Of a DNA stretch of 64,000 nt, positions 1 through 64,000 are shown piece by piece. The translations under genes and the position numbers were made by a program. The notes below the pieces were generated by a model, which saw only the letters and a list, made by a program, of their open reading frames with translations, ran no database searches and was not told the origin of the DNA. This stretch comes from Candidatus Bathyarchaeota archaeon. Lineage in GTDB: Archaea; Thermoproteota; Bathyarchaeia; Bathyarchaeales; Bathycorpusculaceae. The number at the start of each line of letters is the position of its first letter. Positions within the stretch are counted from its first letter, which is position 1. The stretch lies in NCBI GenBank assembly GCA_026014725.1, contig JAOZHV010000026.1, forward strand, positions 186,001-250,000. Direction: 5' to 3'.

Positions 1-292
1 GCAAGCGCATAATTCTAATCTCAACTTCATTGATGCCCAGATTTTTAATAAGTTCTTGCAAGAAGACACTAACTGAGTCAATGCTTAATGCTCTATACAC
101 TAATTCGGTAAATTTTGAATAGTATTCAATTTGTTCTTGGTGATATTCATTCAGCGCAAAATCAGGAATGGCAGCAAGGCGAATTGTGATTTTATCATTA
201 CCTATTTTGGCTTTTCCAATCTCATTCATGTTTTGATAATTAAGCCAATTAGCTTTAAGTTTTTGCGCTCTCGTTTTTCGGGTACATAACAT
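1..292 (-). CDS. Unrecognised protein, 3' end cut by the window edge
   Basis: An open frame runs from an ATG at 292 down to base 1 without a stop, giving about 97 visible residues (N-terminus MLCTRKTRAQKL, later RLAAIPDFALNEYHQEQIEY). I do not recognise the family; the visible part is soluble and probably helical. A better-placed ATG at 317, preceded by GGGAAGAA, opens the neighbouring frame and would encode MSQEFLAPDVMYPKNESAKT before a stop at 255-257. The two frames overlap, so the gene may really start at 317 and carry a one-base shift or sequence error. It lies about 30 bp downstream of the small gene at 348-575 on the same strand, so the two may be co-transcribed. Confidence 0.5.
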   Translation of the reverse strand, partial: MLCTRKTRAQKLKANWLNYQNMNEIGKAKIGNDKITIRLAAIPDFALNEYHQEQIEYYSKFTELVYRALSIDSVSVFLQELIKNLGINEVEIRIMRL

Positions 293-347
293 CTGGTGCT
301 AAAAATTCTTGGCTCATTGGTTCTTCCCTAATTTAGGGAACAGTGTG

Positions 348-575
348 TTATCGATTTTGGTTCTTTTTGCAGATTGCAAGCTCGTTTTTCAACAAACTTA
401 TTGCATACTTCTCGCCATAGCCATGGTCATCGATGCTTATTGGGTTTCCATGATAATTTGTTTCGATATAGTTATTCCATTCCTTACTGTTTGGCATAAG
501 TTCGCCACGGCGATAAGCATATTTTATTTTTTCTCCATCGAAAACTATTGTTCCGCTTGAGATTATTTTTCCCAT
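348..575 (-). CDS. Small unrecognised protein
   Basis: This 75-residue soluble protein begins MGKIISSGTIVFDGEKIKY and ends in a basic lysine- and asparagine-rich tail. The start at 575 is preferred over the upstream ATG at 608 because GGTG lies just before it and a TATA-like ATTTAAAT at about 609-618 would place the transcript start near 590, between the two ATGs. No catalytic or metal-binding motif is visible and no family was recognised. It is probably the first gene of a short minus-strand unit that continues into the truncated gene below 317. Confidence 0.5.
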   Translation of the reverse strand: MGKIISSGTIVFDGEKIKYAYRRGELMPNSKEWNNYIETNYHGNPISIDDHGYGEKYAISLLKNELAICKKNQNR

Positions 576-716
576 TTTTACACCAATAGAGCGGTATGTT
601 GTTTGCAAATTTAAATTTTGTTGACGTGTTTAGGCTAGCACTTTTGGGACAGCTTGATTTTTGCATTTTAGGTTTAGACCGCAAATTTTAAACTAAGTTA
701 GCATATAGAAGGAGAT

Positions 717-1139
717 ATGTCAACCTCAGATGAAATTGCTCTAACTATTCTTCCAATTTTAGCATCGGCTCTGCTATCAGGTTTGCTTGGTGTCTTAATT
801 TCAAATTGGCATTACAAACGCAATGAGATAAGAAGGCTGAAACTAAAAGTTCTGCAACAGTTACTGGCTAATCGTTATGACTTCCACTGTGTAAGATTTG
901 TGGATGCAATAAATCGAGTACCAGTGGTTTACTATGAATCCAAAGAAGTGCTGGCTGCATTTAAAGCATACCATGAACATATTCAAGGTGGTGGAGCCGC
1001 GAAAATAGGGCATGAGCGACTGCTTGATTTAATTAAGGCAATGTATAAGCATCTAAACATAGATACAGAACCATTGACAGATAACATATTATTGAGCCCC
1101 TTTGTTGCAGGAACTAACCAAGCGGAAAAATCCGTTTAG
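717..1139 (+). CDS. Small single-pass membrane protein, possibly DUF6680-like
   Basis: The 140-residue product has one hydrophobic segment at about residues 8-27, then a basic helical stretch (HYKRNEIRRLKLKVLQQLL) and a mixed helical domain. The layout, a membrane helix followed by RRLKLKVLQQLLANRYD and later VPVVYYESKEVLAAFKAYHEHI, resembles the DUF6680 proteins of prophage and accessory regions; that is an impression from memory, not a search result. A strong ribosome site (AAGGAGAT) ends directly at the ATG. It converges with the gene at 1146-1496, with only 6 bp between the stops. Function unknown. Confidence 0.7.
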   Translation: MSTSDEIALTILPILASALLSGLLGVLISNWHYKRNEIRRLKLKVLQQLLANRYDFHCVRFVDAINRVPVVYYESKEVLAAFKAYHEHIQGGGAAKIGHERLLDLIKAMYKHLNIDTEPLTDNILLSPFVAGTNQAEKSV

Positions 1140-1145
1140 TCCAAT

Positions 1146-1496
1146 TTATTCTTGTGTTGTTACGGATTTTTTTAGGGTGTGTTCTGTTTTGTTTTTTAGC
1201 GTGGTGTCTTGTATTTTTGGTAGAAGCCAGAGTAGGCGTCCTTGGATGTTTATTTCTTCGCCGTTTTCGGTGCGGTAGAAATGCTTGCCTTTCTCCAGCC
1301 AATCGACGAGGATGCGTGCTTCAGCCTCAGAATTTTCTGTTGCTTTTTGGGGAAAAACAAGTGCATTTGCCTCGATGCAACTGCTCATGAACCGCTCTAA
1401 CGCGTCAGTCACGTTGTAGCCTGCTGTGTTAGCAAGTTTCTTGAAATTGCCGTAAAGTTCTGGCTTAAACTTGAAACTCCTAAGCACCTTACCCAA
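1146..1496 (-). CDS. Ribbon-helix-helix-like small protein
   Basis: The 116-residue protein starts GKVLRSFKFKPELYGNFKKLA, followed by GYNVTDALERFMSSCIEAN. A short beta-strand with alternating hydrophobics followed by two helices is the pattern of ribbon-helix-helix (Arc/CopG/MetJ-type) DNA-binding domains. The rest is an unrecognised basic domain. Its start lies only 9 bp from three evenly spaced GTATATAC palindromes at 1506-1537, which supports a DNA-binding, self-regulating role. The DNA contact itself is inferred. It converges with the membrane-protein gene ending at 1139. Confidence 0.6.
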   Translation of the reverse strand: MGKVLRSFKFKPELYGNFKKLANTAGYNVTDALERFMSSCIEANALVFPQKATENSEAEARILVDWLEKGKHFYRTENGEEINIQGRLLWLLPKIQDTTLKNKTEHTLKKSVTTQE

Positions 1497-1505
1497 ACAA
1501 CCACC

Positions 1506-1537
1506 GTATATACAAACGTATATACAGGCGTATATAC
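1506..1537. promoter_or_regulatory. Three GTATATAC palindromes at exact 12-bp spacing
   Basis: Perfect 8-bp palindromes GTATATAC occur at 1506-1513, 1518-1525 and 1530-1537, so the period is exactly 12 bp. They sit immediately upstream of the minus-strand gene that starts at 1496. The distal copy is at a reasonable distance to serve as the TATA box, so a protein bound to the array would block the promoter. The encoded ribbon-helix-helix-like protein is the obvious candidate ligand. Confidence 0.65.
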
Positions 1538-1579
1538 AAACCTACCCCCACCAAACCAACTCACACACAAACAAACACA

Positions 1580-1894
1580 CTAACGCAACGCCACAAACAA
1601 ACTCTTAAGCGTACCCGAAACACCCAACACACGCAACACCGCATCCTTACCAGCAACGCTAGTAATCGTAGCTAAAGAAGCACGTACACAAGGCAAAGCC
1701 ACCAGTGAAGTGCGAATCACTAAAATCCTTTTTTCAACATCAAAACTAATCAAAGCCAAACCTGTCTGGCTTGCCCCAACTTCACCATACAACTTCGTAA
1801 CAGCCCCCCAAATCGCATCCATAAGTTCCCGCTCACTAGGGATTGCTTCTCCCTCCACTCTAAGCGCTAAGTAACGCCGTTTTGCACGTTTCAA
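1580..1894 (-). CDS. RNase P protein component Pop5
   Basis: This is the archaeal homologue of Pop5/Rpp14, which pairs with Rpp30 to support the catalytic domain of RNase P RNA during tRNA 5' end maturation. The 104-residue length is usual. The N-terminus KRAKRRYLALRVEG and the later LISFDVEKRILVIRTSL match the family pattern of a basic first strand and a conserved central sheet. It is the last gene of a minus-strand operon and overlaps the Rpp30 stop by 4 bp, as expected for subunits made together. Confidence 0.88.
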   Translation of the reverse strand: MKRAKRRYLALRVEGEAIPSERELMDAIWGAVTKLYGEVGASQTGLALISFDVEKRILVIRTSLVALPCVRASLATITSVAGKDAVLRVLGVSGTLKSLFVALR

Positions 1895-2622
1895 ACTGTT
1901 TTGTCCTCCTTAACAATGGTTATGCCTGGAGCAACAAAACTCGAACTAAGCTTCTCTCGGTTGCGCGTCACAATCGCGTCTGAGTTTGTAGATATTGCGT
2001 CTAAGGCTTCGGTTTCGTTCAACCCAAAAAGGTAACCCAAGCTGGCTAAATCCATTGGCGTACGCATCAAATTTATTTCACTAACACCGCTTGACAGAAC
2101 AATCGGTATTCGAAATTCACGTGCAACAGCTACTTCGCGACGCAAGCACGACAGCATCCGAATGCGCGGCGGGCCTTCCAGAACCAATAAGGGTTTAGCA
2201 TCTATTTCTAGCGCGGTTAAGGCGTTGCTGGCTAGTTCTGCTTCGGCACGGTCAAAAAACCGTTTGCGATAGTCAAGGCTTGGAAAGTTTAGAAGGTCAA
2301 CCCGTCTGTCTTTGGCGGCTTGACGTGCGATTTCTTTGTTATCGCAGACTATACACACAATTTCCGTTTTTCGTCGATATTTACGCAAGAAACGTGTCAG
2401 GTCTTCTTGATTTCTAGGCTTATAGTCAATGCGGGAAACGCAGTCCATACCCAACTGGGAACATATTTCTTTCAGGTTAGACGTTCGGTCTTGTTGTTGC
2501 ACCGTTAACGGAATGCCAATTTTGCGGTAACCGAAGTCTTTAGCTTTATTGATTACTTGCTGGGTTGTCTGCTGGTTTGTGAGATTTACGTGTAGGTGCA
2601 GGTCGGTGAAGATTCTTTTCAT
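1891..2622 (-). CDS. RNase P protein component Rpp30
   Basis: A 243-residue PHP-like TIM-barrel subunit of RNase P. The first strand carries FTDLHLHVNL, and RKIGIPLTV, VDLLNFPSL and a late LSSGVSEINLMRTPMDLASL are typical of the Rpp30 family. It functions with Pop5 in archaeal RNase P. The start ATG overlaps the stop of the COG1325 gene by 4 bp, and the Pop5 ATG overlaps its own stop by 4 bp, so translation of the three genes is probably coupled. Confidence 0.9.
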   Translation of the reverse strand: MKRIFTDLHLHVNLTNQQTTQQVINKAKDFGYRKIGIPLTVQQQDRTSNLKEICSQLGMDCVSRIDYKPRNQEDLTRFLRKYRRKTEIVCIVCDNKEIARQAAKDRRVDLLNFPSLDYRKRFFDRAEAELASNALTALEIDAKPLLVLEGPPRIRMLSCLRREVAVAREFRIPIVLSSGVSEINLMRTPMDLASLGYLFGLNETEALDAISTNSDAIVTRNREKLSSSFVAPGITIVKEDKTV

Positions 2623-3065
2623 GGAAGTAGCCCTGCTTTTTTTAGAGTGTCTGTTATTTCAGTCAGTGTCTTGTTTTTGAAGTGAATTTTTAGATGAATC
2701 GGATCTGTTTGCACAAGTTTTAGGTTGCCTTGTAGGGCTGATTGTTTATCGAATCTTAAGTATAAGTTGCTTTTTTCAATGTGTAGTCTGATGTTTTGGT
2801 TTAGTTGTTCTTTGTCTATTACACTTAGGTTTTGACCGATTTTTTCAAGTGTTTCTGGGAGCGTTTTTTTGTCTGTTAGTTTAGCAGTGTAAATAATAAT
2901 GGGATTGTTATGATGTCCCGTTGTGCTTGTTTTTTGAAAAATGAGGTTTTCCGCCTGTTCTGCAGTTAGCAGATTTTTGATGGCGGTTTGGACTTTTTGC
3001 GGGTTTTCGGTTGCGTGTTGTGTTACTCGTATGTCTATGTACGCTATTTGGGGTTTAGAATTCAT
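2619..3065 (-). CDS. COG1325-type RNA-binding protein (predicted exosome-associated)
   Basis: The 148-residue product (N-terminus MNSKPQIAYIDIRVTQHATEN) matches the archaeal COG1325 / RNA_binding (DUF54) family, predicted from gene neighbourhood to work with RNA processing machinery. The order L15e, COG1325, Rpp30, Pop5 is conserved in many archaea and is the strongest support here. The coding strand is very rich in A and C, giving many Gln, Asn, Thr and Lys residues. Biochemical function is not established for the family. Confidence 0.8.
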   Translation of the reverse strand: MNSKPQIAYIDIRVTQHATENPQKVQTAIKNLLTAEQAENLIFQKTSTTGHHNNPIIIYTAKLTDKKTLPETLEKIGQNLSVIDKEQLNQNIRLHIEKSNLYLRFDKQSALQGNLKLVQTDPIHLKIHFKNKTLTEITDTLKKAGLLP

Positions 3066-3116
3066 TGTTGTTCGATGTTGTTGTGTGTGTTTTTGGTTTT
3101 TAGGTTTGTGGTTGTT

Positions 3117-3704
3117 TTAGGGCGTGTTTCGTTTTCTTGGTCCTCTTCGGTGGCTCGGTCGTACTTTTTCTGCGCCTCTGCCTCTATGATGTAGCCCTCT
3201 TACGTTTTTACCGGCGCTTGTCATACTGCGGAACACGCGGTTTGTGTGTTGCTTTTCGGTTATCCAGTTGATGTCTTTGTCAGTTTTTATGGCAGGTGCG
3301 TTAGGGTCAACTAAGATTACTTCGAACCATTTGTGTTTGCCGTCTTCGCCTACCCAGTAACTGTTTAGAACCTGTAGGTTTGGGAATTTTTTTGCTGTGC
3401 GTTCTTCGGCTATAAGTTTGAGGTTTTTAGCTGGTTTGAATTTTGCAACACCCATTCTTTTTGGGCGTCTTCCTGCTTTCGGTCGGATTTTTCTTAATCC
3501 GCCTCTGCGGACTTTTGTACGTGCAACTATGAAGCCTTGTTTGGCTTTGTAGCCTAGTTTGCGTGCCTTGTCTAATCTCGTTGGATGCTCTATGCGTAGC
3601 GTAGTCGGTTGTTTTCTCCATTGCACAAGTCGTTGACGGTTAAGTTCTTCAACGAAACTTTTTCCCGGTTGGGACCATTCTTCAGCTATGTATTTGTATG
3701 CCAT
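3117..3704 (-). CDS. rpl15e: Ribosomal protein L15e
   Basis: The 195-residue protein beginning [10 protein letters not shown] is large-subunit protein L15e, which is found in archaea and eukaryotes only. [19 protein letters not shown], the RRPKRMG segment, [24 protein letters not shown] and the glycine- and arginine-rich tail are family hallmarks. The reading frame extends further upstream to 3833, but the ATG at 3704 is chosen because it is preceded by GGAGG at the right distance and gives the normal N-terminus. It leads the operon with COG1325 and the two RNase P proteins. Confidence 0.95.
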
Positions 3705-3895
3705 TCTTATTTTTCCTCCATTGTTGTTTTTTGCTTGTGGTTCAGCCTTTCGGCCACATCCCTGCGGACGAGTTTGTCCGCCTGCATTTTCAGATGAAAG
3801 ATGTGTTGAATGAAATAAACCTTTCCAGTACAATAGTTCTGTTATTTGTTTATAACACCAATAAACTACAAACTGGCGCTATGGTTGTAAGAAGC

Positions 3896-3937
3896 TTGTT
3901 CCTCTACCGCTACCCCCATCCCCCTATAAAAAGCAGT
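3896..3937 (+). repeat. Dispersed intergenic element, module A (copy 1)
   Basis: This stretch reads TTGTT-CCTCTACCGCTACC, then CCCATCCCCCTATAAAAAGC. It matches the reverse strand of 14271-14316 at about 32 of 39 positions by eye and belongs with the copies at 18912, 34861 and 49161. The constant core is a run of C followed by TATWWAAAG, which looks like an archaeal TATA box. It lies in the gap between the L15e and PadR genes, about 210 bp ahead of the PadR start. No B module follows here. Confidence 0.6.
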
Positions 3938-4099
3938 CAAATTTTTATGTTTTTTAGTTAGTTATGTAAACGCTGTCATAAGCAAGTGACTGGCAGATTT
4001 TGATTCTGCTGATGAAAAGAGGTTTACTTTCCGTTTACTTTCTGTTATGGTTAAAACGGGCATTGTTGTGCGCCTTTTGTCGTTTTATTTTGCATCATG

Positions 4100-4146
4100 T
4101 TTAAATATCGCATTTGATATCGATATTGAAATCAATAGTGATATAC
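4100..4146 (+). promoter_or_regulatory. PadR promoter with overlapping dyad operator
   Basis: A TATA-like TTTAAATA at 4100-4107 is followed by a 26-bp dyad at 4118-4143 with arms TATCgaTATTG and CAATAgtGATA around AAAT (9 of 11 arm positions symmetric). The expected transcript start, about 25 bp after the TATA box, falls inside the dyad. A protein bound there would block initiation. PadR proteins commonly repress their own operons, and the gene starts at 4147, so self-repression relieved by a transported drug is the likely scheme. Confidence 0.65.
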
Positions 4147-4719
4147 ATGTTCCCCCCTCCTCCCCCCCAACATTTCAGCAATAAATGGATGCGCCACACC
4201 GCAATGGTGCCTAAAGGTTTCTTGCGCTACCATGTTCTTAAAGCGCTCAGTGAAAAACCCATGTCTGGCTCAGAATTAATGGAAGATATCGAAGCGCACA
4301 CTGGCGGGTGCTGGAAACCAAGCCCAGGTTCAATCTACCCACTTTTAGCTTGGTTACAAGACAACAACTACATCAAAGAATTTCCTTCAGAAAACGGCTT
4401 AAAACGTTATGAACTAACAGAAAAAGGCAAGGCACTTCTGGAAGAACAAGACAAAATTAGACAAAAATTCAGGGAACAAGGTTTTATGCCCAGCCAATTT
4501 TTAGATTCGTTCTTCATGAGGGTTCCGTCTGAGAAAGCAGCTGAAATTCACAGGTCGCTAAAACGTTTAGCAACAGCATTCTTCCAGTTTGGAAGCGTTC
4601 TTCAGGAGAACTATTCAACAGAAGCCATTGATGAATCATTAGAAATCATTAATGAAATGGCTGAAAAGTTTGAGAAAATGAATCGAAATATTAAACAAAA
4701 AGGCGGTAAAAATGAGTGA
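4147..4719 (+). CDS. PadR-family transcriptional regulator
   Basis: A 190-residue winged-helix regulator. After an unusual proline-rich N-terminus (FPPPPPQHF) comes the PadR DNA-binding domain: FLRYHVLKALSEKPMSGSEL, then GCWKPSPGSIYPLLAWLQDNN, where SPGSIYP is the family signature, then LKRYELTEKGKALL in the wing. A C-terminal helical region with a coiled-coil character follows, used for dimerisation in this family. ATG 4147 is chosen over TTG 4114, which would lie inside the operator; ATG 4186 is an alternative. The stop overlaps the ATPase start by 8 bp, so regulator and exporter form one operon. Confidence 0.88.
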   Translation: MFPPPPPQHFSNKWMRHTAMVPKGFLRYHVLKALSEKPMSGSELMEDIEAHTGGCWKPSPGSIYPLLAWLQDNNYIKEFPSENGLKRYELTEKGKALLEEQDKIRQKFREQGFMPSQFLDSFFMRVPSEKAAEIHRSLKRLATAFFQFGSVLQENYSTEAIDESLEIINEMAEKFEKMNRNIKQKGGKNE

Positions 4720-5716
4720 AAATGTAATAGAAGTTGAAGGACTAACAAAAATTTTCAACGGTAACTTAGTTGCAGTTGACCACATAAATTTTAGTGTTAA
4801 GCGCGGTGAAATCTTCGGCTTCTTAGGACCAAACGGAGCAGGCAAAACTACAACCATCAACATGCTCATAACAATCCTAAAACCCACAAAAGGCAAAGCA
4901 TCAATACTGGGCAACGATATAGCCAAACAGAATAACGAAGTGAGAAACGCCATCGGTCTAGTGCCCCAAGAATACACAGCAGATGATGACCTAACAGGCT
5001 TGGAAAACATACTTCTGTGCGCTGACCTATACGGGATTCCGCGAAAAATCTCCAAGCAACGAGCCATTGACCTTTTAGAACTTGTTGAGTTAACTACATT
5101 CAAAGACAAAAAAGTCCAAACTTATTCAGGAGGCATGCGTCGGAGACTTGAACTTGCATGCGGTTTAATTAATAGGCCTAAAGTGCTCTTTTTGGATGAG
5201 CCAACTTTAGGCTTGGATGTCCAAACAAGGGCTGCCACATGGAATTATATCAAGACGCTAAAGAAAGAATTTGGTATGACTCTTTTCATGACTACGCACT
5301 ACCTTGAAGAGGCAGATTCTCTTTGTGACCGCGTTGCCATTATTGACCACGGAAAAATTGTGGTGATTGGCACCCCTGAAGAGTTGAAGAACAATTTGGG
5401 CGGGGATATAATTACTTTGAGCATTAAAAAAGACGTTGACATTACCGCGCTTATTGAAAAAATTCCACATGTTAAAGAAGTAAAGAAGGACAACAGCAAT
5501 TACATTATCAAGTCAGAAAGCGGGGAAGTAGCTGCCCCTTTGATTATTGAGGCTTTAAGAAAGGAGAACCATATGGTTACAAGACTTTCACTTACAAAGC
5601 CAACACTAAACGAAGTGTATCTTCAGTACACTGGAAAATCAATGCGTGATGCCGCAGACGAATCAGGAGATTCAGCTATGGCAAAGCACATGATGATGGG
5701 GAGGATGCGACATTGA
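4712..5716 (+). CDS. ABC transporter ATPase, DrrA-type drug exporter
   Basis: The 334-residue protein is the ATP-binding subunit of an ABC-2 type exporter. Walker A (GPNGAGKT, about residue 39), signature YSGGMRRRLELA, Walker B VLFLDEPTLGLD and the switch histidine in MTTHYLEEADSL are all intact. Beyond the ATPase core the C-terminal extension (about 235-334) is the regulatory domain seen in daunorubicin-resistance DrrA-like proteins. A methionine- and histidine-rich tail (AKHMMMGRMRH) is unusual. It overlaps both neighbours and is presumably controlled by the adjacent PadR regulator. Confidence 0.92.
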   Translation: MSENVIEVEGLTKIFNGNLVAVDHINFSVKRGEIFGFLGPNGAGKTTTINMLITILKPTKGKASILGNDIAKQNNEVRNAIGLVPQEYTADDDLTGLENILLCADLYGIPRKISKQRAIDLLELVELTTFKDKKVQTYSGGMRRRLELACGLINRPKVLFLDEPTLGLDVQTRAATWNYIKTLKKEFGMTLFMTTHYLEEADSLCDRVAIIDHGKIVVIGTPEELKNNLGGDIITLSIKKDVDITALIEKIPHVKEVKKDNSNYIIKSESGEVAAPLIIEALRKENHMVTRLSLTKPTLNEVYLQYTGKSMRDAADESGDSAMAKHMMMGRMRH

Positions 5717-6624
5717 GCGAAACAAACGGCAACTCAAAAAGCAAACTGCACGGTTTGTGGGCGCTGACAAACAGAGAACTCAAGAAATGGTACAAAGCAC
5801 CAGTAGTATTTGTCTTAACATTGATTCAACCGATTATTTGGCTGGGGTTACTTGGAAACGCATTAAATTTAGGTAGCTTGGTTAGCTCAAGCTCAGTCGC
5901 TATTCCACCTGATGTTGCAGCGCAGTTTTCTCCCCAGCAACTCAGCTTACTGCAGCAGCTATTTAACAGCATGGGAGACCAGATACTGAAAGATACCTTT
6001 GGAACGACCAGTTACATCAGCTTCATGGCAGTGGGCATGATAGCATTCACTGCATTGTTCACGACAATGTTTAGCGGTATGTCAGTAGTCTGGGACAGGC
6101 GCCTAGGCTTCCTCAATAAGGCACTTAGCACACCAGTCTCCCGCGCAGTAATTATACTCTCCAAAGTTTTCTCAGCAACCTTGCGCTCAATGTTCCAAGC
6201 CTCTATAATACTGATAATAGCTATACCCTTAGGATTCCAAGTTGGTGCAGCCTTCACTCCATTAAACATACTGGGTGTATTTGGCTTCTTGTTCTTAATC
6301 TGTATGGGCTTATCATCACTCTTCATAGCCATCAACATCCGCTCAACTAGAATCGAAACACCAATGGCGGTCATGAACTTGCTTAACTTGCCGTTAACCT
6401 TCGCCAGTAGCGCATTTTTCCCAATCGACCGTATGCCCGGATGGCTTCAAGCAGTTGCAAACATTAATCCCATTTCATACACGATTAACGGTATGAGGCA
6501 ATTGTTAATTTATGAGTCGATAGATTGGGGTCAGCTTGTGCTTCAATATGCGTATGTGGGGATATTCGCAGCGGTTCTAACAATTGTAGGCATAGTGCTG
6601 TCTTGGAGATATCTCAACAAGTAA
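5713..6624 (+). CDS. ABC-2 type transporter permease
   Basis: The 303-residue membrane subunit pairs with the preceding ATPase. The N-terminus ALTNRELKKWYKAPVVFVLTLIQPIIWLGLLG is typical of DrrB-like permeases. It has about six membrane segments, with a soluble Gln- and Ser-rich loop after the first, and the conserved GMSVVWDRRLGFLNKALSTPV segment in the cytoplasmic loop. The start is TTG at 5713, inside the overlap TTGA with the ATPase stop. Substrate unknown; DrrAB relatives export hydrophobic drugs or lipids. Confidence 0.9.
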   Translation: MSETNGNSKSKLHGLWALTNRELKKWYKAPVVFVLTLIQPIIWLGLLGNALNLGSLVSSSSVAIPPDVAAQFSPQQLSLLQQLFNSMGDQILKDTFGTTSYISFMAVGMIAFTALFTTMFSGMSVVWDRRLGFLNKALSTPVSRAVIILSKVFSATLRSMFQASIILIIAIPLGFQVGAAFTPLNILGVFGFLFLICMGLSSLFIAINIRSTRIETPMAVMNLLNLPLTFASSAFFPIDRMPGWLQAVANINPISYTINGMRQLLIYESIDWGQLVLQYAYVGIFAAVLTIVGIVLSWRYLNK

Positions 6625-6739
6625 AGCGCATTGCCGCTCTCTTTTTATTGCAAACGTTAACTAACTCTTTTAAACAGATGCATAATAACAATTTAGCAAC
6701 CAATTAAACAAAAATGAGTAACGGCTTGACGGTGTAACA

Positions 6740-6997
6740 ATGGCTTACAAGCGCAAAGGCTCGGTGCAAATACGCTTTGAGTTACTCGAGTTTCTCTTCT
6801 TTGTCGACAAGCCTCAACTGCGCACCCATGTTTGGCGCAAAGCCACCGACGTTTCCTACGACGACTTCCTAAAACACTTAACCTACCTACGGGAAAAAGG
6901 CTTTATAAACGAAACCCCCGATGGGCACATCTTACTAACGGCAGAAGGAAGAAAAGTCTACACGAGCCTTCGTGACTCCTTGCCGTCGTTACTTTAG
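6740..6997 (+). CDS. Small winged-helix regulator
   Basis: An 85-residue single winged-helix domain: VQIRFELLEFLFFVDKPQLR, then a recognition-helix region VSYDDFLKHLTYLREKGFI and a wing DGHILLTAEGRKVYTSL. This matches the compact archaeal HTH_45-type regulators of membrane operons. A TATA-like TTTTAAAC near 6668 serves it. The matching palindromes CACCAAAGGTG at 7002 and CACCTTTGGTG at 7425 precede the next two transcription units, and I infer that this protein binds them. Confidence 0.8.
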   Translation: MAYKRKGSVQIRFELLEFLFFVDKPQLRTHVWRKATDVSYDDFLKHLTYLREKGFINETPDGHILLTAEGRKVYTSLRDSLPSLL

Positions 6998-7000
6998 TTT

Positions 7001-7014
7001 ACACCAAAGGTGCA
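7001..7014. promoter_or_regulatory. CACC-AAA-GGTG operator, copy 1
   Basis: ACACCAAAGGTGCA contains an interrupted palindrome (CACC, 3-bp centre, GGTG). Its exact reverse complement recurs at 7423-7436. A TATA-like CTATATAAT follows at about 7019-7027 and the membrane-protein gene starts at 7058. A neighbouring 12-mer at 6991-7002, ACTTTAGTTTAC, which contains the stop of the regulator gene, is also repeated in inverse at 7405-7416. Confidence 0.65.
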
Positions 7015-7057
7015 TCAGCTATATAATAGTCGAAAAGAAAGAAAGGTTGAAATTCAA

Positions 7058-7408
7058 ATGACGGAAAAAGAAACGGAAAAAACTTACCCGATTAGGACAC
7101 TGCATAGGCTCCTCTTAGAGCTAAACAGGGATTGGAGGCTATTCAAAAGAGGAACGTTGATGAGTATTATTATTCTAAGCGTATTGTTGGTTGCTTCTAT
7201 ACCAATTTTTATACGCATTGTGCGGTTGGGTTTGGGTATCGGAGAGGTAATTTTTGCAATATTTTTTGCCTCCTTCCTCATATACAGCATACGGATTATG
7301 GTTATGCAGTACCGCTTTTTCAGGAGATGGGGGCACCGTATGAAACAGCTTAGCACTCTCGAAGAAAAACTGCTTAACGAAAACACAACCCGTTCATCCA
7401 CAGAGTAA
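7058..7408 (+). CDS. Small two-helix membrane protein
   Basis: The 116-residue protein begins MTEKETEKTYPIRTLHRLL and has two hydrophobic segments (about residues 33-55 and 61-80) separated by a short turn, with basic flanks and a soluble C-terminus. ATG 7058 is preferred over the in-frame start at 7010, which lies within the operator and upstream of the TATA box. No family recognised. It sits between a winged-helix gene and a MacB-type transporter and is framed by the two CACC-N3-GGTG operators, so it probably shares their regulation. Confidence 0.7.
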   Translation: MTEKETEKTYPIRTLHRLLLELNRDWRLFKRGTLMSIIILSVLLVASIPIFIRIVRLGLGIGEVIFAIFFASFLIYSIRIMVMQYRFFRRWGHRMKQLSTLEEKLLNENTTRSSTE

Positions 7409-7422
7409 ACTAAAGTATGTAT

Positions 7423-7436
7423 TGCACCTTTGGTGT
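7423..7436. promoter_or_regulatory. CACC-TTT-GGTG operator, copy 2
   Basis: TGCACCTTTGGTGT is the exact reverse complement of the site at 7001-7014. It lies about 20 bp upstream of a TATA-like TTTATATG near 7456-7463, which serves the ABC transporter gene starting at 7511. Two identical dyads in front of two adjacent units, next to a winged-helix gene, mark a local regulon. Confidence 0.65.
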
Positions 7437-7510
7437 ATAGGCGTCATGCGATATCCTTTATATGATGGCGGTGTTTTCCATGATAACCCGAATTGAAGTT
7501 GAGTGAAGGA

Positions 7511-8209
7511 ATGTTGGACAAAACTCCTGTGGTCGAGGCAATAGACGTAAAGAAAACTTACATGCTTGGGAAAATCCCAGTGGAAGCTCTAAGAGGCGTA
7601 AACTTGTGTGTTGATAGTGGTGACTTCGTCTCGATATTAGGGCCATCGGGGAGTGGCAAATCAACGATGCTAAACCTCGTTGGCGCTCTTGACAGACCAA
7701 CTTCAGGTACCCTCTTGATTGACGGCGTTGATATTTGTAAGCTCAATGACGATCAGCTTGCTAACTTGAGGTTGAAAATTGGGTTTGTTTTCCAGTTTTT
7801 TAATTTAATTCCAAGGTTTACCGCCCGTGACAATGTTGAATTAGCGATGTCGATTGCCAACACGAGCAAGGCTCAGAGAAGAAAGCGCGCGGAAGAGCTT
7901 TTGGAAACCGTCGGCTTAAAAGACCGCATCAAGCATAAGCCCGCTGAGCTTAGCGGTGGGCAACAGCAACGTGTAGCAATCGCGCGTGCGTTGGCAAATA
8001 ATCCCAAGTTCTTATTGCTTGATGAGCCCACTGGAAACGTTGACTCTAAAACCGCGGGCGAAGTTTTAGCGTTAATCAAAAAGCTCAACATTGAAGATAA
8101 GGTTAGCATAATCATGGTTACTCATGATCAGCGCTTGGCAAAAGAAGCGAGAAGAACCGTCCAAATGTTTGACGGCGTAATAACTTCTGATAAGGTGAAT
8201 GGTCAATGA
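7511..8209 (+). CDS. ABC transporter ATPase, MacB/LolD type
   Basis: A 232-residue ATPase of the MacB/LolD/FtsE group, whose partners are FtsX-like permeases. It has Walker A GPSGSGKST, Q-loop FQFFNLIPRFTARDNVELAM, signature LSGGQQQRVAIARAL and Walker B FLLLDEPTGNVDSKT. GTGAAGGA lies directly before ATG 7511, and the TATA box near 7456 puts the transcript start at about 7485, so 7511 is favoured over TTG 7493. It overlaps the permease by 4 bp (ATGA). Control by the 7423 operator is inferred. Confidence 0.9.
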   Translation: MLDKTPVVEAIDVKKTYMLGKIPVEALRGVNLCVDSGDFVSILGPSGSGKSTMLNLVGALDRPTSGTLLIDGVDICKLNDDQLANLRLKIGFVFQFFNLIPRFTARDNVELAMSIANTSKAQRRKRAEELLETVGLKDRIKHKPAELSGGQQQRVAIARALANNPKFLLLDEPTGNVDSKTAGEVLALIKKLNIEDKVSIIMVTHDQRLAKEARRTVQMFDGVITSDKVNGQ

Positions 8210-9510
8210 AAACTGTAGATATTCTCGGTTACTCTTTTAGTGCCATAAAACTCCGCAAACTTCGTGCAGCACTAACTACTCTCGGTGTCGTCATCGGGAT
8301 CGCCGCCATAGTAGCCCTGCTATCTATCACTCAAGGTTTACAAGCAACCATAACTAACCAGCTTAATCAAGGGTTATCAGCCAACACGCTGATTGTTACA
8401 GCGGGTAGCAGCATTTTAGCCGGTGGAGGTGGGGGTGGTGGAGGCGCTGGTGGAGCTTTTGGCGGAAGCACTGATAATTCTGGGTTTAGGCTCTACGTTA
8501 ACTATACCAGCGAGATAGAAGCGTTATCGCCGGATATAGTGGCAACTGCAGCTTTGATTTCGCGTAGTGGGTATGTTCAAACAGATAACCTCAACAGAAC
8601 AGTAACCATTTACGGCGTAGACTTCGAGAAGTACTCGCAAGCGTACAGCACAACCTTTGTGGTTCAAGAAGGAACTATACCCTTAAGTCCTTCTGAGGAT
8701 GAGGTAGTTGTTGGGACACGTGTTAATCAGCCTGGGCAAAACGGCACCATTTACTTCACTGCTGGCGATAGAATCAATGTTACATGGACAAACGCAACTG
8801 TACTGCCGCCAGTAAACCAATCATATACTGCAGATGTTTCAGGCGTACTCCAGCGAATCGGCGGTTTCGGTATCGGTGGTCCATCTGACACAGGCGTTTA
8901 CATCCCTCTTGAGAAGGCTCAGAGTTTCTTTGGAACTGATCAGTGTGATATGATAATCGTTAAACTCAGCAGTAGCGATAACGCAACGATAACTAATGTT
9001 TCTAAAGCTATAACGGACTACTTTGGTGACCAAGTCTCTGTCATATCTTCAACTGCAGTGTTAAGCTTGCTTTCAAACATTTTCGGAACCATACAATTGT
9101 TCCTCGGCGGCATCGCAGCGATTTCCCTTTTAGTAGCAGGCATCGGAATAATGAACATAATGATAGTCTCGCTTATCGAGCGTACACGGGAAATAGGCAT
9201 CCTCAAAGCATTAGGCATGAAAAGCAGAACCGTGCTGACAATATTCCTAGGCGAATCCGTAATTATCGGCTTAATCGGCGCTGTACTCGGCATAATCTCA
9301 GGCTGGGCATTATCAATCGTCACCGCAAGCGTTCTGTCTGCTGGCGGATTCTTTGGCAATCAAACATCATTCGCCATAACTCCGCTTCTTACACCCACTG
9401 TGATTATTGGCGCTTTAGGCTTTGGAGTTGGCGTTAGCGTAATCTTTGCTCTCTACCCAGCGTGGCGTGCGTCAAAGCTCAAACCAGTAGAAGCCTTAAG
9501 ATACGAATAA
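8206..9510 (+). CDS. MacB-type ABC transporter permease
   Basis: A 434-residue FtsX/MacB-family permease. One N-terminal membrane helix (about 22-46) is followed by a large extracytoplasmic domain (about 47-285), then three C-terminal helices with the FtsX motif SLIERTREIGILKALGMKSR and the family ending LKPVEALRYE. Such proteins transmit ATP-driven motion to export peptides, lipids or drugs. Oddly, the start of the extracytoplasmic domain carries an almost pure glycine tract at about residues 73-87, probably a flexible linker. It is translationally coupled to its ATPase. Confidence 0.9.
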   Translation: MKTVDILGYSFSAIKLRKLRAALTTLGVVIGIAAIVALLSITQGLQATITNQLNQGLSANTLIVTAGSSILAGGGGGGGGAGGAFGGSTDNSGFRLYVNYTSEIEALSPDIVATAALISRSGYVQTDNLNRTVTIYGVDFEKYSQAYSTTFVVQEGTIPLSPSEDEVVVGTRVNQPGQNGTIYFTAGDRINVTWTNATVLPPVNQSYTADVSGVLQRIGGFGIGGPSDTGVYIPLEKAQSFFGTDQCDMIIVKLSSSDNATITNVSKAITDYFGDQVSVISSTAVLSLLSNIFGTIQLFLGGIAAISLLVAGIGIMNIMIVSLIERTREIGILKALGMKSRTVLTIFLGESVIIGLIGAVLGIISGWALSIVTASVLSAGGFFGNQTSFAITPLLTPTVIIGALGFGVGVSVIFALYPAWRASKLKPVEALRYE

Positions 9511-9525
9511 AGGGGACATATTGTG

Positions 9526-9696
9526 ATGAGTACCCTTTGTTCGAAATGCCCTTTTTTTCAGTTGCCACCTAAAATCAGACGCAAAAACTCAAGAAAAAGA
9601 TGCCGCATAGAACCTCAAAGACAACTGCGAATCTACAAATGCAATGACTTCCCAAACCGCCTCTTAACCTTTTCAAAGCCTTCGGAGAAGCTTTAA
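9526..9696 (+). CDS. Very small cysteine-pair protein
   Basis: An ATG at 9526, preceded by AGGGG, opens a 56-residue frame: MSTLCSKCPFFQLPPK, then RRKNSRKRCRIEPQRQLR and IYKCNDFPNRLLTFSK. A CxxC pair followed by two further cysteines spaced about 18 apart suggests a small zinc-binding module, and the centre is strongly basic. It lies 15 bp downstream of the MacB permease and may be part of that transcript. Family unknown. Its 3' end overlaps a relic of a second MacB C-terminus in another frame. Confidence 0.55.
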   Translation: MSTLCSKCPFFQLPPKIRRKNSRKRCRIEPQRQLRIYKCNDFPNRLLTFSKPSEKL

Positions 9697-9707
9697 GATA
9701 CGAGTAG
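9675..9707 (+). pseudogene. Relic of a second MacB-permease C-terminus
   Basis: In a frame different from the overlapping small gene, this segment encodes KAFGEALRYE and a stop, close to the KPVEALRYE end of the complete permease at 9481-9510. The two DNA tails agree from GAAGC through TTAAGATACGA. The likely origin is a duplicated permease gene reduced to its last codons. The match is short, so chance cannot be ruled out. Confidence 0.35.
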
Positions 9708-9734
9708 CATAAAGGGTATTAAGGAGCTTTCTGC

Positions 9735-10184
9735 TTGAAGAGACGCTTGTATCCTAAACAACCCATCGTAGGCGTCGGTGCAGTCATAGTTGACCGAGGC
9801 AAAATTGTTCTCATTAAACGAGGGAACGAGCCGAGCAAAGGAAAATGGACAATTCCCGGTGGACTTGTTGAGCTTGGAGAAAGCCTCGAAGAAACAGTCA
9901 TTCGTGAAGCTCAAGAGGAAACCTGCCTAGAAGTAGTCAATCCTCGCTTAATTGATGTGGTTAATTACGTTGACTTGGATGCTCAGGGCGCCGTCAAATC
10001 TCATTACATAATAATCGATTATTTAGTAGAGGTCAAAAGCGGCACCATGAGGGCTGCAAGCGACGCCGCCGAACTGCAGTGGGTCCCTTTTGACGAAGTG
10101 GAAAGTTATGATTTAACAGCATCTTTTCGATTGTTTTTTAGAAACAACCGTGAAAAATTAGCGAAAATGAGTTCATACCGCTAA
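9735..10184 (+). CDS. NUDIX hydrolase
   Basis: A 149-residue NUDIX domain protein. After QPIVGVGAVIVDRGKIVLIK comes the Nudix box at about 43-65 (GLVELGESLEETVIREAQEE), which supplies the glutamates for magnesium. The usual glycine after EE is replaced by TC. The later HYIIIDYLVEV and AAELQWVPFDEVE fit the ADP-ribose / nucleoside-diphosphate-X group, but the substrate cannot be read from sequence. Start TTG at 9735 lies after AAGGAGC. It is probably monocistronic. Confidence 0.88.
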   Translation: MKRRLYPKQPIVGVGAVIVDRGKIVLIKRGNEPSKGKWTIPGGLVELGESLEETVIREAQEETCLEVVNPRLIDVVNYVDLDAQGAVKSHYIIIDYLVEVKSGTMRAASDAAELQWVPFDEVESYDLTASFRLFFRNNREKLAKMSSYR

Positions 10185-10213
10185 GAATATGCTTTTACGC
10201 TTTACTGATTGGG

Positions 10214-10240
10214 TGTTCCAGAGTTGGAACAAAATGTTCC
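10214..10240. promoter_or_regulatory. TGTTCCA-N4-TGGAACA operator with an extra half-site
   Basis: A perfect dyad at 10214-10231 has 7-bp arms TGTTCCA and TGGAACA around GAGT. A third half-site TGTTCC follows at 10235-10240. Directly after it comes a TATA-like CTAAATAT at 10251-10258, about 32 bp before the ATG at 10290. The position, against the upstream edge of the TATA box, is where an activator or a TFB-blocking repressor would bind. The regulator is not identifiable from this window. Confidence 0.6.
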
Positions 10241-10289
10241 GTAGGGAGAACTAAATATCGCTTGGCATGATTATTATTGGATGGGAACA

Positions 10290-11126
10290 ATGAAAAAGGG
10301 AACTTACACCTTGGTGTTAAGCATTTTAGTTGCCTTTTTGGCTGGAACACAAACCATACAAGCGCAACATACTGCTGGTGATCAAGCGTTTATCCTTGCT
10401 TCGCCACTAACCATAACCTCTCCAGCCAACACCACTTACAGTTCAGGATTGGTAACACTGAACATAACAGTCAAAACAATGCTAAACCCAAGCACCTCAA
10501 ACATAACAATGACGTACAGCATCAACGGAAAAACAAACACAACAATCAACACACAAACAACATTTGTGCCCATATGGGCAGAAATAACCTATGCTAACGG
10601 CACAAAAACCCAAGGCATCTCTATACAATCATACTACTTGATTTCGGCAATCGCAAATCTGCCAGAATTATCTGAAGGCTCACACAACATAACCGTGTAC
10701 GCAAAATACGATTTTTCAGCAGACTCACGCCAAATTGGATTTGACGAAAAAACAGTCTACTTTACAGTAAACGACGGCAAGCCGCCGACCATATCAAACT
10801 TGTCGCTTGAAAGCAAAACCTACAGCCAAAACGCTTTGCCATTAAACTTTACCATTGATCAGCCAACTTCGTGGATAGGCTATTCGCTTGATGGAAAAGA
10901 GAACGTTACCATCACTGGAAACACAACCCTTACAGGAATAGCCAACGGACAACACAGTTTAACAGTCTACGCTAACGATACCGCTGGAAACATGGGCGTT
11001 TCTCAAACAGTAAACTTCACCGTAGCGCTACCTTTAGACTTAAGCTACGCGGTAGCTGGCACAACAATTATTGCAGTGGCTGTTTCGGTTATTCTCTTGT
11101 TAAGAATTAAGGTTAGAAAAGAATAG
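10290..11126 (+). CDS. Secreted, membrane-anchored Ig-like domain protein
   Basis: The 278-residue protein starts with a signal peptide (MKKGTYTLVLSILVAFLAGTQTIQA) and ends with one membrane helix (about 249-272) and a short basic tail, so it is anchored with the bulk outside. The body has many NxS/T sites and two beta-rich repeats containing ITSPANTTYSSG and NDTAGNMGVSQTVNFTV, the pattern of archaeal Ig-like surface domains. ATG 10290 gives the compact signal peptide; ATG 10281 is possible. It converges with herA and overlaps its end by 27 bp. Function unknown, likely surface binding. Confidence 0.75.
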   Translation: MKKGTYTLVLSILVAFLAGTQTIQAQHTAGDQAFILASPLTITSPANTTYSSGLVTLNITVKTMLNPSTSNITMTYSINGKTNTTINTQTTFVPIWAEITYANGTKTQGISIQSYYLISAIANLPELSEGSHNITVYAKYDFSADSRQIGFDEKTVYFTVNDGKPPTISNLSLESKTYSQNALPLNFTIDQPTSWIGYSLDGKENVTITGNTTLTGIANGQHSLTVYANDTAGNMGVSQTVNFTVALPLDLSYAVAGTTIIAVAVSVILLLRIKVRKE

Positions 11127-12563
11127 CCTAGTCTCACCCATCGTCTTAACGTCTAAAGCGCGCACGCGGGCAACGATTGGAAAATCCCTAACAACCTTAC
11201 CCAAAGTTAAGCAATGATGAGGTGGCAAGTCACGTGCAATGCTGCGAACGGTTTCTGCATCCACGCGAGCGGCTCGGCTCACAACATCTAAATCGTGTTC
11301 ATTTGTGAAGTTGAATAGGAATATGTTGTCGGCTTGGCGGTAGATGGTTTCTTGGATGGTGTCAGGCTGGTTAGTTATGAACGTCGTGAATATTCCGTAA
11401 TGGCGCATGCGAGTCACGATATCATCCCAGTAAGTCTCACGCAGATACAAGTGGGCTTCCTCAGCAAACAAGAAAACTGCTTTGAGCTTCCAGCTTGAAA
11501 GAGAATCAACCAGTTTGCCCAAAACATATTCTACGACAATTTGGCGGTCAATGTTTGATGTGTTTTTTAAGTTAATGACTATAGCGCCGCCATGTTCCTT
11601 GGCTTTCAGCAAAGTCTCATCAAGGAGCGTTGCCTCACCAGGGCAGTCAGTGAAAAAACCCGAGTTAACAAACGAGTGAAAACGCGAAGCCAACGCGTCA
11701 CGCACATGCTGATTACAATTTAAATCACGGATCGCCTCGCCAAGTTCCTGCATTGAAAGTTTTCCGCGCTCTTTGAGCGATTTCCAAAGACGCCTAAACT
11801 CACGCGCAGAAGTCCCAGGCAAATGCAGCGCATTTACGAGTATACCCATGACTGTGTTTAGGTGCAATTGCTCGAGCGCCACTTTGAAATTTTGCGAAGG
11901 CGTGAGCGCGTGAATTTTATCGTAGTAGATGTTTCTTTTGCCGTCGTTAGTCATGCCCAGACTCGTGTACTCGCCATTCAAGTCGAAGATAACAACGGTT
12001 GCTTTAAAGCCGACTAGGTTCACCATCAAGAGCTTGGAGAGATGAGATTTGCCGCAGCCCTTCTTGCCCGTAATAATGTTTAATGTGCCATCGATTGAGG
12101 AGGCATCAATGGTGAGAAGGGTGGAGTCTTTGGTTCCGCCTAGAATTATGGGTAGTGTGCCATCGACTTTTGCCAGCTTCATAAGCATTGGAATGGAGAG
12201 TTTCTTTATTGTGGATTGCGAGCGACTCGGCAACCAACTGCTACTTGGGCTTAGCATCTCGTTCTGCAATGTGGCGCGGATTTTACAAATTAACAGGCTT
12301 GCATCTTGAATGTAGGTTATGTGTGGAGCGATTTCCATGGGGTCGATGTCTTCGCCTTGAAGCGGTTCGCCACCATCTGGGAGCGTGCGCAATAACTCTT
12401 CAAGCACACCTGGTACTGCGGCGAATTGGGCATCAATTACTTGGGCGATTAGTGCTTTGCCCGCATCCGCGTCTTCAACAAGTAGGTAGTCGCCTTTTTC
12501 TGCGCTCTCCGTGGGAAAACTGATGACTTGCAGGATGTTGCCTTCTTTTTTGTAGAGTTTCAT
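11100..12563 (-). CDS. herA: HerA-type DNA translocase/helicase
   Basis: The 487-residue ATPase is HerA, the hexameric translocase that works with NurA in archaeal DNA end resection. An N-terminal HAS-barrel-like region (1-100) precedes the RecA/FtsK-like core with Walker A GKKGCGKS at 166-173, IFDLNGEY at about 192 and Walker B AVFLFAEEAH at 362-371. TTFITNQPDTI fits the sensor region. ATG 12563 is chosen because it overlaps the nurA stop by 4 bp and gives the normal N-terminus. Mre11 and Rad50, frequent partners, are not in this window. Confidence 0.9.
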   Translation of the reverse strand: MKLYKKEGNILQVISFPTESAEKGDYLLVEDADAGKALIAQVIDAQFAAVPGVLEELLRTLPDGGEPLQGEDIDPMEIAPHITYIQDASLLICKIRATLQNEMLSPSSSWLPSRSQSTIKKLSIPMLMKLAKVDGTLPIILGGTKDSTLLTIDASSIDGTLNIITGKKGCGKSHLSKLLMVNLVGFKATVVIFDLNGEYTSLGMTNDGKRNIYYDKIHALTPSQNFKVALEQLHLNTVMGILVNALHLPGTSAREFRRLWKSLKERGKLSMQELGEAIRDLNCNQHVRDALASRFHSFVNSGFFTDCPGEATLLDETLLKAKEHGGAIVINLKNTSNIDRQIVVEYVLGKLVDSLSSWKLKAVFLFAEEAHLYLRETYWDDIVTRMRHYGIFTTFITNQPDTIQETIYRQADNIFLFNFTNEHDLDVVSRAARVDAETVRSIARDLPPHHCLTLGKVVRDFPIVARVRALDVKTMGETRLFFSNLNS

Positions 12564-13636
12564 GCATAAGCCTCCCCGCTTCCGAATGGCCCAAAGAGGA
12601 GTTTGTGCATGTCTGGTCGGTTGATGATTTGGATGCCGTGTTTGCGTGTGAGGAAATGCTTGATGGCTAAGACCTCGTTGGCAGTGAACGTGCAAAGAAT
12701 ATGCGATAGCCTGAGTGTTTCGGGGTAGCTTTGGCTGTAGATGTCGTTGCCGAGAAGCCTTTGGATAGCTTCAATTCGCTGAGAAAAGTCAGTTTCTTTG
12801 TCTATATCCAATCTGAATGCAATGTTTGCCTTGTTGAGCCTTGCCACGTAAACTTCACCTAACAGAACTTGGGGAGGTTTAGAGCGTAAGCCCACTGTCT
12901 CTAGTAAGTATGGTGGTTCTTGTTTTGGAAGCTGTTCAGTTATGAGGACACCGTTGGCGCGTAGTGTGGTTGCTTTGGAGAACGCTAAAACGGTTGTGTT
13001 GTTTCTTCTTGCGTAGCTGAGGATTTCTTTTAGGCGTTGTGCAGGAGTTTCAGGAGTACCAGACGTTAGGGAACCGTCAAAGAGGAGTACACCGTTGTTT
13101 ACGGTTTTTGCAAGCATGATTTGTAGCCAACGCTCCAGTAGACTGGCGAGTCTGAGGGGCATCTGCATGATGTTGGGAGCCGCTTGATGCATGCTACCGT
13201 AGGTTGTGCTAAAGTATGCCCGCTCAAGCGTATTGTAAAGTTGATTTTTGTTATCTTCAGTAATATGAAAAATGAAAGGTCCAAGCCGCGTGTATTTGTA
13301 GGTGCGGTTTTGCCGCCAAGTGGTTGCGCCCCTCACGGCGACTAACATGCCTGTGCTGGTTTCGCCGATTTTTATGGTTGAAGTGTCTATGGCGGCGATT
13401 ATTGTTTCTTGGTGGTCGGGCTTTAGGGTGATTGGCTGTTGTTTGAGCTGGAGGTTGTGGGGGTATTGCTCGGTCGTGTTTAGTTGTTGAAATTGCTGGT
13501 TTAGCTGTAAGGGTTGCTGTTGGACTTGCTTGAGTGAGTAGAGGCTTTGTTCTAGAAAGCGTTGTGGGAGGATTGTGTCTATGGCGAGTTGTGGAAAATT
13601 ATATTTGTTAGTAATTGTATATTGTTCAATCACCAT
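12560..13636 (-). CDS. nurA: NurA nuclease
   Basis: A 358-residue NurA-family 5'-3' nuclease. The metal-binding aspartates of the family fit D84 in IIAAIDTSTI and D187 in VLLFDGSL. The N-terminal region (about 30-70) is unusually rich in glutamine, reflecting an A/C-rich coding strand. The ATGA overlap with herA shows coupled synthesis of the complex that resects double-strand breaks. It diverges from the winged-helix gene at 13766 across a short symmetric intergenic region. Confidence 0.88.
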   Translation of the reverse strand: MVIEQYTITNKYNFPQLAIDTILPQRFLEQSLYSLKQVQQQPLQLNQQFQQLNTTEQYPHNLQLKQQPITLKPDHQETIIAAIDTSTIKIGETSTGMLVAVRGATTWRQNRTYKYTRLGPFIFHITEDNKNQLYNTLERAYFSTTYGSMHQAAPNIMQMPLRLASLLERWLQIMLAKTVNNGVLLFDGSLTSGTPETPAQRLKEILSYARRNNTTVLAFSKATTLRANGVLITEQLPKQEPPYLLETVGLRSKPPQVLLGEVYVARLNKANIAFRLDIDKETDFSQRIEAIQRLLGNDIYSQSYPETLRLSHILCTFTANEVLAIKHFLTRKHGIQIINRPDMHKLLFGPFGSGEAYA

Positions 13637-13765
13637 GATTCACCAATATTCAATAAATCTAATGGTGAAATATTTAAATATTGTGCATGCGCATCTTGCA
13701 CAATACAATATACAATAGGTGACAAATTGACAGATACCCCGCGAAACCAACCAATACGCGTAAAA
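13637..13765. promoter_or_regulatory. Divergent promoter region with nested inverted repeats
   Basis: The 129-bp gap between nurA and the winged-helix gene is dense in symmetry: TTCACCA near 13640 against TGGTGAA near 13663; the palindrome AATATTTAAATATT at about 13669-13682, a plausible TATA box for both strands; and TTGTGCA...TGCACAA with a 9-bp spacer at about 13681-13703. The 12-mer ACAATATACAAT at 13705-13716 is the reverse complement of 13614-13625 inside nurA. The arrangement suggests joint control of the two transcripts. Confidence 0.5.
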
Positions 13766-14134
13766 ATGAAAATAGGTGAAATTGAGTTCGAAATTGAAGC
13801 CCAACCAGACCAAATCCAAAGCACAGTCGATAAAATTCTATCCACTGTCACCGACCGCCTAAAAAACACTAACCTAAGCCAGATTGTGGAACGACCAGCA
13901 CCACCGCCAAGAGCTGAAACTTGCAGAGGTGTAATCACAAAACTATGGGAAGAAAACTGGTTTGGCGAGCCAAAAAGTCTCGATGAAGTGCACAGTGAAC
14001 TTGCACGACGCGGCTACCACTACGACCGAACCGCAGTCGCCCACGCGCTGGTTGATTTAGTCAAAGACAACGTGCTAACCCGCATCGGCAAACCACGTCG
14101 ATACCAATATGCACAAAAAAGACCACCAACATAA
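13766..14134 (+). CDS. Winged-helix protein divergent from nurA-herA
   Basis: The 122-residue product starts MKIGEIEFEIEAQPDQIQ. An N-terminal amphipathic region is followed by a proline-rich linker (RPAPPPRAET) and a C-terminal winged-helix domain: VITKLWEENWFGEPKSLDEV, ARRGYHYDRTAVAHALVDLV, LTRIGKPRRYQY. The frame is open back to 13562, but ATG 13766 gives a sensible N-terminus and leaves the shared promoter free. Either a regulator of the divergent operon or a DNA-associated accessory protein; no named family was recognised. Confidence 0.7.
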   Translation: MKIGEIEFEIEAQPDQIQSTVDKILSTVTDRLKNTNLSQIVERPAPPPRAETCRGVITKLWEENWFGEPKSLDEVHSELARRGYHYDRTAVAHALVDLVKDNVLTRIGKPRRYQYAQKRPPT

Positions 14135-14182
14135 CTGCTTCTGATACTGACAACTGGTGATTGACTTCCATTTTTGCTATCT

Positions 14183-14316
14183 ATATTTGCATCATATTAG
14201 GATATCCATGCAGAACCCTGAGGGTGGTAGGTTCTATTGGCGCTTTTTCAATCCCTTAGCATGCTGAAAAAACAGGCGCTTTAAATAGGTGGATAGGGGT
14301 AGCGACAGAGCAACAA
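14183..14316 (-). repeat. Composite A-B dispersed element (copy 2, inverted)
   Basis: Read on the minus strand, module A (14316 to 14271) is TTGTTGCTCTGTCGCTACC, CCTATCCACCTATTTAAAGC, and module B (14251 to 14183) begins TTGAAAAAGCGCCAATAG, ACCTACCACCC and continues to CCTAATATGATGC. The order, spacing and much of the sequence match 34861-34993 and, with an insertion, 49161-49423. It fills most of the gap between two genes and carries no open frame. It could encode a small RNA from its own TATA-like core or be a MITE-like remnant. Confidence 0.65.
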
Positions 14317-14473
14317 ATCTCGCGCATTTATATTATTTTAAGGTAAAGAAAAAACAAGGCTATAGCAATGGTTTTAGCTTAATGTCATGACCTTATTTGC
14401 ATTATATTCAGCATGAAAAAGCAATCATTTTAGTGCTTAAAAGCCCCTTTATAAATAGATGATGTTATATACT

Positions 14474-14494
14474 CCCTATGTTATTTAAATAGGG
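14474..14494. promoter_or_regulatory. TATA box of the TBP gene inside a CCCTAT/ATAGGG dyad
   Basis: A 21-bp element has arms CCCTAT and ATAGGG around GTTATTTAA. The centre is the TATA box, about 25-30 bp before the tbp ATG at 14511, so the leader is only a few bases. Read on the minus strand it gives CCCTATTTAAAT, close to the core of dispersed module A. This may allow TBP or a partner to control its own gene; that is inference. Confidence 0.55.
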
Positions 14495-14510
14495 AAAGCC
14501 GTGAGTTGAC

Positions 14511-15074
14511 ATGAGTAAACGAAAACCCATCATCAGCATTCAAAACATCGTAGCCTCAGTCTCACTTAACCAAAAAATAGACTTACAAAAAATAGTGGAG
14601 AAATTCCCACAAACAGAATACAACCCATCCGTTTTCCCAGGCTTAGTTTTCCGCCTCAAAAAACCCAAAACAGCTACCCTTATCTTCGGAACAGGCAAAA
14701 TGGTCTGCACAGGCGCTAAATCTGAAAAAGAATCCCGAAGCGCCGTAGAAAAAGTCGTCAAAGAACTCCGAAGCGAAGGCATACAGATCACAGAAAAACC
14801 AATCGTAAACATCCAAAACATTGTCGCATCCGCGGAACTAGGCGGAGAAATCGACTTAGAAAGCTTAGTCTACAAACTCAGCCGCGTAATGTACGAACCT
14901 GAACAGTTCCCAGGCGCAGTCTACCGCATGGACGAACCAAAAGTCGTCTTTCTTATCTTCAGTGCAGGCAAACTCGTATGTGTCGGAGCCAAAAAAGAAG
15001 AACAAGTCTACGAGGCAGTCGACAAAATCCAACAGCTTCTCGAAGAAAAAGAGCTCATCTACTATCCATCCTAA
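14511..15074 (+). CDS. tbp: TATA-box binding protein (TBP)
   Basis: The 187-residue protein is the archaeal general transcription factor TBP. The two saddle repeats are clear: ISIQNIVASVSLNQKIDLQKI paired with VNIQNIVASAELGGEIDLESL (the shared IQNIVAS begins at about residues 10 and 100), and FPGLVFRLKKPKTATLIFGTGKMVCTGAK paired with FPGAVYRMDEPKVVFLIFSAGKLVCVGAK (each abbreviated here by its FPG..CxGAK ends). Length and repeat spacing are normal. It converges with the nucleotidyltransferase gene with a 3-bp gap. Only one TBP gene lies in the window. Confidence 0.97.
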   Translation: MSKRKPIISIQNIVASVSLNQKIDLQKIVEKFPQTEYNPSVFPGLVFRLKKPKTATLIFGTGKMVCTGAKSEKESRSAVEKVVKELRSEGIQITEKPIVNIQNIVASAELGGEIDLESLVYKLSRVMYEPEQFPGAVYRMDEPKVVFLIFSAGKLVCVGAKKEEQVYEAVDKIQQLLEEKELIYYPS

Positions 15075-15077
15075 CCC

Positions 15078-15782
15078 TTATTTTCTTATCCTACGCCGAA
15101 CCGCAGGATTGGCATCCGCCAACTTTTTTAGCGCCAATTCAAAAGTCTCATCCTGACCCAATTCTTTTTTGACAAATACACCCGTTCTGCCAACTTTATC
15201 ACGCTTAGTTAGAGCATGAATTCTATCCAGCACCGTGTCAACCGTGATGCCTAAAACTTTAGCAACAATTTCTTCCCTGCCCATAATGCTACTTTCAACA
15301 TGTCCAAACTCAGTCGGCTCCACAAGCATAAGCCGCTTATCTACACCAGCAACACGAACTCCGTTCTCAAGCTGACTCAAGTTTGCTTCGCCGCCAAACC
15401 TGTAAAATTCACGTTCAACCCTGCGCATTTCCATAAGCGGAAAAGACACGAATGTGTTCCCGTTAATTTCTATGTGTGCTTTCATTGCGTATGTTGGTGT
15501 AGCTTGAACAATCAAACGTGCATTGGCTTTGATTTTGGCATTTTGGAGAGCTGTTTCAACTAAGAAACTGCTTTGTATTTCAGGGATGAAAACGTCAACG
15601 TCACTGTTGCAGTTAACGTCGCCTCTTGCCACACTACCATGCACGATTGATTGCAAATGGAACACTTCTAAAGCCTTCATTACGTCAATGGCTTTTTCTC
15701 GAAGCGTCTTTAACAGTTCCCAATGCTTTTTGGTATAATTTACTTCTTTGTATTCTGCACGTTTAGTTGGTGCAACAGCCAT
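15078..15782 (-). CDS. Archaeal nucleotidyltransferase-domain protein
   Basis: A 234-residue protein with the nucleotidyltransferase motif GSVARGDVNCNSDVDVFIP (about 49-67: GS, then D-x-D as metal ligands). The region after this contains RLIVQATPTYAMKAHIEING and a conserved R-rich C-terminus ADANPAVRRRIRK. It resembles the archaea-specific COG1665 group, whose substrate is unknown. Alternative roles include tRNA or antibiotic nucleotidylation, which I cannot separate by eye. It diverges from the tRNA thiolation gene at 15863. Confidence 0.78.
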   Translation of the reverse strand: MAVAPTKRAEYKEVNYTKKHWELLKTLREKAIDVMKALEVFHLQSIVHGSVARGDVNCNSDVDVFIPEIQSSFLVETALQNAKIKANARLIVQATPTYAMKAHIEINGNTFVSFPLMEMRRVEREFYRFGGEANLSQLENGVRVAGVDKRLMLVEPTEFGHVESSIMGREEIVAKVLGITVDTVLDRIHALTKRDKVGRTGVFVKKELGQDETFELALKKLADANPAVRRRIRK

Positions 15783-15862
15783 CTTTTAACCCAACAAATC
15801 AAACATTTACAACTCACTCTTTATTTACCTTAACACACAAAACAAGTAATCTGTGAAAATTG

Positions 15863-16804
15863 ATGGCGCAACAAATCTGCACGGCATGCAAAACACGGAA
15901 AGCATTCTACTATAGACCATACTCGGGGGAAACCCTGTGCAAAAAATGCTTCACCCAATCCATAGAAGCTAAAGTGCGCCAAACCATAACACGCTACCAC
16001 ATGCTCAAATTCAACGACCACTTAGCTGTGGCAGTTTCAGGCGGCAAAGACAGCTTAAGCTTACTGCATATTCTAGCAAAAATAAAACGTTATCGACCGA
16101 AAACAACCTTGACCGCTGTGATTGTGGATGAAGGCATCAAAGGCTATCGTGACGAAGCCTTAGAGATTGCCGTTGAAAACTGCAAAAAACTGCAAGTACC
16201 TTATCATGTGGTGTCGTTTAAGGAGCTTTATGGTTTTACGCTTGATGAGATTGTTCAGAAAATCCGCCAGAGCGGGCAAGCACGGTTAACTTCGTGTGCT
16301 TATTGCGGTGTTTTGCGACGAAGAGCCATAAACGTTGGTGCAAGACAGGTCTGTGCTGATAAGGTTGCTACTGCTCATACGCTTGATGATGAGGTGCAGA
16401 CGTTTTTGATGAATATTTTTCGCGGTGATATTGCACGATTAGCGAAGGAAAAGCCAGTGACAAATGAGGTGCATCCGCTTTTAGTGCGTAAAATCAAGCC
16501 TTTTGTGGAGATTCCTGAAAAAGAAAGCGCGCTTTATGCTTATGTAAAACGGATTAGGTTTCAGAATGTTCCTTGTCCTTATGCTTCTGAAGCATTGCGT
16601 AATGACATTCGAGCTTTGCTGAATCTTATGGAGGATAAGCATGCTGGAACCAAGTTTACGGTTCTTCGGGCGATGGACCGTTTGCGTCCTGCACTTGAGG
16701 AAACTGCAAAAAATGAAGATTTCAAGACTTGTGTTGAGTGCGGTGAGCCATCAGCTTTGGATTTATGTAAAACGTGCGAGATGCTCAGGCTTGTTCGTGA
16801 TTAA
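15863..16804 (+). CDS. tRNA 2-thiouridine synthase, TtuA/NcsA family
   Basis: The 313-residue enzyme belongs to the TtuA/Ncs6 group that activates tRNA uridine by adenylation and adds sulfur. Two N-terminal cysteine pairs (CTAC and CKKC) form a zinc site, the PP-loop SGGKDS lies near residue 60, CAYC near 145 supplies catalytic cysteines, and a second zinc site closes the protein (CVECG...CKTC). ATHTLDD-like ATAHTLDDEVQT is also typical. ATG 15863 is chosen over TTG 15860. The coding strand changes sharply from A/C-rich to G/T-rich near 16200. Confidence 0.88.
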   Translation: MAQQICTACKTRKAFYYRPYSGETLCKKCFTQSIEAKVRQTITRYHMLKFNDHLAVAVSGGKDSLSLLHILAKIKRYRPKTTLTAVIVDEGIKGYRDEALEIAVENCKKLQVPYHVVSFKELYGFTLDEIVQKIRQSGQARLTSCAYCGVLRRRAINVGARQVCADKVATAHTLDDEVQTFLMNIFRGDIARLAKEKPVTNEVHPLLVRKIKPFVEIPEKESALYAYVKRIRFQNVPCPYASEALRNDIRALLNLMEDKHAGTKFTVLRAMDRLRPALEETAKNEDFKTCVECGEPSALDLCKTCEMLRLVRD

Positions 16805-16812
16805 CTAAACCC

Positions 16813-17031
16813 TTATTTATTTTTGAGTTTACGCAGCATTTCTGAAGCTTCAAAAGCGGAGTCTGCTGTCGCAATTTTTTGGGCACAAAGAAGGCTGACT
16901 TTGTTGTTGCAGTATGGGCAAGTTTTGGTTTTTTGGCTGTGTTTAGCCAGCATCAATTTGCCGCATTTGGGGCATTTTACAATGTGGGTTATTGGCATTT
17001 TTGCGGTTGCTTCCGAAAGGCTTTTCCACAT
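16813..17031 (-). CDS. Small zinc-ribbon protein (DUF1922-like)
   Basis: The 72-residue protein has a single zinc ribbon, CPKCGKLMLAKHSQKTKTCPYC, abbreviated as CPKCG and CPYC separated by about 14 residues, followed by a helical tail ADSAFEASEMLRKLKNK. Archaeal DUF1922 proteins share this plan and are of unknown function. An internal ATG at 16998 (MPITHIVKC) is an equally good start. It converges with the tRNA thiolase and is separated from it by 8 bp. Confidence 0.7.
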   Translation of the reverse strand: MWKSLSEATAKMPITHIVKCPKCGKLMLAKHSQKTKTCPYCNNKVSLLCAQKIATADSAFEASEMLRKLKNK

Positions 17032-17076
17032 ACAAGTAGATAAGGATTAGTTAATTGGAAATAGGGAGCGAGCGCT

Positions 17077-17430
17077 GTGGCTAGTGAAGAAAAGGTTAGG
17101 TTCCGTTTGATGGATTTGGCCCTTCGATACTTCAAGAAGGAAGGATACAAGGTTAACGGTGAAGACGTTTATTTGGAAGGTCACAGTGGCGTGACTAGAC
17201 ATTTTGATTTGATTGTTCAGAAGGGGCGACTTGAGCAGGGTGTTTGGGTGCGTGATTGGAACCGCACGATTGGGGTTAATGTAATTATAACTTTAGATAC
17301 AGCTTCTGAGGATGTGGACCTGTCCAGTCCAATAATGATTGGAGAGAAATTTAGTGACCATGCCAAATCGTATTCGAATCGGCGTAAGATTACTCTGTTA
17401 ACCAAGCAGAAGTTGGGCAGTTTTCGTTGA
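17077..17430 (+). CDS. Uncharacterised protein, possibly endonuclease-like fold
   Basis: The 117-residue product starts with GTG after GGGAG. An N-terminal helix (RLMDLALRYFKKEGYKV) is followed by SGVTRHFDLIVQKG and RTIGVNVIITLDTASEDVDL, which loosely resembles the D...xxK core of PD-(D/E)xK nucleases, although no clear catalytic E-x-K is present. The C-terminus is basic. It converges with the AK6 gene at 2 bp. I do not recognise a named family and regard the fold suggestion as weak. Confidence 0.7.
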   Translation: MASEEKVRFRLMDLALRYFKKEGYKVNGEDVYLEGHSGVTRHFDLIVQKGRLEQGVWVRDWNRTIGVNVIITLDTASEDVDLSSPIMIGEKFSDHAKSYSNRRKITLLTKQKLGSFR

Positions 17431-17432
17431 GT

Positions 17433-18014
17433 TTAGGCTTTTAGGTATTGTTCGGTTATTCCTTCGCGCTCAAGCATGCTTATCCAGTCGATGTGGCCGC
17501 TGTAGCATTTTTTGCGTTTCTCTAAGACATCTATGATTTCGTTAACGATTTGGTCTGTTGTTTTCTCTGTGGTATCTATTTCGCAGACTTTGCCTTTTTG
17601 ATTTTCGAGCGCTTCGATTAGGCATGCGTCGAGGATTTCAGCACTTAGGTTTTCCCAAAGCTTTTGTTTTTCGAATCCGCAGTTTTGCATTTGTTGTTTT
17701 AAGTGCTTTGGATTTTTGCGCAGAACGAACACGTGGGTTGTTTGGTTTTGTGGTGTGACTGCAGCTGCGTAGTGTCCATCAATGATTACATCAACGTTTT
17801 CGAGGGAATCTATTGTTTTCGCGAGTTTTGTCTTCATTGCTTTTTCATCAATTATGGTGGTTTTGCGTTCTTTGTCTTCACCTATTGTTAGATTGTTTTC
17901 TTTAGCGTATTTTGTAAGGTTGATGTAGTGCGCGTTTAGTTTTTGTGCAAGCTGTTTTGCAGTGGTTGTTTTCCCTGTGCATGGTGTGCCTGTGATTAGG
18001 ATTACACGTTTCAT
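17433..18014 (-). CDS. AK6/Fap7-type adenylate kinase
   Basis: The 193-residue P-loop kinase carries GTPCTGKTT at residues 9-17 and matches the archaeal and eukaryotic AK6/Fap7 (hCINAP) group, COG1936, which acts in small-subunit ribosome maturation as well as in adenylate metabolism. VIIDGHYAAAV and the late GHIDWISMLEREGI are also family-like. The coding strand is strongly A/C-rich. It stands next to other RNA-related genes but is not in an operon with them. Confidence 0.85.
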   Translation of the reverse strand: MKRVILITGTPCTGKTTTAKQLAQKLNAHYINLTKYAKENNLTIGEDKERKTTIIDEKAMKTKLAKTIDSLENVDVIIDGHYAAAVTPQNQTTHVFVLRKNPKHLKQQMQNCGFEKQKLWENLSAEILDACLIEALENQKGKVCEIDTTEKTTDQIVNEIIDVLEKRKKCYSGHIDWISMLEREGITEQYLKA

Positions 18015-18098
18015 AGGGGATTGTTGGTAGGTGTGGTAGTTATCAGTTATGCTTTTTTAAAAGAGGTAAAATGAAAAGAATAGTGCTTAACGGGCATA

Positions 18099-18383
18099 TT
18101 ACTTGTTTGTCATTTCGTTGATTTGTTGCTCCATCGCATGTCCACGACATAAGATTGTGGCTTTTTGCACACCTGGCACTTTTTTTGCTGCTTCCCGTAA
18201 GTCGACGGCTAGTTTGAAAGCTATTGGACAAAATGGGCTTGTTGGAACGAATTCAACAGTTACGTTGCCGGGTGTTGTTTCTTTTACGCTAAGAATCATT
18301 TGCATTTCTTCGAAGGTTTGACCAGTTTCTGGGTCTTGCACGTTGCCGACTGCTTTGCGGACTTGGTCTTCTAATTCGGTCAT
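18099..18383 (-). CDS. MIP18/DUF59-family iron-sulfur assembly protein
   Basis: The 94-residue protein starting MTELEDQVRKAVGNVQDPET has the MIP18 (DUF59) fold, used for maturing iron-sulfur proteins. Family signatures are VQDPETG near the start, VTVEFVPTSPFCPIAFKLAV with the reactive cysteine, and VPGVQKATI. ATG 18383 is favoured over the upstream starts at 18401 and 18431 because GAGG precedes it. It diverges from the HIT gene at 18481. Confidence 0.85.
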   Translation of the reverse strand: MTELEDQVRKAVGNVQDPETGQTFEEMQMILSVKETTPGNVTVEFVPTSPFCPIAFKLAVDLREAAKKVPGVQKATILCRGHAMEQQINEMTNK

Positions 18384-18480
18384 TTCTTTAGCCTCAAGCA
18401 TGTGGTGAAAGAAATATGAAGAGGATAGCATATAAACTGATTGATGGAAGTTGAGTTGCGGCGATTTAGCGGTGATATGA

Positions 18481-18900
18481 TTGGTCTTTGATGATTCCTG
18501 TATCTTCTGTAAAATCGTGCAAAAACAGGCGCACTCAAGCGTAATCTATGAAGATGAGGCAGTGATGGCTTTTCTTGATATTCGACCGCTAAATCTTGGC
18601 CACACTTTAGTTATCCCTAAAATTCACTATGCAGATATTTTTGATGTCCCAGAGGAACTATTGAGCCGTATCTACGAAATTACTAAACTGGTTTCTTCCG
18701 CCGTCAAAAAAGCAACAAAGGCGGATGGCATAAGCATCATCCAACAAAACGGTAAAGCAGCAGGGCAAGACATTTTTCATCTACATGTGCATGTGGTTCC
18801 ACGGTTTGAGGGGCAGGTACTGCCGCATTTTAGCGACCTAAAAGTGGTTGAGCGCTCAAAACTTGAAGACATGGCAAAAAAAGTCAGACAGCACCTATAA
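18481..18900 (+). CDS. HIT-family nucleotide hydrolase
   Basis: A 139-residue Hint/PKCI-type HIT protein. The catalytic triad HLHVHV is at 100-105, preceded by QDIFH; CIFC near the N-terminus and H50 form the usual zinc site; NLGHTLVIPKIHYADIFDV is diagnostic. Substrates in the family are AMP-lysine, AMP-amines and similar phosphoramidates. The start is TTG at 18481. The stop is 11 bp before dispersed module A copy 3. Confidence 0.92.
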   Translation: MVFDDSCIFCKIVQKQAHSSVIYEDEAVMAFLDIRPLNLGHTLVIPKIHYADIFDVPEELLSRIYEITKLVSSAVKKATKADGISIIQQNGKAAGQDIFHLHVHVVPRFEGQVLPHFSDLKVVERSKLEDMAKKVRQHL

Positions 18901-18911
18901 ACTATCCATTT

Positions 18912-18952
18912 TTGTTGCTCTGCCATAGACCTATCCCCCTATTTAAAGGCGG
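18912..18952 (+). repeat. Dispersed element, module A (copy 3)
   Basis: The sequence is TTGTTGCTCTGCCATAGACC followed by TATCCCCCTATTTAAAGGCGG, nearly identical to 34861-34901. It starts just after the HIT stop codon. No B module follows, although GGATTTTTCAA matches the next bases of the 34.9 kb copy. The TATTTAAAG core could serve as a promoter for whatever lies between here and 19460. Confidence 0.65.
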
Positions 18953-19012
18953 ATTTTTCAACATGTTTTGTGGACACAAAACCTTCAAAAGCACTCACTT
19001 TATAGGTTTAAT

Positions 19013-19039
19013 TTATCGAAACTCGGCGAACCTTATATA
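19013..19039 (-). repeat. TATATAAGGTTCG dispersed motif (copy 1)
   Basis: Read on the minus strand this is TATATAAGGTTCG, then CCGAGTTTCGATAA. Copies on the plus strand lie at 27210 and 28806. The shared upstream bases GCATG, TATA-like core and TTCGA tail suggest a conserved promoter or target site. It points toward module A at 18912, with no gene directly downstream on that strand. Confidence 0.55.
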
Positions 19040-19211
19040 TCCATGCGTCAGAGACAACGTATGGGTATTTTGCGCGAAGTTATGACGTGGATAATGGGTT
19101 GACCGTTAGGCTTTTTCAGTTAATTAGTGCTCATTTACAAGTTTTTAAATGTTGACTTTGTTGTTTTTCTCAAGTTTGCTTTTTGATTATTCATTGAATT
19201 GCTGCTTTTCT

Positions 19212-19460
19212 ATGCTGGTTGGTTTTGTAAATGAAGCGAAAAATTCTCGAATGGTCAATTTTAACATTAAAAAGTTAAAAAAACTCTTAGTATAGACTGT
19301 TGAAATTAATGGAAATAGTGCACTAAACTTGTTTTTGCTTAACCGTGCCACTCCGACTTACGAAGTCGCGCTTGTTGAAAAATCTGCTTTGGAAAACGGC
19401 GACTTTCAACGGGGAAACAATAGACAGCTATTCCAAAAAGCACTAATTCCACACTTTTAA
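19212..19460 (+). pseudogene. Open frame interrupted by a single TAG
   Basis: From ATG 19212 the frame reads MLVGFVNEAKNSRMVN and on to KKLKKLLV, meets TAG at 19293-19295, then continues for 55 codons (TVEINGNSALNLFLLNRATP, YEVALVEKSALENGDFQRGN) to TAA at 19458. The downstream half looks like coding sequence from a surface or secreted protein. It is probably a decayed gene fragment; recoding of TAG is a remote alternative. A TATATAT box lies at about 19034 and module A at 18912. Nothing else convincing was found between 18953 and 19563. Confidence 0.35.
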
Positions 19461-19562
19461 AACAGGTTGTAAAAAATGAAGGCGAATAAAAACCTCGTGG
19501 GGTATGTAAGCTTTTTTATAGAAACCATCACCCGAAGGTGCAATTAGCAAGTATCCCCTTGT

Positions 19563-19766
19563 TCAAGCCTCAACAGTTGGCAAAAAATACTTAACGTTTC
19601 CGCAACCCTTGCAGATAACAGCTATTCCTAAAAAATCAATCTCTATCTGTTCGGCTATGTCGTGGCACTTCTTGCAAGGTTTGCCTTTTAATAGATTAAG
19701 TTTTAGCGTATCAGCGCAATACATGAGCACATCGGGATCGTCTTGTTTTTCTCGTCTTAGTGTCAT
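19563..19766 (-). CDS. Small zinc-ribbon-like protein
   Basis: The 67-residue product has two cysteine pairs, CKKCHDIAEQIEIDFLGIAV abbreviated as CKKC, then CKGC about 19 residues later, within a beta-rich C-terminus ending VKYFLPTVEA. This is a plausible zinc ribbon. The N-terminus is charged (LRREKQDDPDVLMYCADTL). It is isolated, with a long gap downstream. Family not recognised. Confidence 0.5.
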   Translation of the reverse strand: MTLRREKQDDPDVLMYCADTLKLNLLKGKPCKKCHDIAEQIEIDFLGIAVICKGCGNVKYFLPTVEA

Positions 19767-19914
19767 AAAAAAATAGTAGTGATGATGTTTTTTTAAGATT
19801 TTGCCTGTTCTTTTCTACTTGTAAACGCAGGCGGTGGTTAAGTTTCCGTAAGGCTTGGTACTTTTCAGCTCTGCGTCTTGCTTGGTAGCTTACCAAGCCA
19901 TCACATGAAGGCAA
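19711..19914 (-). CDS. Possible small basic coiled-coil protein
   Basis: A 67-codon frame begins MPSCDGLVSYQARRRAEKYQ and continues with ALRKLNHRLRLQVEKNRQNL, a convincing basic helical stretch. Its last 18 codons overlap the zinc-ribbon gene in another frame, which is unusual, so the real end may be earlier or a frameshift may be present near the A/T run at 19770-19795. No function can be suggested. It may also be noise. Confidence 0.3.
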   Translation of the reverse strand: MPSCDGLVSYQARRRAEKYQALRKLNHRLRLQVEKNRQNLKKTSSLLFFYDTKTRKTRRSRCAHVLR

Positions 19915-20078
19915 AGAAGCAGCTTGTAATTATGCGGGGCAATCGTCACAGGGCAAAGTTGGTTTTTGCAATAGCGTAAGTGGGTTTCCAGAAAGCATTA
20001 TACTAAAAACTCATTAAATATTTGAACGGATAATGTTAGAAAGACTGATGGCATTAAATCGTTTAGGGCTTTCAAAAA

Positions 20079-20104
20079 TGTGTTTGGTTGATGCTTTCGT
20101 ATAC
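20079..20104 (+). repeat. 26-nt GTATAC-ending dispersed motif (copy 1)
   Basis: TGTGTTTGGTTGATGC followed by TTTCGTATAC. The same 26-nt pattern, ungapped, occurs at 24038, 28877 and 31046 on the plus strand and at 24308-24333 on the minus strand. Here it lies 91 bp upstream of the nuclease gene start at 20196. Role unknown: upstream activating site, transcript end signal, or remnant of a mobile element end. Confidence 0.7.
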
Positions 20105-20195
20105 CATTTAAGAAGATTAACATATGAAATGGTCTTTTTGAGTATTGCTGGTAAATTTTTTGAGCCATTTATGCCAATTTATAGGAGAAGATTTC

Positions 20196-20903
20196 GTGAG
20201 TATTGAGAGGAATTTGGCAATTTCGTTGCTTAAACTTTCCAAGGAAGGGTCTGTTTTAATTGAAAGTGTCAAAAATGATGCTAAGATTCCAACAGCCAGT
20301 ATGTTGAAAATGCTTGGAAGATTGCAAAATGAGGGGCTTGTTTATTTCAAACAGGACACCATTAACGTTGAAACGGATGGCAGGCTTAAACTGGCCGTTA
20401 AGGCAGTGTCTTTAGGTGCAGATGTTGAAAGCATTAGCCGTTTTCTTTGTTGGCAAGAGTTTGAGGCAATTGCAGCGTTGGCATTAAGAAACAATGGGTA
20501 TGTGGTGCAAAATAACGTGCGGTTTAAGTATGGCGGACGGCGTTGGGAGATTGATGTGGTGGGTTGCAGGAAGCCTTTAGTTGTATGTGTTGATTGCAAG
20601 CACTGGCAACGGGCATTGTCACCATCAGCCCTGAAGAGAACTGTTAACGCTCAGGTGGAGAGAACCAAAGCGTTAGCCGATTCATTACCAAACATTGCTC
20701 TAAATCTTGAGTGTACTAAATGGGGCAAGGCTAAGTTTTTGCCTGCTATGCTTTCTCTTGTTCCTTGTGTCTTCAAGTTTTATGATAACGTTCCAGTGGT
20801 TGCTGTTCTTCAGCTTCAGGATTTCTTACATCAGTTGCCTGCATACGTTGAAACATTAAAGTTCTTTCCAAAATCCTTCAATCCGTTAGGTCATGATTTT
20901 TAG
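20196..20903 (+). CDS. Winged-helix plus Mrr-like endonuclease domain protein
   Basis: The 235-residue protein joins an N-terminal winged helix (IERNLAISLLKLSKEGSVLI, then PTASMLKMLGRLQNEGLVYF) to a PD-(D/E)xK domain at about 85-180: the helix WQEFEAIAALALRNNGYVV, then RRWEIDVVG with the aspartate and VCVDCKHWQ with D-x-K. This resembles archaeal Mrr/restriction-endonuclease-like proteins, which may act in repair or defence. GTG 20196 is chosen because GGAGAAG precedes it; the frame is open from TTG 20145. Its end overlaps the convergent permease gene by 18 bp. No methylase partner is nearby. Confidence 0.75.
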   Translation: MSIERNLAISLLKLSKEGSVLIESVKNDAKIPTASMLKMLGRLQNEGLVYFKQDTINVETDGRLKLAVKAVSLGADVESISRFLCWQEFEAIAALALRNNGYVVQNNVRFKYGGRRWEIDVVGCRKPLVVCVDCKHWQRALSPSALKRTVNAQVERTKALADSLPNIALNLECTKWGKAKFLPAMLSLVPCVFKFYDNVPVVAVLQLQDFLHQLPAYVETLKFFPKSFNPLGHDF

Positions 20904-22763
20904 GATTGAGGTTTTAGATAGCCTGAAGGCTGGAATAAGGCTGAAAAGAAACATGCTGATTAAGGCTGAAGCTAGCCAAACTGCAATAACAAGCACTGTA
21001 GTGGTTGTCACTAGCGGATTAGTCATTAAAATAAGCAAAGTAATAATGATTCCGAACGATATTCCAACCCCAAAGCTTGAAAGCAGAACGATCCCGCTTT
21101 GAATGGCTGAAACATTAATGATTATTCGTGGTTTAGCGCCAACAGCTCGCAATATGGCGAATTCTTGGTGTTGCTCATCCACAGAGAGCATCATATACCC
21201 AACAAGACAAAAGGCGGCTGATGCCAGTGTGAACAGTGGCAAAAGCAAGATTGTTTGCCAAGATGAGGAAAGAAATGCCGTGTTCTGAGCAACTAAATCA
21301 TTTAAGTCAAAGGCTTCTAAGTTTGAATCTGTAGCTTGAATTGTATTTCTTATCTGTGTAAGGGCTGTCTCGAGGTCTGCTGAGTCGGCTATCTTGACTA
21401 TTAGCAGGTTAGGGCTTGAAATTTGTGTTACGTTCATCAGTTTCTGAATTGGGACATAAGTAACAAAGCCGTTGTTTATTGGGTCAATACAAACCCCTAC
21501 GATGCGGAAAGTGGTGTTTTGGAGTTTTATGCTTTCAAGCAATGGGTCTGCGAGTACTACGTACTTGCTGGGATGTGGCGAGTATAGTTTTTGAGAAATA
21601 GAATCGCCAATAACCGCTTCCAAATCACCGCTATCACACAAAAATCTGCCCTTTACCGACCAGTCACTGGCAAGTTCTTCTGGATCAACGCCTATTACGA
21701 TTGATTCGCCTTTTCGGCTGTCACCGACAGGTAAAGTGTTTTTGGTTTCTGGGTCAATAGTGAAGTTGCCAACCTCCTGGACATACTCAAACAATATTAG
21801 CCGTGAATCAACGAAATTCACAGTCGGCAAAGCATTCAATGTTTCTATTAGTGAGTTGGAGATGCCAAGGTTTGGGTCAGCATAGTTGAAAGCTCCTGTT
21901 TCATGGGCGCCTGAAAACTTTGTAAGTAACAGTTTGTACTGGGTTGCCATGCTACTATGCGCTATGGCGATTGTATTTTTATCCACGGTTTTTTGGACCC
22001 ATGAAGTTGTGGTGTCATTGGCAACTATACCTCCACAAATTGAAACAGTGAGCAAAATAAAAACTATCGAAAGTAAAACCACAATTCTAATGCTTGCTGA
22101 TTGACGACGAAACAGGCTTCTTAATGCGATGCGCCAAGTTATTCCCCGTCTTGAGAGAGGCTTGTGCTTGGTTGCTGTGGTTATGCCATAGTAATTTACA
22201 GGTGAAAGAGCACTTATTGCTGACATTCTTGATGCTTTTAGAATGGGGTTTAAGCCGAAGATAAGTGCAAGAGCAAAAAAAGCCGCAAATACTACTGGAG
22301 CAAACCAGAAGTTAGGCAAAGAGTAACCTGAAAAAACGAGATTAGCCATTGCAAAATCTGCTAGAAAGCCAAAAGCGATACCTAAAACGCACCCGAGAAC
22401 AGTTATTGTTAAAAGTTCAGTCATAAAATAACCGCCCACAAGGCTGTTTGGGCAACCAGCAGCCTTAATTAAACCAAAATCACGGATTCTCTGCGCCATC
22501 ATCAAAAAAACAATAAAGGAAGATAGTACTGCTCCGACTGCAAAAATCAAAACGCCGATGAATAGGAGGAATTGTTGAAAGATAGCAGCCAAACCCCATG
22601 TTAGTGTGCCTGTTGCCGAGGAGATACCTAAACCCAAACGACTACCAAAAAGCAAAAGAAACAGTGTAGATGCCACGCTTAATGTTAAAGTTACAAGTGT
22701 GAGGCTTGTTTGAAGCCTACGACGAAATAAATCGTTAAGTGAAAAATTAGCCCTAATGCTCAT
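20886..22763 (-). CDS. FtsX-family ABC transporter permease (two-module)
   Basis: The 625-residue permease contains two FtsX modules: one N-terminal helix, a first three-helix block (about 60-175 with MMAQRIRDFGLIKAAGCPNS), a second anchor helix near 215-240, a large extracytoplasmic domain, and a last block with VDEQHQEFAILRAVGAKPR. This layout matches LolC/E- and YknZ-like transporters. ATG 22763 gives the usual [20 protein letters not shown] start; ATG 22784 is also in frame. It overlaps its ATPase gene by 11 bp. The substrate is unknown. Confidence 0.88.
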   Translation of the reverse strand: MSIRANFSLNDLFRRRLQTSLTLVTLTLSVASTLFLLLFGSRLGLGISSATGTLTWGLAAIFQQFLLFIGVLIFAVGAVLSSFIVFLMMAQRIRDFGLIKAAGCPNSLVGGYFMTELLTITVLGCVLGIAFGFLADFAMANLVFSGYSLPNFWFAPVVFAAFFALALIFGLNPILKASRMSAISALSPVNYYGITTATKHKPLSRRGITWRIALRSLFRRQSASIRIVVLLSIVFILLTVSICGGIVANDTTTSWVQKTVDKNTIAIAHSSMATQYKLLLTKFSGAHETGAFNYADPNLGISNSLIETLNALPTVNFVDSRLILFEYVQEVGNFTIDPETKNTLPVGDSRKGESIVIGVDPEELASDWSVKGRFLCDSGDLEAVIGDSISQKLYSPHPSKYVVLADPLLESIKLQNTTFRIVGVCIDPINNGFVTYVPIQKLMNVTQISSPNLLIVKIADSADLETALTQIRNTIQATDSNLEAFDLNDLVAQNTAFLSSSWQTILLLPLFTLASAAFCLVGYMMLSVDEQHQEFAILRAVGAKPRIIINVSAIQSGIVLLSSFGVGISFGIIITLLILMTNPLVTTTTVLVIAVWLASALISMFLFSLIPAFRLSKTSILKIMT

Positions 22764-23451
22764 TCTCACTCGCCAATTTGCCATCTTCTAGACATAAAAC
22801 TTGGTCTGCAAGCTTTCGGATTTGCTCATCATGCGTTGAAACAATAACTGTCTTGCCCTCGGACTTCAACAACTGAAGCACTTGCACAATTTTTTGAGCA
22901 TTCTTTGCATCCAAATTACCCGTTGGCTCATCCGCTAAAATTAAATCAGGGTCATTTGCTAATGCCCTTGCAAATGCCACCCGTTGCTGTTCGCCGCCAC
23001 TTAGTTGAGATGGGAAATGGTTTGCTCGATGCTCCAAACCAACTGTTTTTAGTAGTTCTTCAACGCTTTGCTGTATGTGTTTGGGCGGTTTTTGCGTCCA
23101 TTCCATTGGAAAAGCCACGTTCTCGGCTACTGTTAAGGTTGATACAAGATTGTAGGCTTGAAACACAAAACCTACACAGTTACAGCGAAAATCAGAAAGG
23201 AAGTCCTCATCTTTATTTGTCAAGTCTTCACCTGCCACAAAAATTCGCCCCGCTGTTGCCCTGTCGAGTCCGCCGATAATGTTGAGCAACGTTGTTTTGC
23301 CTGAACCTGAAGGACCACATAGCACAACGAATTGTGCGTTAGGTATCTGCAAGTTTATGTCGTTTAGAACTTTGATTTTTGCGTCTCCTAAGGGATAGAT
23401 TTTGCTGAGCTTTTCTGTTAGAACAATTAACTCGGCTTCTTTTTCAGTCAT
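22753..23451 (-). CDS. ABC transporter ATPase, LolD/MacB type
   Basis: The 232-residue ATPase partners the FtsX permease downstream. Walker [11 protein letters not shown]-loop [20 protein letters not shown], signature [15 protein letters not shown], Walker [16 protein letters not shown] and the H-loop STHDEQI are intact. ATG 23451 ([11 protein letters not shown]) is chosen because the upstream extension to 23541 would run into the hjc gene and looks non-coding. The gene follows hjc on the same strand after 73 bp. Confidence 0.9.
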
Positions 23452-23524
23452 CTTTCTTATACCTGCATTGTCAGTAGCCAAGTTGTCTTTTAAGAAATAA
23501 AGTTTGAGGTACGTTCCTTTACTG

Positions 23525-23965
23525 CTACTGAGGCTCAACATAACAGTTTGCTATATTCAAGTTGCCGCGGTCGCGTTTGAGAATCCTGACTTTCTCTGGA
23601 ACCTTACCCTTCTCCCAATCCACCCAGCTAATTTCTCTAAAGAGCCATCTCTTACCCAAATGTGCTGCAACTACTGCATGTTTATTTTCTTTGCCTGAAG
23701 GAATGAACTGGTCCAGAAACTGGAAGAGCTTATCAATTTGCGGCTTAGGAAAATATGCATAGTAGCTGGCGTTTTTCACTTCGAAAGCGTATAAGTGCTG
23801 GCCTCTGCGTGCCATGACATCTGGTAGCGGGTTGAGGCTGGGGTTGCTTACCGGCACGCGGACAGCATTGTAGCCGTTTTTCTGCAACAGTTTGACTAGT
23901 ACGGTTTCACTGTAGAAGCCCCGTTTGCGCCAGCGTCTAAGTTTTATTTTATCAATTTCTTTCAA
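23525..23965 (-). CDS. hjc: Holliday junction resolvase Hjc
   Basis: The 146-residue archaeal resolvase cleaves four-way junctions during recombination. The catalytic residues of the PD-(D/E)xK core are visible as E20 (GFYSETVLVKLL), D49 (NPLPDVMARR) and E62-x-K64 (AFEVKNASYY). Length is close to the normal 130-150. The basic N-terminal KLRRWRKRGFYSE is also family-like. It is probably transcribed from the gap at 23966-24030 and may read into the ABC transporter genes. Confidence 0.88.
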   Translation of the reverse strand: MKEIDKIKLRRWRKRGFYSETVLVKLLQKNGYNAVRVPVSNPSLNPLPDVMARRGQHLYAFEVKNASYYAYFPKPQIDKLFQFLDQFIPSGKENKHAVVAAHLGKRWLFREISWVDWEKGKVPEKVRILKRDRGNLNIANCYVEPQ

Positions 23966-24037
23966 CCAATCTGCCTCAAGTGTTTGCTATATTGCAAGTT
24001 TTGAGATAAAAATTGTTCCTCAAAACGCTGTAAAAAG

Positions 24038-24063
24038 TGTGTCTGGGAGATGCTTCAGTATAC
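24038..24063 (+). repeat. 26-nt GTATAC-ending dispersed motif (copy 2)
   Basis: TGTGTCTGGGAGATGC followed by TTCAGTATAC. It faces an inverted copy at 24308-24333, 244 bp away. The bases directly after it, ACGACAAAT and GGTTGGTGAG, also follow the end of module B at 34982, which ties the two dispersed families together. Confidence 0.7.
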
Positions 24064-24307
24064 GACAAATTTGGTTGGTGAGAGTGGAGAGGGCTGGTGA
24101 CGATAACAATTATGAGTAATACTGATACAACGATAATCACCAATAACGGAACAACCAACATTCAATCACTCAAAATATCGCCAGTTTAGACTACATCAAG
24201 CACATCAAAACAACCGCTAACCCCCAAAGGCACGAACTAGAACGCCCTCAAAAACACCCAAAAACACATAAAAACGATTAAGAAGACAACACAAATCCGC
24301 AATCTCC

Positions 24308-24333
24308 GTATACAGAAGCATCAACAAAACACA
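24308..24333 (-). repeat. 26-nt GTATAC-ending dispersed motif (copy 3, inverted)
   Basis: On the minus strand: TGTGTTTTGTTGATGC followed by TTCTGTATAC. With the plus copy at 24038 it forms an inverted pair with the GTATAC ends pointing inward. The enclosed 244 bp have no gene. This could be a trace of a small element or two independent sites. Confidence 0.7.
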
Positions 24334-24653
24334 CTTTTGAAAAGCTCCCTGAGAAGGAAACCAAAAGAGCCACTTGCCCGATAACGACTTAATGCGCTCA
24401 ACAAAAAACCAAAGTTTCTCCAAAAATGCCAAAAACAAACTTGAGAGCTCGAAGGTTAACCGAAAAAACGGCATTTTGTTTCGCATGGAGATTTTCGACA
24501 GTACTTATATGAGGCTCCGATATTGCCCATTCCAAGTTCCTAAGAGACAGGCAAAAAAGCCCAATTTGAGGCGGTTTTGTACTTTTAAGCAATATTAGGG
24601 TGTTTAGTTTTGGATTCTGGAGTCAAAACTTCTGACAAATTTCAGATCAAATA

Positions 24654-24668
24654 GTTTCGTCACGAAAC
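24654..24668. other. Perfect 6-bp hairpin, 3-nt loop
   Basis: GTTTCGTCACGAAAC folds into a 6-bp stem with a TCA loop. It lies alone in an AT-rich intergenic stretch. It could be an operator dyad or part of an RNA; there is no flanking gene close enough to decide. Confidence 0.35.
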
Positions 24669-25014
24669 AGTGATAAATTGAATGTTTTGAATTAAAATAA
24701 CCTTAAAATAAACCGATTTTATGAAAAAAAGCCAAACGATAACTCGTAAGTTAACATGCCCAACAACCACTATTTTAAACGCAGTCAGCAATACAGCCAC
24801 TGAGTAATATTCGTCACAGGCCCACTATGATGCACAAGCAAATGCGCTTTAGCGACAGCTACTTTTTTAATGGTGTCCAAAGCTTACTGCTGAGGGATGT
24901 ATTTACTGCTTATAATTTACAAAAATCCGTCTTTAACTGGTGAGGTGTAATGCGCTAATTAGAGAGAAGTTGGTGATGTGCTAATAGAAAAAGGAGCGGT
25001 AGGCAACCTACAAG

Positions 25015-26226
25015 TTACCTTTCTCTCCAACGCTCCTCCACAATATCAGACGGCACTCCGCCAGCGTTCACTTTCTCTTGGTAGCTAAAAGATTTCCAAT
25101 CCGAGGGCAATTCTTCTTCAGGCATAAACTTCATGTTGTAGGGTCGCAGGTTCACTTGTTCTTCTAGCACTTTGTTTACGTATTCCTTGTTTGGCTCAAA
25201 CACTATCAAAGGCTCAATTGACTCTGCCTTAATCGCGTCACGGATATCCTTTTTCTCGTACTTCTCCAACAGCTGGTTGCAGATGTTAAAGTGCTCTATT
25301 TCATCAGCCAAAAACTCAGCCCATATGTTTCTTATACGCTCGTTAGGCTCGGTCATCATGCAAGAATAGTAGTTGTAGGCTTCGCTTAGCTGAATTAGCG
25401 TAGCCATCTCTAGATGCGTAGCGTTAGGGTCACCGACAGCTTCATACTGCGAAACGTGTTGTTCCTCGATTTCTGCGATCTCAGCATACAGTTTCCGCGC
25501 CAGATCATCAGTCAAATTCGCCCCGTGGGTGCGGTAGTAGAGCATTGTCTGTTGCTCACCAGACACGATAGTGAAATAGTTCATCCAAGACTTTATCTGC
25601 GCTGAATCCTTGCCAAAATGCAAGCGCATCTCATCATCAGGGTGCCTGTGCTCAATGCTGGTTGGTCTGCCAGGTTTGATTTCTGTTTTGCCCTGAACAA
25701 TGTTTTCTGCATCTTTGTTTTCAAGCATTTTCATGAGAAGGCTGTAGCGGTAGAGGTGGTCAAAATCTTCCAGCAACGCGAAATCTAGGGTTTGTCTAAA
25801 GTAATCGTTTGGTTCGTTCTTTGCAAGGTTAGCTGTTAAGTCCACTGCCACCTGCTCGTAGCCTATGGTGGTTTCCAGAATGCTCTGGTTGCCGGGATTG
25901 AGCCAGTCAACGGTTAATTGATGCTGCGAATCGGCTCTTCTAATAGCTGCCATTTTACGTTTAATTTCATCGTTCTCAATCATTCGTGCCATTGCATGAG
26001 AAGTTAAGACACTGTTGTTTTCGATGCCGTTCATCAAAATGACCCTTGTTCTTGTGTACGCATCAACCTTATCCTTGTCGTAAGGCGCTTTTACTACTGT
26101 GTTCCAGTTCCTAAACTGTTCTTCAATGGGCGTGCCTTTCTCTTCGAAGGGCTTGAAAACGTTGGGTTTTTCTCGGCGGATACCAGTCTGCACCATACTG
26201 CCTACTGCACTTTTAATTTTTTCCAT
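25015..26226 (-). CDS. Ferritin-like di-iron protein with several carboxylate/histidine helices
   Basis: The 403-residue soluble protein carries repeated metal-type helices: TIGYEQVAVDL, FALLEDFDHLYRYSLLMKML, TIVSGEQQTMLYYRTHG, EIAEIEEQHVSQYEAVGD and EFLADEIEHFNICNQLLEKY. E-x-x-H and E/H spacing of this kind is typical of ferritin-like four-helix bundles, and the number of such helices suggests two bundles in tandem. Iron storage, oxidase or peroxide-related roles are possible, and none is shown. A TATA-like CATAATAAA lies about 30 bp upstream. It diverges from YjbQ. Confidence 0.7.
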   Translation of the reverse strand: MEKIKSAVGSMVQTGIRREKPNVFKPFEEKGTPIEEQFRNWNTVVKAPYDKDKVDAYTRTRVILMNGIENNSVLTSHAMARMIENDEIKRKMAAIRRADSQHQLTVDWLNPGNQSILETTIGYEQVAVDLTANLAKNEPNDYFRQTLDFALLEDFDHLYRYSLLMKMLENKDAENIVQGKTEIKPGRPTSIEHRHPDDEMRLHFGKDSAQIKSWMNYFTIVSGEQQTMLYYRTHGANLTDDLARKLYAEIAEIEEQHVSQYEAVGDPNATHLEMATLIQLSEAYNYYSCMMTEPNERIRNIWAEFLADEIEHFNICNQLLEKYEKKDIRDAIKAESIEPLIVFEPNKEYVNKVLEEQVNLRPYNMKFMPEEELPSDWKSFSYQEKVNAGGVPSDIVEERWRER

Positions 26227-26433
26227 CAGAAATCACTAAGGTATGGATAAAGAGTGAATTTATTATGAATTTGTGACTACAAAAAGGAGCCTACATGTTT
26301 AAAACGCTCAATACGCAGCAACAAAAAAGAGCCTGGAACCCCAAACACAGGCGCGTTGTATTTCGAAGCGTTAACAAACACCGTTTTTGGCTGGCTAGAA
26401 AACTTTTTTTGCAGTGCTAACGATTGATTAATC

Positions 26434-26850
26434 ATGACAGATTTCAAAGTTGTAAACAAAACCTACCATTTTCGCACAAAGGGCGAAATAGACTTCATCG
26501 ACCTGTCTGACCAACTTCAAGAAGAGGTGGCTCGCTCAAGCATCAAAAACGGCATTGTCCACGTGTTTGCCCCGCATGCAACGGGCGTGCTGATTTTAAC
26601 AGAGAACGATTATGCCCTGCTAAACGACATTAAAGTTTTCCTCGAAGAATTAGCGCCAAGTCGCGGCTCTTATCAACATCCGTCGAATGCTCATTCGCAT
26701 TTGCGGTCCATGATGCTACCGCCTGACAAAACCTTGCCTATCATCAATGGAAGGGTGGAGTTTGGTACGTGGCAGTCGTTGCTTTTTGTGGAGACTGATG
26801 TTTACGCGAGGCAGAGAACCCTGATTATCCAAATCATGGGCGAGCAATAG
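26434..26850 (+). CDS. YjbQ/UPF0047-family protein
   Basis: The 138-residue protein is a member of the UPF0047 (YjbQ) family. VHVFAPHATGVLILTENDYA and the H-rich SYQHPSNAHSHLRSMMLPPD, together with GRVEFGTWQSLLFVETDVY, contain the conserved histidines around the putative active site. Some members show weak thiamine-phosphate synthase activity, but the physiological role is unsettled. It appears to be monocistronic. The following 390 bp hold no gene. Confidence 0.9.
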   Translation: MTDFKVVNKTYHFRTKGEIDFIDLSDQLQEEVARSSIKNGIVHVFAPHATGVLILTENDYALLNDIKVFLEELAPSRGSYQHPSNAHSHLRSMMLPPDKTLPIINGRVEFGTWQSLLFVETDVYARQRTLIIQIMGEQ

Positions 26851-27209
26851 CACACACGCGTTCCCGAGCAGTTTTTCGCTTATCGTGCAACAGAGAAATT
26901 TCTGAACCCATTCTTTTTAATGATTTAATTATAAATTCGTAAGTACTAATTTAATTTTTTAACTGTTAATTGTGAAAAATTACAATTCGAGCTAATTTCG
27001 CATGGCTTGAAATACGGAGTTCTTAACGCTTGGAAGCCAAAAACCGCAAAATGATGAGTTGGGAGCGTTGAAAACGTGTTGAAATACAATCAATAAAGGG
27101 GAGAAATGGGCGTCGGCACCTATTTTGTTAGCTTGCAGGGTTTCGCGAGATGAAAAAATCAGCAGTTTCTTCCCTCTGCAGTGTTTTTAGGTCTGTTGTG
27201 TTGCATGTA
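26851..27209. other. Intergenic stretch without a gene
   Basis: AT-rich near 26925-26990, then mixed sequence. I see no credible open frame, tRNA or repeat other than the TATATAAGGTTCG motif that ends it. A short frame from 27150 is probably noise. Confidence 0.5.
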
Positions 27210-27236
27210 TATATAAGGTTCGTTCGTCTTCGAGAA
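27210..27236 (+). repeat. TATATAAGGTTCG dispersed motif (copy 2)
   Basis: TATATAAGGTTCG followed by TTCGTCTTCGAGAA. It is preceded by GTTGCATGTA, close to the flanks of the other copies. It stands at the 3' end of the nicotinamidase gene and points into it, so a transcript started here would run antisense to that gene. Confidence 0.55.
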
Positions 27237-27239
27237 AAG

Positions 27240-28016
27240 TTAGCCGCGCTCAGGCTTAATCTGCTTATTGGCGCCGCGGGGTCTCATGCGGGCTTTCTTT
27301 TTTTCTGCTGCCATCAAGGCAGGCTTTTTTTCTAACACGTCAGGTTCCGCTTCCTCTACAGGTAAGCTATCTACGGCGTCAGGGAAGTCTTCGGTGGTTG
27401 CTTGTTGTGCGCCGTGTTCAAGCATTGTTTTGATGGCGCGGTCTACGTCGCCTGGTTTAACGTTTATGCCTAAGGTTGCGTCCATAAGCACCACCGCCTC
27501 AAAACCAAGTTGCCGCGCGTCAAGAACTGTATAGAAAACGCAGTAATCGGTGGCTAAACCGCTTATGAAGAGACGCTTAACTCCCCGCATCTCCAGTTCT
27601 TTAGCTAGGGGTGTGCCGTCAAAAGCGGAGTACGCTTCATGTTTAGGATCTGTTGCTTTAGAAATAATCACTGTATTCTGGGGCAGTTTTAGGGTTGGGC
27701 TGAATTCTGCACCTTTAGTGTTTTGGACACAGTGAGGCGGCCAAGGACCACCCTGCGCTTTAAAGGACATGTGGTTTGGGGGATGCCAATCTCGAGACGC
27801 TAAAATGCTCGCGTTAGCTATCTCAAACCGTTTAATGTATTCGTTTATCACTGGGATGATTTGGTCGCCGTTAGCAACTGGCAAAGCACCGCCAGGTAAG
27901 AAATCAATTTGGATATCAGTCACTAAAAGGGCATCTGAATTGGTTAGAATGTATGTGGTTTTCAAGCAAGTCACACCTTTAAAATAACCTGTTTTGTTTT
28001 TTAAGACTATCTTCAA
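27240..28016 (-). CDS. pncA: Nicotinamidase, isochorismatase family
   Basis: A 258-residue nicotinamidase/pyrazinamidase that converts nicotinamide to nicotinate in NAD salvage. The catalytic aspartate is in LLVTDIQIDFLPGGALPV, the metal site in SRDWHPPNHMSF and the cysteine in GLATDYCVFYTVLDAR. The last 50 residues are an unusual acidic-then-basic tail (EEAEPDVLEKKPAL, KKKARMRPRG) not found in the usual 190-210 residue enzyme. The N-terminal 18 residues may be leader; a GTG within GVTCLKTT is an alternative start. Confidence 0.88.
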   Translation of the reverse strand: MKIVLKNKTGYFKGVTCLKTTYILTNSDALLVTDIQIDFLPGGALPVANGDQIIPVINEYIKRFEIANASILASRDWHPPNHMSFKAQGGPWPPHCVQNTKGAEFSPTLKLPQNTVIISKATDPKHEAYSAFDGTPLAKELEMRGVKRLFISGLATDYCVFYTVLDARQLGFEAVVLMDATLGINVKPGDVDRAIKTMLEHGAQQATTEDFPDAVDSLPVEEAEPDVLEKKPALMAAEKKKARMRPRGANKQIKPERG

Positions 28017-28110
28017 TAGAAGATACTAGTATGGGATAAACTTTTTTGCCATTGGTGGTTCACGGAAAAGTAATTAAGCCGTCTTGCCTACTTTTGAAAT
28101 GGTGAACAAT

Positions 28111-28371
28111 ATGACGGTGTTAGCGTATGTACTCTTTAAGGTAGCGTCAGGAACCGAGCGCGAAGTCGCTCAAAAACTCACCGAATTCGACGAAGTTTTG
28201 CAGGCGGACATTATTTTCGGCGAATATGACGTGATTGCCTTGTTGTCAACGAAGGATTTGGAGAAGTTGGAAGACTTTGTTTCGGATAGTATCAGAACAG
28301 TACCTAACGTACTTGTAACGTCAACCATGATTATCTCAAGGGAGTACAAGGGCAAAAAACAGAAAAAATAG
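28111..28371 (+). CDS. Stand-alone RAM (Lrp/AsnC effector) domain protein
   Basis: The 86-residue product MTVLAYVLFKVASGTEREVA contains only the ligand-binding RAM fold of Lrp/AsnC regulators: the first strand, then FDEVLQADIIFGEYDVIALL and VPNVLVTSTMIIS. No helix-turn-helix is present. Such small proteins are common in archaea and may bind amino acids or associate with full Lrp proteins. The start at 28111 follows GGTG; ATG 28099 is in frame. Confidence 0.85.
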   Translation: MTVLAYVLFKVASGTEREVAQKLTEFDEVLQADIIFGEYDVIALLSTKDLEKLEDFVSDSIRTVPNVLVTSTMIISREYKGKKQKK

Positions 28372-28805
28372 CCGTCAACACTTTTTTGTGAATAGATATT
28401 CTTTTAGCCAAAGCCCTGCACAGTCACCTGCTTTTTTCATCATGCGGTATTCGCTTTCCGTAGCGCTACAGAACAGCAAAACAATGGAGAAATTGCACTT
28501 ATTCTTTAACTTTCTTTTGTCAGTCATGGGCTTTTTTAACTTTTAAATGTAAAAAGTGAACATTCGATTATTTTTCGCTTTATATAAGCTACCAAAAAAC
28601 AAAATCGCATACAAAACACCATTAAAAAAGTTCGCTATAACGTCAAATAAGCGGACAATGCACAATAAGGAAGCAATAAACAGAGCTTAAACGAGCAAAA
28701 GAGAGCAAAGGCAGACTAAAAATACTCATGTATGACACATTAAACCTGTTTTGACCTTTTTTATGCGGTATGGAGGGCTTCAGTTGATTGTTAAGCGTGT
28801 ATGAA

Positions 28806-28832
28806 TATATAAGGTTCGTTAATTTTCGATAA
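28806..28832 (+). repeat. TATATAAGGTTCG dispersed motif (copy 3)
   Basis: TATATAAGGTTCG followed by TTAATTTTCGATAA. Compared with copy 1 (minus, 19013) it shares the TATA-like core, GGTTCG and the TTTCGATAA tail. It lies 150 bp upstream of nnr and just ahead of the 26-nt motif at 28877. Confidence 0.6.
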
Positions 28833-28876
28833 TTCAGTGCCTTTTAGCCTGCCAAAAAGTACAAAACAAGATTTTC

Positions 28877-28902
28877 TGTGTTTGGGCGATGCTTTTGTAT
28901 AC
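28877..28902 (+). repeat. 26-nt GTATAC-ending dispersed motif (copy 4)
   Basis: TGTGTTTGGGCGATGC followed by TTTTGTATAC. The nnr ATG is 54 bp further on, with a TATA-like CTTTAAAC at about 28922-28929 in between, so here the motif occupies an upstream promoter position. Confidence 0.7.
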
Positions 28903-28956
28903 ACAGCAAGGATAGGCTTATCTTTAAACCAAACACAATACTAATCAGGCGTCACT

Positions 28957-30495
28957 ATGCAAACAAAAAATAAAACTTACATAACAAGTCGTGACATGCG
29001 AGCTTTAGAAACTAACGCTGAGTACTTCAGCATAAGCCTACTTCAATTAATGGAAAATGCCGGACGCAACATAGCCCAAGAAATTACGTCTCGCTTCTCA
29101 AAAGAGAAGAAGGTTTTGATTTTTTGTGGTTTAGGAGGAAACGGGGGCGACGGGTTTGTTGCAGCAAGGCATCTGTTGGCAGCAGGCCACAATGTGGAGG
29201 TTGTTCTTGTTGGCAGGAGCCGAGACATTAGTCATGAAGCAGCGTTGAAAAACTTTGTTGCACTGCAAAGCTTGCAGGATAGTGTTCCAGTCTATGAAGT
29301 GACTGACAGCACGCTCATACCTAAAGTGACCGCGGATGTTGTTGTTGACGCTTTACTGGGCACAGGAACCAAAGGAAAACTTAAACCGCCAATCTCGCAA
29401 GTGGTGGAGTACATCAACTCACTAAAGGGGTTTAAAATTGCAGTAGATGTGCCAACAGGAATAGATTCAGATACTGGCGACGTTTTAGGCACTGCCGTAA
29501 AAGCGGATTTGACAGTAACGTTTCATAAGGCAAAGGCTGGATTGGAAAAAGCCAAAAAACACGTTGGCAAACTTGCTGTAGCGGACATTGGTTTGCCTAC
29601 TGAGATGGAGCAGTTTGCTGGTCCAGGCGATGTTTTACTTGCTAAAAAACCGCGTGCCTCAACAGCTCACAAGGGCGACTTTGGGCGACTTCTCGTTGTC
29701 GGCGGAAGCGAAGTGTTCTCTGGTGCTCCAACACTGGTTTCGTTAGCTGCCCTGCGCACTGGTGTAGACATTGTTTATCTTGCTGCTCCTGAGAAGACGG
29801 CTTATTCGATTGCTTCGATGTCCCCTGACTTGATAACGATAAAGCTAGAGGACAACAATTTAAACCCGCACAACATTGAAACACTCAAGCCCTACTTGCG
29901 CTTGGTGGATGCTGTCGTTGTTGGTCCTGGCTTGGGTTTAAATTCTGAAACCACTAAATTCGTTGAGGCATTTGTTGGAGAGGTGGAGGCTGCTGGGAAG
30001 CCACTGCTTTTAGATGCTGATGGGCTTAAAGCGTATGCGAATTTCAAGCGAGCGTTAAAGGTTTCGCTTGTTTTGACTCCGCACGCGGGCGAATATGCCA
30101 TATTAACTGGTGAAGCATTGCCTGAAAACCAAAAAGACCGCATCTCTGCAATACAGAAGACTGCAAAACAGCTTGGCGCTGTCATCTTGGTAAAGGGTAA
30201 AGTGGATATTGTTTGCGATTCAGAGAGGGCAAAGTTGAATTTCACAGGTAACCCAGGTATGACTGTTGGCGGAACAGGAGACGTTCTAAGCGGCATTGTC
30301 GGCGGTTTGCTTGCCCAAAATGGTGACGCGTTTGAAGCCGCTGTGGCTGGGGCGTTTGTTAATGGTGCGGCTGGTGATTTTGTAGCCAGCGAAATCGGTT
30401 TCCACATGGTTGCCACAGACATTCTTGAGTGGATTCCTAAAGTTTTGGATGACCCTATGTGCCATGTGAAGGTGCGCAAGCCAAGTGAGCACTGA
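28957..30495 (+). CDS. nnr: Bifunctional NAD(P)HX epimerase/dehydratase Nnr
   Basis: The 512-residue enzyme repairs hydrated NADH and NADPH. The N-terminal YjeF_N epimerase half (about 1-215) has the glycine-rich CGLGGNGGDGFVAARHLLAAG and VVVDALLGTGTKG with VDVPTGIDSDTG. The C-terminal ribokinase-like dehydratase half (about 225-500) has HKGDFGRLLVVGGSEVFSGA, LLLDADGLKAY, LTPHAGE and NPGMTVGGTGDVLSG. Fusion and order are as in most archaea and bacteria. It overlaps tsr3 by 11 bp. Confidence 0.95.
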   Translation: MQTKNKTYITSRDMRALETNAEYFSISLLQLMENAGRNIAQEITSRFSKEKKVLIFCGLGGNGGDGFVAARHLLAAGHNVEVVLVGRSRDISHEAALKNFVALQSLQDSVPVYEVTDSTLIPKVTADVVVDALLGTGTKGKLKPPISQVVEYINSLKGFKIAVDVPTGIDSDTGDVLGTAVKADLTVTFHKAKAGLEKAKKHVGKLAVADIGLPTEMEQFAGPGDVLLAKKPRASTAHKGDFGRLLVVGGSEVFSGAPTLVSLAALRTGVDIVYLAAPEKTAYSIASMSPDLITIKLEDNNLNPHNIETLKPYLRLVDAVVVGPGLGLNSETTKFVEAFVGEVEAAGKPLLLDADGLKAYANFKRALKVSLVLTPHAGEYAILTGEALPENQKDRISAIQKTAKQLGAVILVKGKVDIVCDSERAKLNFTGNPGMTVGGTGDVLSGIVGGLLAQNGDAFEAAVAGAFVNGAAGDFVASEIGFHMVATDILEWIPKVLDDPMCHVKVRKPSEH

Positions 30496-31042
30496 ACCTG
30501 AAGCACAGAAGCCGTCTTTTCCCGTCAGGATTGCTATATATCATGCAGCTCAGGATGACCCGAAGAAGAACACTGCACTTAGGCTGAGCCGTCGAGGATA
30601 CGCTAGGATAGTAAATAAAATACGGTTTCTGCCAAAACGAGCTATAGTGTTAAATCCGTTTGGAGAAATCGCTTTTTCTCCTGCTGACCGCGAGCGAGTT
30701 GAGCAGTTTGGCTTGGTTGCGCTGGATTGCAGTTGGGAGCACGCTCAAAAGGTCCTGGGCAAACATGTACGTGGAACAAGCCGATGCTTGCCCGTCTTGA
30801 TTGCAAGCAACCCTGTGAATTTTGGAAAGTTGACGAAGTTGACGACTGCTGAGGCGATTGCCGCTGCCTTGTACATTGTTAGGTTCAAGAAGGAGTCAGA
30901 GGAGCTTTTGTCGATTTTCACGTGGGGACACACCTTCTTTGAAGTCAATGGCATGTTGCTTGATAATTACGTGACTGCTAAGGATAGCGCAGAAATCGTG
31001 GAGATGCAAACTCGACTTTTGAAAGGCAAAAAGTGTGATTGA
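30485..31042 (+). CDS. 16S/18S rRNA aminocarboxypropyltransferase Tsr3
   Basis: The 185-residue protein belongs to the Tsr3 (DUF367) family, which transfers the aminocarboxypropyl group from S-adenosylmethionine to a small-subunit rRNA pseudouridine. LDCSWEHAQKVLGKHVRGTS, RCLPVLIASNPVNFGKLTKL, TTAEAIAAALYIVRF and FTWGHTFFEVNGMLLDNY are family blocks. The start is GTG inside nnr, so translation is coupled. Its stop is only 3 bp before the 26-nt motif at 31046. Confidence 0.9.
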   Translation: MSTEPEAQKPSFPVRIAIYHAAQDDPKKNTALRLSRRGYARIVNKIRFLPKRAIVLNPFGEIAFSPADRERVEQFGLVALDCSWEHAQKVLGKHVRGTSRCLPVLIASNPVNFGKLTKLTTAEAIAAALYIVRFKKESEELLSIFTWGHTFFEVNGMLLDNYVTAKDSAEIVEMQTRLLKGKKCD

Positions 31043-31045
31043 AAC

Positions 31046-31071
31046 TGTGTTTTGTTGATGCTTTTGTATAC
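31046..31071 (+). repeat. 26-nt GTATAC-ending dispersed motif (copy 5)
   Basis: TGTGTTTTGTTGATGC followed by TTTTGTATAC, starting 3 bp after the Tsr3 stop. The next gene (LysE-type) starts at 31140 and has a TATA-like CTTATAATT at about 31086-31094. The place fits either a transcript end of the previous unit or an upstream site of the next. Confidence 0.7.
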
Positions 31072-31139
31072 GGCATCATGAAACCCTTATAATTAACCAT
31101 GCAAAATGATGGTTAAGCGCAGTTATGGAGAATTGAAGT

Positions 31140-31772
31140 TTGGAAATTATTACCAATTTCTACTTGTTTTTAGCTTCAGTTCTGCTAATATCGCTCACTG
31201 GAGTTTTGATGCCTGGGCCGCTGTTCGCTGTTACGCTTGAGAAAGCATCGAAAAGCAAAATCGCGGGTGCCTTAATCGCAGTTGGGCACGGGATTGTGGA
31301 GTTTCCGTTGATGTTTCTGATTTTCTTTGTGCTCAGCCAATTTGAAATCCCAAGTCTTGTGCAGGTTGCAGTTGGATTAATTGGCGGCGCTTTGATGATT
31401 TTCATGGGCATACAAACTTTTAGAAACAGGCACAAACAAGAAACAGTAGCCATTAATGTGAAGCGTGAGTCGATTCTTGCAGGTGTTTACACGACAGCAG
31501 CAAACGCTGGTTTCATACTTTGGTGGCTAACCATCGGCACTACTCTGATTTTGAATGCTCAATTGTTTGGGCTTTTAGGGTTTTCCATCTTTGCAGGCGT
31601 GCATTGGCTGTGTGATTTCTCATGGTACACGGTGGCGGCTCTGCTGATTTTCAAGTCGCAACGCTTCTGGACACAGCGCACGAGAATAGGAATTACGCTT
31701 TTTTGCGTGGCGGTTTTCATTGGGTTTGGAGCGTACTTTATGGGTTCAGCGTTGTGGTCACTATTCGCATAG
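31140..31772 (+). CDS. LysE/RhtB-family transporter
   Basis: A 210-residue, six-helix membrane protein of the LysE amino-acid exporter superfamily. The first helix ends in TGVLMPGPLFAVTLEKASKS, equivalent to the family's PGP motif, and GHGIVEFPLMFLIFF and GGALMIFMGIQTFRN follow. The start is TTG at 31140. Export of an amino acid or another small metabolite is likely, but specificity cannot be read. Probably monocistronic; the macro gene follows after 31 bp. Confidence 0.85.
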   Translation: MEIITNFYLFLASVLLISLTGVLMPGPLFAVTLEKASKSKIAGALIAVGHGIVEFPLMFLIFFVLSQFEIPSLVQVAVGLIGGALMIFMGIQTFRNRHKQETVAINVKRESILAGVYTTAANAGFILWWLTIGTTLILNAQLFGLLGFSIFAGVHWLCDFSWYTVAALLIFKSQRFWTQRTRIGITLFCVAVFIGFGAYFMGSALWSLFA

Positions 31773-31803
31773 TTAAATAGACTGTTTAGGTAAAGGTTAA
31801 TTT

Positions 31804-32352
31804 ATGGAATTCAAAGTTGAAAACGCAACCCTGCAACTAGTCAAAGGTGACATAACCGATGTTGAAGCTGACGCCATAGTAAACGCGGCAAACTCTACAC
31901 TTCTGGGCGGTGGAGGAGTAGACGGCGCGATACACCGCAAAGGTGGACCAAAAATCCTAGAAGAATGTAAACGAATAAGGGCTACATTATGGCCAGATGG
32001 ACTGCCAACAGGAAAAGCAGTAATTACTTCAGGTGGCAACCTTAAAGCCAAGCATGTTATCCACACCGTTGGTCCCGTTTGGCTGGGAGGCTTTCATGTT
32101 GAAGCTGAACTCTTAAAGCAAGCCTACAGGAACTCACTAAAACTTGCAGTTTCTAATGGGCTTAGAACTGTTGCTTTTCCGTCGATCAGCACCGGAGCAT
32201 ACGAGTACCCCATTGAAGAAGCCAGCCTCATCGCTGTGAGAACAGTCAAAGATTTCTTGGAAAAAGAAGACAGGCTTGACAGGGTTATTTTTGTGCTGTT
32301 TTCTGAGCGAGACTTCCAAATCTACCAAAAAGCAGCTGAAAGCCTGTTTTAA
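31804..32352 (+). CDS. Macro-domain ADP-ribose-binding protein
   Basis: The 182-residue single macro domain has the ADP-ribose site AIVNAANSTLLGGGGVDGAI and the second loop FPSISTGAYEYP. The MacroD-type sequence after it (IHRKGG) suggests hydrolysis of O-acetyl-ADP-ribose or removal of mono-ADP-ribose from proteins. The domain is complete and of normal size. It converges with the hemerythrin gene. Confidence 0.93.
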   Translation: MEFKVENATLQLVKGDITDVEADAIVNAANSTLLGGGGVDGAIHRKGGPKILEECKRIRATLWPDGLPTGKAVITSGGNLKAKHVIHTVGPVWLGGFHVEAELLKQAYRNSLKLAVSNGLRTVAFPSISTGAYEYPIEEASLIAVRTVKDFLEKEDRLDRVIFVLFSERDFQIYQKAAESLF

Positions 32353-32370
32353 AGAAGCATATATTTTTAT

Positions 32371-32904
32371 CTATTGCAGTTGGTCGATTACTTGTTGATA
32401 TTTTTTATCGGTGAAGTTCTGGTTAAACGTGATAAAGCTTGTTTGCATCTCGTTTTGCTCTTTCTCAGTGAAGTATGCCATTGAGGGGTAAAAGAAGTGT
32501 GCGTCTTCCTTTTCGATGTGTGCTGGGTAGAGTTTCACAAGAGTGTTTAGCAGGTCAAGAATGTGCGTTAGGGCTTCTTGTTTTCCCTCGATGTATTCCC
32601 CCTTGGCATTGTCGAGAGCAGTTACGGTGCGCCTAGCAACCCCATGCTCAATCATTAGCTCCATCATCACTTTTTGGTCTGTCTCGTTTAGGTTCCGCTG
32701 AGAGAGAGCTCTAAAGAGGATGCCTTCTTCTTTGCCATGGTGGAACCTGTCAGCGTATGTGCGGAAGAAATCCACAGCAGTGGCGAGATAATTTGGGTTT
32801 GCTGCCTTTGCCGCCTCTATCTGCCCAATTTCTTTTTTGATTTTTTCAACAGCTTGCAAAATCAGCTTGTGCTCGATAACCAACATATCAACAGGCAAAG
32901 CCAA
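32371..32904 (-). CDS. Hemerythrin-like (HHE) cation-binding protein
   Basis: A 177-residue HHE-domain protein. The di-iron ligands are visible as H12 (MLVIEHKLILQAV), HHGKEEGILF, the histidine in ELMIEHGVARR and HIEKEDAHFFYP. Such domains sense or store oxygen, nitric oxide or iron. It is single-domain and cytoplasmic, with no fused signalling part. The A/C-rich, gene-free stretch 32905-33176 follows on its 5' side. Confidence 0.9.
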   Translation of the reverse strand: MALPVDMLVIEHKLILQAVEKIKKEIGQIEAAKAANPNYLATAVDFFRTYADRFHHGKEEGILFRALSQRNLNETDQKVMMELMIEHGVARRTVTALDNAKGEYIEGKQEALTHILDLLNTLVKLYPAHIEKEDAHFFYPSMAYFTEKEQNEMQTSFITFNQNFTDKKYQQVIDQLQ

Positions 32905-33213
32905 CGTTAATACTTCCCCAGTAGATAATGCATGACCGATTTTTATACCCTACGAACACCAACACATAAAAAACCGAAAATCACCGCACATTTCCAACAC
33001 ACTGCTTGTGCAAACCTCACAACTAACGCAAAACCCAAAACAAACCCAAAAACCAAAAAACAACCAACCACACAACCCACAAGTTGATGTTGTGAAGGGG
33101 AAGGGTCACACACAACAACTACTAAAGAAAAACAAGCCAACCAAAGGAAAACATAAAAATCCAAGACCAAAACTATCTATAAAAGCTAAAAAACAAACCC
33201 ACGGTAAGGCTGC
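32905..33213 (+). promoter_or_regulatory. A/C-rich gap and dnaJ promoter
   Basis: The plus strand is strikingly poor in G and T from 32955 to 33075. A TATA-like CTATAAAAG at about 33177-33185 puts the dnaJ transcript start near 33207, only a few bases before the ATG at 33214. A 69-codon Lys/Gln/Asn-rich frame (33008-33217) runs across it but looks like compositional noise, and the promoter lies within it. Confidence 0.5.
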
Positions 33214-34332
33214 ATGACAGAAAAACGAGACTACTACGAAGTCCTGGGCGTACAAAAAAACGCAACCAAAGACCAAATCAAAGACGCATACCGAAAACTA
33301 GCCCTAAAATACCATCCAGACCGCAACAAAGAACCAGGCGCAGAAGACAAATTCAAAGAAATCAGCGAAGCATACGCAGTCCTATCTGACGACCAAAAAC
33401 GCCAACAATACGACACACTCGGACACGCAGGATTTGACCAACGATACACAAGCGAAGACATCTTCCGCGGAGCAGACTTCGACAGCATATTCCGCGACAT
33501 GGGCTTCGGAGACCTCTTCCGCACCATATTCGGCGGTTCACCCTTCGGCGAATACCGCCAACAACGCAACCGCGGAGAAGATATCGCATATGAACTCAAG
33601 ATAACGCTGCAAGAAGCAGCCAAAGGCACCGAAAAAGAAATTGAAATTCCAAGAACCGAAAAATGCGAAGTCTGCAACGGCACAGGCGCAGCACCAGGCA
33701 CCAACCCCAAAATGTGTCCCAAATGTCACGGAACAGGACACGTAGAAAACGTTAGCCAAAGCGCGTTTGGCATGTACATGCGTATGGTGTCAGCTTGTCC
33801 AACCTGCAAAGGAAAAGGGCAACTGATAGAAACACCCTGCACCAATTGTCGTGGGTCTGGACTGGTTAAGAAGCGCCGAAAAATCAGCGTTAAAGTTCCA
33901 CCCGGCATTGATGAAGGTTACCAGCTTAGGCTTCGCGGTGAAGGCGAAATGGCGCCAAACGGCGGCGAAGCAGGCGACTTATACGTTATAGTGCATGTTC
34001 TGCCGCATCCGCAGTTTGTTCGGGAAGGCGATGACCTCTGGCACCTTGCCATGATTACTTATCCACAAGCCGCGTTAGGAGCGGAGATTTCTGTGCCAAC
34101 CATAGACGGCGAAACTTCGCTTAAGATTCCCGCTGGAACTCAACCAGGCGAAGTGATTACTCTTAGGGGTAAGGGTATGCCTCGTTTTCGTGGTTACGGC
34201 AGAGGCGATTTGCTGGTTCGTGTGGGTGTTGAGGTCCCTAAGAAGTTGAGTAGCAAACAGAGGGCGCTTGTGGAGCAGTTGGCTAAAGAGCTTGGTTCTG
34301 AAGCGGGGAAGAAAAGCAAATTTTCCTTCTGA
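33214..34332 (+). CDS. dnaJ: Chaperone DnaJ
   Basis: The 372-residue Hsp40 has every DnaJ feature: J domain with HPD ([20 protein letters not shown]), a short G/F region, four zinc motifs [24 protein letters not shown] and CTNCRGSG, and the two-part substrate-binding C-terminus ([18 protein letters not shown]). It activates DnaK, which is not in this window. The promoter is close and the leader short. The coding strand changes from about 73 % A+C (33241-33300, counted) to about 37 % (34201-34260, counted). Confidence 0.96.
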
Positions 34333-34420
34333 TACAGCGTGCTTTCAAGCGTGGGAGCAGTAACATAAAACTTTTAAACGTAACTACACAAACTAGCAAT
34401 TAAGCGAAGGGGTTAATTGA

Positions 34421-34804
34421 ATGGTTAATTTAGATGTTGCATTAATCAATTTGATTGTGACAATAATCGTCAACATCATTTTTATTTCGCCAGTTCTGTG
34501 GATTTCTGGCAGGCTCTTAGTTGGCAAGGCAAAGGCAAAATTCACGGATGCGCTGTGGATTGTTGTTTTAGGCACAGTGATCAGCTCGATTTTCGGGTAT
34601 TTCTTTCAAGGAATCATTGCTTCGCTGATACTGCTTGTGATTACTCTGGGTTTGGTGAAGCATTTCTTTGACTGCGGCTGGCTCAAAGCCTTAGCAATTG
34701 CCATAGTAGCGGCAGTAATTTACGTTGTGATAGCGTTGATTCTATGGCTGATCGGAATCGGTATAGGCTTGTTACCCATCGGAACAGGCTTCTTTAATAT
34801 TTAA
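34421..34804 (+). CDS. Four-helix membrane protein
   Basis: The 127-residue product has about four hydrophobic segments (residues 8-32, 45-60, 64-80, 88-118) with KAKAKFTD and KHFFDCGWLKA between. It ends in a glycine-rich hydrophobic tail. No family recognised; small proteins of this type are common beside archaeal genes without known function. The ATG follows AAGGGGTTAATTGA. The composite A-B element begins 57 bp after its stop. Confidence 0.75.
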   Translation: MVNLDVALINLIVTIIVNIIFISPVLWISGRLLVGKAKAKFTDALWIVVLGTVISSIFGYFFQGIIASLILLVITLGLVKHFFDCGWLKALAIAIVAAVIYVVIALILWLIGIGIGLLPIGTGFFNI

Positions 34805-34860
34805 GCCTCAACCTTTTTCTTTTGCTTGAGAAAACAGCTAGCACTTGTGCTAAAAAGCTT

Positions 34861-35001
34861 TTATTGCTCTGCGGTAGACCTATCCCCCTATTTAAAGGCG
34901 GGATTTTCAAATGCTTTTTAGCTGAAAAAAGCGCCAATAGTGACCTACCCCCTATAGGTTTCTGCAATGAGTTTCTAATAGACGACAAATAGGTTGGTGA
35001 G
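34861..35001 (+). repeat. Composite A-B dispersed element (copy 4)
   Basis: Module A (34861-34901) reads TTATTGCTCTGCGGTAGACC, TATCCCCCTATTTAAAGGCGG. A short linker leads to module B (34921-34993): GCTGAAAAAAGCGCCAATAG, then ACCTACCCCCTATAGGT (ACCTA and TAGGT can pair), TTCTGCAATGAG, TTTCTAATAG. ACGACAAATAGGTTGGTGAG ends it, a tail also seen at 24062. This is the most compact copy and the best reference for the family. Confidence 0.7.
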
Positions 35002-35043
35002 CACTTGTCGACTGACTAAGATAGGGACCAGTGTAATGACCAG

Positions 35044-36210
35044 TTATGTTATTGTTTGGTTCCAGTAGTATACTTTACTATAGTTTCCAAGCAATGCCTC
35101 GATATATTCGGGTTCGTCATAGAATATGTCTAATTTTGAATCGAATTTTGCGGTTAGAGTTACCACGTCGTTGTAGATTTTTGGCGATAACTCATCAGCA
35201 GGGAAAAAGCCCCAAATGTTGTCGGTGGGGCTACGAAAGCCAAATCCGTAATCCTTAGGTACGATGTAGGCGACTTCTGGGTGGCGGGAGCCAAAACTTT
35301 CAGGGTTGGTGTGCATCGTGTTCCAAAACCTCTCCAAGGCATCAAAGTGGTCATCAGTTAACGTGCCGTAATCTGTGACATGGGGGTAACTGAAAACAAT
35401 CGCGTACTTGGCTCCAGCACTGTAAGCCAACGCCAAATCAGCATAAAGCTCCTCACCGCTCTCAAGATAAGGCTCTTGCTCATACTTCCAAGTGACAATA
35501 ACACCCCAATCTTTATCAAACGCTCGTGCTGCGCCCCGGCACAAGGCGATATGGCGCTCTCTGCTCTCGTTGCCTACAAACTCGGCGAAAATTGTGGTGT
35601 ATTTGGCTTTGTAATCAAACCAGTATAGTGCGTAATCGGCAGTAAAAATTCTTGGCGCGAAATTAAGATAATAATCAGGAAAAACCGACAAATTACCGAC
35701 GTAAACTTCAGCAATTTGGCTGTAACCCCAGCTCGGCGCTATCACCGTATTATTAATCAGTCGTGTTTCGTCGTCAAGCTGGTTACCGCCTGGTTCATCA
35801 TACCTATAAACGCCCAAAAACTTGTCTCCATACTTCATGCTTGCCTCCGCTAACCACACTGAAGTATTATAATCGTACCTGTATAAGCTCGTAAACTGCA
35901 CAATAAGATTCAAATCGGCAGCAACCACGTAGTCAGAAGCCTCATCTAACGCTGTTTTGTTAAACGTCAAACCGCTCAAGCCAATGATAAAAAGGTTAGT
36001 GTAATCCTTAACCTTATCAACCAAAAGCTTCACTTCAGCAACATCATTGCCATGGTCACCATAAGCATATTCTACGCCCACATAGAACTCCCTAAGTGAC
36101 GCGCGTGAGCCCAAGAAATTAGCAGCAAAAAAAAGAGCCGCCACAACAAGCACAACAAGCACAATGCCAAATAAGATAACAAATTTACGGTTCAACAGGC
36201 TCACTTGCAT
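35044..36210 (-). CDS. Membrane-anchored extracellular protein, barrel-like (paralogue 1)
   Basis: The 388-residue protein has an N-terminal membrane helix (about 10-33) and a long extracytoplasmic domain. Motifs shared with the paralogue at 47440-48654 are YTNLFII/L, FLGVYRYDEPGG, DYALYWFDY, RGAARAFDKDWGVIVTWKY, GAKYAIVFSYP, HFDALERFW, PKDYGF, NIWGFFPADE and the ending VYYWNQT. Repeating beta-alpha units with acidic motifs such as DEP suggest a glycoside-hydrolase-like TIM barrel. No family name is certain. It stands near glycosyltransferases. Confidence 0.7.
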   Translation of the reverse strand: MQVSLLNRKFVILFGIVLVVLVVAALFFAANFLGSRASLREFYVGVEYAYGDHGNDVAEVKLLVDKVKDYTNLFIIGLSGLTFNKTALDEASDYVVAADLNLIVQFTSLYRYDYNTSVWLAEASMKYGDKFLGVYRYDEPGGNQLDDETRLINNTVIAPSWGYSQIAEVYVGNLSVFPDYYLNFAPRIFTADYALYWFDYKAKYTTIFAEFVGNESRERHIALCRGAARAFDKDWGVIVTWKYEQEPYLESGEELYADLALAYSAGAKYAIVFSYPHVTDYGTLTDDHFDALERFWNTMHTNPESFGSRHPEVAYIVPKDYGFGFRSPTDNIWGFFPADELSPKIYNDVVTLTAKFDSKLDIFYDEPEYIEALLGNYSKVYYWNQTIT

Positions 36211-36287
36211 AGATAAACAAAAACTAACATATTAAAAGGTTAACACTATAAAACACAAAGATACCCTGACAGTGTTGCCGACCAGTG

Positions 36288-36725
36288 TTAGCGGTACCTG
36301 CCAATCAGTTCGCCCTTAGCGAGAATGTGTCCTTGCATAGCCTTCTCTAAATCCTTCTTTTTTGAATTAGCGCTTATACCAAGCATTGTATCTAGTGCGT
36401 ACACTCTAAAGGTATATCGGTGAGAGCCTGAAGGTGGACACGGCGGATAATAACCGTGTCCTCGGGCGGTATTTAGTCCTACCGTTCCTGGAACTGAGTC
36501 CTCAGCAATCTTGTTTGTTGATGGTGGAATATTCCAGACTACCCAATGGTCAAACATGCCCTCCACGGCATCAGGGTCTTCAAAAATTAATGCAAGGCTT
36601 TTTGTTCCCTCGGGAATGCCTTCAATGGTTAATGGTGGATTGATGCCTTCGCCATCGCAAGTGTATTTTTGGGGGATTCTTTTGTTGTGCTCGAACGCAG
36701 GGCTTTTAAGAACTAAAGCGCTCAT
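36288..36725 (-). CDS. PEBP-family protein (YbhB/YbcL type)
   Basis: The 145-residue protein is a phosphatidylethanolamine-binding-protein homologue. IPQKYTCDGEGINPPLTIEG, LALIFEDPDAVEGMFDHWVVWNIPP and GYYPPCPPSGSHRYTFRVYALD are the conserved ligand-site segments (DPDAP-like and GPxPP-like). Bacterial and archaeal members have no settled function. No signal peptide is present, so it is cytoplasmic. It lies alone between surface genes. Confidence 0.93.
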   Translation of the reverse strand: MSALVLKSPAFEHNKRIPQKYTCDGEGINPPLTIEGIPEGTKSLALIFEDPDAVEGMFDHWVVWNIPPSTNKIAEDSVPGTVGLNTARGHGYYPPCPPSGSHRYTFRVYALDTMLGISANSKKKDLEKAMQGHILAKGELIGRYR

Positions 36726-36798
36726 TAGAATTACCTCTATTCAAATGTGTATTGTTTTGAAATAAAAACTTGATGCAAGGTTAAACTCGCTTAAGTTT

Positions 36799-38142
36799 TT
36801 AAGAACCCTCAAGCTTGTGCCTGCTTGCCCACAAGAGCCCAGACAAAACAAATGCAAACCCCAAATATTGCATATACATTAAAGGACTATCTGGACTGGT
36901 TGGGAAATAGTTGAAAAACGAATAGCCAATTAGCTTGTCTGGTTCAACTCTAAAAAGCAAATAGTCAGACAAAGAAAGTTGATGCGCATAATACATGTTA
37001 GTAATTATTGGAGCTACAAGCAGCAACAACCCAGCAAAAGCGACGGAGAAAAACAAAATCTTTCTCAGCCTATTTTGCGATTTAACCGTACGAAACAGGA
37101 AAACACTTTTGCTTGCCAGTGATGCGGCCAGCAGACTAAAGTAGGGCAAGGCTTGGTAATCGTACTTAACCGCGCTAGTGTAGGGCACTTTTAGGTTCAA
37201 TACTACAGCCAGATACACGTTAACACTCAAAATAGACACTACGGTGATTAAGCAAGCGATGTCTAAGAGAAGCGTCTGTTTAGGCAAGTGCTTTCTAAAC
37301 AGCAAACCGATGCTTAAAGAAAAAAGTGTTGCAGCAACAAAAAAGATTCCTAAACCATAATTAACCAGAAAATCCCAAACGAACGTGGGCGTTGGAGCAA
37401 TTTCTGGGGCATTTAGGTAAGTGAAGTCGCCGTGTGTCACCATGTAGAGAAGGTCTTTGCCTAATGTTATTTGGTACCACAAAAAAGAAGAGTACACAGC
37501 GGGGAACGCGAAAATGCCCAATTGCGTGAGTATTTGTTTTGTGTTTCTGGGTCTGTGGTGAAGGTACAGGAGCAACAGCGGAATCAACACGAAGACGGCA
37601 TATAGTTTTGTGAGGAGTGCAAGTGCGAAGAATATGCCTGCGATGGCTGTCAGTTTGAGTGAATCTTTACGGATGGCAAAGATTCCAAAGTATAGGGCAA
37701 GCAGGCTAAAGAATAGGCATTGCGCATCAATGAGGAAACTGCGGGTGAGGATTAGGTGCCATGGTGCCAAACCGAAGAGTGCAGCCGCAAACAAACCTGT
37801 TGTTTTATCGTATGTTTCTTTGCCTATTTTGTAAATGAGAACTGTGCAACCGAGCCCGAAAAGAGTTATCAAAGCAACACCATTTTCGACTGATAAACCG
37901 AAAATTTTGAACACCAACCCTGAAATATAGAAACCTAATGGCGGTTCGTCAATTATGTTGGGGATACTGTAGGCATATGGCATACCCCAATTTACCACAC
38001 CTGAAGCGGCAGCATATTCGAGTCGAGTGTCACCGTTGCGAAATGGGCTAATCGTAAACGAGACCAGTGCAACACCGATTAGAATGCCTATTAGGGCGTA
38101 GTGTTCGCTTAGCAATGTTCTTAGTTTATGTTCACTAATCAT
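36799..38142 (-). CDS. PMT/ArnT-like membrane glycosyltransferase (GT39/GT83 type)
   Basis: The 447-residue protein has about 11 hydrophobic helices. The first loop carries GDTRLEYAAASGVVNWGMPY and IIDEPPLGFYISGLVFKIFG, where D and E match the catalytic-loop pattern of dolichyl-phosphate-mannose and ArnT-like transferases. LAPWHLILTRSFLIDAQCLFF is also typical (HPL/R-D motif region). It likely moves a sugar from a lipid carrier to protein or lipid at the cell surface. It diverges from the GT2 gene at 38382. Confidence 0.82.
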   Translation of the reverse strand: MISEHKLRTLLSEHYALIGILIGVALVSFTISPFRNGDTRLEYAAASGVVNWGMPYAYSIPNIIDEPPLGFYISGLVFKIFGLSVENGVALITLFGLGCTVLIYKIGKETYDKTTGLFAAALFGLAPWHLILTRSFLIDAQCLFFSLLALYFGIFAIRKDSLKLTAIAGIFFALALLTKLYAVFVLIPLLLLYLHHRPRNTKQILTQLGIFAFPAVYSSFLWYQITLGKDLLYMVTHGDFTYLNAPEIAPTPTFVWDFLVNYGLGIFFVAATLFSLSIGLLFRKHLPKQTLLLDIACLITVVSILSVNVYLAVVLNLKVPYTSAVKYDYQALPYFSLLAASLASKSVFLFRTVKSQNRLRKILFFSVAFAGLLLLVAPIITNMYYAHQLSLSDYLLFRVEPDKLIGYSFFNYFPTSPDSPLMYMQYLGFAFVLSGLLWASRHKLEGS

Positions 38143-38381
38143 GTTGGCTCAATTTGGCGTGTTTATGTTTCGTTAAGAATGGCGGTTAAGCTCTTAAATT
38201 TTTGTCAAAATAAACACTTATACATTTCATAATTAATTAATACAATATTAAAAGACATATGAATCGCTATTGAAACAATTTAGTTTAAATTATAACTAAT
38301 TAAAAATAAATTATAAACACGTATTGTTAATAAACAAGTCTTATTAATTTTCATTCTTAATTTGAACATTGTAGACTTTAA
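38143..38381. other. AT-rich divergent intergenic region
   Basis: The gap between two glycosyltransferase genes is very AT-rich, especially 38215-38345, with several possible TATA boxes (AAATTATAA near 38286 and 38308) and no conserved dyad that I can see. It is presumably the promoter region for both genes. Confidence 0.5.
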
Positions 38382-40346
38382 ATGTCAAGCCTTGAAGAAG
38401 AAAAGTTCGATGGAATCTTTATAGACACTTCCACGAAAGAGCCACTCGATAAAGAAGGCTTACTTAACCTCCTCAAGATGCACAGAGTAAAAACAAGTTC
38501 TGTTGAAAACTCTAACGTCACAATCGAAAATGTCATCCCAACTTTAAGGAAGGCCAAAGTTAAGATACCTGAAACTTTCTTTAAGGATTTAGCTTCAAGG
38601 CTGGGGTTCTTTTTTGTAGATTACTTTCATGTGCAAAAAGTATATCAAAAAGAGAATAGAAGAAAGCTGATCACAGTTTTACCTTACGCGGTAATAAGCA
38701 AATACAAAGTCATCCCCCTAGAAGTAAACGGCACAGTTGTTGACTTAGCCGTCGACAACCCTTTAGACAAGCGCGTCATGTTTACAATAAAATGTCTGTT
38801 TAGCTCTTGGACAATTAACCTTCGTGTGGTCTCCTCTAAAGCTATCGACTGGGCAATTGATAGTATTTACAGTCAAATTCACAAACAAGCGGCAATGCTT
38901 GATTTGTATAATCGAACACCCAGTCAGTCAGCCTATAAGGTACTTTATCCCAACCAAAAAATTTTCGTCTTGACTGTGGCATTAATAATTACCGTCTGTG
39001 CAGTTCTAAATTCGGCAATAACCGCTATTGTCCTGTTGTCAGCAATCAGTGTCGCTTACTTTATAGTTAACCCGATAAAAATTTACATTTCCATCAGAGG
39101 CTTTCGAGGAGCAAGAGTACCAGCAACAATCTCCAAGGCTAACTTGCTACAAATTCCAGATTCAGGTCTTCCAGTTTACACAGTTTTAATCCCTGTTTTT
39201 CATGAGGCAAGCGTGCTTGCTCAAAACTTACGCAATATTTACCGCTTGAATTATCCGAGGGATAAACTGGACATAAAAATTCTCATGGAAGAAAAAGATG
39301 ATGAAACAATTCATGAAGCCAAGCTCTTGGGACTCTTTGGTTCGCCCAAAAAGACGGTAAAGGGTATTCCAAGCGATGAGTACACTGAATTTCTAAAGGT
39401 GTTTGACCCCATAATTATCCCAACAGCACAGGTAACAACTAAGCCTCGGGCATGCAACTATGGGTTACTTCGTGCAAAAGGTGAACTTTGTGTAATTTAT
39501 GATGCCGAGGATAACCCTGACCCTGACCAGCTTAAAAAAGCCGCAATAGCATTTCAGCGTTCATCTGAAGATGTTGTGTGTCTCCAGTCTAAGCTTAACT
39601 TCTACAATGCTGATGAAAATTTGCTAACGAAATGGTTCTCGATTGAATATGCCAGTTGGTATGAGTTCTACCTGCAAGGGCTAGATTGGATTGATGCACC
39701 TATCCCGTTGGGTGGCACAAGTAATCATTTCCGTAAAAAAGGGCTTGACGAACTGGGCAGATGGGACCCCTACAATGTCACTGAAGATGCCGACATAGGC
39801 ATCAGACTAGCTAGAAGAAAGCTAAAGACTGAAATGATTGAAACTTACACTTACGAAGAGGCCCCTGTGAATGTTAAAAGCTGGGTTGTCCAAAGGTCCC
39901 GATGGTTCAAGGGGCATGTTCAAACCTATCTTGTGCACATGCGTAATCCCAAACAACTCTTTGATGACTTAGGCTTTGCAAAATTCTTCAAATTCCAGCT
40001 TACTTTCGGAACAAGCATTTTCATCCCCATCATTAACCCAATACTGTGGATGTTGCTAGGCGTTACTGTGGTTTTACCTTCTGCGTTCGGCTGGCTTATT
40101 CCAAGCTATTTGCAACCCCTTTGTCTCTTTAACCTTATAGTGGGCAATCTCTCGTACATTGCAGTCTACATTTTAGCGTGTTTCAAACTTAAGAAGTACC
40201 AGTATGTACCATATGCATTGCTTATGCCGCTGTATTGGGCTCTTTTGAGCGCTGCCAGCTGGAGGGGACTAATCCAGTTAATAAAAAAGCCGTTCTATTG
40301 GGATAAAACGAGCCACGGTATCTCAAAAGTGAGCCAAACAACCTAA
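38382..40346 (+). CDS. NfrB-like family 2 glycosyltransferase with N-terminal MshEN-like domain
   Basis: The 654-residue enzyme begins with a soluble domain (about 1-175) resembling the MshEN/GspE_N regulatory domain: LASRLGFFFVDYFHVQK, YAVISKYKVIPLEVNGTVVD, LAVDNPLDK. Membrane helices near 195-245 precede the GT2 domain: YTVLIPVFHEASV, YDAEDNPDPDQL, PLGGTSNHFRKKGLDELGRW, VTEDADIGIRLARR and QRSRWFKGHVQTYL (Q-x-x-R-W). Three or four helices end it. This is the plan of NfrB and processive exopolysaccharide synthases. MshEN domains often bind cyclic di-GMP in bacteria. Confidence 0.88.
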   Translation: MSSLEEEKFDGIFIDTSTKEPLDKEGLLNLLKMHRVKTSSVENSNVTIENVIPTLRKAKVKIPETFFKDLASRLGFFFVDYFHVQKVYQKENRRKLITVLPYAVISKYKVIPLEVNGTVVDLAVDNPLDKRVMFTIKCLFSSWTINLRVVSSKAIDWAIDSIYSQIHKQAAMLDLYNRTPSQSAYKVLYPNQKIFVLTVALIITVCAVLNSAITAIVLLSAISVAYFIVNPIKIYISIRGFRGARVPATISKANLLQIPDSGLPVYTVLIPVFHEASVLAQNLRNIYRLNYPRDKLDIKILMEEKDDETIHEAKLLGLFGSPKKTVKGIPSDEYTEFLKVFDPIIIPTAQVTTKPRACNYGLLRAKGELCVIYDAEDNPDPDQLKKAAIAFQRSSEDVVCLQSKLNFYNADENLLTKWFSIEYASWYEFYLQGLDWIDAPIPLGGTSNHFRKKGLDELGRWDPYNVTEDADIGIRLARRKLKTEMIETYTYEEAPVNVKSWVVQRSRWFKGHVQTYLVHMRNPKQLFDDLGFAKFFKFQLTFGTSIFIPIINPILWMLLGVTVVLPSAFGWLIPSYLQPLCLFNLIVGNLSYIAVYILACFKLKKYQYVPYALLMPLYWALLSAASWRGLIQLIKKPFYWDKTSHGISKVSQTT

Positions 40347-40448
40347 TTTCCTTAAAACTCAAAAACCAGTTTTCAGGATTCTTGTTTGTTGTATGAATCA
40401 TGAAAACAAAGAAAAGAGGAAGGTTGATTTTGGTTTTTGCAGGTTTGT

Positions 40449-42995
40449 TTAGCGTTTCCTGAGCACTAGGATGATGATTGCTAGTCCGATTACTACGACC
40501 GCTATGATGATTCCAGCTGTTGCAGGTAAAAAGTACAAGTCAGCCATCGATTCTTTTATCGGCATTGCTGTAGGAGCAGGCGTTGGTGCATCTTCCACTC
40601 CTATGTGGGTTACCGCATAAGAACCATAATAGGACTCAGAGCCTTGGAACGTCGCAATTATAGTGTATGCACCTGGAACTTCAGGAGTGAACATCAACTT
40701 GTAAGAGCCGCTAGCATCGCTTGTCGTTGTGCCAACATCGTAGACGTTGTTGTTCGGGTCAAGCACAGTTATGACAACCTTAACACCTGTCGCGTTTGTA
40801 GGCTTAATCTGCTGCATGTAGGCGTATTCCATCCATGCTTCCATGCTATCCTCAGATACAGCTGGAAGGCCCTCTGGAAAGCGTGTTGTGATAATGTCCT
40901 GTGTCGTGCCGCCAGATGTGTCCATGACCGTACCCTCAACGAGTACGCTGTGGCCATGTACCGCTACCTTCGGAGATACTGAAACTTTGGTGACGGTTGG
41001 TCCCTTGCCGAAGCTATATATCTGGTTGTCAAAGCTGTTCCATGAAATCAAGTAGCCGTCGCCTACAGGAGCACAAGTTGTACTGCTGTACTGTAATATT
41101 TTCCATACTAGACTTCCATCAGTGCAGTTTATAGCAAGTCGATAGCTTGGATGTAATGGTGGGGTGTACATGATGCCTTCGGAGAGGAATAGTTTTCCAT
41201 CTGTAATAGTATGTCGATTGTAGCCGAAAATTGGATAGCTTTCAAAAGGAGTGTCATATCCAGCGTCTCCAGCATAGAATGTCCACGCGACCTTTCCTGT
41301 TTCAAGGTCGATGGCATTTACGTAGCCGCCGAGGTCAAAGACGTAGACTTTGCCGTAAGCAATTTCACCGTCACGCCAAACAGCACTGTCGCCGCCTCCT
41401 TTCAGTTGAACTGGACCCCATTTCATTTGACCGGTTTGTAGACTATAGCCCCACGCTAAATTCCTGTCCTTGTTGTGCATAACATAGTAGCCTTCGCGCG
41501 CGCATAGTACACTTGTGTCTTCATATGCGGGTAGTGTTTGGTTTAATGGTCCCCACAGTTTAGCGCCTGTCTTTGCATCGTAGCCTGCGACGTATTGATA
41601 GCCCATAGTGGTTCCTTGCCACGAAACCGCGTTGGGTACTTGACGCATAAGTATTACTTCAGGGGTTACTGCAGAAATGCTGAGACTGATGGTGTCACCG
41701 TTGAATGTGGTTGGAAGTGGCGTTTTCCATGTTGTCATGCGGGGATCAGAGCCGTTAATGTTACCGCTTACGCGAACGAATGTGCCTGTGGATATCAAGT
41801 TGGTGTAGTTGTACATGCACAGATTACCACCAGAAACGTAGTAGCCGACTACTGCTCCCCCAAGATTTGCATCATAATCAATTACCCTGCTTGCACTAAT
41901 AGTATTAGTAACGTTTGCCAAAAAGTTTCCAGTATATGCATCGTATATTCCCATCCAGTTCGCTGCAGAGGAGAAGGCCCCGCCGGCTCCCGGCGAACTA
42001 TATAGGAATGCATTTGATCCGAACTCCTGATAGTTATTGTAGTTTACTATTTGGCCCCATGCAATTGTCTCGATGCCTGATTTACCCGCAGGTTTGTCCC
42101 ACAGTACTTTTCCTGTGTGAACGTCTATGGCTCTCCAGCCTAACAAGTTAGAACCTGGACTGCCGTCATATACATTGTGATAGAGTATTCCGTTGAGGAT
42201 GCATATTGGGTGGAAGTACGTTTGAATTAGTGAGACCGAACTGTACGCAGTGGATGAATCGCTTTCGATGGGTGATCCTGGTTGGCCTCCGAATTGGGTT
42301 GCTTTCGTCCACACGATATGGGCAGAGTTTGGTGCTGTACCAAATGGCCTGACGTTTCCGCTAGCATCGTATGCCCCTTGACTGGCTAATCCAAACCAGT
42401 TAGACCCTATTTCTCCCCAGTTCCAGTTAGTTGCATATATTGGGCGCGTCCAGAATTCAGTTGGAAGAGGAGGAGTCTGATATATTGGTCCCACTGCCTC
42501 TTCCTTTACTGTCAGAGTCTTTATGTTGCTTTCAGATGGCAACATTTTACTGCCAATCAGTTGTCGGTTATTGGTTCCGATGGTGGTGGGATTAAGTGGA
42601 TTAGTTCCTGTTAATACTTGCCCAGGGTAAAAGGCTTGCAGAGTGTAATTGCCGACTTTATCGGGTGTAAAGGTAAAGGTTACACCTGCAGCTTGGCTTG
42701 CAAGGTATGGTCCATGAGTGGTTTTATGTCCGTCTGGGTCTATTATTTCGAGGGTTACGTCTTCATAGAGATCGCCTGTGGCACCCGAACTTGTGGGTGG
42801 GGGTTTACTGAAAGTGATGCCGACATAAACGGTTTGGCCAACGCCTACGGGGTTAGGTGAAGCGGTTACAAATAAGAAGGTTGGCATATCAATTGCCTGT
42901 GCGACGTTAATTTGAGTGGCAAGAATAGTTGTTGCAAACAATGTCAACAGCAGAATTAAAGCAATAGTTTTTGAAAGTTTGGTTTTTTTATTCAT
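40449..42995 (-). CDS. Large extracellular PQQ-type beta-propeller protein with C-terminal anchor
   Basis: The 848-residue protein has a signal peptide, a CARDB/Ig-like domain (about 37-165), then a PQQ/BamB-type propeller (about 195-690): WRAIDVHTGKVLWDKPAG, YDAKTGAKLWGPLN, YSLQTGQMKWGPV, IDLETGKVAWTFYAG and INCTDGSLVWKI are repeated blades. A second Ig-like domain and one membrane helix with RKR tail end it. It is probably an abundant surface-layer or adhesion protein; enzymatic use of PQQ is not implied. The gene is single and faces TrmB divergently. Confidence 0.88.
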   Translation of the reverse strand: MNKKTKLSKTIALILLLTLFATTILATQINVAQAIDMPTFLFVTASPNPVGVGQTVYVGITFSKPPPTSSGATGDLYEDVTLEIIDPDGHKTTHGPYLASQAAGVTFTFTPDKVGNYTLQAFYPGQVLTGTNPLNPTTIGTNNRQLIGSKMLPSESNIKTLTVKEEAVGPIYQTPPLPTEFWTRPIYATNWNWGEIGSNWFGLASQGAYDASGNVRPFGTAPNSAHIVWTKATQFGGQPGSPIESDSSTAYSSVSLIQTYFHPICILNGILYHNVYDGSPGSNLLGWRAIDVHTGKVLWDKPAGKSGIETIAWGQIVNYNNYQEFGSNAFLYSSPGAGGAFSSAANWMGIYDAYTGNFLANVTNTISASRVIDYDANLGGAVVGYYVSGGNLCMYNYTNLISTGTFVRVSGNINGSDPRMTTWKTPLPTTFNGDTISLSISAVTPEVILMRQVPNAVSWQGTTMGYQYVAGYDAKTGAKLWGPLNQTLPAYEDTSVLCAREGYYVMHNKDRNLAWGYSLQTGQMKWGPVQLKGGGDSAVWRDGEIAYGKVYVFDLGGYVNAIDLETGKVAWTFYAGDAGYDTPFESYPIFGYNRHTITDGKLFLSEGIMYTPPLHPSYRLAINCTDGSLVWKILQYSSTTCAPVGDGYLISWNSFDNQIYSFGKGPTVTKVSVSPKVAVHGHSVLVEGTVMDTSGGTTQDIITTRFPEGLPAVSEDSMEAWMEYAYMQQIKPTNATGVKVVITVLDPNNNVYDVGTTTSDASGSYKLMFTPEVPGAYTIIATFQGSESYYGSYAVTHIGVEDAPTPAPTAMPIKESMADLYFLPATAGIIIAVVVIGLAIIILVLRKR

Positions 42996-43143
42996 TTATT
43001 TCATCTTCTTTAGTCTATAACAATATAGACGCTCTTTGTTCCTAAGATAGCGCTAATATAATCTTGTCTTAACCTTGTAATAATACAGAAAACGCTAAAT
43101 TTGTAAACGTAGATAATAACCTTGGCGAGAGGGGGGCAACATC

Positions 43144-43938
43144 TTGCCTAAAGATGCGGATGTTAACTTATTAGAAAGGATTGGGTTGACGCGCGCTCAA
43201 GCACATGTATATCTAACACTTGGTAGAATAGGGAGCGCAGACGCTCTTACAATTTCGCGGCAGACAAAGATTCCACGAACTGAGACGTATAGAATACTTG
43301 ACGAGTTAGAAGAGACAGGCTTAGTTGAGAAGCATTTGGCTGTTCCCTACCTTTATGCAGCTACACCGATAAGATCAGGGACAGAATCACTTCTGATAAG
43401 GAAGTATGACGAATATCAGCGGAATCTACGAGAATTAGATAAGTTCTTAGCTAGTTATGAAAAAATCGAAAAAAAGCAAGATGCAATTCAACCTAAAATC
43501 ACAGTAAGTAAAGGCAAACAGAAATTGCTTAGTGTATTGAAATACAGTATGGATAATGCTTTGAGCACAGTCGTTTTTGTGTCTCCTATGAAAAGATGGC
43601 TACTGATTTATGAAAATTGCCAAGATAATATTAAAAAATCGCTAGAAAGGGGAGTTATTTGGCGCGGGTTATTAGAAACAAATGATAATGGTAATAATGA
43701 TTTGGATAATATACCTGCGCTGCAACAGCGAACCAATTTGGAATTGAGAATGGTCAGAACTATATCTGGAAAGAACTTTGCAGTGTTTGATAAGAGAGAG
43801 GTAGCTTTCAACTACTCTCCCGGAAGACCCTTAAACGAGGCAGTGACTCTATGGACCAACCACTCGAATTTGGTGGCTATTTTCGAAGAGCATTTTGAGA
43901 CCCTATGGAAAAGAGCAGAGCACCTAATAATTGCTTGA
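43144..43938 (+). CDS. TrmB-family transcriptional regulator
   Basis: A 264-residue regulator with an N-terminal winged helix: LLERIGLTRAQAHVYLTLGR, IGSADALTISRQTKIPRTET, YRILDELEETGLVEK. A short coiled coil (about 95-115) and a C-terminal phospholipase-D-like effector domain follow, the plan of TrmB-like proteins lacking the sugar-binding extension. It starts with TTG after GAGAGGGG. It lies divergent from the propeller gene and may control it. Ligand unknown. Confidence 0.88.
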   Translation: MPKDADVNLLERIGLTRAQAHVYLTLGRIGSADALTISRQTKIPRTETYRILDELEETGLVEKHLAVPYLYAATPIRSGTESLLIRKYDEYQRNLRELDKFLASYEKIEKKQDAIQPKITVSKGKQKLLSVLKYSMDNALSTVVFVSPMKRWLLIYENCQDNIKKSLERGVIWRGLLETNDNGNNDLDNIPALQQRTNLELRMVRTISGKNFAVFDKREVAFNYSPGRPLNEAVTLWTNHSNLVAIFEEHFETLWKRAEHLIIA

Positions 43939-44160
43939 AAAACTACAAGTTTTGAAGCACTTGTGAGGAAGAACTTAACGCGCAAAAAACCACCGATACC
44001 TCTAATATAAAGCAAGTATGCTCAGCGTCAACAATAGTACATGACTAAGTATAACCAAAAAGCACATAAATATCAGCGCAGTCTATCAAAACGGCGACTC
44101 ATCATCAGGGGTGCGCATCACCCAAATGGTGGTCGTAGTCCAATAGGAAACCATGGAAAG

Positions 44161-44235
44161 GCGGTCGTAGTCTAGTTTGGTCTAGGACATCAGCCTGCCA
44201 CGCTGACGACCCGGGTTCAAATCTCGGCGACCGCA
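44161..44235 (+). tRNA. tRNA-Gly (anticodon GCC)
   Basis: A complete cloverleaf: acceptor GCGGTCG pairs with CGACCGC; D-arm GTCTAGTTTGGTCTAGGAC; anticodon stem TCAGC/GCTGA with loop CTGCCAC (GCC, glycine); T-arm CCGGG-TTCAAAT-CTCGG. The discriminator is A at 44235 and CCA is encoded at 44236-44238. No intron is present. The ten bases GGTCGTAGTC at 44163-44172 also occur 32 bp upstream at 44131-44140. Confidence 0.97.
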
Positions 44236-44330
44236 CCACTAAATTTTACCCACCTTTTTGATTAACATTTTTAGGTTAGGCATTTAAGGATGCAGTGCAT
44301 TAAGCAAACCCATAACATTAGTGATTTAAC

Positions 44331-45233
44331 ATGCCGTATGACAGGGAAGCACTCGAAAAATTCCGCCAATCAGGCAAAATCCTGCGGGAAACACGCGAAG
44401 AAATGAGATGCATCGTCGAGGAAAACATGCTTGCCATAGACATTTGCGAAAAAATAGAAGGGCTTATCCGCAAAAAAGGTGGCAAACCAGCGTTTCCCGT
44501 CAACGTCAGCATCAATGAGGTTGCGGCGCATTATACTTCACCGCCCGATGACACTTTGCGGATTCCTGAAGGCTCCACTGTTAAAGTGGATTTAGGAGTT
44601 CACATCGATGGCTACGTGACAGATACGGCATTCACGGTTAGCTTTAACGCTGAAGGCAGAGCCATGGCAACAACCGCTGAGTATGCATTGCAAACTGCAA
44701 TTGATAACATTCATGGCGGTATGACGCTGGGTAAAATCGGCGGTTTAATCGAGAATGCTGTTAGAAACCGCGGTTACAAACCCATAAATAACTTAACAGG
44801 GCACTCAGTTGGCAGGTACCTCATTCACGCGGGCACATCCATCCCAAATGTGTCACAAGTATCCCTTACCAAAGTTCATACAGGTGAAATCTATGCCATA
44901 GAACCCTTCGTCACCCTGCCAGACGCCGTCGCGCATGTTGATGACAGCCCAGTAACAACCATTTACCGCTTGGTTAAAGCTAAATCAACTAAGAGTTTGT
45001 CTGCAAAAAAACTACTCAAACACATTGAAACTAACTTTAGAACATTGCCCTTTGCTGAGCGCTGGCTCGTTGGCGTTGTGCCCCAAGAGTTGCATAAAGC
45101 GGCGTTTAAGGAATTGCTTGCTTCAAAATCAGTTATGAGCTATCCTGTTTTTGTTGAGGTTAGCAAAAAGCCTGTGGCACAAGCTGAACACACAATATTG
45201 ATAAAGGATGATGGGTGTGAAGTGCTGACCTAA
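44331..45233 (+). CDS. map: Methionine aminopeptidase, type II
   Basis: The 300-residue enzyme removes the initiator methionine from new proteins. The metal ligands of the pita-bread fold are visible: D87 in VKVDLGVHIDG, D98 in VTDTAFTV, H158 in LTGHSVGRYLIH, E191 in YAIEPFVT and E286 in VAQAEHTILI. The type II insertion lies between H158 and the C-terminus. Length is usual for archaea. It follows the tRNA and converges with the membrane zinc protein, overlapping it by 4 bp. Confidence 0.95.
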   Translation: MPYDREALEKFRQSGKILRETREEMRCIVEENMLAIDICEKIEGLIRKKGGKPAFPVNVSINEVAAHYTSPPDDTLRIPEGSTVKVDLGVHIDGYVTDTAFTVSFNAEGRAMATTAEYALQTAIDNIHGGMTLGKIGGLIENAVRNRGYKPINNLTGHSVGRYLIHAGTSIPNVSQVSLTKVHTGEIYAIEPFVTLPDAVAHVDDSPVTTIYRLVKAKSTKSLSAKKLLKHIETNFRTLPFAERWLVGVVPQELHKAAFKELLASKSVMSYPVFVEVSKKPVAQAEHTILIKDDGCEVLT

Positions 45234-45652
45234 AAAGAATAGGTTTTTTCTTTTTCTTTAACTTCTTTGTAGATGGCAGTAATCATCTGCTTTGTTTCTG
45301 GGCACTTCTGGCATGGTTCCAACTCTTTAAAGACGTAGTCGCCGCGTTGGAATTCACGGACATTTTTTGTACCGCACTTTTTACATTCAATTGTAGTCAT
45401 GACTTTAGGAATCTCGATTTTCATTTCGGAAGCCTGCCTTTTTGATTGATAGAACGTGAGTACGGACATGACTATGGCAATTAAGCCGATGGCAGAGAGT
45501 ATGGCTGCGGCGAAGATATCGCCTGTGAGGTAGGCGTTGCTTGCGAGGAGCAGTGCTGCTATAGAGAGACCTATGACGACGATTACTATTAGCGTCACCA
45601 TGTTTGAGATTTTTGCGGTTTGAGGTGAAGTTTGGTTTTCCTTTTGCGCCAT
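45230..45652 (-). CDS. Membrane protein with C-terminal zinc-binding domain
   Basis: The 140-residue protein (MAQKENQTSPQTAKIS) has two membrane helices (about 18-38 and 47-67) and a cytoplasmic C-terminal part with CKKCGTKNVREFQRGDYVF and CQKC, two cysteine pairs about 22 apart. This membrane-plus-ribbon plan is widespread in archaea without a known function. ATG 45652 is preferred over the upstream frame to 45670. It sits 14 bp after the DUF1512 gene, likely the same transcript. Confidence 0.75.
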   Translation of the reverse strand: MAQKENQTSPQTAKISNMVTLIVIVVIGLSIAALLLASNAYLTGDIFAAAILSAIGLIAIVMSVLTFYQSKRQASEMKIEIPKVMTTIECKKCGTKNVREFQRGDYVFKELEPCQKCPETKQMITAIYKEVKEKEKTYSF

Positions 45653-45666
45653 GATATTTCGCCTCA

Positions 45667-46770
45667 TCACTGCCCCACTCCTATAGAGTTGCCTACGCCA
45701 ACGATTATGACTTTGTCTCCCTCTTTGGTACGTTCCAGTATAACAGATTTAACACGGTCAATGACTTTATCGGCTGCATCATTGATTTCTTTGCGCATCG
45801 GTGAAACCGCGTCACCAATGTCTTCTTTAACTATGACAGCGTTAATTGGAATATGATATTTTGTTAACTTTTCTTCTATTTTATACTGGTCCACGCCAGG
45901 TCCCCCAATTGCTGCGCCGATGCCTTCAGAGACTTCACCGACGGTCTCGCCTTCCAGTTTCAAACCAGCGTCAATCATTATGACGTTTGCGATTTTTCCC
46001 TCGTTTTCTTCAATGACTGCTTCAACAGCGTCTCCTGGTTTGCCAACGTTCCCGCCTGGGCCTTCAGCTTTTATGACAATGGCTGTTCGCCCTTCGATTG
46101 GAACAGTCGCCATAACGCAGTCTTTAGGGAGTGCGCGTATTTCATACCCGTGCATAAGTTTTGAGGCTACAAGTGGTCCGACACCGTCGCCGATTGGTTG
46201 CCCATATGCGAATGCTTTGAGTGCACTTGCGTATGCTTCAGCTTCTTTCATTACCAGGGGGAGGATCATTTGTAGTTGCATGATGACGTAGAGGCTGAGG
46301 GTTTTTTTGCCTTGTATATAATAGTGGCGAACAACCTTGTAGATGAAGTGAAGCGCCATAGCTGCTTCAAGCGTATTTTCCAGATTGTTTATTTGAACTG
46401 GGTCGCTTGCAGGTGCCATGAGTTTGACTTCATCTTTTAGTCGTTCATCTCTAACGTCTAGGATGTGGTCAAGTTTGTAAACGATTCCTGAGGGATCCAT
46501 GCTTTGTGGACTAATTGTGAAATAGTCCAGGTAGCGGTCAACTCGTGCTGATGGGTCAGTGGTTGGTTTACCTATTTCTTTTATGGCTTCTATAGTGATT
46601 TTTCTGCCTTCATCCTTGATAAATCGTAGTTTGTGCAGGGAATTTTCTACTTCTCGAACCATAACCCACATTTGGATTCTTTGACCGTAGAAGATGAATA
46701 CTATGAAGAATAGGTACATGACTAAGCTTAGCATCTGCGTTATTGAGTCGCTTCCTGGGATAAGGCTCAC
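45667..46770 (-). CDS. DUF1512-family membrane-anchored protein
   Basis: The 367-residue protein matches the archaea-specific DUF1512 family: one N-terminal membrane helix (QMLSLVMYLFFIVFIFYGQR), then a soluble domain with DYFTISPQSMDPSGIVYKLD, PIGDGVGPLVASKLM, EGRTAIVIKAEGPGGNVGKP and a Toprim-like glycine-rich end VGVGNSIGVGQ. Function unknown. The GTG at 46770 is favoured because the TATA box TTATAAAT near 46812 puts the transcript start near 46788; the frame extends to TTG 46794. Confidence 0.85.
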   Translation of the reverse strand: MSLIPGSDSITQMLSLVMYLFFIVFIFYGQRIQMWVMVREVENSLHKLRFIKDEGRKITIEAIKEIGKPTTDPSARVDRYLDYFTISPQSMDPSGIVYKLDHILDVRDERLKDEVKLMAPASDPVQINNLENTLEAAMALHFIYKVVRHYYIQGKKTLSLYVIMQLQMILPLVMKEAEAYASALKAFAYGQPIGDGVGPLVASKLMHGYEIRALPKDCVMATVPIEGRTAIVIKAEGPGGNVGKPGDAVEAVIEENEGKIANVIMIDAGLKLEGETVGEVSEGIGAAIGGPGVDQYKIEEKLTKYHIPINAVIVKEDIGDAVSPMRKEINDAADKVIDRVKSVILERTKEGDKVIIVGVGNSIGVGQ

Positions 46771-46857
46771 TTTTAAACACCACTTCTTTTTCAAAACTAT
46801 TAATGGTCATTTATAAGGCTATGCTAACTATCTCTTGAATTGTGAATATTAATAGGC

Positions 46858-46972
46858 TGCCAGCTTTCCCAGGTTCGCGGGGCCTAAGACCACACTACAG
46901 CTGGAAACGGAGCACGGTTTAACTTCTGAGTTCGGAATGGGATCAGGTGGAACCCGTGCCCTTTGACCGGCA
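46858..46972 (-). rRNA. rrf: 5S ribosomal RNA, isolated gene
   Basis: On the minus strand the sequence runs TGCCGGTCAAAGGGCACGG, CCCATTCCGAACTCAGAAG, TTAAACCGTGC and ends GAACCTGGGAAAGCTGGCA. CCGAAC and GAAGTTAA are the universal 5S loop and helix sequences, and the terminal helix GCCGGT/GCTGGC closes. No 16S or 23S gene lies near it, as is usual in archaea with unlinked 5S genes. A TATA-like TTAATAAA lies at about 46996-47004. Ends are accurate to a few bases. Confidence 0.93.
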
Positions 46973-47197
46973 AACCCAGCATTACTGATGTTCTTTCCTT
47001 TATTAACTTTTAGTTTTTTGCGTGTTTTTTGGTTGGAGGAGTAAGTGCTTTTGAGGTTTGTAATGTGTTGTTATTGTTTTCAGCAAGAAGGCAAGGCGAA
47101 TTTTTTGATGCTGTTGCGGTACAGTCACAAATTCTTAAAAGCAGTTAACCTTAACATGCTGTAGCATGAAACAACTTGGTTTAGGGAGGTGTAATTT

Positions 47198-47398
47198 GTG
47201 CCAGAAACATCAATTAATATAACAGAGAAGCTCCAGCAGATGGGTCAAACTGCTCAGGAATACAAAGAGGCAATTATTAATCAGTTCAAGGACATGGAAG
47301 TAGAAGTTAAGGATTGGAATTTTTCTGTGGGAAAAACAGGCGAGGAGTACACTGTTGAGGTTAACCTTAAGATTGGCATACGGTCTAAGAAGCCTTAA
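47198..47398 (+). CDS. Small conserved-looking acidic protein
   Basis: The 66-residue protein starts with GTG after a strong TTAGGGAGGTG. It has a helical N-terminal half (NITEKLQQMGQTAQEYKEAI) and a beta-strand end (GEEYTVEVNLKIGIRSKKP). Small archaeal proteins with this helix-then-strand pattern are known but unnamed. No cysteines or catalytic motif. It is alone between the 5S gene and the surface-protein gene. Confidence 0.75.
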   Translation: MPETSINITEKLQQMGQTAQEYKEAIINQFKDMEVEVKDWNFSVGKTGEEYTVEVNLKIGIRSKKP

Positions 47399-47439
47399 AC
47401 AGTGATACAAAGCTTTCTTTTCTTTAGTTCGGTGATTTT

Positions 47440-48654
47440 TTAGAAGCTTGTTTGGTTCCAATAGTAAATTTTGGGATATTTGCCTTGTATGGGTAATGTT
47501 GCGTCTTCATAGATGATGTCTAAACGTGAACCGTATTGTTCCAGCAGTTTGTTTAGGTTTTCCCATATTAAGGCTGATTTCTCGTCTGGACCCCAAAAAC
47601 CCCAAATCTTGTCATCTTCATGTCTCATTGCCCAACCATAATCCTTAGGCAAGACCAGTACTGCTTGCGCTTTAACTGCGTTCGGAGTTGAGCGGGTTAT
47701 GTCTTGTGTCCAGAACTTTTCTAATGCATCAAAGTGCTCTTGTGTCATGGTGCCGTAAGGGTTGCCGGTAGCGTTATCGAAAGCTAAATCGAAGATTAGT
47801 ATGTATTTTGCTCCTGCGTTGTAGACCGTTTTCAATTGGTTGTAGATGTTTTCGCCTGTGTCTAAATATGGAGGTTCATAATACTTCCAAGTTATGATTG
47901 CACCCCAATCTTTGTTTTGCATGGTTGCTGCTCCGCGAATCTGTGCGATGTCTTGGTCTAGGCTATGATTCCACCCGACTTGCGCAAGAACAGTGTCGTA
48001 TCCTCCGAGATAGTCATACCAGAAGAGTGCGTAATCTGAAGTGAAAGTTCTTATCGTGTTATTTTTCAATTGGATATGTCCAGGATTATTTTCTACGAGA
48101 TGGTTAAACCATTTGGCTTCTCGTGTGTAGTTTTGTGGGTTTGTATTGTTTTCTTTTTGTAGTTCTTTGTAGATTTCTTTAAGGGTACCTGATAAGTGGT
48201 TCTTGTTCTGTTCAAAGAATTCTGTCCAATTATAATCCGTGTGAATACCTGCTGGTTCGTCATCAAAGTATGCGCCTAAGAACTTGTCGCCGTAAGCGCT
48301 CTTGCAGAAGTTGAAGAATTGCATGCGCCTACTCCAGTCAAATCTGTCCCATGAACCCATGTTCACTATAATGTTTAACCCTGCGTCTACTGCGTAGTCG
48401 CAGAGTTCTCGAGACGCGGTTTCGTTTAGGCTGATGCGGTTCACGCCTGAATCTAGAATAAAGAGGTTGGTGTATGCTTTTGTTTTGTCGATGATGAGTT
48501 TGGCTTGAGTTGTGCTGTTGCCTCCGTATGCAACTCCTACGTATACTGGGTCGCTTTGTTGTGGGTTGTTGCTTGTGTATGAAACGAGCAGGGAGGTTGA
48601 TGCTGCAAGTATGATGATAACTAGTGTTAATGTTAAGATGCGTGCCCGTTTCAT
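47440..48654 (-). CDS. Membrane-anchored extracellular protein, barrel-like (paralogue 2)
   Basis: The 404-residue protein has an N-terminal membrane helix (about 6-26) and an extracytoplasmic domain aligned throughout with the protein at 35044-36210: YTNLFIL, FLGAYFDDEPAG, DYALFWYDY, RGAATMQNKDWGAIITWKY, GAKYILIFDLA, HFDALEKFW, PKDYGW, KIWGFWGPDE and the ending IYYWNQT. It has an insertion near 130-170. A glycoside-hydrolase-like barrel is suspected; conserved acidic pairs (DDEP) are candidate catalytic residues. Confidence 0.7.
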   Translation of the reverse strand: MKRARILTLTLVIIILAASTSLLVSYTSNNPQQSDPVYVGVAYGGNSTTQAKLIIDKTKAYTNLFILDSGVNRISLNETASRELCDYAVDAGLNIIVNMGSWDRFDWSRRMQFFNFCKSAYGDKFLGAYFDDEPAGIHTDYNWTEFFEQNKNHLSGTLKEIYKELQKENNTNPQNYTREAKWFNHLVENNPGHIQLKNNTIRTFTSDYALFWYDYLGGYDTVLAQVGWNHSLDQDIAQIRGAATMQNKDWGAIITWKYYEPPYLDTGENIYNQLKTVYNAGAKYILIFDLAFDNATGNPYGTMTQEHFDALEKFWTQDITRSTPNAVKAQAVLVLPKDYGWAMRHEDDKIWGFWGPDEKSALIWENLNKLLEQYGSRLDIIYEDATLPIQGKYPKIYYWNQTSF

Positions 48655-48840
48655 TTGTTTTTATGCTCTCCTGTTAGATGGTGCGCTTTTTTGCTCCCTT
48701 TTTTTATGTCAAATAGTGGGTTTGAGTGAATATTAATTGTTCTATGTTGCGTGTTTTGTGTTGTTGGGGTTTTTGTACCAAAACAGATAAAAACTTGGTT
48801 TCGCATCCATCACAGCGAACCAAACAGAAGGATAACAAAT

Positions 48841-49035
48841 ATGCCATCTGAAATTACTGATGTTGAAAAGTTTGTGGCGATGAGTGCCAAAGCAAAAAGA
48901 TGCCAAGTAAAACGGCTAAAAGACACTGTTAAGCTAAAGCTTCGCACACCAAGCCACCTCTACACGCTCAAGATTGAGCCTTTGAGAGCTGACGAGATTA
49001 TTAAGAAGTTGCAGTGCGAGATTAAGGAAGAATAA
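48841..49035 (+). CDS. rpl38e: Ribosomal protein L38e
   Basis: The 64-residue product starts MPSEITDVEKFVAMSAKAKR and continues CQVKRLKDTVKLKLRTPSHL, YTLKIEPLRADEIIKKLQ. This lines up with eukaryotic L38 along its length: an initial helix, the K-x-K-x-KDTVK strand, RxxxxLYTL and the final helix. L38e is found only in eukaryotes and some archaeal lineages, chiefly on the TACK side. The ATG follows GAAGGATAACAA. It is monocistronic and far from other ribosomal genes in this window. Confidence 0.85.
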   Translation: MPSEITDVEKFVAMSAKAKRCQVKRLKDTVKLKLRTPSHLYTLKIEPLRADEIIKKLQCEIKEE

Positions 49036-49160
49036 AACGCTTTTTTTCTTATCAATAGTCTGTTGATAACGCGATTTTTTTCTATAGCCCCTTATAAATA
49101 CTAATAATTGGTGCTACGTGTGTGAAGGGTCAGTTGGGTAGGCGCTGTATATACGCAGCT

Positions 49161-49200
49161 TTGTTGCTCTGCCGCAGACCTACCCCCTATATAAAGCGGT
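49161..49200 (+). repeat. Dispersed element, module A (copy 5)
   Basis: TTGTTGCTCTGCCGCAGACC followed by TACCCCCTATATAAAGCGG. It is the upstream end of the longest composite element, which continues through a palindromic insert (49225-49338) to module B (49352). The TATATAAAG core again stands where a TATA box would. Confidence 0.7.
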
Positions 49201-49224
49201 TCGTGCGGTGGGTGGTTGTGGCGG

Positions 49225-49338
49225 TTTTACTACGACCATCAAGGAGCTAACTATCGCGGTACTTGGGAGTTTTACTACGACCAACCCATGAGAGCAACAG
49301 CAACCGCAATGGTCGTAGTAACGGATGGTCGCAGTAAA
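49225..49338. other. Nested inverted repeats able to form a long double hairpin
   Basis: TTTACTACGACCATC at 49226-49240 pairs with 49324-49338 (GATGGTCGCAGTAAA, 14 of 15), and TTACTACGACCA at 49272-49283 pairs exactly with TGGTCGTAGTAA at 49310-49321. The two stems nest, giving a two-storey hairpin of about 114 nt. It sits between modules A and B and contains no open frame. It suggests a structured RNA or a cruciform. Confidence 0.6.
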
Positions 49339-49351
49339 TCAACATGCTAAT

Positions 49352-49531
49352 GGCTTGAAAAAGCGCCAATAGCACCTACCCCCTATAGGTTTCTGCAATG
49401 AGTTTCTAATAGGCGGCAAATAGGCAACCTACCCCTCTATAGTTTCAACATAGAACCACGAATAGGCTCTAAATATGCTCACGTAACCTACTGCAGGATT
49501 CAACATAGAACCCTAACAGGAAACAAATATC
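49352..49531 (+). repeat. Module B (copy 5) with two degenerate tandem B-like units
   Basis: Module B at 49352-49423: GGCTTGAAAAAGCGCCAATAG in part, ACCTACCCCCTATAGGT, TTCTGCAATGAGTTTCTAATAG in part. It is followed by AACCTACCCCTCTATAG at 49427 and TAACCTACTGCAGG at 49484, each leading into TTCAACATAGAACC (49444-49457 and 49500-49513), a period of about 56 bp. The tail thus looks like tandem decay of the same unit. Confidence 0.6.
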
Positions 49532-49676
49532 CTGACCAATTATTGTTGCAACTTTTACGTGATATGGATTTTAGTTTTGTAGATTGTAACGAAAGTGTTT
49601 GCTGGTGACCCTTTGTCGTTTTTTGTCTACACTAAAGGTTTTAATTCTATCCATGGCTTTTAGTTTTGGTGTTTTA

Positions 49677-50825
49677 GTGCAGTACCGTTCTTTTGGGAAA
49701 CTTGACTGGAAAGTTTCCGCACTGGGCTTTGGTACTATGCGCTTGCCAATAATTGGTAATAACCAAGCCAATGTCAACGAAGCAGAAGCTATAGCCTTAA
49801 TCAGGTATGCTGTTGATGAAGGTGTAAATTATGTTGATTCAGCTTTCACTTACCACGACGGTAACAGTGAAATAGTCATCGGTAAGGCATTGGCAGGCAA
49901 ATATAGAGGCAAAGCGAAAATTGCAACCAAAATACCTGTGTTTTCAGTTAATCGCAGAGAGGATTTGGACAGAATTTTAAACCTGCAGATGAAGCGACTG
50001 AACACTGATTTCATCGATTTTTACCTATTCCACAGCCTAACGAAAACTTTATGGAGTAAAGTGCTCAAGTTGGAAATGCTCGAGTGGGCAGAGCAGCAAG
50101 TGAAAAAAGGCAGACTTGGCTATTTAGGATTCAGCTTCCATGATGAGTTGGAAGTTTTCAAAGAAATAGTTGATAGTTATGATAATTGGACTTTGTCTCA
50201 GATACAGTACAACTACTTAGACGAGAACTATCAAGCAGGAAGAAGAGGCTTGAAATACGCTGCGTCAAAGGGCTTGGCTGTCGTGGTAATGGAGCCTCTT
50301 GCTGGAGGCTTGTTGGCTGTTAATCCACCAGTTGAAATCCAAGAAGAATGGCAAAAAGCTGACGTAAAACGGTCTGCACCTGATTGGGCTTTGCAATGGG
50401 TTTGGAATCACCCAGAAGTCTCAGTAGCATTAAGCGGTATGAATACGATGCAACATGTTAAAGAAAACCTGCAGAGCGCATGCCACTCGGGTCCAAACAC
50501 ATTAAACCAAAACGAAATTGCACTACTGTCCAAGTCGCGGAAGCTTTACCTCAAACAAGGATACATCGGTTGTACAAAATGCTACTACTGTATCCAATGC
50601 CCTCAAAGCATAGACATTCCATTAACTTTAGCATTCCTAAACGTGTATTCGACTAAACGGAGCGAGACGCAAGCGCAAAGTAAAATAAAGCAAGAATACG
50701 CTAAGAATGTACCACCCGAAAAGAGGGCAAGCAACTGTCTACATTGCGGTCAATGCGAAGCAATCTGCCCCCAGCATTTGCCCGTTCGCAAACTGCTCTA
50801 TGAAGCCGCTTTATGTTTAGAATGA
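49677..50825 (+). CDS. Aldo/keto reductase with C-terminal 4Fe-4S ferredoxin domain
   Basis: The 382-residue protein joins an aldo/keto reductase barrel (about 1-280) to a ferredoxin-type domain. Catalytic residues fit D at NYVDSAFTYHDGNSE (with Y), K in KIATKIPVF, and H in DFYLFHSL. The end has CTKCYYCIQCPQSIDIP and CLHCGQCEAICPQHLP, two iron-sulfur cluster motifs. Such fusions are common in anaerobes. GTG 49677 is chosen over the start at 49599 because the barrel begins there and GGTG precedes it. Confidence 0.88.
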   Translation: MQYRSFGKLDWKVSALGFGTMRLPIIGNNQANVNEAEAIALIRYAVDEGVNYVDSAFTYHDGNSEIVIGKALAGKYRGKAKIATKIPVFSVNRREDLDRILNLQMKRLNTDFIDFYLFHSLTKTLWSKVLKLEMLEWAEQQVKKGRLGYLGFSFHDELEVFKEIVDSYDNWTLSQIQYNYLDENYQAGRRGLKYAASKGLAVVVMEPLAGGLLAVNPPVEIQEEWQKADVKRSAPDWALQWVWNHPEVSVALSGMNTMQHVKENLQSACHSGPNTLNQNEIALLSKSRKLYLKQGYIGCTKCYYCIQCPQSIDIPLTLAFLNVYSTKRSETQAQSKIKQEYAKNVPPEKRASNCLHCGQCEAICPQHLPVRKLLYEAALCLE

Positions 50826-50850
50826 TTTGAAGCAACTCAGCATTATCTGA

Positions 50851-51162
50851 TTAGAGTTTGACTATTTGAGCGTGCGGAATGCCTTCTATCTTTAGAACTG
50901 CCTCAGGGTGCACGTATCCTTCTTTCATTGCTTTTTCAACACAGTTCTTGCCGACAAGGTTAACTATGGTTGAATTGCCGATGAGCCCAACAGCTTCTTC
51001 AACGCTTGCTTTTCTACCCTTATAGAACTCGTCTTTTATATGGAAGACAATCTTGCCTTCCCGCAATGTTTTACCCAACAGGTCGCAGTCGCAAATCGCT
51101 AAGACCACGTTTTCACCGATTTTTTTGAGATTAAGGTAAACTTCCAACACCGACGCTCTCAC
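50851..51162 (-). CDS. DUF424-family protein
   Basis: The 103-residue protein fits the archaeal DUF424 family: VYLNLKKIGENVVLAICDCD, LLGKTLREGKIVFHI, AVGLIGNSTIVNLVGKNCVE, then PEAVLKIEGIPHAQIV. The function is unknown, but it is repeatedly linked with translation genes. The start is GTG at 51162, inside the GTGA overlap with the aIF2-beta stop; the frame is open further upstream to 51201. It is co-transcribed with aIF2-beta. Confidence 0.85.
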   Translation of the reverse strand: MRASVLEVYLNLKKIGENVVLAICDCDLLGKTLREGKIVFHIKDEFYKGRKASVEEAVGLIGNSTIVNLVGKNCVEKAMKEGYVHPEAVLKIEGIPHAQIVKL

Positions 51163-51569
51163 AATTGTTTTATAGCTGATTTTGCCCCACAAGCGTTGCA
51201 TACCAAGAAAGACAAGCGTTTTTCTTTAACTACACGCGTATCGGGACGCTTGCAAACAGGACAAGTAACATAACTCTCTAAATATCGCTGTAGTAACCTC
51301 TCAAAACTTTCCCGCTGGAACTTGCCTTGAAAAATGGCTCGTGAATCCTGAAATGTAGCGGCGGTAGCCATTTCTCTGGTCAAAAACTTTAAAACATGTT
51401 GTGGATCACGGTCTAAGGCGTCAGCTAGTTCCTTAAAGTTTGAAATTATAGTTCGCATGCCGACAGTATTTACAAGCAATCGTGGGAGTTCTAACCGCTC
51501 ACGTTTCTCAGAAACCTCAGGCATCTGAGCACAGGCACGCTTGAGTAATTCATCATAGTTAAACGTCAT
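51159..51569 (-). CDS. Translation initiation factor aIF2, beta subunit
   Basis: The 136-residue beta subunit of the factor that delivers initiator tRNA. An N-terminal helix precedes the central domain (RLLVNTVGMRTIISNFKELA, HVLKFLTREMATAATF) and a C-terminal zinc ribbon with CPVCKRPDTRVV and CNACGAKS (C4). Gamma and alpha subunits are not in the window. A TATA-like ATATATTTAAA lies at about 51598-51608, just upstream. Confidence 0.95.
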   Translation of the reverse strand: MTFNYDELLKRACAQMPEVSEKRERLELPRLLVNTVGMRTIISNFKELADALDRDPQHVLKFLTREMATAATFQDSRAIFQGKFQRESFERLLQRYLESYVTCPVCKRPDTRVVKEKRLSFLVCNACGAKSAIKQL

Positions 51570-51718
51570 TGTTTCAACTCACCCAAACATGGTAGTAGCA
51601 TATATTTAAAATTATTACAGAAAAAACAGAATTAATATGATTGCCATTTTTATGGTAAATCAATATAAATTCGAAAGACAACAACCATAACATTAACTGA
51701 CTCAATTGAGGTAGACTC

Positions 51719-52645
51719 GTGACCGAGCAACAGAAAACCAATCAGATAGCAAATATTAACCAGCAGATAAAAAAATTAAGAGAGCAAATCAGCGAAGCTA
51801 ATGCTGAAATCAAAAAAATCGTTGAAAAAAGAGACAAGTTGCATGAGAAAATCAGAAACACAAGGCAAGAAATTAACCAACTAAAGGCTGAACGCGATGA
51901 CTTAAACCAGAAGGTAAAGCTACTTAAAGAACAAAGAGACGCAGTTAGGGTGCAAACTGGTCCAATCATGGACGAAATAAAGGTTCTTAAAGAGAAAATC
52001 AGTGAACTTAAAAAGAAATTGCCGCGTGATAGTCAGAAAAGATTGCAAGCAGAGCTTGATGCTATCGAATGGAAGATACAGACGACTTCTCTGGACTTGC
52101 AAGAGGAAAAAGAACTCATAGAAAATGTGAAACAACTTGAAATACAACTCAGCGGTTACAAGAAAATCGATGCTAATTACCAAAAAATCAGGGAACTGTT
52201 GGAACACCGCAAAACATTTGATGCACAAGCGGAAGTGTATCATAAGGAATTAAGTGAATTAGCCGAGAAAAGCCAAAAGTTGCACGCCATAATGATGGAA
52301 AAAGTAAACTCCACTAAAAAAGACAAAGCGGAAGCCGACAGCTTGCATCAAGCATTCGTTAATGCAAAGCAAAAGAACAATCTTTTGTATGAGCAGATTA
52401 AACAATTAATGAGTCAATCAATGGGTCTTAAGGTCACAATCAGGACAGAAAATCAAGCTAAGAAAGCAGAGGAAGAAGCTAAAAGAAAAGAAGAAAAAGC
52501 CCAACGGGCAGCTAAAGAGCAGGAATTAAAGGAGAAGATTGGTTCTGAAGCTAGAGAGAAACTGCAACGTGGAGAGAAAGTCAGCTGGGACGAGTTCCAA
52601 CTGCTTATGGGCGATGAAGAAAATGATTCAGAAACGCAAGATTAA
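51719..52645 (+). CDS. Archaeal coiled-coil protein (COG1340-like)
   Basis: The 308-residue protein is nearly all heptad-rich helix: QIKKLREQISEANAEIKKIV to DLNQKVKLLKEQRDAVRV, a short break near 105-125, then another long coil (about 125-270) and a polar end LQRGEKVSWDEFQLLMGDEE. It matches the archaeal COG1340 group of unknown function, predicted to resemble SMC-like coiled coils but without an ATPase head. The start is GTG at 51719. It is followed by DUF373 and may share its transcript. Confidence 0.85.
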   Translation: MTEQQKTNQIANINQQIKKLREQISEANAEIKKIVEKRDKLHEKIRNTRQEINQLKAERDDLNQKVKLLKEQRDAVRVQTGPIMDEIKVLKEKISELKKKLPRDSQKRLQAELDAIEWKIQTTSLDLQEEKELIENVKQLEIQLSGYKKIDANYQKIRELLEHRKTFDAQAEVYHKELSELAEKSQKLHAIMMEKVNSTKKDKAEADSLHQAFVNAKQKNNLLYEQIKQLMSQSMGLKVTIRTENQAKKAEEEAKRKEEKAQRAAKEQELKEKIGSEAREKLQRGEKVSWDEFQLLMGDEENDSETQD

Positions 52646-52684
52646 AGTTAAGTAGATAATGTATTAAAGGAATAGACGATTTGA

Positions 52685-53917
52685 ATGGTTAAACAGGAAA
52701 CGCACCAACAAACGCAAAAACGTATTCTCATTTTATGTGTCGATAGAGATGGCGATTTAGAAATGAAAGCAGGCATAAAGACGCCGCTTCTAGGAAGAAC
52801 CGCCAATCTTGACAGTGCAGTTTCCCTAGCCCTCAAAGACCCCGAAGAGCCAGACGCTAACGCAATGTTTGAAGCAGTCCGCCTCTATGACAGGTTACAA
52901 AACGAGAAAACGCTCGACGAAATCTTCGAAGTAGCCACCATTTCTGGCTCAGAGTTAGGCGGCGTTAGCGCGGACAGAAAACTGGTTTCAGAACTCAACA
53001 ATCTGCTGGAATCTTTCAACGCCAACGAAGTTATTCTGGTTTCTGACGGTTATTCTGATGAGGCAGTTTTGCCGCTGGTGGAATCAAGAGTGCCCGTTTC
53101 TTCCGTGCGACGTATAGTGATTAAACACAGTGAATCAATCGAAGAAACAGCCGCTGTATTCACAAAGTACATCCGTCTTTTAATCGATAACCCCAAATAT
53201 GCCCGTGTAGCATTGGGGTTGCCAGGTCTTTTGGTTTTCATTTTTGGTGTGCTTTGGGGTATTAACTATTTCATTCCTGGCGCTATTTTGTGGTATGGTA
53301 TTGCCATCGTTATTATTGTAGGCGGTTTCTTGCTTCTCAAAGGATTCGGCGTGGACAAAGCAACCAAAGACTTTTACAAGTGGGCAAAAGAATATTCCCC
53401 ACCGCCGCTTCCAGTTCAAATTTCAAACTATACTATAATTGCAGGGATACTTTGTGTTGCAGTGAGTGTTTACCTTGGTATCGCAAGCGTTAACGGCAGT
53501 GTTGTATTCCCCTCTGATCCAAACGCTTGGTTGGGTATCGCTCCAGCAATCGTTTCATACTTCCTCAGAGGTGTCCAAACGTTGTTAATCATTGGTTTAG
53601 TCATTGTTTTGTTGGGTAGAAGTATCAGATTATATATAGAAAGAGATTCGAAACTGCTTCGCAATATTGCATTAATCATTACTGTGGGTTGGTGTTGGTG
53701 GATTATAGAGGGAACAGCAAACTTGATTTATCATTACTATCAAAAACCATCCTCGGCAATCGGGTTAAACGAGCCTTTCTTCCAAGCTTTCCTATTTACG
53801 ATTATTGTGGGGATACTCATCGGCATCGCCTCTATTCTGGTAATTTACATAATTAACAGGTCAACTAGGGGCTTCTTTAAGAAGAACCAAGAAGAGCAAG
53901 AAATCTCAGAACTCTAA
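52685..53917 (+). CDS. DUF373-family membrane protein
   Basis: The 410-residue protein belongs to the archaeal DUF373 family. A soluble N-terminal domain (ILILCVDRDGDLEMKAGIKT, TPLLGRTANLDSAVSLALKD, ANAMFEAVRLYDRL, VILVSDGYSDEAVLP) precedes seven or so membrane helices from about 178. DRDxD in the first strand is a possible metal site. Function unknown. It begins 39 bp after the coiled-coil gene, so the two may form an operon. Confidence 0.9.
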   Translation: MVKQETHQQTQKRILILCVDRDGDLEMKAGIKTPLLGRTANLDSAVSLALKDPEEPDANAMFEAVRLYDRLQNEKTLDEIFEVATISGSELGGVSADRKLVSELNNLLESFNANEVILVSDGYSDEAVLPLVESRVPVSSVRRIVIKHSESIEETAAVFTKYIRLLIDNPKYARVALGLPGLLVFIFGVLWGINYFIPGAILWYGIAIVIIVGGFLLLKGFGVDKATKDFYKWAKEYSPPPLPVQISNYTIIAGILCVAVSVYLGIASVNGSVVFPSDPNAWLGIAPAIVSYFLRGVQTLLIIGLVIVLLGRSIRLYIERDSKLLRNIALIITVGWCWWIIEGTANLIYHYYQKPSSAIGLNEPFFQAFLFTIIVGILIGIASILVIYIINRSTRGFFKKNQEEQEISEL

Positions 53918-54038
53918 GAAAGCACGTTGACCTGATTTTTTCTTGCTGTATTTACAGTAAGCTTTAATTGAAACTATCAGGGATTTATCCTTTTGTGCCA
54001 TATAAGAGACAACACGTTTACGATGCGAGGCTCACATA

Positions 54039-54821
54039 GTGCTTAAAGGTATTTTGTCCTTTTTAGGGGTATACAAGCTTTACGAACGCTGGCTTTGGCA
54101 ACAAGTAAAGAACGGAGAGCCTGTTGAGCATATCGCCATAATCTTGGATGGAAACAGGCGGTGGGCTTCCGAGAACGAACTTAATCCTTGGCTGGGGCAC
54201 AAGAAAGGAGCGGAAACAGTGGAGCAACTCTTAGACTGGTGCCTCAAACTGAACGTGAAATACGTAACACTCTACACATTCTCAACTGAGAATTTTAAGC
54301 GACCGCCAAACGAGATTGAACAAATAATGAAAATCGCCGAGGAAAAATTCCGCAAACTCTTAACTGACGAACGTATCCACAAAAACAAGGTTCATGTAAA
54401 AGTCATCGGCAGAACCAACATGCTGCCCGAGAGCCTCCAGCAACTCATCGGCAACGTGGAGAAATCTACAGCTCATTATGATAATCAGTTTTTGAATTTT
54501 GCTTTCGCATATGGAGGCAGAGCAGAAATTGTTGATGCCGCCCGAGTAATTGCAGAAAAAGTAAAAGCAGGCGAGTTAGAGCCTGAAGATATTCATGAGA
54601 ACACTTTCGAAAAATACCTCTACACCGCCCACATGGAAAAGCAAGAACCCGACTTAATCATCAGAACTTCAGGCGAAGAACGACTGAGCGGTTTTCTGCT
54701 CTGGCAATCCGCATACAGTGAACTCTCATTTTTAGACGTTTATTGGCCTGACTTCCGCCTCATCGACTTGCTACGTAGCATCAGAACCTTCCAGAAACGC
54801 AAACGCCGCTACGGCTCATAA
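54039..54821 (+). CDS. uppS: Cis-prenyl transferase (UppS family)
   Basis: The 260-residue enzyme makes long cis-polyprenyl phosphates used as sugar carriers. The pyrophosphate site is IILDGNRRWASEN (D37-G-N-R), followed by HKKGAETVEQLLDWCLKL, LYTFSTENFKRPPNE, LNFAFAYGGRAEIVDAAR and PDLIIRTSGEERLSGFLLWQ with the ELSFLDVYWPDF end. The start is GTG. The product is likely the lipid carrier for the PMT-type and other glycosyltransferases in this window. Confidence 0.95.
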   Translation: MLKGILSFLGVYKLYERWLWQQVKNGEPVEHIAIILDGNRRWASENELNPWLGHKKGAETVEQLLDWCLKLNVKYVTLYTFSTENFKRPPNEIEQIMKIAEEKFRKLLTDERIHKNKVHVKVIGRTNMLPESLQQLIGNVEKSTAHYDNQFLNFAFAYGGRAEIVDAARVIAEKVKAGELEPEDIHENTFEKYLYTAHMEKQEPDLIIRTSGEERLSGFLLWQSAYSELSFLDVYWPDFRLIDLLRSIRTFQKRKRRYGS

Positions 54822-54827
54822 ACCCAT

Positions 54828-56051
54828 TCAAGCACGCTTCTTAGAGCTCACAATCGAGATAACATCTCGGTCTTTCAAAACTGCATCTTCGCCGATTCTT
54901 CTTTTATCCCTCGCATCAACAGCATAAAGGAAGCTCTCGCCAAGTTCCGTGTGGATGATGTAAGCAAACTGGTGGGCTGTTGTGCCTTTAGGAACAAGGT
55001 ACGTGTCAGGCAGAACCCGTCCATTGTGGTCTGACAGGTGCTCGATGTCTTCAACTGGGTAAACTGCTATCATGTCTAACAGTTTAAAGTAGGCAGTGTT
55101 CATGGCTTCTTGAACGCCTGTTGTACCGTTTGTTGAGAGAATCTTCTCTTTGATTGATTCCAGCGCCCTAATTTGCCCAGCTGATAATTTTTCAGGTTGA
55201 GCTATTTTGAACTCTTTGTCTCCCGGCTTATAACTGATTAATTGTTTCTCAGCTGCACGTCTCAGCGCCAATTCAGCTTCAGCCGAGCATGGAATAACAG
55301 TGTAATCGAGCTTTTTCATCCGTTCAACATTTTCTTTTGCGCTTGGCAAATCAATCTTGTTGGCGACGATAAGCATCGGTTTTGATATGCGCCTTAACGT
55401 ATCGATGAAGCAGTAAAAGTCATCCTCTGACCACGTGGCAGGTTTGTCAACGTTTAGGTTTGCTCTCCTTATGGCTTCGTTGATTTGACTGCGTTTTATA
55501 CCCAACCCTGTCAAGCGTTCTTCAAGAGGAATGGAAATGCCCTTTTTGTCGGCTTCAGCAGTCCTTGCGATTTTAGGCCAATCCTTTTTGAGCAGGGTAA
55601 CCATCCACATAGTGATTTCTCGTTCAAGAAACTTTACGTCTTCTAAAGGGTCATGTTCGCCTAGTTTGCATGTTCTTCCTTCACAGTCAGTTCCGCCGGA
55701 AGCGTCAACGATATGTATGAGCGCGTCTGCACGGCGTATTTCGTCAAGAAACTGATTGCCTAAACCGCGCCCTTCCCAAGCCCCAGGCACAATCCCAGCA
55801 ATATCAATCAGTTCAACTGGAACAAGTCTTACGCCGTCGAGGCAAAGCGAGTTTCTAGGGTTATCTTTAACTTTAAATTCTTCATGGACACAGGGTGTTC
55901 GCACGTAACCTACGCCACGGTTTGGCTTAATGGTTGTGAAAGGGTAGTTTGCTATTTCAGCCGCAGCTAAAGTTGCAGCGCTAAAGAAGGTGGATTTTCC
56001 AGTGTTGGGCTTTCCGACTACCCCCAGTAGTCTTGAGTATGACCCTGCCAT
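54828..56051 (-). CDS. YchF/Obg-like GTPase with TGS domain
   Basis: The 407-residue protein is the archaeal member of COG0012. G1 GKPNTGKST at 12-20, G3 DIAGIVPGAWEGRGLGNQFL, a G4 motif NKID (VANKIDLPSAKEN) and a C-terminal TGS domain (YPVEDIEHLSDHNGRVLPDT, LVPKGTTAHQFAYIIHTELG). Bacterial and eukaryotic YchF/OLA1 have NxxE and prefer ATP; the NKxD seen here suggests GTP. It probably binds ribosomes. It converges with uppS at 6 bp. Confidence 0.9.
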   Translation of the reverse strand: MAGSYSRLLGVVGKPNTGKSTFFSAATLAAAEIANYPFTTIKPNRGVGYVRTPCVHEEFKVKDNPRNSLCLDGVRLVPVELIDIAGIVPGAWEGRGLGNQFLDEIRRADALIHIVDASGGTDCEGRTCKLGEHDPLEDVKFLEREITMWMVTLLKKDWPKIARTAEADKKGISIPLEERLTGLGIKRSQINEAIRRANLNVDKPATWSEDDFYCFIDTLRRISKPMLIVANKIDLPSAKENVERMKKLDYTVIPCSAEAELALRRAAEKQLISYKPGDKEFKIAQPEKLSAGQIRALESIKEKILSTNGTTGVQEAMNTAYFKLLDMIAVYPVEDIEHLSDHNGRVLPDTYLVPKGTTAHQFAYIIHTELGESFLYAVDARDKRRIGEDAVLKDRDVISIVSSKKRA

Positions 56052-56194
56052 GATAGTTCATCTTGCTTATGTTAGCTTAATGTTTTACGCTTAAAATACG
56101 ACAATATAGTATTTAGCAAAACAAAACTTTTAAGGAACTATGCTTCGTTGGTTGACATAAATGCGGTTTAGGGCGCTTAAGGGGTATCACTGGC

Positions 56195-57349
56195 TTGAAG
56201 AGCAAAATCAGCAACATAGGGTTCGCTAACAAAATTCGAGACAACATTCTCTCGATAAAGAAAACCAGTCTTGAACCATTTTATGAAGAACTGAAGGCGG
56301 CTGACTGCGTCATATGTAGTGGTTCAGGTCGTTCGCTCTACTCACTCAACGCTGCTATGAGTCTGGTGGCTTTAAGCGAAGTAGGATGGAGAAACAAAGC
56401 TGTCTTTACCCCTGACGACCCTGGATTTCCAGGGAAAAACATGTATGACGCTGCATCATATTTTGAAAGGCGCTATAAAAAGACCCTTTTACTTATGAAT
56501 TCTGGTAGCGGGCGCTCAAATGACCCGTTGGTTATGGCGCAGGATTTAGCCAACTATATTGAAGATAAAAAGTCGAAGAAATTTAGCATGGGCTTGCTCA
56601 CGTCTAGTGTTGAGTCGCCCTTAGCTCAAGTTGCGAGCAGGTATGGAAATGTTGTTCAAGTTAAGGGACGGGGCAAAGCTAAACCCTCTGATGCTTATAA
56701 TGAAACGGGTATGATGGGCGATATTTTTGAACTCGGCACACTGGAATTATTGAATATGATGATTGAGGCGATTTACAGAAACCTCGACGTCGACGATGTT
56801 TTTAAGTTATGTGAAGAAGAATTTGAAATAATTGGCGATTTAATCGATGCTAATGTCGGTTCAGAAACTTATGTTCAACTTATCGATATGCTTGAGAAAG
56901 GAACAAACGTTTTTTTGGGCGGTAAGGGAACGGCTAAGGAAATCGCCACAATGACCGGAATCAGGCTTTTCCACATCAAGAGTTTCTTAGGTGATAACGT
57001 GTTTATGGCTCGTGGGGTCAATACGCCTCATCCGCGTGCAGGTGATATTGAAATCCTAATTTCGTATTCTGGAGAGTCTAGGCAACTCATTGCTTGGTGC
57101 GACGCTGTAAAGAAGTTTAATGGTTCGGTTCTTGCAATTACAGGCTCGAGAAATTCAACGTTAGCTAAGAAATCTGATTTACAAATAATCATTCCTGAAG
57201 ATGTTAAACCAGGCGCGCCCAGACGGTTCTACACTCGGGCGGCGTTTGTTTTAAGTCCGTTGCCTGTTAAGTTGGCGGAGCGGTTGGCGCAGAGGGGTCT
57301 TAACCTGCCTGAGTACATTATAAGTTGGTATCATTCAGTAACAGAGTAA
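56195..57349 (+). CDS. Tandem SIS-domain sugar isomerase-like protein
   Basis: The 384-residue protein has two SIS domains. The first (about 25-165) has CSGSGRSLYSLNAAMSLVAL and LMNSGSGRSNDPLVMA; the second (about 225-350) has FLGGKGTAKEIATMTGIRLF, GDIEILISYSGESRQLIAWC and VLAITGSRNSTLAKKSD. SGS-type motifs bind sugar phosphates. The second domain resembles 6-phospho-3-hexuloisomerase, but that enzyme is single-domain, so the reaction is uncertain. The start is TTG after AAGGGG. Single gene. Confidence 0.8.
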   Translation: MKSKISNIGFANKIRDNILSIKKTSLEPFYEELKAADCVICSGSGRSLYSLNAAMSLVALSEVGWRNKAVFTPDDPGFPGKNMYDAASYFERRYKKTLLLMNSGSGRSNDPLVMAQDLANYIEDKKSKKFSMGLLTSSVESPLAQVASRYGNVVQVKGRGKAKPSDAYNETGMMGDIFELGTLELLNMMIEAIYRNLDVDDVFKLCEEEFEIIGDLIDANVGSETYVQLIDMLEKGTNVFLGGKGTAKEIATMTGIRLFHIKSFLGDNVFMARGVNTPHPRAGDIEILISYSGESRQLIAWCDAVKKFNGSVLAITGSRNSTLAKKSDLQIIIPEDVKPGAPRRFYTRAAFVLSPLPVKLAERLAQRGLNLPEYIISWYHSVTE

Positions 57350-57409
57350 AAGTGTAGGTATGATTTCCGCTTTTAGACATTGCTAATGCGAGAAATTAAA
57401 AAAGAAAGT

Positions 57410-60400
57410 TCAGGGTTGTGAGTTTTCTGATGTCTCAGCGTGTTTTTTGTCATCGGTGTTTAGTCGTCTTAAGCGTTTTATGGGGTTGTACCAATTCCAT
57501 TTTCCGAAGACGGACATTACGGCGGGCACCAAGTAGGTTCGAACGATGAGCGCGTCTATGAGTATGGAGATGCAGAAAGCAAATCCCATTTCCTTTAGTA
57601 ACAGGTTGTTTGATAGCATGAGGGTGCCAAGTGAGCCAGCGAGGATTATGGCAGCGGCTGTGATTATGCCTCCTGTTTGTGAGGTGCCGTGGATAATGGC
57701 TTCGTTGAGTTTTTTGTCTTTGGTGGCTTCTTCACGGATTCGTGTGAGGATGAAGATGTTATAGTCCATGCCTAATCCTAGTAATAGAACAAACAAAACA
57801 AGCGGCGTGATGAAAAGCAAGCCGTAGTTAAAAGCGGATTGGAACACCAATGCCGTCGCAGCCAGCGACCACACAATGCTCATAAATATTGAGAGCAGAG
57901 CGAAAAATGGCAAAATCAGCGAACCTAAAACTATGAACAGCACTGCACCAACGGAGATTGCAACTATTGGAAGAATCACATTAAATTGGTCTTGGAAAGT
58001 GTTTTTTGTGTCCAGTATTGCCCCTGTTGTTCCACCCACGTAAATTCCAGTCACGTTAGCTACATCGTCAAAGTTGTCATGGATAGTGTTCCGAATCTCT
58101 TGTGTGTAGGCCATGGCTTCATTTGAGTACGGGTCAACTTTGAACTTCACAGTTATTAGTGCTGATTGGTTATCTGCGCCTATAGCATCTAACATCGCAT
58201 TGTAGATAGTTGAATCAGTGTCATTGGTAATGGTCTGATAATCTACTGGTTCACCAAAAGACATGGTAGGTCCAGAAACTTCCTGGACACCTTCATGAAT
58301 GGCAATCATAGAGGAGATGTTCTCAAGCGTCGACATTTCGCCCATGTTAAAGCTACCGCTAGCTATGATTGACTGCGAAAATGTTACGACCACATAAGTT
58401 GGCATTAGTCGACCGCCACCAAAGGAGTCAGTGAGGGTACGTGAGCCAGCTATTGATTCCAAGTGCGCTGATGCACCGCCTAGAAAATCGTAAGTTACAT
58501 CTGCTGTGGCATAAACGTAGAATAATGGTACAGTGATGAGAATGGCTATGATGATTATTGCTTTTCCATGCTTCACTGAGAATGCACTGCTTCTAGCGAA
58601 ATACCCCGCCCCACGTTTTGTTTTCTCTGCGATTGCTTCTGAGTACCGTTTGAAACGTTCCCCTGTATCAGGCCAGAAAATCCTGTCGCCAAGTATAGTG
58701 GCTAAGGCAGGGGCGAAAGTTAGGGAAGCAAGCAAAGTAACAATAACTCCTAAACCTACGACTAAACCCATAGTTTGAAGCATGACCAGCGATGTGGCTG
58801 CAAGCGCTATGAAGGAGATTATGGTGGTGGCGCCGCTGGTTACTATGCTTTCGCCTGCCCAAGTGATTGATTTTAATATTGCTTCGTGGAGCGGTAAGCC
58901 GTTTATTCTTTCTTCACGGTGACGCGCCAAAATGAATATGGTATAGTCCGTTCCGACTCCAATGAGCACAGTTAGCAACACTGAGGTAACTATGTAGTCA
59001 ACTTGGTTGATGTATGTGCCCACTAAATATGGAAAGATTTGTGAAACGCCCAAACCAACGCCTATTGTTCCCAAAGTGACAATCGGTGTGACAATTGACC
59101 TGAAGAACAAGGCTGTCGCTATTACCAACAAGGCAATCGTAAAAGGAAGAATCAATTCTAAATCCTCATTGGTTGACTGGCTAAAATCGTAGTTTAGAGC
59201 ATCAGAACCAGTCACTTGCACTGAATGAATGCCTGCAAGGTTTTGAGCTAGTTTGAACTTTATGATATCTCGAATTGCAACAAGATTATCATCATTTGAC
59301 TCAGTGAAGGTTACTGATACAAGAGTTACATCTTTAGAGGACGAAACGAATGAGGTTATTAATGAATTAAACTGCTCTCCGATATTATAGGCATCTGGGT
59401 TCCAAGCGATGTTTGATGCCAAAGTTTGCAGGGCGTTTGATGTTGCATTTTCGCCCATGTCAAAAATTGCAGTGATTAATTCTTTTGATAATCCTGATGA
59501 GTTAGAAACATAATTTATCGTTAACTCTCTGAGTTTGCTGTTTGTTTCTGTTGTGTTTGCCTCCAAAAAATCCTGCAAAGTAAACGTTGAGGCTACGGCG
59601 TCGGCGAAGTCTTTGCTGTCATTTAGGTAGGCAGCGATGAATTGAGCGTTCGCAACTTTCGCGGCTGCCGAGGCGGTTTGGTTTATCCAGTTTTGTGTTG
59701 GTTGACTTGGGACTCTTTGGCTCCATGAAGCATTAAAGAAATCCAACAGATGCGACGTATAGTTGACGTATGAGGATTCGTCAGCGTCTTTGAGGATGCT
59801 TTTGGTCTGGTTGTATGAGATTTCATTGAACAAGGGAATAAATTTAGTCATGTTGTAATTTGTTGAGTACCAAATAACATCATCAGCCAAAGCTGCGAGC
59901 GAACTGGTAGACGGGGTCTTTCCTAAATTGTAAACCGCCGTAACAAACGCGATGGATGAACCAGACGAGTCGGCAATGTACCGAATAGAAAAGTCTCGCA
60001 GTTGTGCATTATTCTGCTCTTGAGTATTAGTTAAGAAAGCCTCCAGCGAAAAAGTGCTTGTCAACGCAGTTGCGAAAGCTTTTGCTGTGGCATTTGAGCC
60101 TAAAAAATTGTTGATATACTGCTGGTTCGTTATGTTAGCGGCAAGTGATGCACGCTCAGTGGGAGTTAACGTTTGTGTTGATGGGTCTAGAAAGCTTAGG
60201 CACCATGTAGCGTTGAATGCGTCAAGCAAGTGTGATGTATATTGTGCATATGCTGTGGGGTCAGCTTGAGTTAGTATTGTAGCAGTTTGTTGGTAGGCTA
60301 TTTGATTTGACATGCCTACGTTCATAGTCTGCTGGTACGCTTGTCCCCACACGTTAAGATAAATCGCGGGTACACTGTAGAGCAAGTTGTAAGTCATGTT

Positions 60401-61018
60401 TGCGTTATCAAAAACGGCATAAATAGCCTGATTTATTTGGTTCAACCCTGATACTAAATTTCCATTTTTGGTTTCATTGTAAGCAGCAAACCAGACGTTT
60501 GAATATATTGTTGGAACGCTGTAGAGTAAATTATACGTTAAGTTTCCGTTTTTATAAGCGAGATAGACGCCCTCGTTTGTCTGGTTGAGAGCTGGAATTA
60601 GAATTGAGTAGACGCTGGTTACGTTTTCAAGACCGCTTATGCGGGGGTCTTCTTTAATTTGGGTAATCAATTCATCAATGAACTGTTGAGTTTTAATCGA
60701 GGAAGCGTTGTCCGTTGATATTATGATGATGAGTGAATTGTTGGACACTGTCTTCTGGAACTGCGCTGTAATTATGTCGCTTGCTTTGACTGATTCAAGG
60801 TTGCTTTCTGTTGAAGAACCCAGCTGTAGCGAGTTCACTCCTGAAGCAGTCAAAACTATAGGCAGAACAATTGCTAGCAATAGCATCCAAACGGCAATCA
60901 TGGAAAACTTGCGTTTTGTGATTAATCTCCCAAGTTTTCCGAACACGTTAACTTTTCCTTGCGCCACCTTTGATGACTCCCTCGTTAATTCATGGTTTAT
61001 GCATTTTTGTGAATCCAT
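57410..61018 (-). CDS. MmpL/RND-superfamily transporter with enlarged external loop
   Basis: The 1202-residue protein has two RND/MMPL halves, each with one helix, an external domain and five helices: GVGTDYTIFILARHREERIN in the first half and GLGMDYNIFILTRIREEATK in the second carry the G-x-x-x-D-Y proton relay. The first external loop (about 62-640) is much longer than usual and contains internal repeats (about 241-395 and 401-548, plus a short pair at 150-180 and 199-229). It probably exports lipids or drugs. A TATA-like TCTTAAT near 61041 gives an almost leaderless start. Confidence 0.9.
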   Translation of the reverse strand: MDSQKCINHELTRESSKVAQGKVNVFGKLGRLITKRKFSMIAVWMLLLAIVLPIVLTASGVNSLQLGSSTESNLESVKASDIITAQFQKTVSNNSLIIIISTDNASSIKTQQFIDELITQIKEDPRISGLENVTSVYSILIPALNQTNEGVYLAYKNGNLTYNLLYSVPTIYSNVWFAAYNETKNGNLVSGLNQINQAIYAVFDNANMTYNLLYSVPAIYLNVWGQAYQQTMNVGMSNQIAYQQTATILTQADPTAYAQYTSHLLDAFNATWCLSFLDPSTQTLTPTERASLAANITNQQYINNFLGSNATAKAFATALTSTFSLEAFLTNTQEQNNAQLRDFSIRYIADSSGSSIAFVTAVYNLGKTPSTSSLAALADDVIWYSTNYNMTKFIPLFNEISYNQTKSILKDADESSYVNYTSHLLDFFNASWSQRVPSQPTQNWINQTASAAAKVANAQFIAAYLNDSKDFADAVASTFTLQDFLEANTTETNSKLRELTINYVSNSSGLSKELITAIFDMGENATSNALQTLASNIAWNPDAYNIGEQFNSLITSFVSSSKDVTLVSVTFTESNDDNLVAIRDIIKFKLAQNLAGIHSVQVTGSDALNYDFSQSTNEDLELILPFTIALLVIATALFFRSIVTPIVTLGTIGVGLGVSQIFPYLVGTYINQVDYIVTSVLLTVLIGVGTDYTIFILARHREERINGLPLHEAILKSITWAGESIVTSGATTIISFIALAATSLVMLQTMGLVVGLGVIVTLLASLTFAPALATILGDRIFWPDTGERFKRYSEAIAEKTKRGAGYFARSSAFSVKHGKAIIIIAILITVPLFYVYATADVTYDFLGGASAHLESIAGSRTLTDSFGGGRLMPTYVVVTFSQSIIASGSFNMGEMSTLENISSMIAIHEGVQEVSGPTMSFGEPVDYQTITNDTDSTIYNAMLDAIGADNQSALITVKFKVDPYSNEAMAYTQEIRNTIHDNFDDVANVTGIYVGGTTGAILDTKNTFQDQFNVILPIVAISVGAVLFIVLGSLILPFFALLSIFMSIVWSLAATALVFQSAFNYGLLFITPLVLFVLLLGLGMDYNIFILTRIREEATKDKKLNEAIIHGTSQTGGIITAAAIILAGSLGTLMLSNNLLLKEMGFAFCISILIDALIVRTYLVPAVMSVFGKWNWYNPIKRLRRLNTDDKKHAETSENSQP

Positions 61019-61050
61019 TAAGGGTAACTTGGCATCGGATTAAGATTCTA

Positions 61051-61064
61051 CCGAGTATACTCGG
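61051..61064. promoter_or_regulatory. Perfect 14-bp palindrome between transporter and regulator
   Basis: CCGAGTATACTCGG is fully self-complementary. It lies midway between the MmpL start (61018, minus) and the Bat-type regulator start (61105, plus), just upstream of the TATA-like elements of both (about 61041 on the minus strand, CATATAT near 61076 on the plus strand). This is the expected place for an operator controlling both directions, probably bound by the adjacent regulator. Confidence 0.7.
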
Positions 61065-61104
61065 CTCTCAAAAAACATATATGCACATCAGCGCACGTTT
61101 GTTT

Positions 61105-61755
61105 ATGAGACGACTAATCCTTGAGGTTTCCGAGAAGGAACTGCTTAAAATCGGAATCAAACTACCCCAATTCAGCAAAATCAAATCGCTTGAACTCCTC
61201 TACTTTCTAAGACAAGACCAAGAAGAGTTCGCTGCAATATCCCAAGTGGAGTTCAAAGATTCAACCACAAAAATCCAAGAACTCCTCTCAGGCGGATTCT
61301 TAGTTGAAGCACAGGTACTTGAAAGGGCAAAAAATGGGTCGTACATAGTATTCATACGGGGCGGACCAATCGTGTCCTCAGTCGTAAGCGGTATAGGCGT
61401 TCAAGGCGGCTACTTGTTTCCACCAATAGGAATAGGTGATGGAAAAATTAAAATCTCCTTTATAGGCAACGAAATGCAAGTTAAAGAGTTCATGGAAAAA
61501 ATTGATGCCATAGGTATCCACTATAAAGTGGTGCTCTTGGCAGATGTGAACTTTTCACCCATTTCGCCCCTCAGTCAACTAACTGAGAAACAGCGGGAAG
61601 TTCTAATTAAAGCATACAAGCTGGGGTATTATGACATCCCACGGAAAATAACTACTGAAGAGTTAGCGCAAAAGCTTGGACTGGTGGATTCCACTGTGGT
61701 AGAGCATTTAAGAAAAGCTGAACAACGGCTAATCACCCAAATAATCGAGCAGTAA
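61105..61755 (+). CDS. Bat-type helix-turn-helix regulator
   Basis: The 216-residue protein (RRLILEVSEKELLKIG) has an N-terminal sensor-like domain and a C-terminal HTH of the bacterio-opsin-activator (HTH_10) type: LSQLTEKQREVLIKAYKLGY, YDIPRKITTEELAQKLGLVD, STVVEHLRKAEQRLITQI. ATG 61105 is preferred because the TATA box near 61076 predicts a start point at about that base; ATG 61081 is the alternative. It is divergent from the MmpL transporter and a likely controller of it. Confidence 0.85.
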   Translation: MRRLILEVSEKELLKIGIKLPQFSKIKSLELLYFLRQDQEEFAAISQVEFKDSTTKIQELLSGGFLVEAQVLERAKNGSYIVFIRGGPIVSSVVSGIGVQGGYLFPPIGIGDGKIKISFIGNEMQVKEFMEKIDAIGIHYKVVLLADVNFSPISPLSQLTEKQREVLIKAYKLGYYDIPRKITTEELAQKLGLVDSTVVEHLRKAEQRLITQIIEQ

Positions 61756-61775
61756 GCTGACTTATTGTTTAAGAT

Positions 61776-62570
61776 TTATTTGCTTTCTTCCCCTGAACCC
61801 TTGGCTTCCAGTAGCGTCTGGAGAGTTTTGTAGCATTTGCTACATTCAAACATGGAGTTCCCACAGGATGGACAAAATAACTCATTGTTTTTCAGTCGCT
61901 CCAACAACGCTAACAATTCTGCTTTGTTCTGCAGTTCACGTGGAGACTCTTGCTTTATAACTTGGGTCTCAGCGACTTTTTGGATTGGTTTTTGGCTATC
62001 TACGATTTCTTGGTAGACTTTAGCAATACTGACTTTTCCTTCCCGTAACTTTTGCTTATCTGTCTCACTTGCCTTTTCAATGATTTTCTTGCCCCGCTCA
62101 AACGTTCGAGTTGAAAGCCCAGCTTTTTTTGCCACAATTTCGGTTGCTTTTGCCTTAACCGCTGGGGCAGGCTCAGCGTCATCTGGCGCTAACCCCAATT
62201 GCAAGTTTCGTCCGCTCTTGCCACCTGCGGATTGGCGCTTTTTCGCGAGCGCTTTTTCAATTTCGAGCAATGGAACTGCTAGTTCTACGAGTTGGAAGTT
62301 ATTTAAGTGGCGGCGTCTCAGGTTTGCTTCTATAACAAATTTTTTTTCGAGTAGTTTATCTTCAAATTTGCGTACTTCAAAATCTGGCTCGATTCCAAGT
62401 TCAATGCAAGCTCGAAATCTGTGGTGACCATCTAGTACTTCTAGGTCTTCATTGACAATTATAGGGTAATGCTGGCCCTCTGACTGTATGGATGCCTTGA
62501 GTTCGTTGAATTCTTGTTCAGACATTTGCGGAAGCAGTTTTTCATATAGAGGGTTTAAGCGAAGGCTCAT
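61776..62570 (-). CDS. ParB-like protein with C-terminal zinc ribbon
   Basis: The 264-residue protein has a ParB/Srx N-terminal domain (LLPQMSEQEFNELKASIQSE, YPIIVNEDLEVLDGHHRFRA with the GHHRFRA motif), then FVIEANLRRRHLNNFQLVEL and a helix-turn-helix region (ATEIVAKKAGLSTRTFERGK). A C-terminal ribbon CPSCGNSMFECSKC ends it. No ParA gene is next to it. The role could be regulatory or segregational, or CTP-dependent as in ParB; not shown here. Converges with the Bat-type gene. Confidence 0.82.
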   Translation of the reverse strand: MSLRLNPLYEKLLPQMSEQEFNELKASIQSEGQHYPIIVNEDLEVLDGHHRFRACIELGIEPDFEVRKFEDKLLEKKFVIEANLRRRHLNNFQLVELAVPLLEIEKALAKKRQSAGGKSGRNLQLGLAPDDAEPAPAVKAKATEIVAKKAGLSTRTFERGKKIIEKASETDKQKLREGKVSIAKVYQEIVDSQKPIQKVAETQVIKQESPRELQNKAELLALLERLKNNELFCPSCGNSMFECSKCYKTLQTLLEAKGSGEESK

Positions 62571-62612
62571 TTACACCGCTTCCTTTTTTGTGATTATTAT
62601 TATTTAAGTTAA

Positions 62613-62629
62613 GAGGTAATCATCACCTC
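62613..62629. promoter_or_regulatory. GAGGT...ACCTC near-palindrome upstream of the ParB-like gene
   Basis: The 17-bp sequence GAGGTAATCATCACCTC has arms GAGGT and ACCTC around AATCATC, whose middle is also nearly symmetric. On the minus strand it lies just upstream of a TATA-like CTTAAATA at about 62601-62609, and the gene begins at 62570. A self-regulatory operator is plausible because the gene product has DNA-binding domains. Confidence 0.5.
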
Positions 62630-62731
62630 ATGATAACCTATTTTGTAGACTGTTGGCTTCATAGCACAGTCACATATTCTTTTATTTTTTCTTTGGTACA
62701 ATTAATGTGCGTGTGAAACCCGCGTAGCATC

Positions 62732-62881
62732 GTTTGGCGGAACAACGATTGATCAAAATGCGGTTGGATTCCCCTCTCTCTCCTGAATTTACTTTTTAGT
62801 TCCGCATGGCGATCAAAGCTTGTTGCTCCGCTAAACCTCCTTTTCGGTTATCTTTTCCGTTACTTTGTAGTGGAAGATAAC
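62732..62881. ncRNA. Candidate structured RNA or inverted-repeat element upstream of dnaG
   Basis: GTTTGGCGGAACAAC (62732-62746), TTGATC (62750-62754 and neighbours) and ATGCGG (62758-62763) pair in order with CCGCAT (62802-62807), GATCAA (62811-62816), GTTG (62822-62825), TCCGC (62827-62831) and TAAAC (62832-62836). The arms are about 33 nt with few mismatches, and the loop 38 nt. A second hairpin, GTTATC...TTCC with GGAAGATAAC, spans 62847-62881. No open frame is present. Which strand is transcribed, if any, is unknown; a MITE is the alternative. Confidence 0.45.
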
Positions 62882-63020
62882 ACCACAAATATTATTAGAC
62901 TGCACGTTACCTACTTTAGTGATAAATTAAAATCTCATCATTGCGAGAATGTCTCGCTTTATGTGATTAACATAATATAAACATAATCAAATAAAATATA
63001 ACTCACATAGGAGTTGCACG

Positions 63021-64000
63021 CTTACGGGAACATCCCAAACATTTACGATAAAGTACGTTGTACACGCTAGATTTGAAATCGAAGGTGTAGTTGAGAAACC
63101 TGATGTTATTGGAGCAGTTTTCGGTCAAACTGAAGGTCTTTTTGGACCAGAGCTTGATCTGCGAGAGCTCCAAAAAACGGGGCGCATCGGCAGAATAGAA
63201 ATTGATTTACATTCTAAGAATGATAGAACATCAGGTTCAATAACTATACCCACAAGCCTTGACCGTGTTTCTACAGCACTTATTGCTGCAAGCATAGAAA
63301 GCATCAATCGGGTCGGTCCATGCTCAGCAAAAGTAACCCTTGATAAAATCGAAGATATCCGCGAAGCACGCCGCAAAGTTATCATTGACCGCGCAAAAGA
63401 AATTCTCCATAAATGGAACGTTGAGTCAATGCCGAGCGTTGATGAGGTTTACAAAGAAATCTCTGAAACTATGAAGGTCGGCAAGGTTGAAAAGTATGGA
63501 CCAGAAGATTTACCAGCAGGACCAACACTGGAAACTTCCAAGGAGATTATTGTTGTTGAAGGTCGCGCAGATGTTATTAATCTGATGCGCTGTGGAATTT
63601 TCAATACTGTTGCACTTGAGGGCGCAAAAGTTCCTGAATCCATTAAGAAGTTAACAAAAGAGAAACCTGCCACAGCATTACTTGACGGCGACAGAGGCGG
63701 CGACTTAATCCTCAAAGAGCTATTGCAGGTAACAAACGTAAAGTACGTTGGACGTGCACCCCGAGGCAAAGAAATCGAAGAATGCAGCTGCAAGGAAATC
63801 GCTGAAGCCTTAGAAGGCAAAGTCCCAGTCAGCGAACTCATAGGCAAACATCCGCCAGCAGCCAAGAAGGCACCGCCACCTGAACGCAAAGTTGAAGTAC
63901 CAGAACCACTGAGCCAAGCAGCAAAGGCTTTGGTTGGAACGCTTGAAGCTGTCCTATTCAATGATAAACTTGAACTAATCGAAAAGTTACCGGTTAGCCA
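63021..64000 (+). CDS. dnaG: Archaeal DnaG primase-like protein, 3' end cut by the window
   Basis: About 325 residues are visible, starting near TGTSQTFTIKYVVHARFEIE. EGVVEKPDVIGAVFGQTEGL, LFGPELDLRELQKTGRIGRI and the Toprim motifs VEGRADVINLMRCG and LLDGDRGGD identify archaeal DnaG, an RNA primase-like, exosome-associated protein. There is no in-frame ATG, GTG or TTG between the upstream stop (62973-62975) and the conserved N-terminus. A ribosome site TAGGAG at 63008-63013 points to CTT 63021 or ACG 63024 as start. A TATA-like ATATAAAC lies near 62976. Confidence 0.88.

Follow-up and report, generated by a model that had tools for sequence, protein, structure and literature searches.

Genes at the locus

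The window, by which the whole analysed stretch of 64 kb is meant, contains nurA and herA back to back with a divergent winged-helix gene, termed wh, as described in the initial annotation. The distance to wh is 90 bp. The genes and the ribosome-binding site of wh are arranged as follows.

11100..12563, minus strand: herA, 487 aa, HerA/DUF87 ATPase
12560..13636, minus strand: nurA, 358 aa
13717..13722, plus strand: Shine-Dalgarno-like aggtga of wh, read from the sequence
13727..14134, plus strand: wh, encoding a 135-aa protein

The start codon of herA overlaps the stop codon of nurA as ATGA. HerA contains the central ATPase domain DUF87 (PF01935, 8e-16, 59.2 bits against a cut-off of 23.2). 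It scores 21.5 and 14.8 bits on the NCBIfam HerA equivalog models, of which the cut-offs are 800 and 970 bits, respectively, and is therefore assigned to the HerA-family ATPases, but to none of the named equivalogs. NurA scores 18.9 bits on PF09376 (cut-off 21), and two relatives from its family exceed this cut-off (33.5 and 30.5 bits). The AF2 model of NurA (pLDDT 85.8) is most similar in the PDB to S. solfataricus NurA (2ygk; E 7.8e-9, TM 0.48/0.53), followed by a TdpAB subunit (8wfd) and then T. kodakarensis HerA-NurA, with endonuclease V among the matches listed. The window protein is thus predicted by modelling to assume the RNase H-like fold of NurA. In an alignment of 37 sequences, D84, D187, Y304 and H312 are invariant and E168 is nearly so (at least 90%). 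These residues, which we take to be the catalytic Asp/Glu/Tyr/His set of NurA, are present in the window protein.

Translation of wh probably starts at TTG 13727, because related proteins begin there too, and yields 135 aa. The initial annotation had described an unnamed protein of 122 residues, a form that starts at the internal ATG 13766; its length probably needs revision. The protein is below every Pfam and NCBIfam cut-off. It consists of an N-terminal beta-beta-alpha segment (residues ~10-46) and a C-terminal winged helix (~60-130) with DRTAVAHALVDLV as the recognition helix. Because model confidence is low for residues 11-40 (67-69 per block), no claim is made about the fold of the N-terminal segment.

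The neighbouring genes scanned encode Nudix, TBP, nucleotidyltransferase and tRNA-thiolation-like proteins. The TBP gene adjoining wh (14511-15074) is matched only at the two loci of the own genome (L001 and L002) among 31 loci tested, and therefore lies outside the module, as far as ~1.5 kb on each side shows. HerA matches the PADLOC HerA and mad8 ATPase models (best 1e-16), and neither NurA nor wh matches a PADLOC model at E 0.01. A defence-island reading is supported neither by this search nor by the neighbours scanned. A viral origin of wh was likewise dismissed, since a scan of viral contigs with the wh profile gave no relative.

The window locus does not have mre11-rad50 in the nurA-herA operon. 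The statement that the locus is without these genes is therefore true of the neighbourhood, but not of the genome, in which both mre11 and rad50 are located on the same contig ~75 kb away. The sequence extends 1.3 kb or more beyond herA in 61 named relatives, of which nine have mre11 there on the same strand, seven at ~0.6 kb and two at 2-3 kb, with wh still divergent on the other side. Replacement of Mre11-Rad50 by wh, at which the initial annotation had hinted, was rejected in view of the two genes in the genome and of these nine relatives.

Linkage of wh with nurA-herA across genomes

The class sample of 201 genomes comprises 72 with both a strong wh match and nurA, 2 with wh only, 44 with nurA only and 83 with neither. 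Linkage of the small-protein family with herA-nurA in other genomes, on which the initial annotation had made its proposal depend, therefore stands, because nurA is present in 72 of the 74 strong-wh genomes. Of the two exceptions, L093 is a deletion scar, and the other is a fragment of 33 aa where a contig ends. Conversely, a strong wh is missing from 44 of the 116 class genomes and from 16 of the 109 phylum-sample genomes that have nurA. At the first loci inspected, wh is divergent in 30 of 30. All of the 72 distinct class loci, aligned after removal of the contig-end fragment L123 and of 12 loci that duplicated genomes already present, are divergent as well, with a distance of 87-155 bp, mostly ~90 bp.

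The phylum sample contains 105 genomes with a strong wh, which diverges from a nurA gene in 100 of them: within 600 bp of a NurA gene of the window's family in 92, beside a second-type NurA-HerA in seven (G213, G220, G227, G234, G241, G248 and G255; loci L245 and L246 included), and beside a nurA fragment at a contig end in one, in which nurA is split over contigs (G437). In three genomes (G005, G011 and G018), wh and a second-type NurA-HerA are co-directional. Of the remaining two, one is a deletion scar (G099) and the other has no NurA on its short, 3.2-kb contig (G210). The back-to-back arrangement of wh and nurA-herA is found in many Bathyarchaeia and in some ammonia-oxidising archaea, in genomes and loci that are related to one another, so that the rows counted are not independent events.

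Within the genus (26 genomes), wh, the window-family nurA and the operator described below are all present in seven genomes and all missing from 19. Two of these 19 (G120 and G141) carry another NurA by Pfam, and two other genomes of the genus (G102 and G165) carry such a NurA beside the window-family one.

It is extremely unlikely that wh is functionally unrelated to nurA-herA and that the bidirectional promoter is common simply by descent. Divergent gene pairs are often retained, and the close kinship of the genomes inflates the counts. However, such retention does not agree with the joint presence and absence in one genus (both in 7, neither in 19), with the occurrence of wh next to two types of NurA-HerA and in either orientation, with the spread of the pairing over the phylum, or with the parallel change of operator and recognition helix.

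The predicted operator and the role of wh

The features between and around the start codons of nurA and wh are as follows.

13614..13625, plus strand: 12-mer ATTGTATATTGT of the initial annotation, in nurA codons, overlapping the nurA-side site
13622..13629, no strand assigned: nurA-side site TTGTTCAA, inside nurA codons
13671..13680, no strand assigned: palindromic TATA-like box TATTTAAATA, positioned so as to serve nurA and wh as a putative promoter element
13681..13703, no strand assigned: operator dyad TTGTGCATGCGCATCTTGCACAA with three TGNNCA hexamers, just past the TATA box
13704..13716, no strand assigned: CAATA-type operator extension TACAATATACAAT, holding the mirrored copy of the 12-mer

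The mirrored 12-mer is present as had been noticed: its second copy lies at 13705-13716 on the minus strand, in the wh leader, and two matches are found in 64 kb against 0.01 expected. The exact pair is not the conserved part among relatives, which have in common TTGnnCA[AT], the TATA box and the dyad. The TATA box and dyad constitute the main element and are absent from the initial annotation. The nurA-side TTGnnCA[AT] is kept in 58 of 72 loci, with a middle residue that varies (mostly E, also G and A). A TATA-like match starts exactly 11 bp ahead of the operator core at 62 of the 65 loci with this core, and is missing, by the pattern used, from the other three. A single TATA box is presumably common to both directions.

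The dyad has the form TTGYGCATGnnCA...TGnnCAA (13681-13703). With two mismatches allowed, it is found once in the window against 0.67 expected; its weight lies in its conservation, because the pattern alone would not stand out in the window. Many operator columns are invariant or almost so at the 72 loci. The strict operator pattern is present in 61 of the 74 wh genomes and in none of the 127 other class genomes, 61 of its 62 sites are located directly ahead of wh, and the backwards control gives 0. One of the 61 genomes (G185) has a second strict site. The strict operator is missing from 13 of the 74 strong-wh genomes, and seven of the 72 aligned loci (L045, L047, L048, L104, L106, L113 and L114) are without even the core pattern. 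The hexamer TGNNCA occurs 285 times at the 72 class loci against 108 after shuffling (z 17.5), and 72 times at 20 phylum loci against 22.9 (z 11.9); in the phylum set, 28 of 52 successive spacings are exactly 9 bp.

The perfect dyad is found once in the own 2.56-Mb assembly, with no copy at one mismatch and the next best at two. The window operator has a PWM score of 41.0, and the best site elsewhere one of 7.7. A wide regulon for the full dyad is unsupported by these copies; at three mismatches, the own genome has 163 matches against 110 in the backwards control, a modest excess. The locus thus appears, from its sequence, to contain a conserved palindromic operator in a shared promoter, as is characteristic of an autoregulated divergent repressor.

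The dyad is very unlikely to be a post-transcriptional RNA hairpin in the wh leader instead of a DNA operator. Its arms can pair, both inner pairs are kept at 46 of 65 loci, and it is positioned at or ahead of the likely start of wh transcription. However, at least one inner pair is broken at the other 19 loci, the self-palindromic TGNNCA units and their frequent 9-bp spacing in distant families are not necessary for a hairpin, and a similar site is present on the other side, in nurA codons.

The recognition-helix His and Leu are invariant in 91 wh proteins of the divergent kind, and the helix differs in 10 co-directional and seven paralogous relatives. The 10 co-directional loci contain a mean of 0.6 TGNNCA (background 0.7-0.8), and no match to the class operator is found in the whole co-directional stretches. 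Several of these relatives follow other genes, so that the true promoter may be located further up. Because the co-directional relatives adjoin nurA-herA without the operator, adjacency must have another cause there. Twenty chosen class stretches (L063-L082) comprise 18 nurA loci and two with wh but without nurA. A clear wh relative is located immediately upstream on the same strand at seven of the 18 (L063-L067, L077 and L080), only weak matches (E 0.004 to 3e-12) at six (L070, L074, L075, L079, L081 and L082), and no match within 1 kb at five (L069, L072, L073, L076 and L078, of which L072 is cut close to nurA). The profile was built from those loci themselves, and these E-values therefore lean towards a match. 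Tandem wh-like paralogues adjoin other NurA-HerA pairs.

A role of wh as an accessory subunit of HerA-NurA that binds DNA for end recognition or loading, with the operator used for autoregulation only, is unlikely, but less so than the readings above. This role would be consistent with adjacency that persists where the operator is missing and wh is co-directional (7/18 nurA loci), with the tandem paralogues, with the joint absence of wh and window-family nurA from 19 of 26 genus genomes, and with superposition of the winged helix on Hop2 (2mh2; Z 10.2, rmsd 1.8 over 64 residues). However, the conserved operator, invariant recognition helix and fixed divergent geometry are traits of a regulator, and Fur and other winged helices match as well as Hop2 does. 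Kinship of wh with Hop2/TBPIP is only a lead (PDB sequence match E 0.089, fold tied with generic winged helices).

The linkage, the fixed divergent geometry, the conservation of the operator and its rarity elsewhere, and the matched change of helix and operator suggest that wh probably acts locally as a dedicated, autoregulating transcription regulator of nurA-herA, the genes for DNA-end resection, through the TGNNCA array. As such a regulator, wh would bind the palindromic hexamer array that begins just past the shared TATA box and keep the initiation complex from assembling on the wh promoter, resulting in autorepression. Through the dyad, together with a second site, TTGnnCAA, within the first codons of nurA, it would also determine how strongly nurA-herA are expressed. 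Most likely it would repress these genes, not activate them, until some signal lifts the repression when more end resection is needed. The array could also be read by another factor or act partly in RNA. Of the two roles that the initial annotation had offered, dedicated regulator is favoured, because the operator is almost confined to this promoter, the recognition helix matches it and the divergent geometry is fixed; a new part of the resection complex is less well supported, but is kept alive by the families with adjacency but no operator.

A double role of wh, as regulator of nurA-herA and as a component of the HerA-NurA machine, is quite unlikely. In this reading, the N-terminal segment of wh would dock on HerA or NurA while its winged helix holds the operator, so that HerA-NurA, either free or engaged on DNA, would pull wh away from the array and turn its own genes on. 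The result would be a damage-response loop confined to one locus, in the place taken in Sulfolobales by the Orc1-2 network, and the tandem paralogues elsewhere would have arisen by duplication of this loader/sensor. For wh as a dedicated regulator, the nearly one-site regulon gives a sharp prediction: one fragment bound and one promoter pair moved.

Comparison with known systems

The winged helix of wh resembles the Fur, BlaI/MecI and Hop2 folds. BlaI/MecI bind through a winged helix to a palindrome within a divergent promoter, and the dimerisation domain of BlaI is C-terminal. The fold of wh matches BlaI/MecI with Z 8.6, and 15 of 42 wh proteins weakly resemble Penicillinase_R at E<=0.01 (best 0.00065), but the window member scores 16.9 bits on this family (PF03965, cut-off 22.6), and the extra beta-beta-alpha segment of wh is N-terminal. 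Fur/Zur and other winged-helix regulators are among the best fold matches (Z ~9-11 over ~70-75 residues); only the winged helix of Fur is matched, and the 135-aa wh ends there, without the C-terminal Fur domain. A weak profile resemblance to the replication terminator protein RTP (PF02334, E 0.0028; 18.6 bits for the window protein, cut-off 26.7) is also detected, but the predicted operator is located in a promoter and its perfect form is found once in the genome.

The locus shares with the Sulfolobales and Thermococcales NurA-HerA systems the same two enzymes, the NurA nuclease fold, the conserved acidic, Tyr and His residues and the HerA DUF87 ATPase. According to the parts of the sources consulted, mre11-rad50 are usually in one operon with nurA-herA in hyperthermophilic archaea (PMC7690668, PMC9905601), and in Saccharolobus NQO induces the herA-mre11-rad50-nurA operon by way of the Orc1-2 network (PMC10470591), while TFB3 reportedly co-regulates this operon (PMC9905601). 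In these parts of the literature, the described control of archaeal DNA-end resection is the Sulfolobales damage network. Unlike those systems, the window locus has a private divergent winged-helix gene, a member of a conserved protein family, with its own operator, a predicted regulator-operator pair for Bathyarchaeia and amoA-bearing archaea that is concrete and testable.

Linkage of the winged-helix gene with nurA

The window covers positions 186001-250000 of contig C26 (G000:C26) in an archaeal assembly of 2.56 Mb. Its minus strand carries nurA and herA, encoding a DNA-end resection nuclease and its ATPase, as an overlapping pair. The winged-helix gene (wh) runs in the opposite direction, 90 bp away. 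The features are as follows.
11100-12563 (-), herA
12560-13636 (-), nurA
13671-13680, TATA-like box
13681-13703, operator, a dyad of TGNNCA hexamers
13727-14134 (+), wh, 135 residues from a probable TTG start
14511-15074 (+), TATA-binding-protein gene, shortly past wh, matched only in loci of the own genome among 31 short loci tested

Among 201 genomes of the class, strong wh matches (E of 6e-13 or better) are detected in 74 and NurA of the window's family in 116. Both are present in 72 genomes, wh only in two, nurA only in 44 and neither in 83 (hypergeometric p = 5e-21, for genomes that are related rather than independent). A lack of linkage with herA-nurA in other genomes, which the initial annotation named as refuting its idea, is not seen: nurA is present in 72 of the 74 genomes with strong wh. 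One of the two remaining genomes contains a 33-residue wh fragment at a contig end. In the other, the 3' part of herA directly joins wh, and nurA and the promoter are missing (L093:1733-2541 in genome G099); this locus is either a deletion scar or an assembly error. The genes wh and nurA are divergent in all 72 distinct aligned class loci, with gaps of 87-155 bp. In the window's own genus, wh, window-type nurA and the operator occur together in seven sampled genomes and are all absent from 19; two of the latter have another NurA by Pfam. These 19 of the 26 sampled genomes include 16 listed as at least 90% complete. When the best 80 of 183 named relatives are considered, labelled Candidatus Bathyarchaeota, Bathyarchaeia or Bathyarchaeum, or in a few cases just 'uncultured archaeon' or 'Crenarchaeota archaeon', nurA is divergent in 76; three of the other records begin less than 200 bp from wh, and one is the putative deletion scar.

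When 398 genomes from across the phylum are searched with a profile of 42 wh proteins, 111 give a match, 105 of them a strong one (E of 1e-20 or better). In 92 of these 105, wh is divergent from, and at most 600 bp from, NurA of the window's family. Inspection of the other 13 shows seven divergent from a second NurA-HerA type and one from a contig-end nurA fragment, so that 100 are divergent in total; three are co-directional, one is the putative deletion scar and one lies on a 3.2-kb contig without NurA. Of the 109 genomes in this sample with strong NurA, 16 have no strong wh. Archaeal amoA is present in nine of 27 tested wh-positive genomes outside the class, indicating that these nine are probably ammonia oxidisers; we tentatively take them to be Nitrososphaeraceae- and Nitrosocaldaceae-like. 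The association of wh with nurA-herA is real, widespread and specific.

Other arrangements also exist. Relatives of wh in some families of the class are co-directional with nurA and upstream of it: among 18 chosen nurA loci, seven are clear cases, six have weak wh matches only and five have none within 1 kb. Tandem wh-like paralogues occur near nurA-herA in several lineages (L041:3322-5226, L245:3857-5366 and L246:7099-8110); their N-terminal segments are similar and their winged helices differ. The L246 locus, from the distant relative G227, also encodes a HerA of 864 residues (2062-4656, minus strand) with an apparent intein interruption at the P-loop. Elsewhere in the own assembly, on a 3.6-kb contig (L083, G000:C20:1-3579), a second HerA-like ATPase is followed by an Mre11-like start, which represents either a further HerA-Mre11 set or a stray contig; the DUF87 score of this ATPase is 130.7 bits versus 61.5 for the window HerA.

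Predicted operator and recognition helix

Alignment of 72 gaps reveals a conserved block, TATWTAA followed by TTGYGCATGnnCAnnWTGnnCAATWCAATAnnCAA. The operator core is missing from seven of these loci, and a TATA-like match lies exactly 11 bp before it in 62 of the 65 that bear it. The operator unit is the palindromic hexamer TGNNCA, with 285 copies versus 108 expected in the class gaps and 72 versus 22.9 expected in 20 distant loci, where the spacing of successive hexamers is exactly 9 bp in 28 of 52 cases. Four other palindromic hexamer patterns are without clear enrichment (highest z, 1.6). The strict operator pattern occurs in 61 of the 201 class genomes, all belonging to the set of 74 that have strong wh, and is absent from the remaining 127; 61 of its 62 sites lie directly before wh, and the same pattern written backwards has no match in these 201 genomes. 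The sole match away from the front of wh is G185:C98:1770-1792. The perfect dyad is present in a single copy in the own genome.

The mirrored 12-mer reported in the initial annotation, in nurA codons and inverted in the wh leader, is present well beyond chance expectation. Its conserved portion is narrower: a further site, TTGnnCA[AT], located at the start of the nurA coding sequence in 58 of 72 loci and maintained despite Glu/Gly/Ala variation of the coded residue.

The wh protein of the window is below every Pfam and NCBIfam cut-off, and the top Pfam match among 42 relatives is Penicillinase_R (E = 0.00065). Its AF2 model contains a winged helix at residues 61-130, where confidence ranges from fair to good (73-91 for blocks of ten residues), preceded by a weak beta-beta-alpha N-terminus (67-69). 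In the PDB, the fold matches winged helices of a generic kind (Fur, BlaI/MecI, Hop2 and Z-alpha). The recognition helix is DRTAVAH in almost every one of 71 class proteins, and 20 phylum proteins have related variants; its His and the next Leu are invariant in all 91. This helix differs in ten co-directional relatives and seven paralogues. At the ten co-directional loci, TGNNCA is at background level (0.6 per region versus 0.7-0.8), and the class operator has no match in the whole stretches scanned. Several of these co-directional genes follow others, so that their promoter may be further upstream. The best evidence that the wh protein reads the TGNNCA operator is that operator and helix change together.

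Predicted regulation and comparison with known systems

The operator begins just past the TATA box of wh, suggesting that the bound protein would block initiation at wh and thereby repress its own gene. Toward nurA, the operator sits immediately upstream of the TATA box, the position that TFB would occupy, so that co-repression of nurA is the simplest expectation. We infer the binding of the wh protein to the operator, the sign of control and a relieving signal. The initial annotation proposed either a dedicated regulator or a new part of the resection complex. The wh protein may be a member of that complex; the conserved operator, the matching helix and the fixed divergent geometry favour the regulatory role, which is a predicted one, and the protein is most probably a regulator private to nurA-herA.

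Among the matches listed in the open literature, titles and abstract openings do not mention a winged-helix or regulator partner of nurA-herA. The excerpt of a study on Nitrosocaldus lists the enzymes without a neighbour (PMC5797428), and a figure legend names the genes (PMC7554672). According to portions of a review and a research paper, nurA-herA of hyperthermophiles share one operon with mre11-rad50 (PMC7690668, PMC9905601). In Saccharolobus, as an excerpt describes, an Orc1-2 network links damage to the herA-mre11-rad50-nurA operon (PMC10470591).

Follow-up and report, generated by a model that had tools for sequence, protein, structure and literature searches.

What is the composite repeat at 34.9 kb of the window (the whole stretch of 64,000 nt analysed here, G000:C26:186001-250000, from the genome of an uncultured archaeon of the Bathyarchaeia, 63 contigs and 2.56 Mb)? 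A sequence-only reading had placed five copies of a module A and three of a module B in the window, and each was found where that reading had put it (Table 1). The B box at 14.2 kb, however, is actually ACCTACCACCCTCAGGG. At 49 kb, A and B follow each other in the same orientation, as claimed, but a 113-nt inverted-repeat module (N) separates A from M-B. The 14-base A core by itself gave 9 matches against 5.9 expected, within chance; GAAAAAGCGCCAATAG (6 against 1.1) and ACCTACCCCCTATAGGT (3 against 0.07) were beyond it. The A-B unit belongs to a family of non-coding, modular DNA elements.

Table 1. Copies of the element in the window and modules of the 34.9-kb copy.
Feature	Position	Strand	Score or basis
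A-M-B element at 34.9 kb	34858..34997	+	R1 100.9 bits, R1 training sequence
A-M-B copy upstream of a TBP gene	14183..14319	-	R1 98.9 bits, R1 training sequence
A and partial M, 8 nt 3' of HIT-protein gene	18909..19009	+	R1 53 bits
A-only copy	3894..3954	+	R1 22.3 bits, E 1.2e-5
Module A, 49-kb composite	49158..49199	+	R1 20.1 bits
Module N, 49-kb composite: four TTTACTACGACCAT motifs, two direct then two inverted	49226..49338	.	
M-B, 49-kb composite	49338..49425	+	R1 71.7 bits
Second B unit in tandem, diverged, 49-kb composite	49426..49480	+	R1 25.6 bits
Module A, 34.9-kb copy: TTGCTCTGC leader, C-box CCTATCCCCC, TATA-like TATTTAAAG	34861..34898	+	Alignment A1, octamer survey
Module M, 34.9-kb copy (TTTTCAA...GCGCCAATAG)	34908..34941	+	Alignment A1; consensus in five genomes
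Module B, 34.9-kb copy: C-box CCTACCCCCTATAGG, ATAG-type words ~11 bp apart	34943..34993	+	Autocorrelation peak, lag 11

A genome-wide search bore out the proposal of a recurring family. R1, a sequence-only profile of 24 copies, gave at least 150 significant matches in G000, merged to about 110 loci (a lower bound) or approximately one per 20 kb, and blastn with the 34.9-kb copy gave 47 matches. The R1 scores of the 34.9- and 14.2-kb copies, both members of the training set, are not independent; those of the other window copies are. Wherever a locus held several R1 matches, all were on one strand, and the spacing of the loci is slightly more regular than expected by chance (CV 0.74, against 0.89 at random; an evenness reached by 2.4% of random sets). 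The claim that all copies are intergenic held for nearly all: with a simple in-house gene prediction, 2 of 100 own-genome loci overlapped a predicted gene by over 30%, compared to 65% of positions drawn at random from these stretches. Orientation relative to the flanking genes is mixed. A fixed promoter or terminator role for the neighbours was rejected, since all gene orientations occur around the element.

Copies are mosaics of modules whose order, read at many loci, is fixed: P (TTTTTTCTATAGCCCCC-TATA), A (TTTGTTGCTCTGC, C-box, TATA-like box), an optional N, M (TTTTCAACATGC...GCGCCAATAG), one to four B, and C (further 11-bp repeats, then TTGGTGAGC), with names and borders set by eye. The TATA-like core noted earlier in A was confirmed: of 73 own-genome copies, 57 have the octamer TATTTAAA, TATATAAA or TATAAAAA; the fourth combination, TATTAAAA, is rare (Fisher p 0.0015, for copies that are not independent and to which common descent may contribute). 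The spacing from this box to M is mostly 9–11 nt (alignment A1, by eye). As a sequence-level candidate, A could possibly act as a promoter. Module B is a phased array with a self-match peak at lag 11: seven extended copies carry ATAG words at approximately 2, 13, 24, 35, 46 and 57, some copies being shifted by one, and direct repeats ~11 bp apart are also a feature of ParR/parC-like arrays. Module N (~112–113 nt) holds four TTTACTACGACCAT motifs and inverted repeats. Two N variants retain both stems via double changes, and pairing is canonical in 430/438 cells on the minus strand vs 402/438 on the plus strand. In a variant with TTTACTACGTACAT motifs (L104 from 1563, L004 from 1593), all four motif copies have changed together. 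Downstream of carB in G006 (L253), N is present without A-M-B, so it may be a separate repeat family.

The first of the two explanations offered earlier, a family of structured small-RNA genes, would make A the promoter, place the start in M, ~23 nt downstream of that TATA-like box, and yield an RNA consisting of M-B or N-M-B. The few forms of the TATA-like box with the rare TATTAAAA combination, the narrow box-to-M spacing and the paired module N are what such genes would display. However, RNAalifold found no pairs in the A-M-B alignment on either strand, leaving the unit without a consensus fold, and single A-M-B copies fold about like shuffles (mean z ~ -0.4). The ACCTA/TAGGT stem suggested for B likewise lacks support, many copies carrying ACCTACCCCTCTATAGT, which breaks it. 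The better pairing of N is on the minus strand, the reverse of the proposed transcript; no T-run conserved downstream of B was noticed; and within the window Rfam matched only 5S, tRNA and an eL15 leader, away from the element loci. We consider a small-RNA gene family decidedly unlikely.

Where a genome carrying the B core is named, it is a Candidatus Bathyarchaeota MAG. Within the same genus, R1 listed at least about 60–85 matches in each of six other genomes and 0–17 in the remaining genomes searched; a blast search found at least 14 in G029, outside that R1 search. Element-rich and element-poor genomes are interleaved in a single-gene TBP tree, which is a weak tree. The element is absent from many species and so cannot be essential to the genus. 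Histone was rejected as a factor behind this patchiness, being present in all 32 of 32 genomes.

Positions are nonetheless frequently common to species: of 47 nearby cross-species pairs, 40 agree in both gene end and orientation of the element (p 7e-18 against 25%, the pairs not being fully independent). Among 22 such pairs, mean element identity was 0.77 vs 0.46 at four-fold sites, the former biased upward because only loci detected in both species entered; flank identity was 0.66–0.67 vs 0.64 for shuffled sequence. Orthology does not make copies more alike (0.739 for orthologous vs 0.747 for non-orthologous copies, p 0.45), and every genome compared has a consensus of its own. G011 and G018 carry 77 and 41 exact copies, respectively, of their own C-box, CCTCCCCTCCCTT, some at the same gene ends, whereas the reversed control matched nowhere; the scarcity of the element in G011 is partly apparent, as the A consensus differs there. 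The 34.9-kb element itself has a G011 counterpart at the same gene end (L067). Downstream of carB and tmk, the element is present in some species, and the lineage-specific A is reversed in G011. At tmk, G005, G017 and G003 have a short element-free gap before the same flanking gene, and G006 has a decayed copy. The TBP locus was discarded as an empty-site comparison because its upstream sequence differs between species. On the 3' side of an archaeal histone gene, the element occurs in opposite orientations in G000 (L028, C22:125777-125861) and G029 (L122).

Repeats between genes are commonly dismissed as mobile debris. In this family, species whose four-fold sites are nearly randomised still have element positions in common, yet orthologous copies are no closer than others. 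Such a combination calls for inter-locus copying or for a DNA-binding protein that co-evolves with the sites, and both would shed light on how chromosomes are organised in Bathyarchaeia. Common positions with a sequence that tracks lineage rather than locus point to concerted change, by inter-locus copying or by selection through a co-evolving DNA-binding factor. Neutral remains of one ancestral burst, retained by inheritance alone, would leave orthologous and non-orthologous copies equally similar and would account for the decayed copy at tmk in G006. This explanation is already disfavoured and in our view very improbable, since a consensus per lineage over dozens of loci needs an ongoing force, and the elements are 77% identical where four-fold sites of neighbouring genes are at 46% (with the ascertainment bias given above).

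An old non-autonomous mobile repeat, a MITE- or BIME-like mosaic that spread in bursts per lineage to preferred sites such as gene ends, is a more serious contender. It would accommodate the patchy presence in the genus, the element-free gaps at tmk, the mosaic modules with N on its own at carB in G006, the lineage-specific subfamilies and the flips at some sites, and common positions would be explained as insertions passed down or as sites used more than once. Of the MITE-like element proposed as the other main possibility, the classic form is not borne out: positions are often common between species, and the A-M-B ends in alignment A1 have no terminal inverted repeats, inverted repeats being confined to N. 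No target duplication was seen, the filled and empty tmk sites being too diverged for placing junctions. The best pair among 24 A-M-B copies is 93% identical (mean 72%), so recent near-identical copies were not found. Mobilisation of the IS200/RAYT type was rejected because the Y1 transposase (PF01797), the only transposase family searched, is absent from G000, G007, G013, G018 and G022; phages and plasmids had no match to the element, nor did viral contigs searched with two exact patterns. Together with the agreement in gene end and orientation in most cross-species pairs, these results make an old mobile repeat possible but somewhat doubtful.

Helical-turn phasing without RNA structure favours a protein-bound DNA site. 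We tentatively prefer a reading in which the element is one of many protein-docking sites across the chromosome that retain their places while their sequence becomes homogenised, and hold it to be quite possible, if short of an even chance. The element would work as double-stranded DNA bound by proteins, A providing a TATA-like site, next to it a C-rich box and a lineage-specific ~20-bp stretch, and B four to six ATAG-type sites spaced by one helical turn (11 bp), which would align bound proteins on one face of the helix. It might mark gene ends or the borders of chromosome domains, acting for instance as an anchor or road-block. That proteins bind the element, that selection is the cause, and what the element does are all inferred. 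The number and slightly even spacing of the loci, their avoidance of genes, the lag-11 phasing without a fold, the common gene ends, the identity in excess of four-fold sites, the per-genome consensus and the C-box copies of G011 and G018 are consistent with docking sites. Against them stand the many species without the element, mixed orientation relative to genes, flips between species (L028/L122; A at carB and tmk in G011) and the upward bias of the identity comparison; lineage homogeneity is equally explained by inter-locus copying, and histone, the only candidate binding protein checked, is in all 32 genomes. The fuller version, in which ~100 composite docking sites at fixed gene ends form an archaeal boundary or segregation system whose recognition sequence is rewritten per lineage with its DNA-binding protein, appears unlikely, although less so than the small-RNA genes.

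Several known systems resemble the element in part. REP/BIME mosaics are intergenic, modular, ordered and multicopy, as it is, but have a palindromic unit and a RAYT (Y1) transposase, whereas the element core is non-palindromic, forms no hairpin, and occurs with no Y1/RAYT in G000 and four other rich genomes. MITEs are likewise short, non-coding, patchy and present in many copies, with terminal inverted repeats and target-site duplication, neither of which was found for A-M-B; only N is inverted. ParR/parC-type iteron arrays share direct repeats about one helical turn apart; they form a plasmid centromere beside partition genes, while the element occupies ~110 chromosomal loci and no partner gene was found. 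The STAR elements of staphylococci are interspersed intergenic direct repeats at tens of loci, patchy in number between species and stable in location within lineages, with no neighbourhood common to two species (PMC3532100). The element is similar in its intergenic direct repeats, tens of loci, patchy numbers and locations stable within a lineage, but its neighbourhoods are often common to species, and its sequence and modules appear unrelated. In Sulfolobales, a segregation protein binds tens of dispersed chromosomal SegB sites, each a 13-bp palindrome, mostly inside genes (PMC12284271). The archaeal setting and dispersal are alike; the element, in contrast, is 90–140 bp long and intergenic with direct 11-bp phasing. 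A literature search found no description of such repeats in Bathyarchaeia.

The surroundings of the element hold further repeats. Genes 35044-36210 (-) and 47440-48654 (-) are apparently related, have no Pfam match and contain the direct repeats D4, D7, D8 and D9; the former adjoins the 34.9-kb element, and its G011 homolog also has an element there. A second short repeat, TTGTTGATGCTTTTGTATACGG, lies at 20078-20129, 24306-24337 (-), 28876-28927 and 31045-31096 of the window; its core has five genome-wide matches with up to one mismatch, and similar sequence adjoins elements in G013 and G025. A third, ATATATAAGGTTCGTT...TTCGA with a TATA-like run, occurs at 19012-19046 (-), 27202-27236 and 28798-28832.
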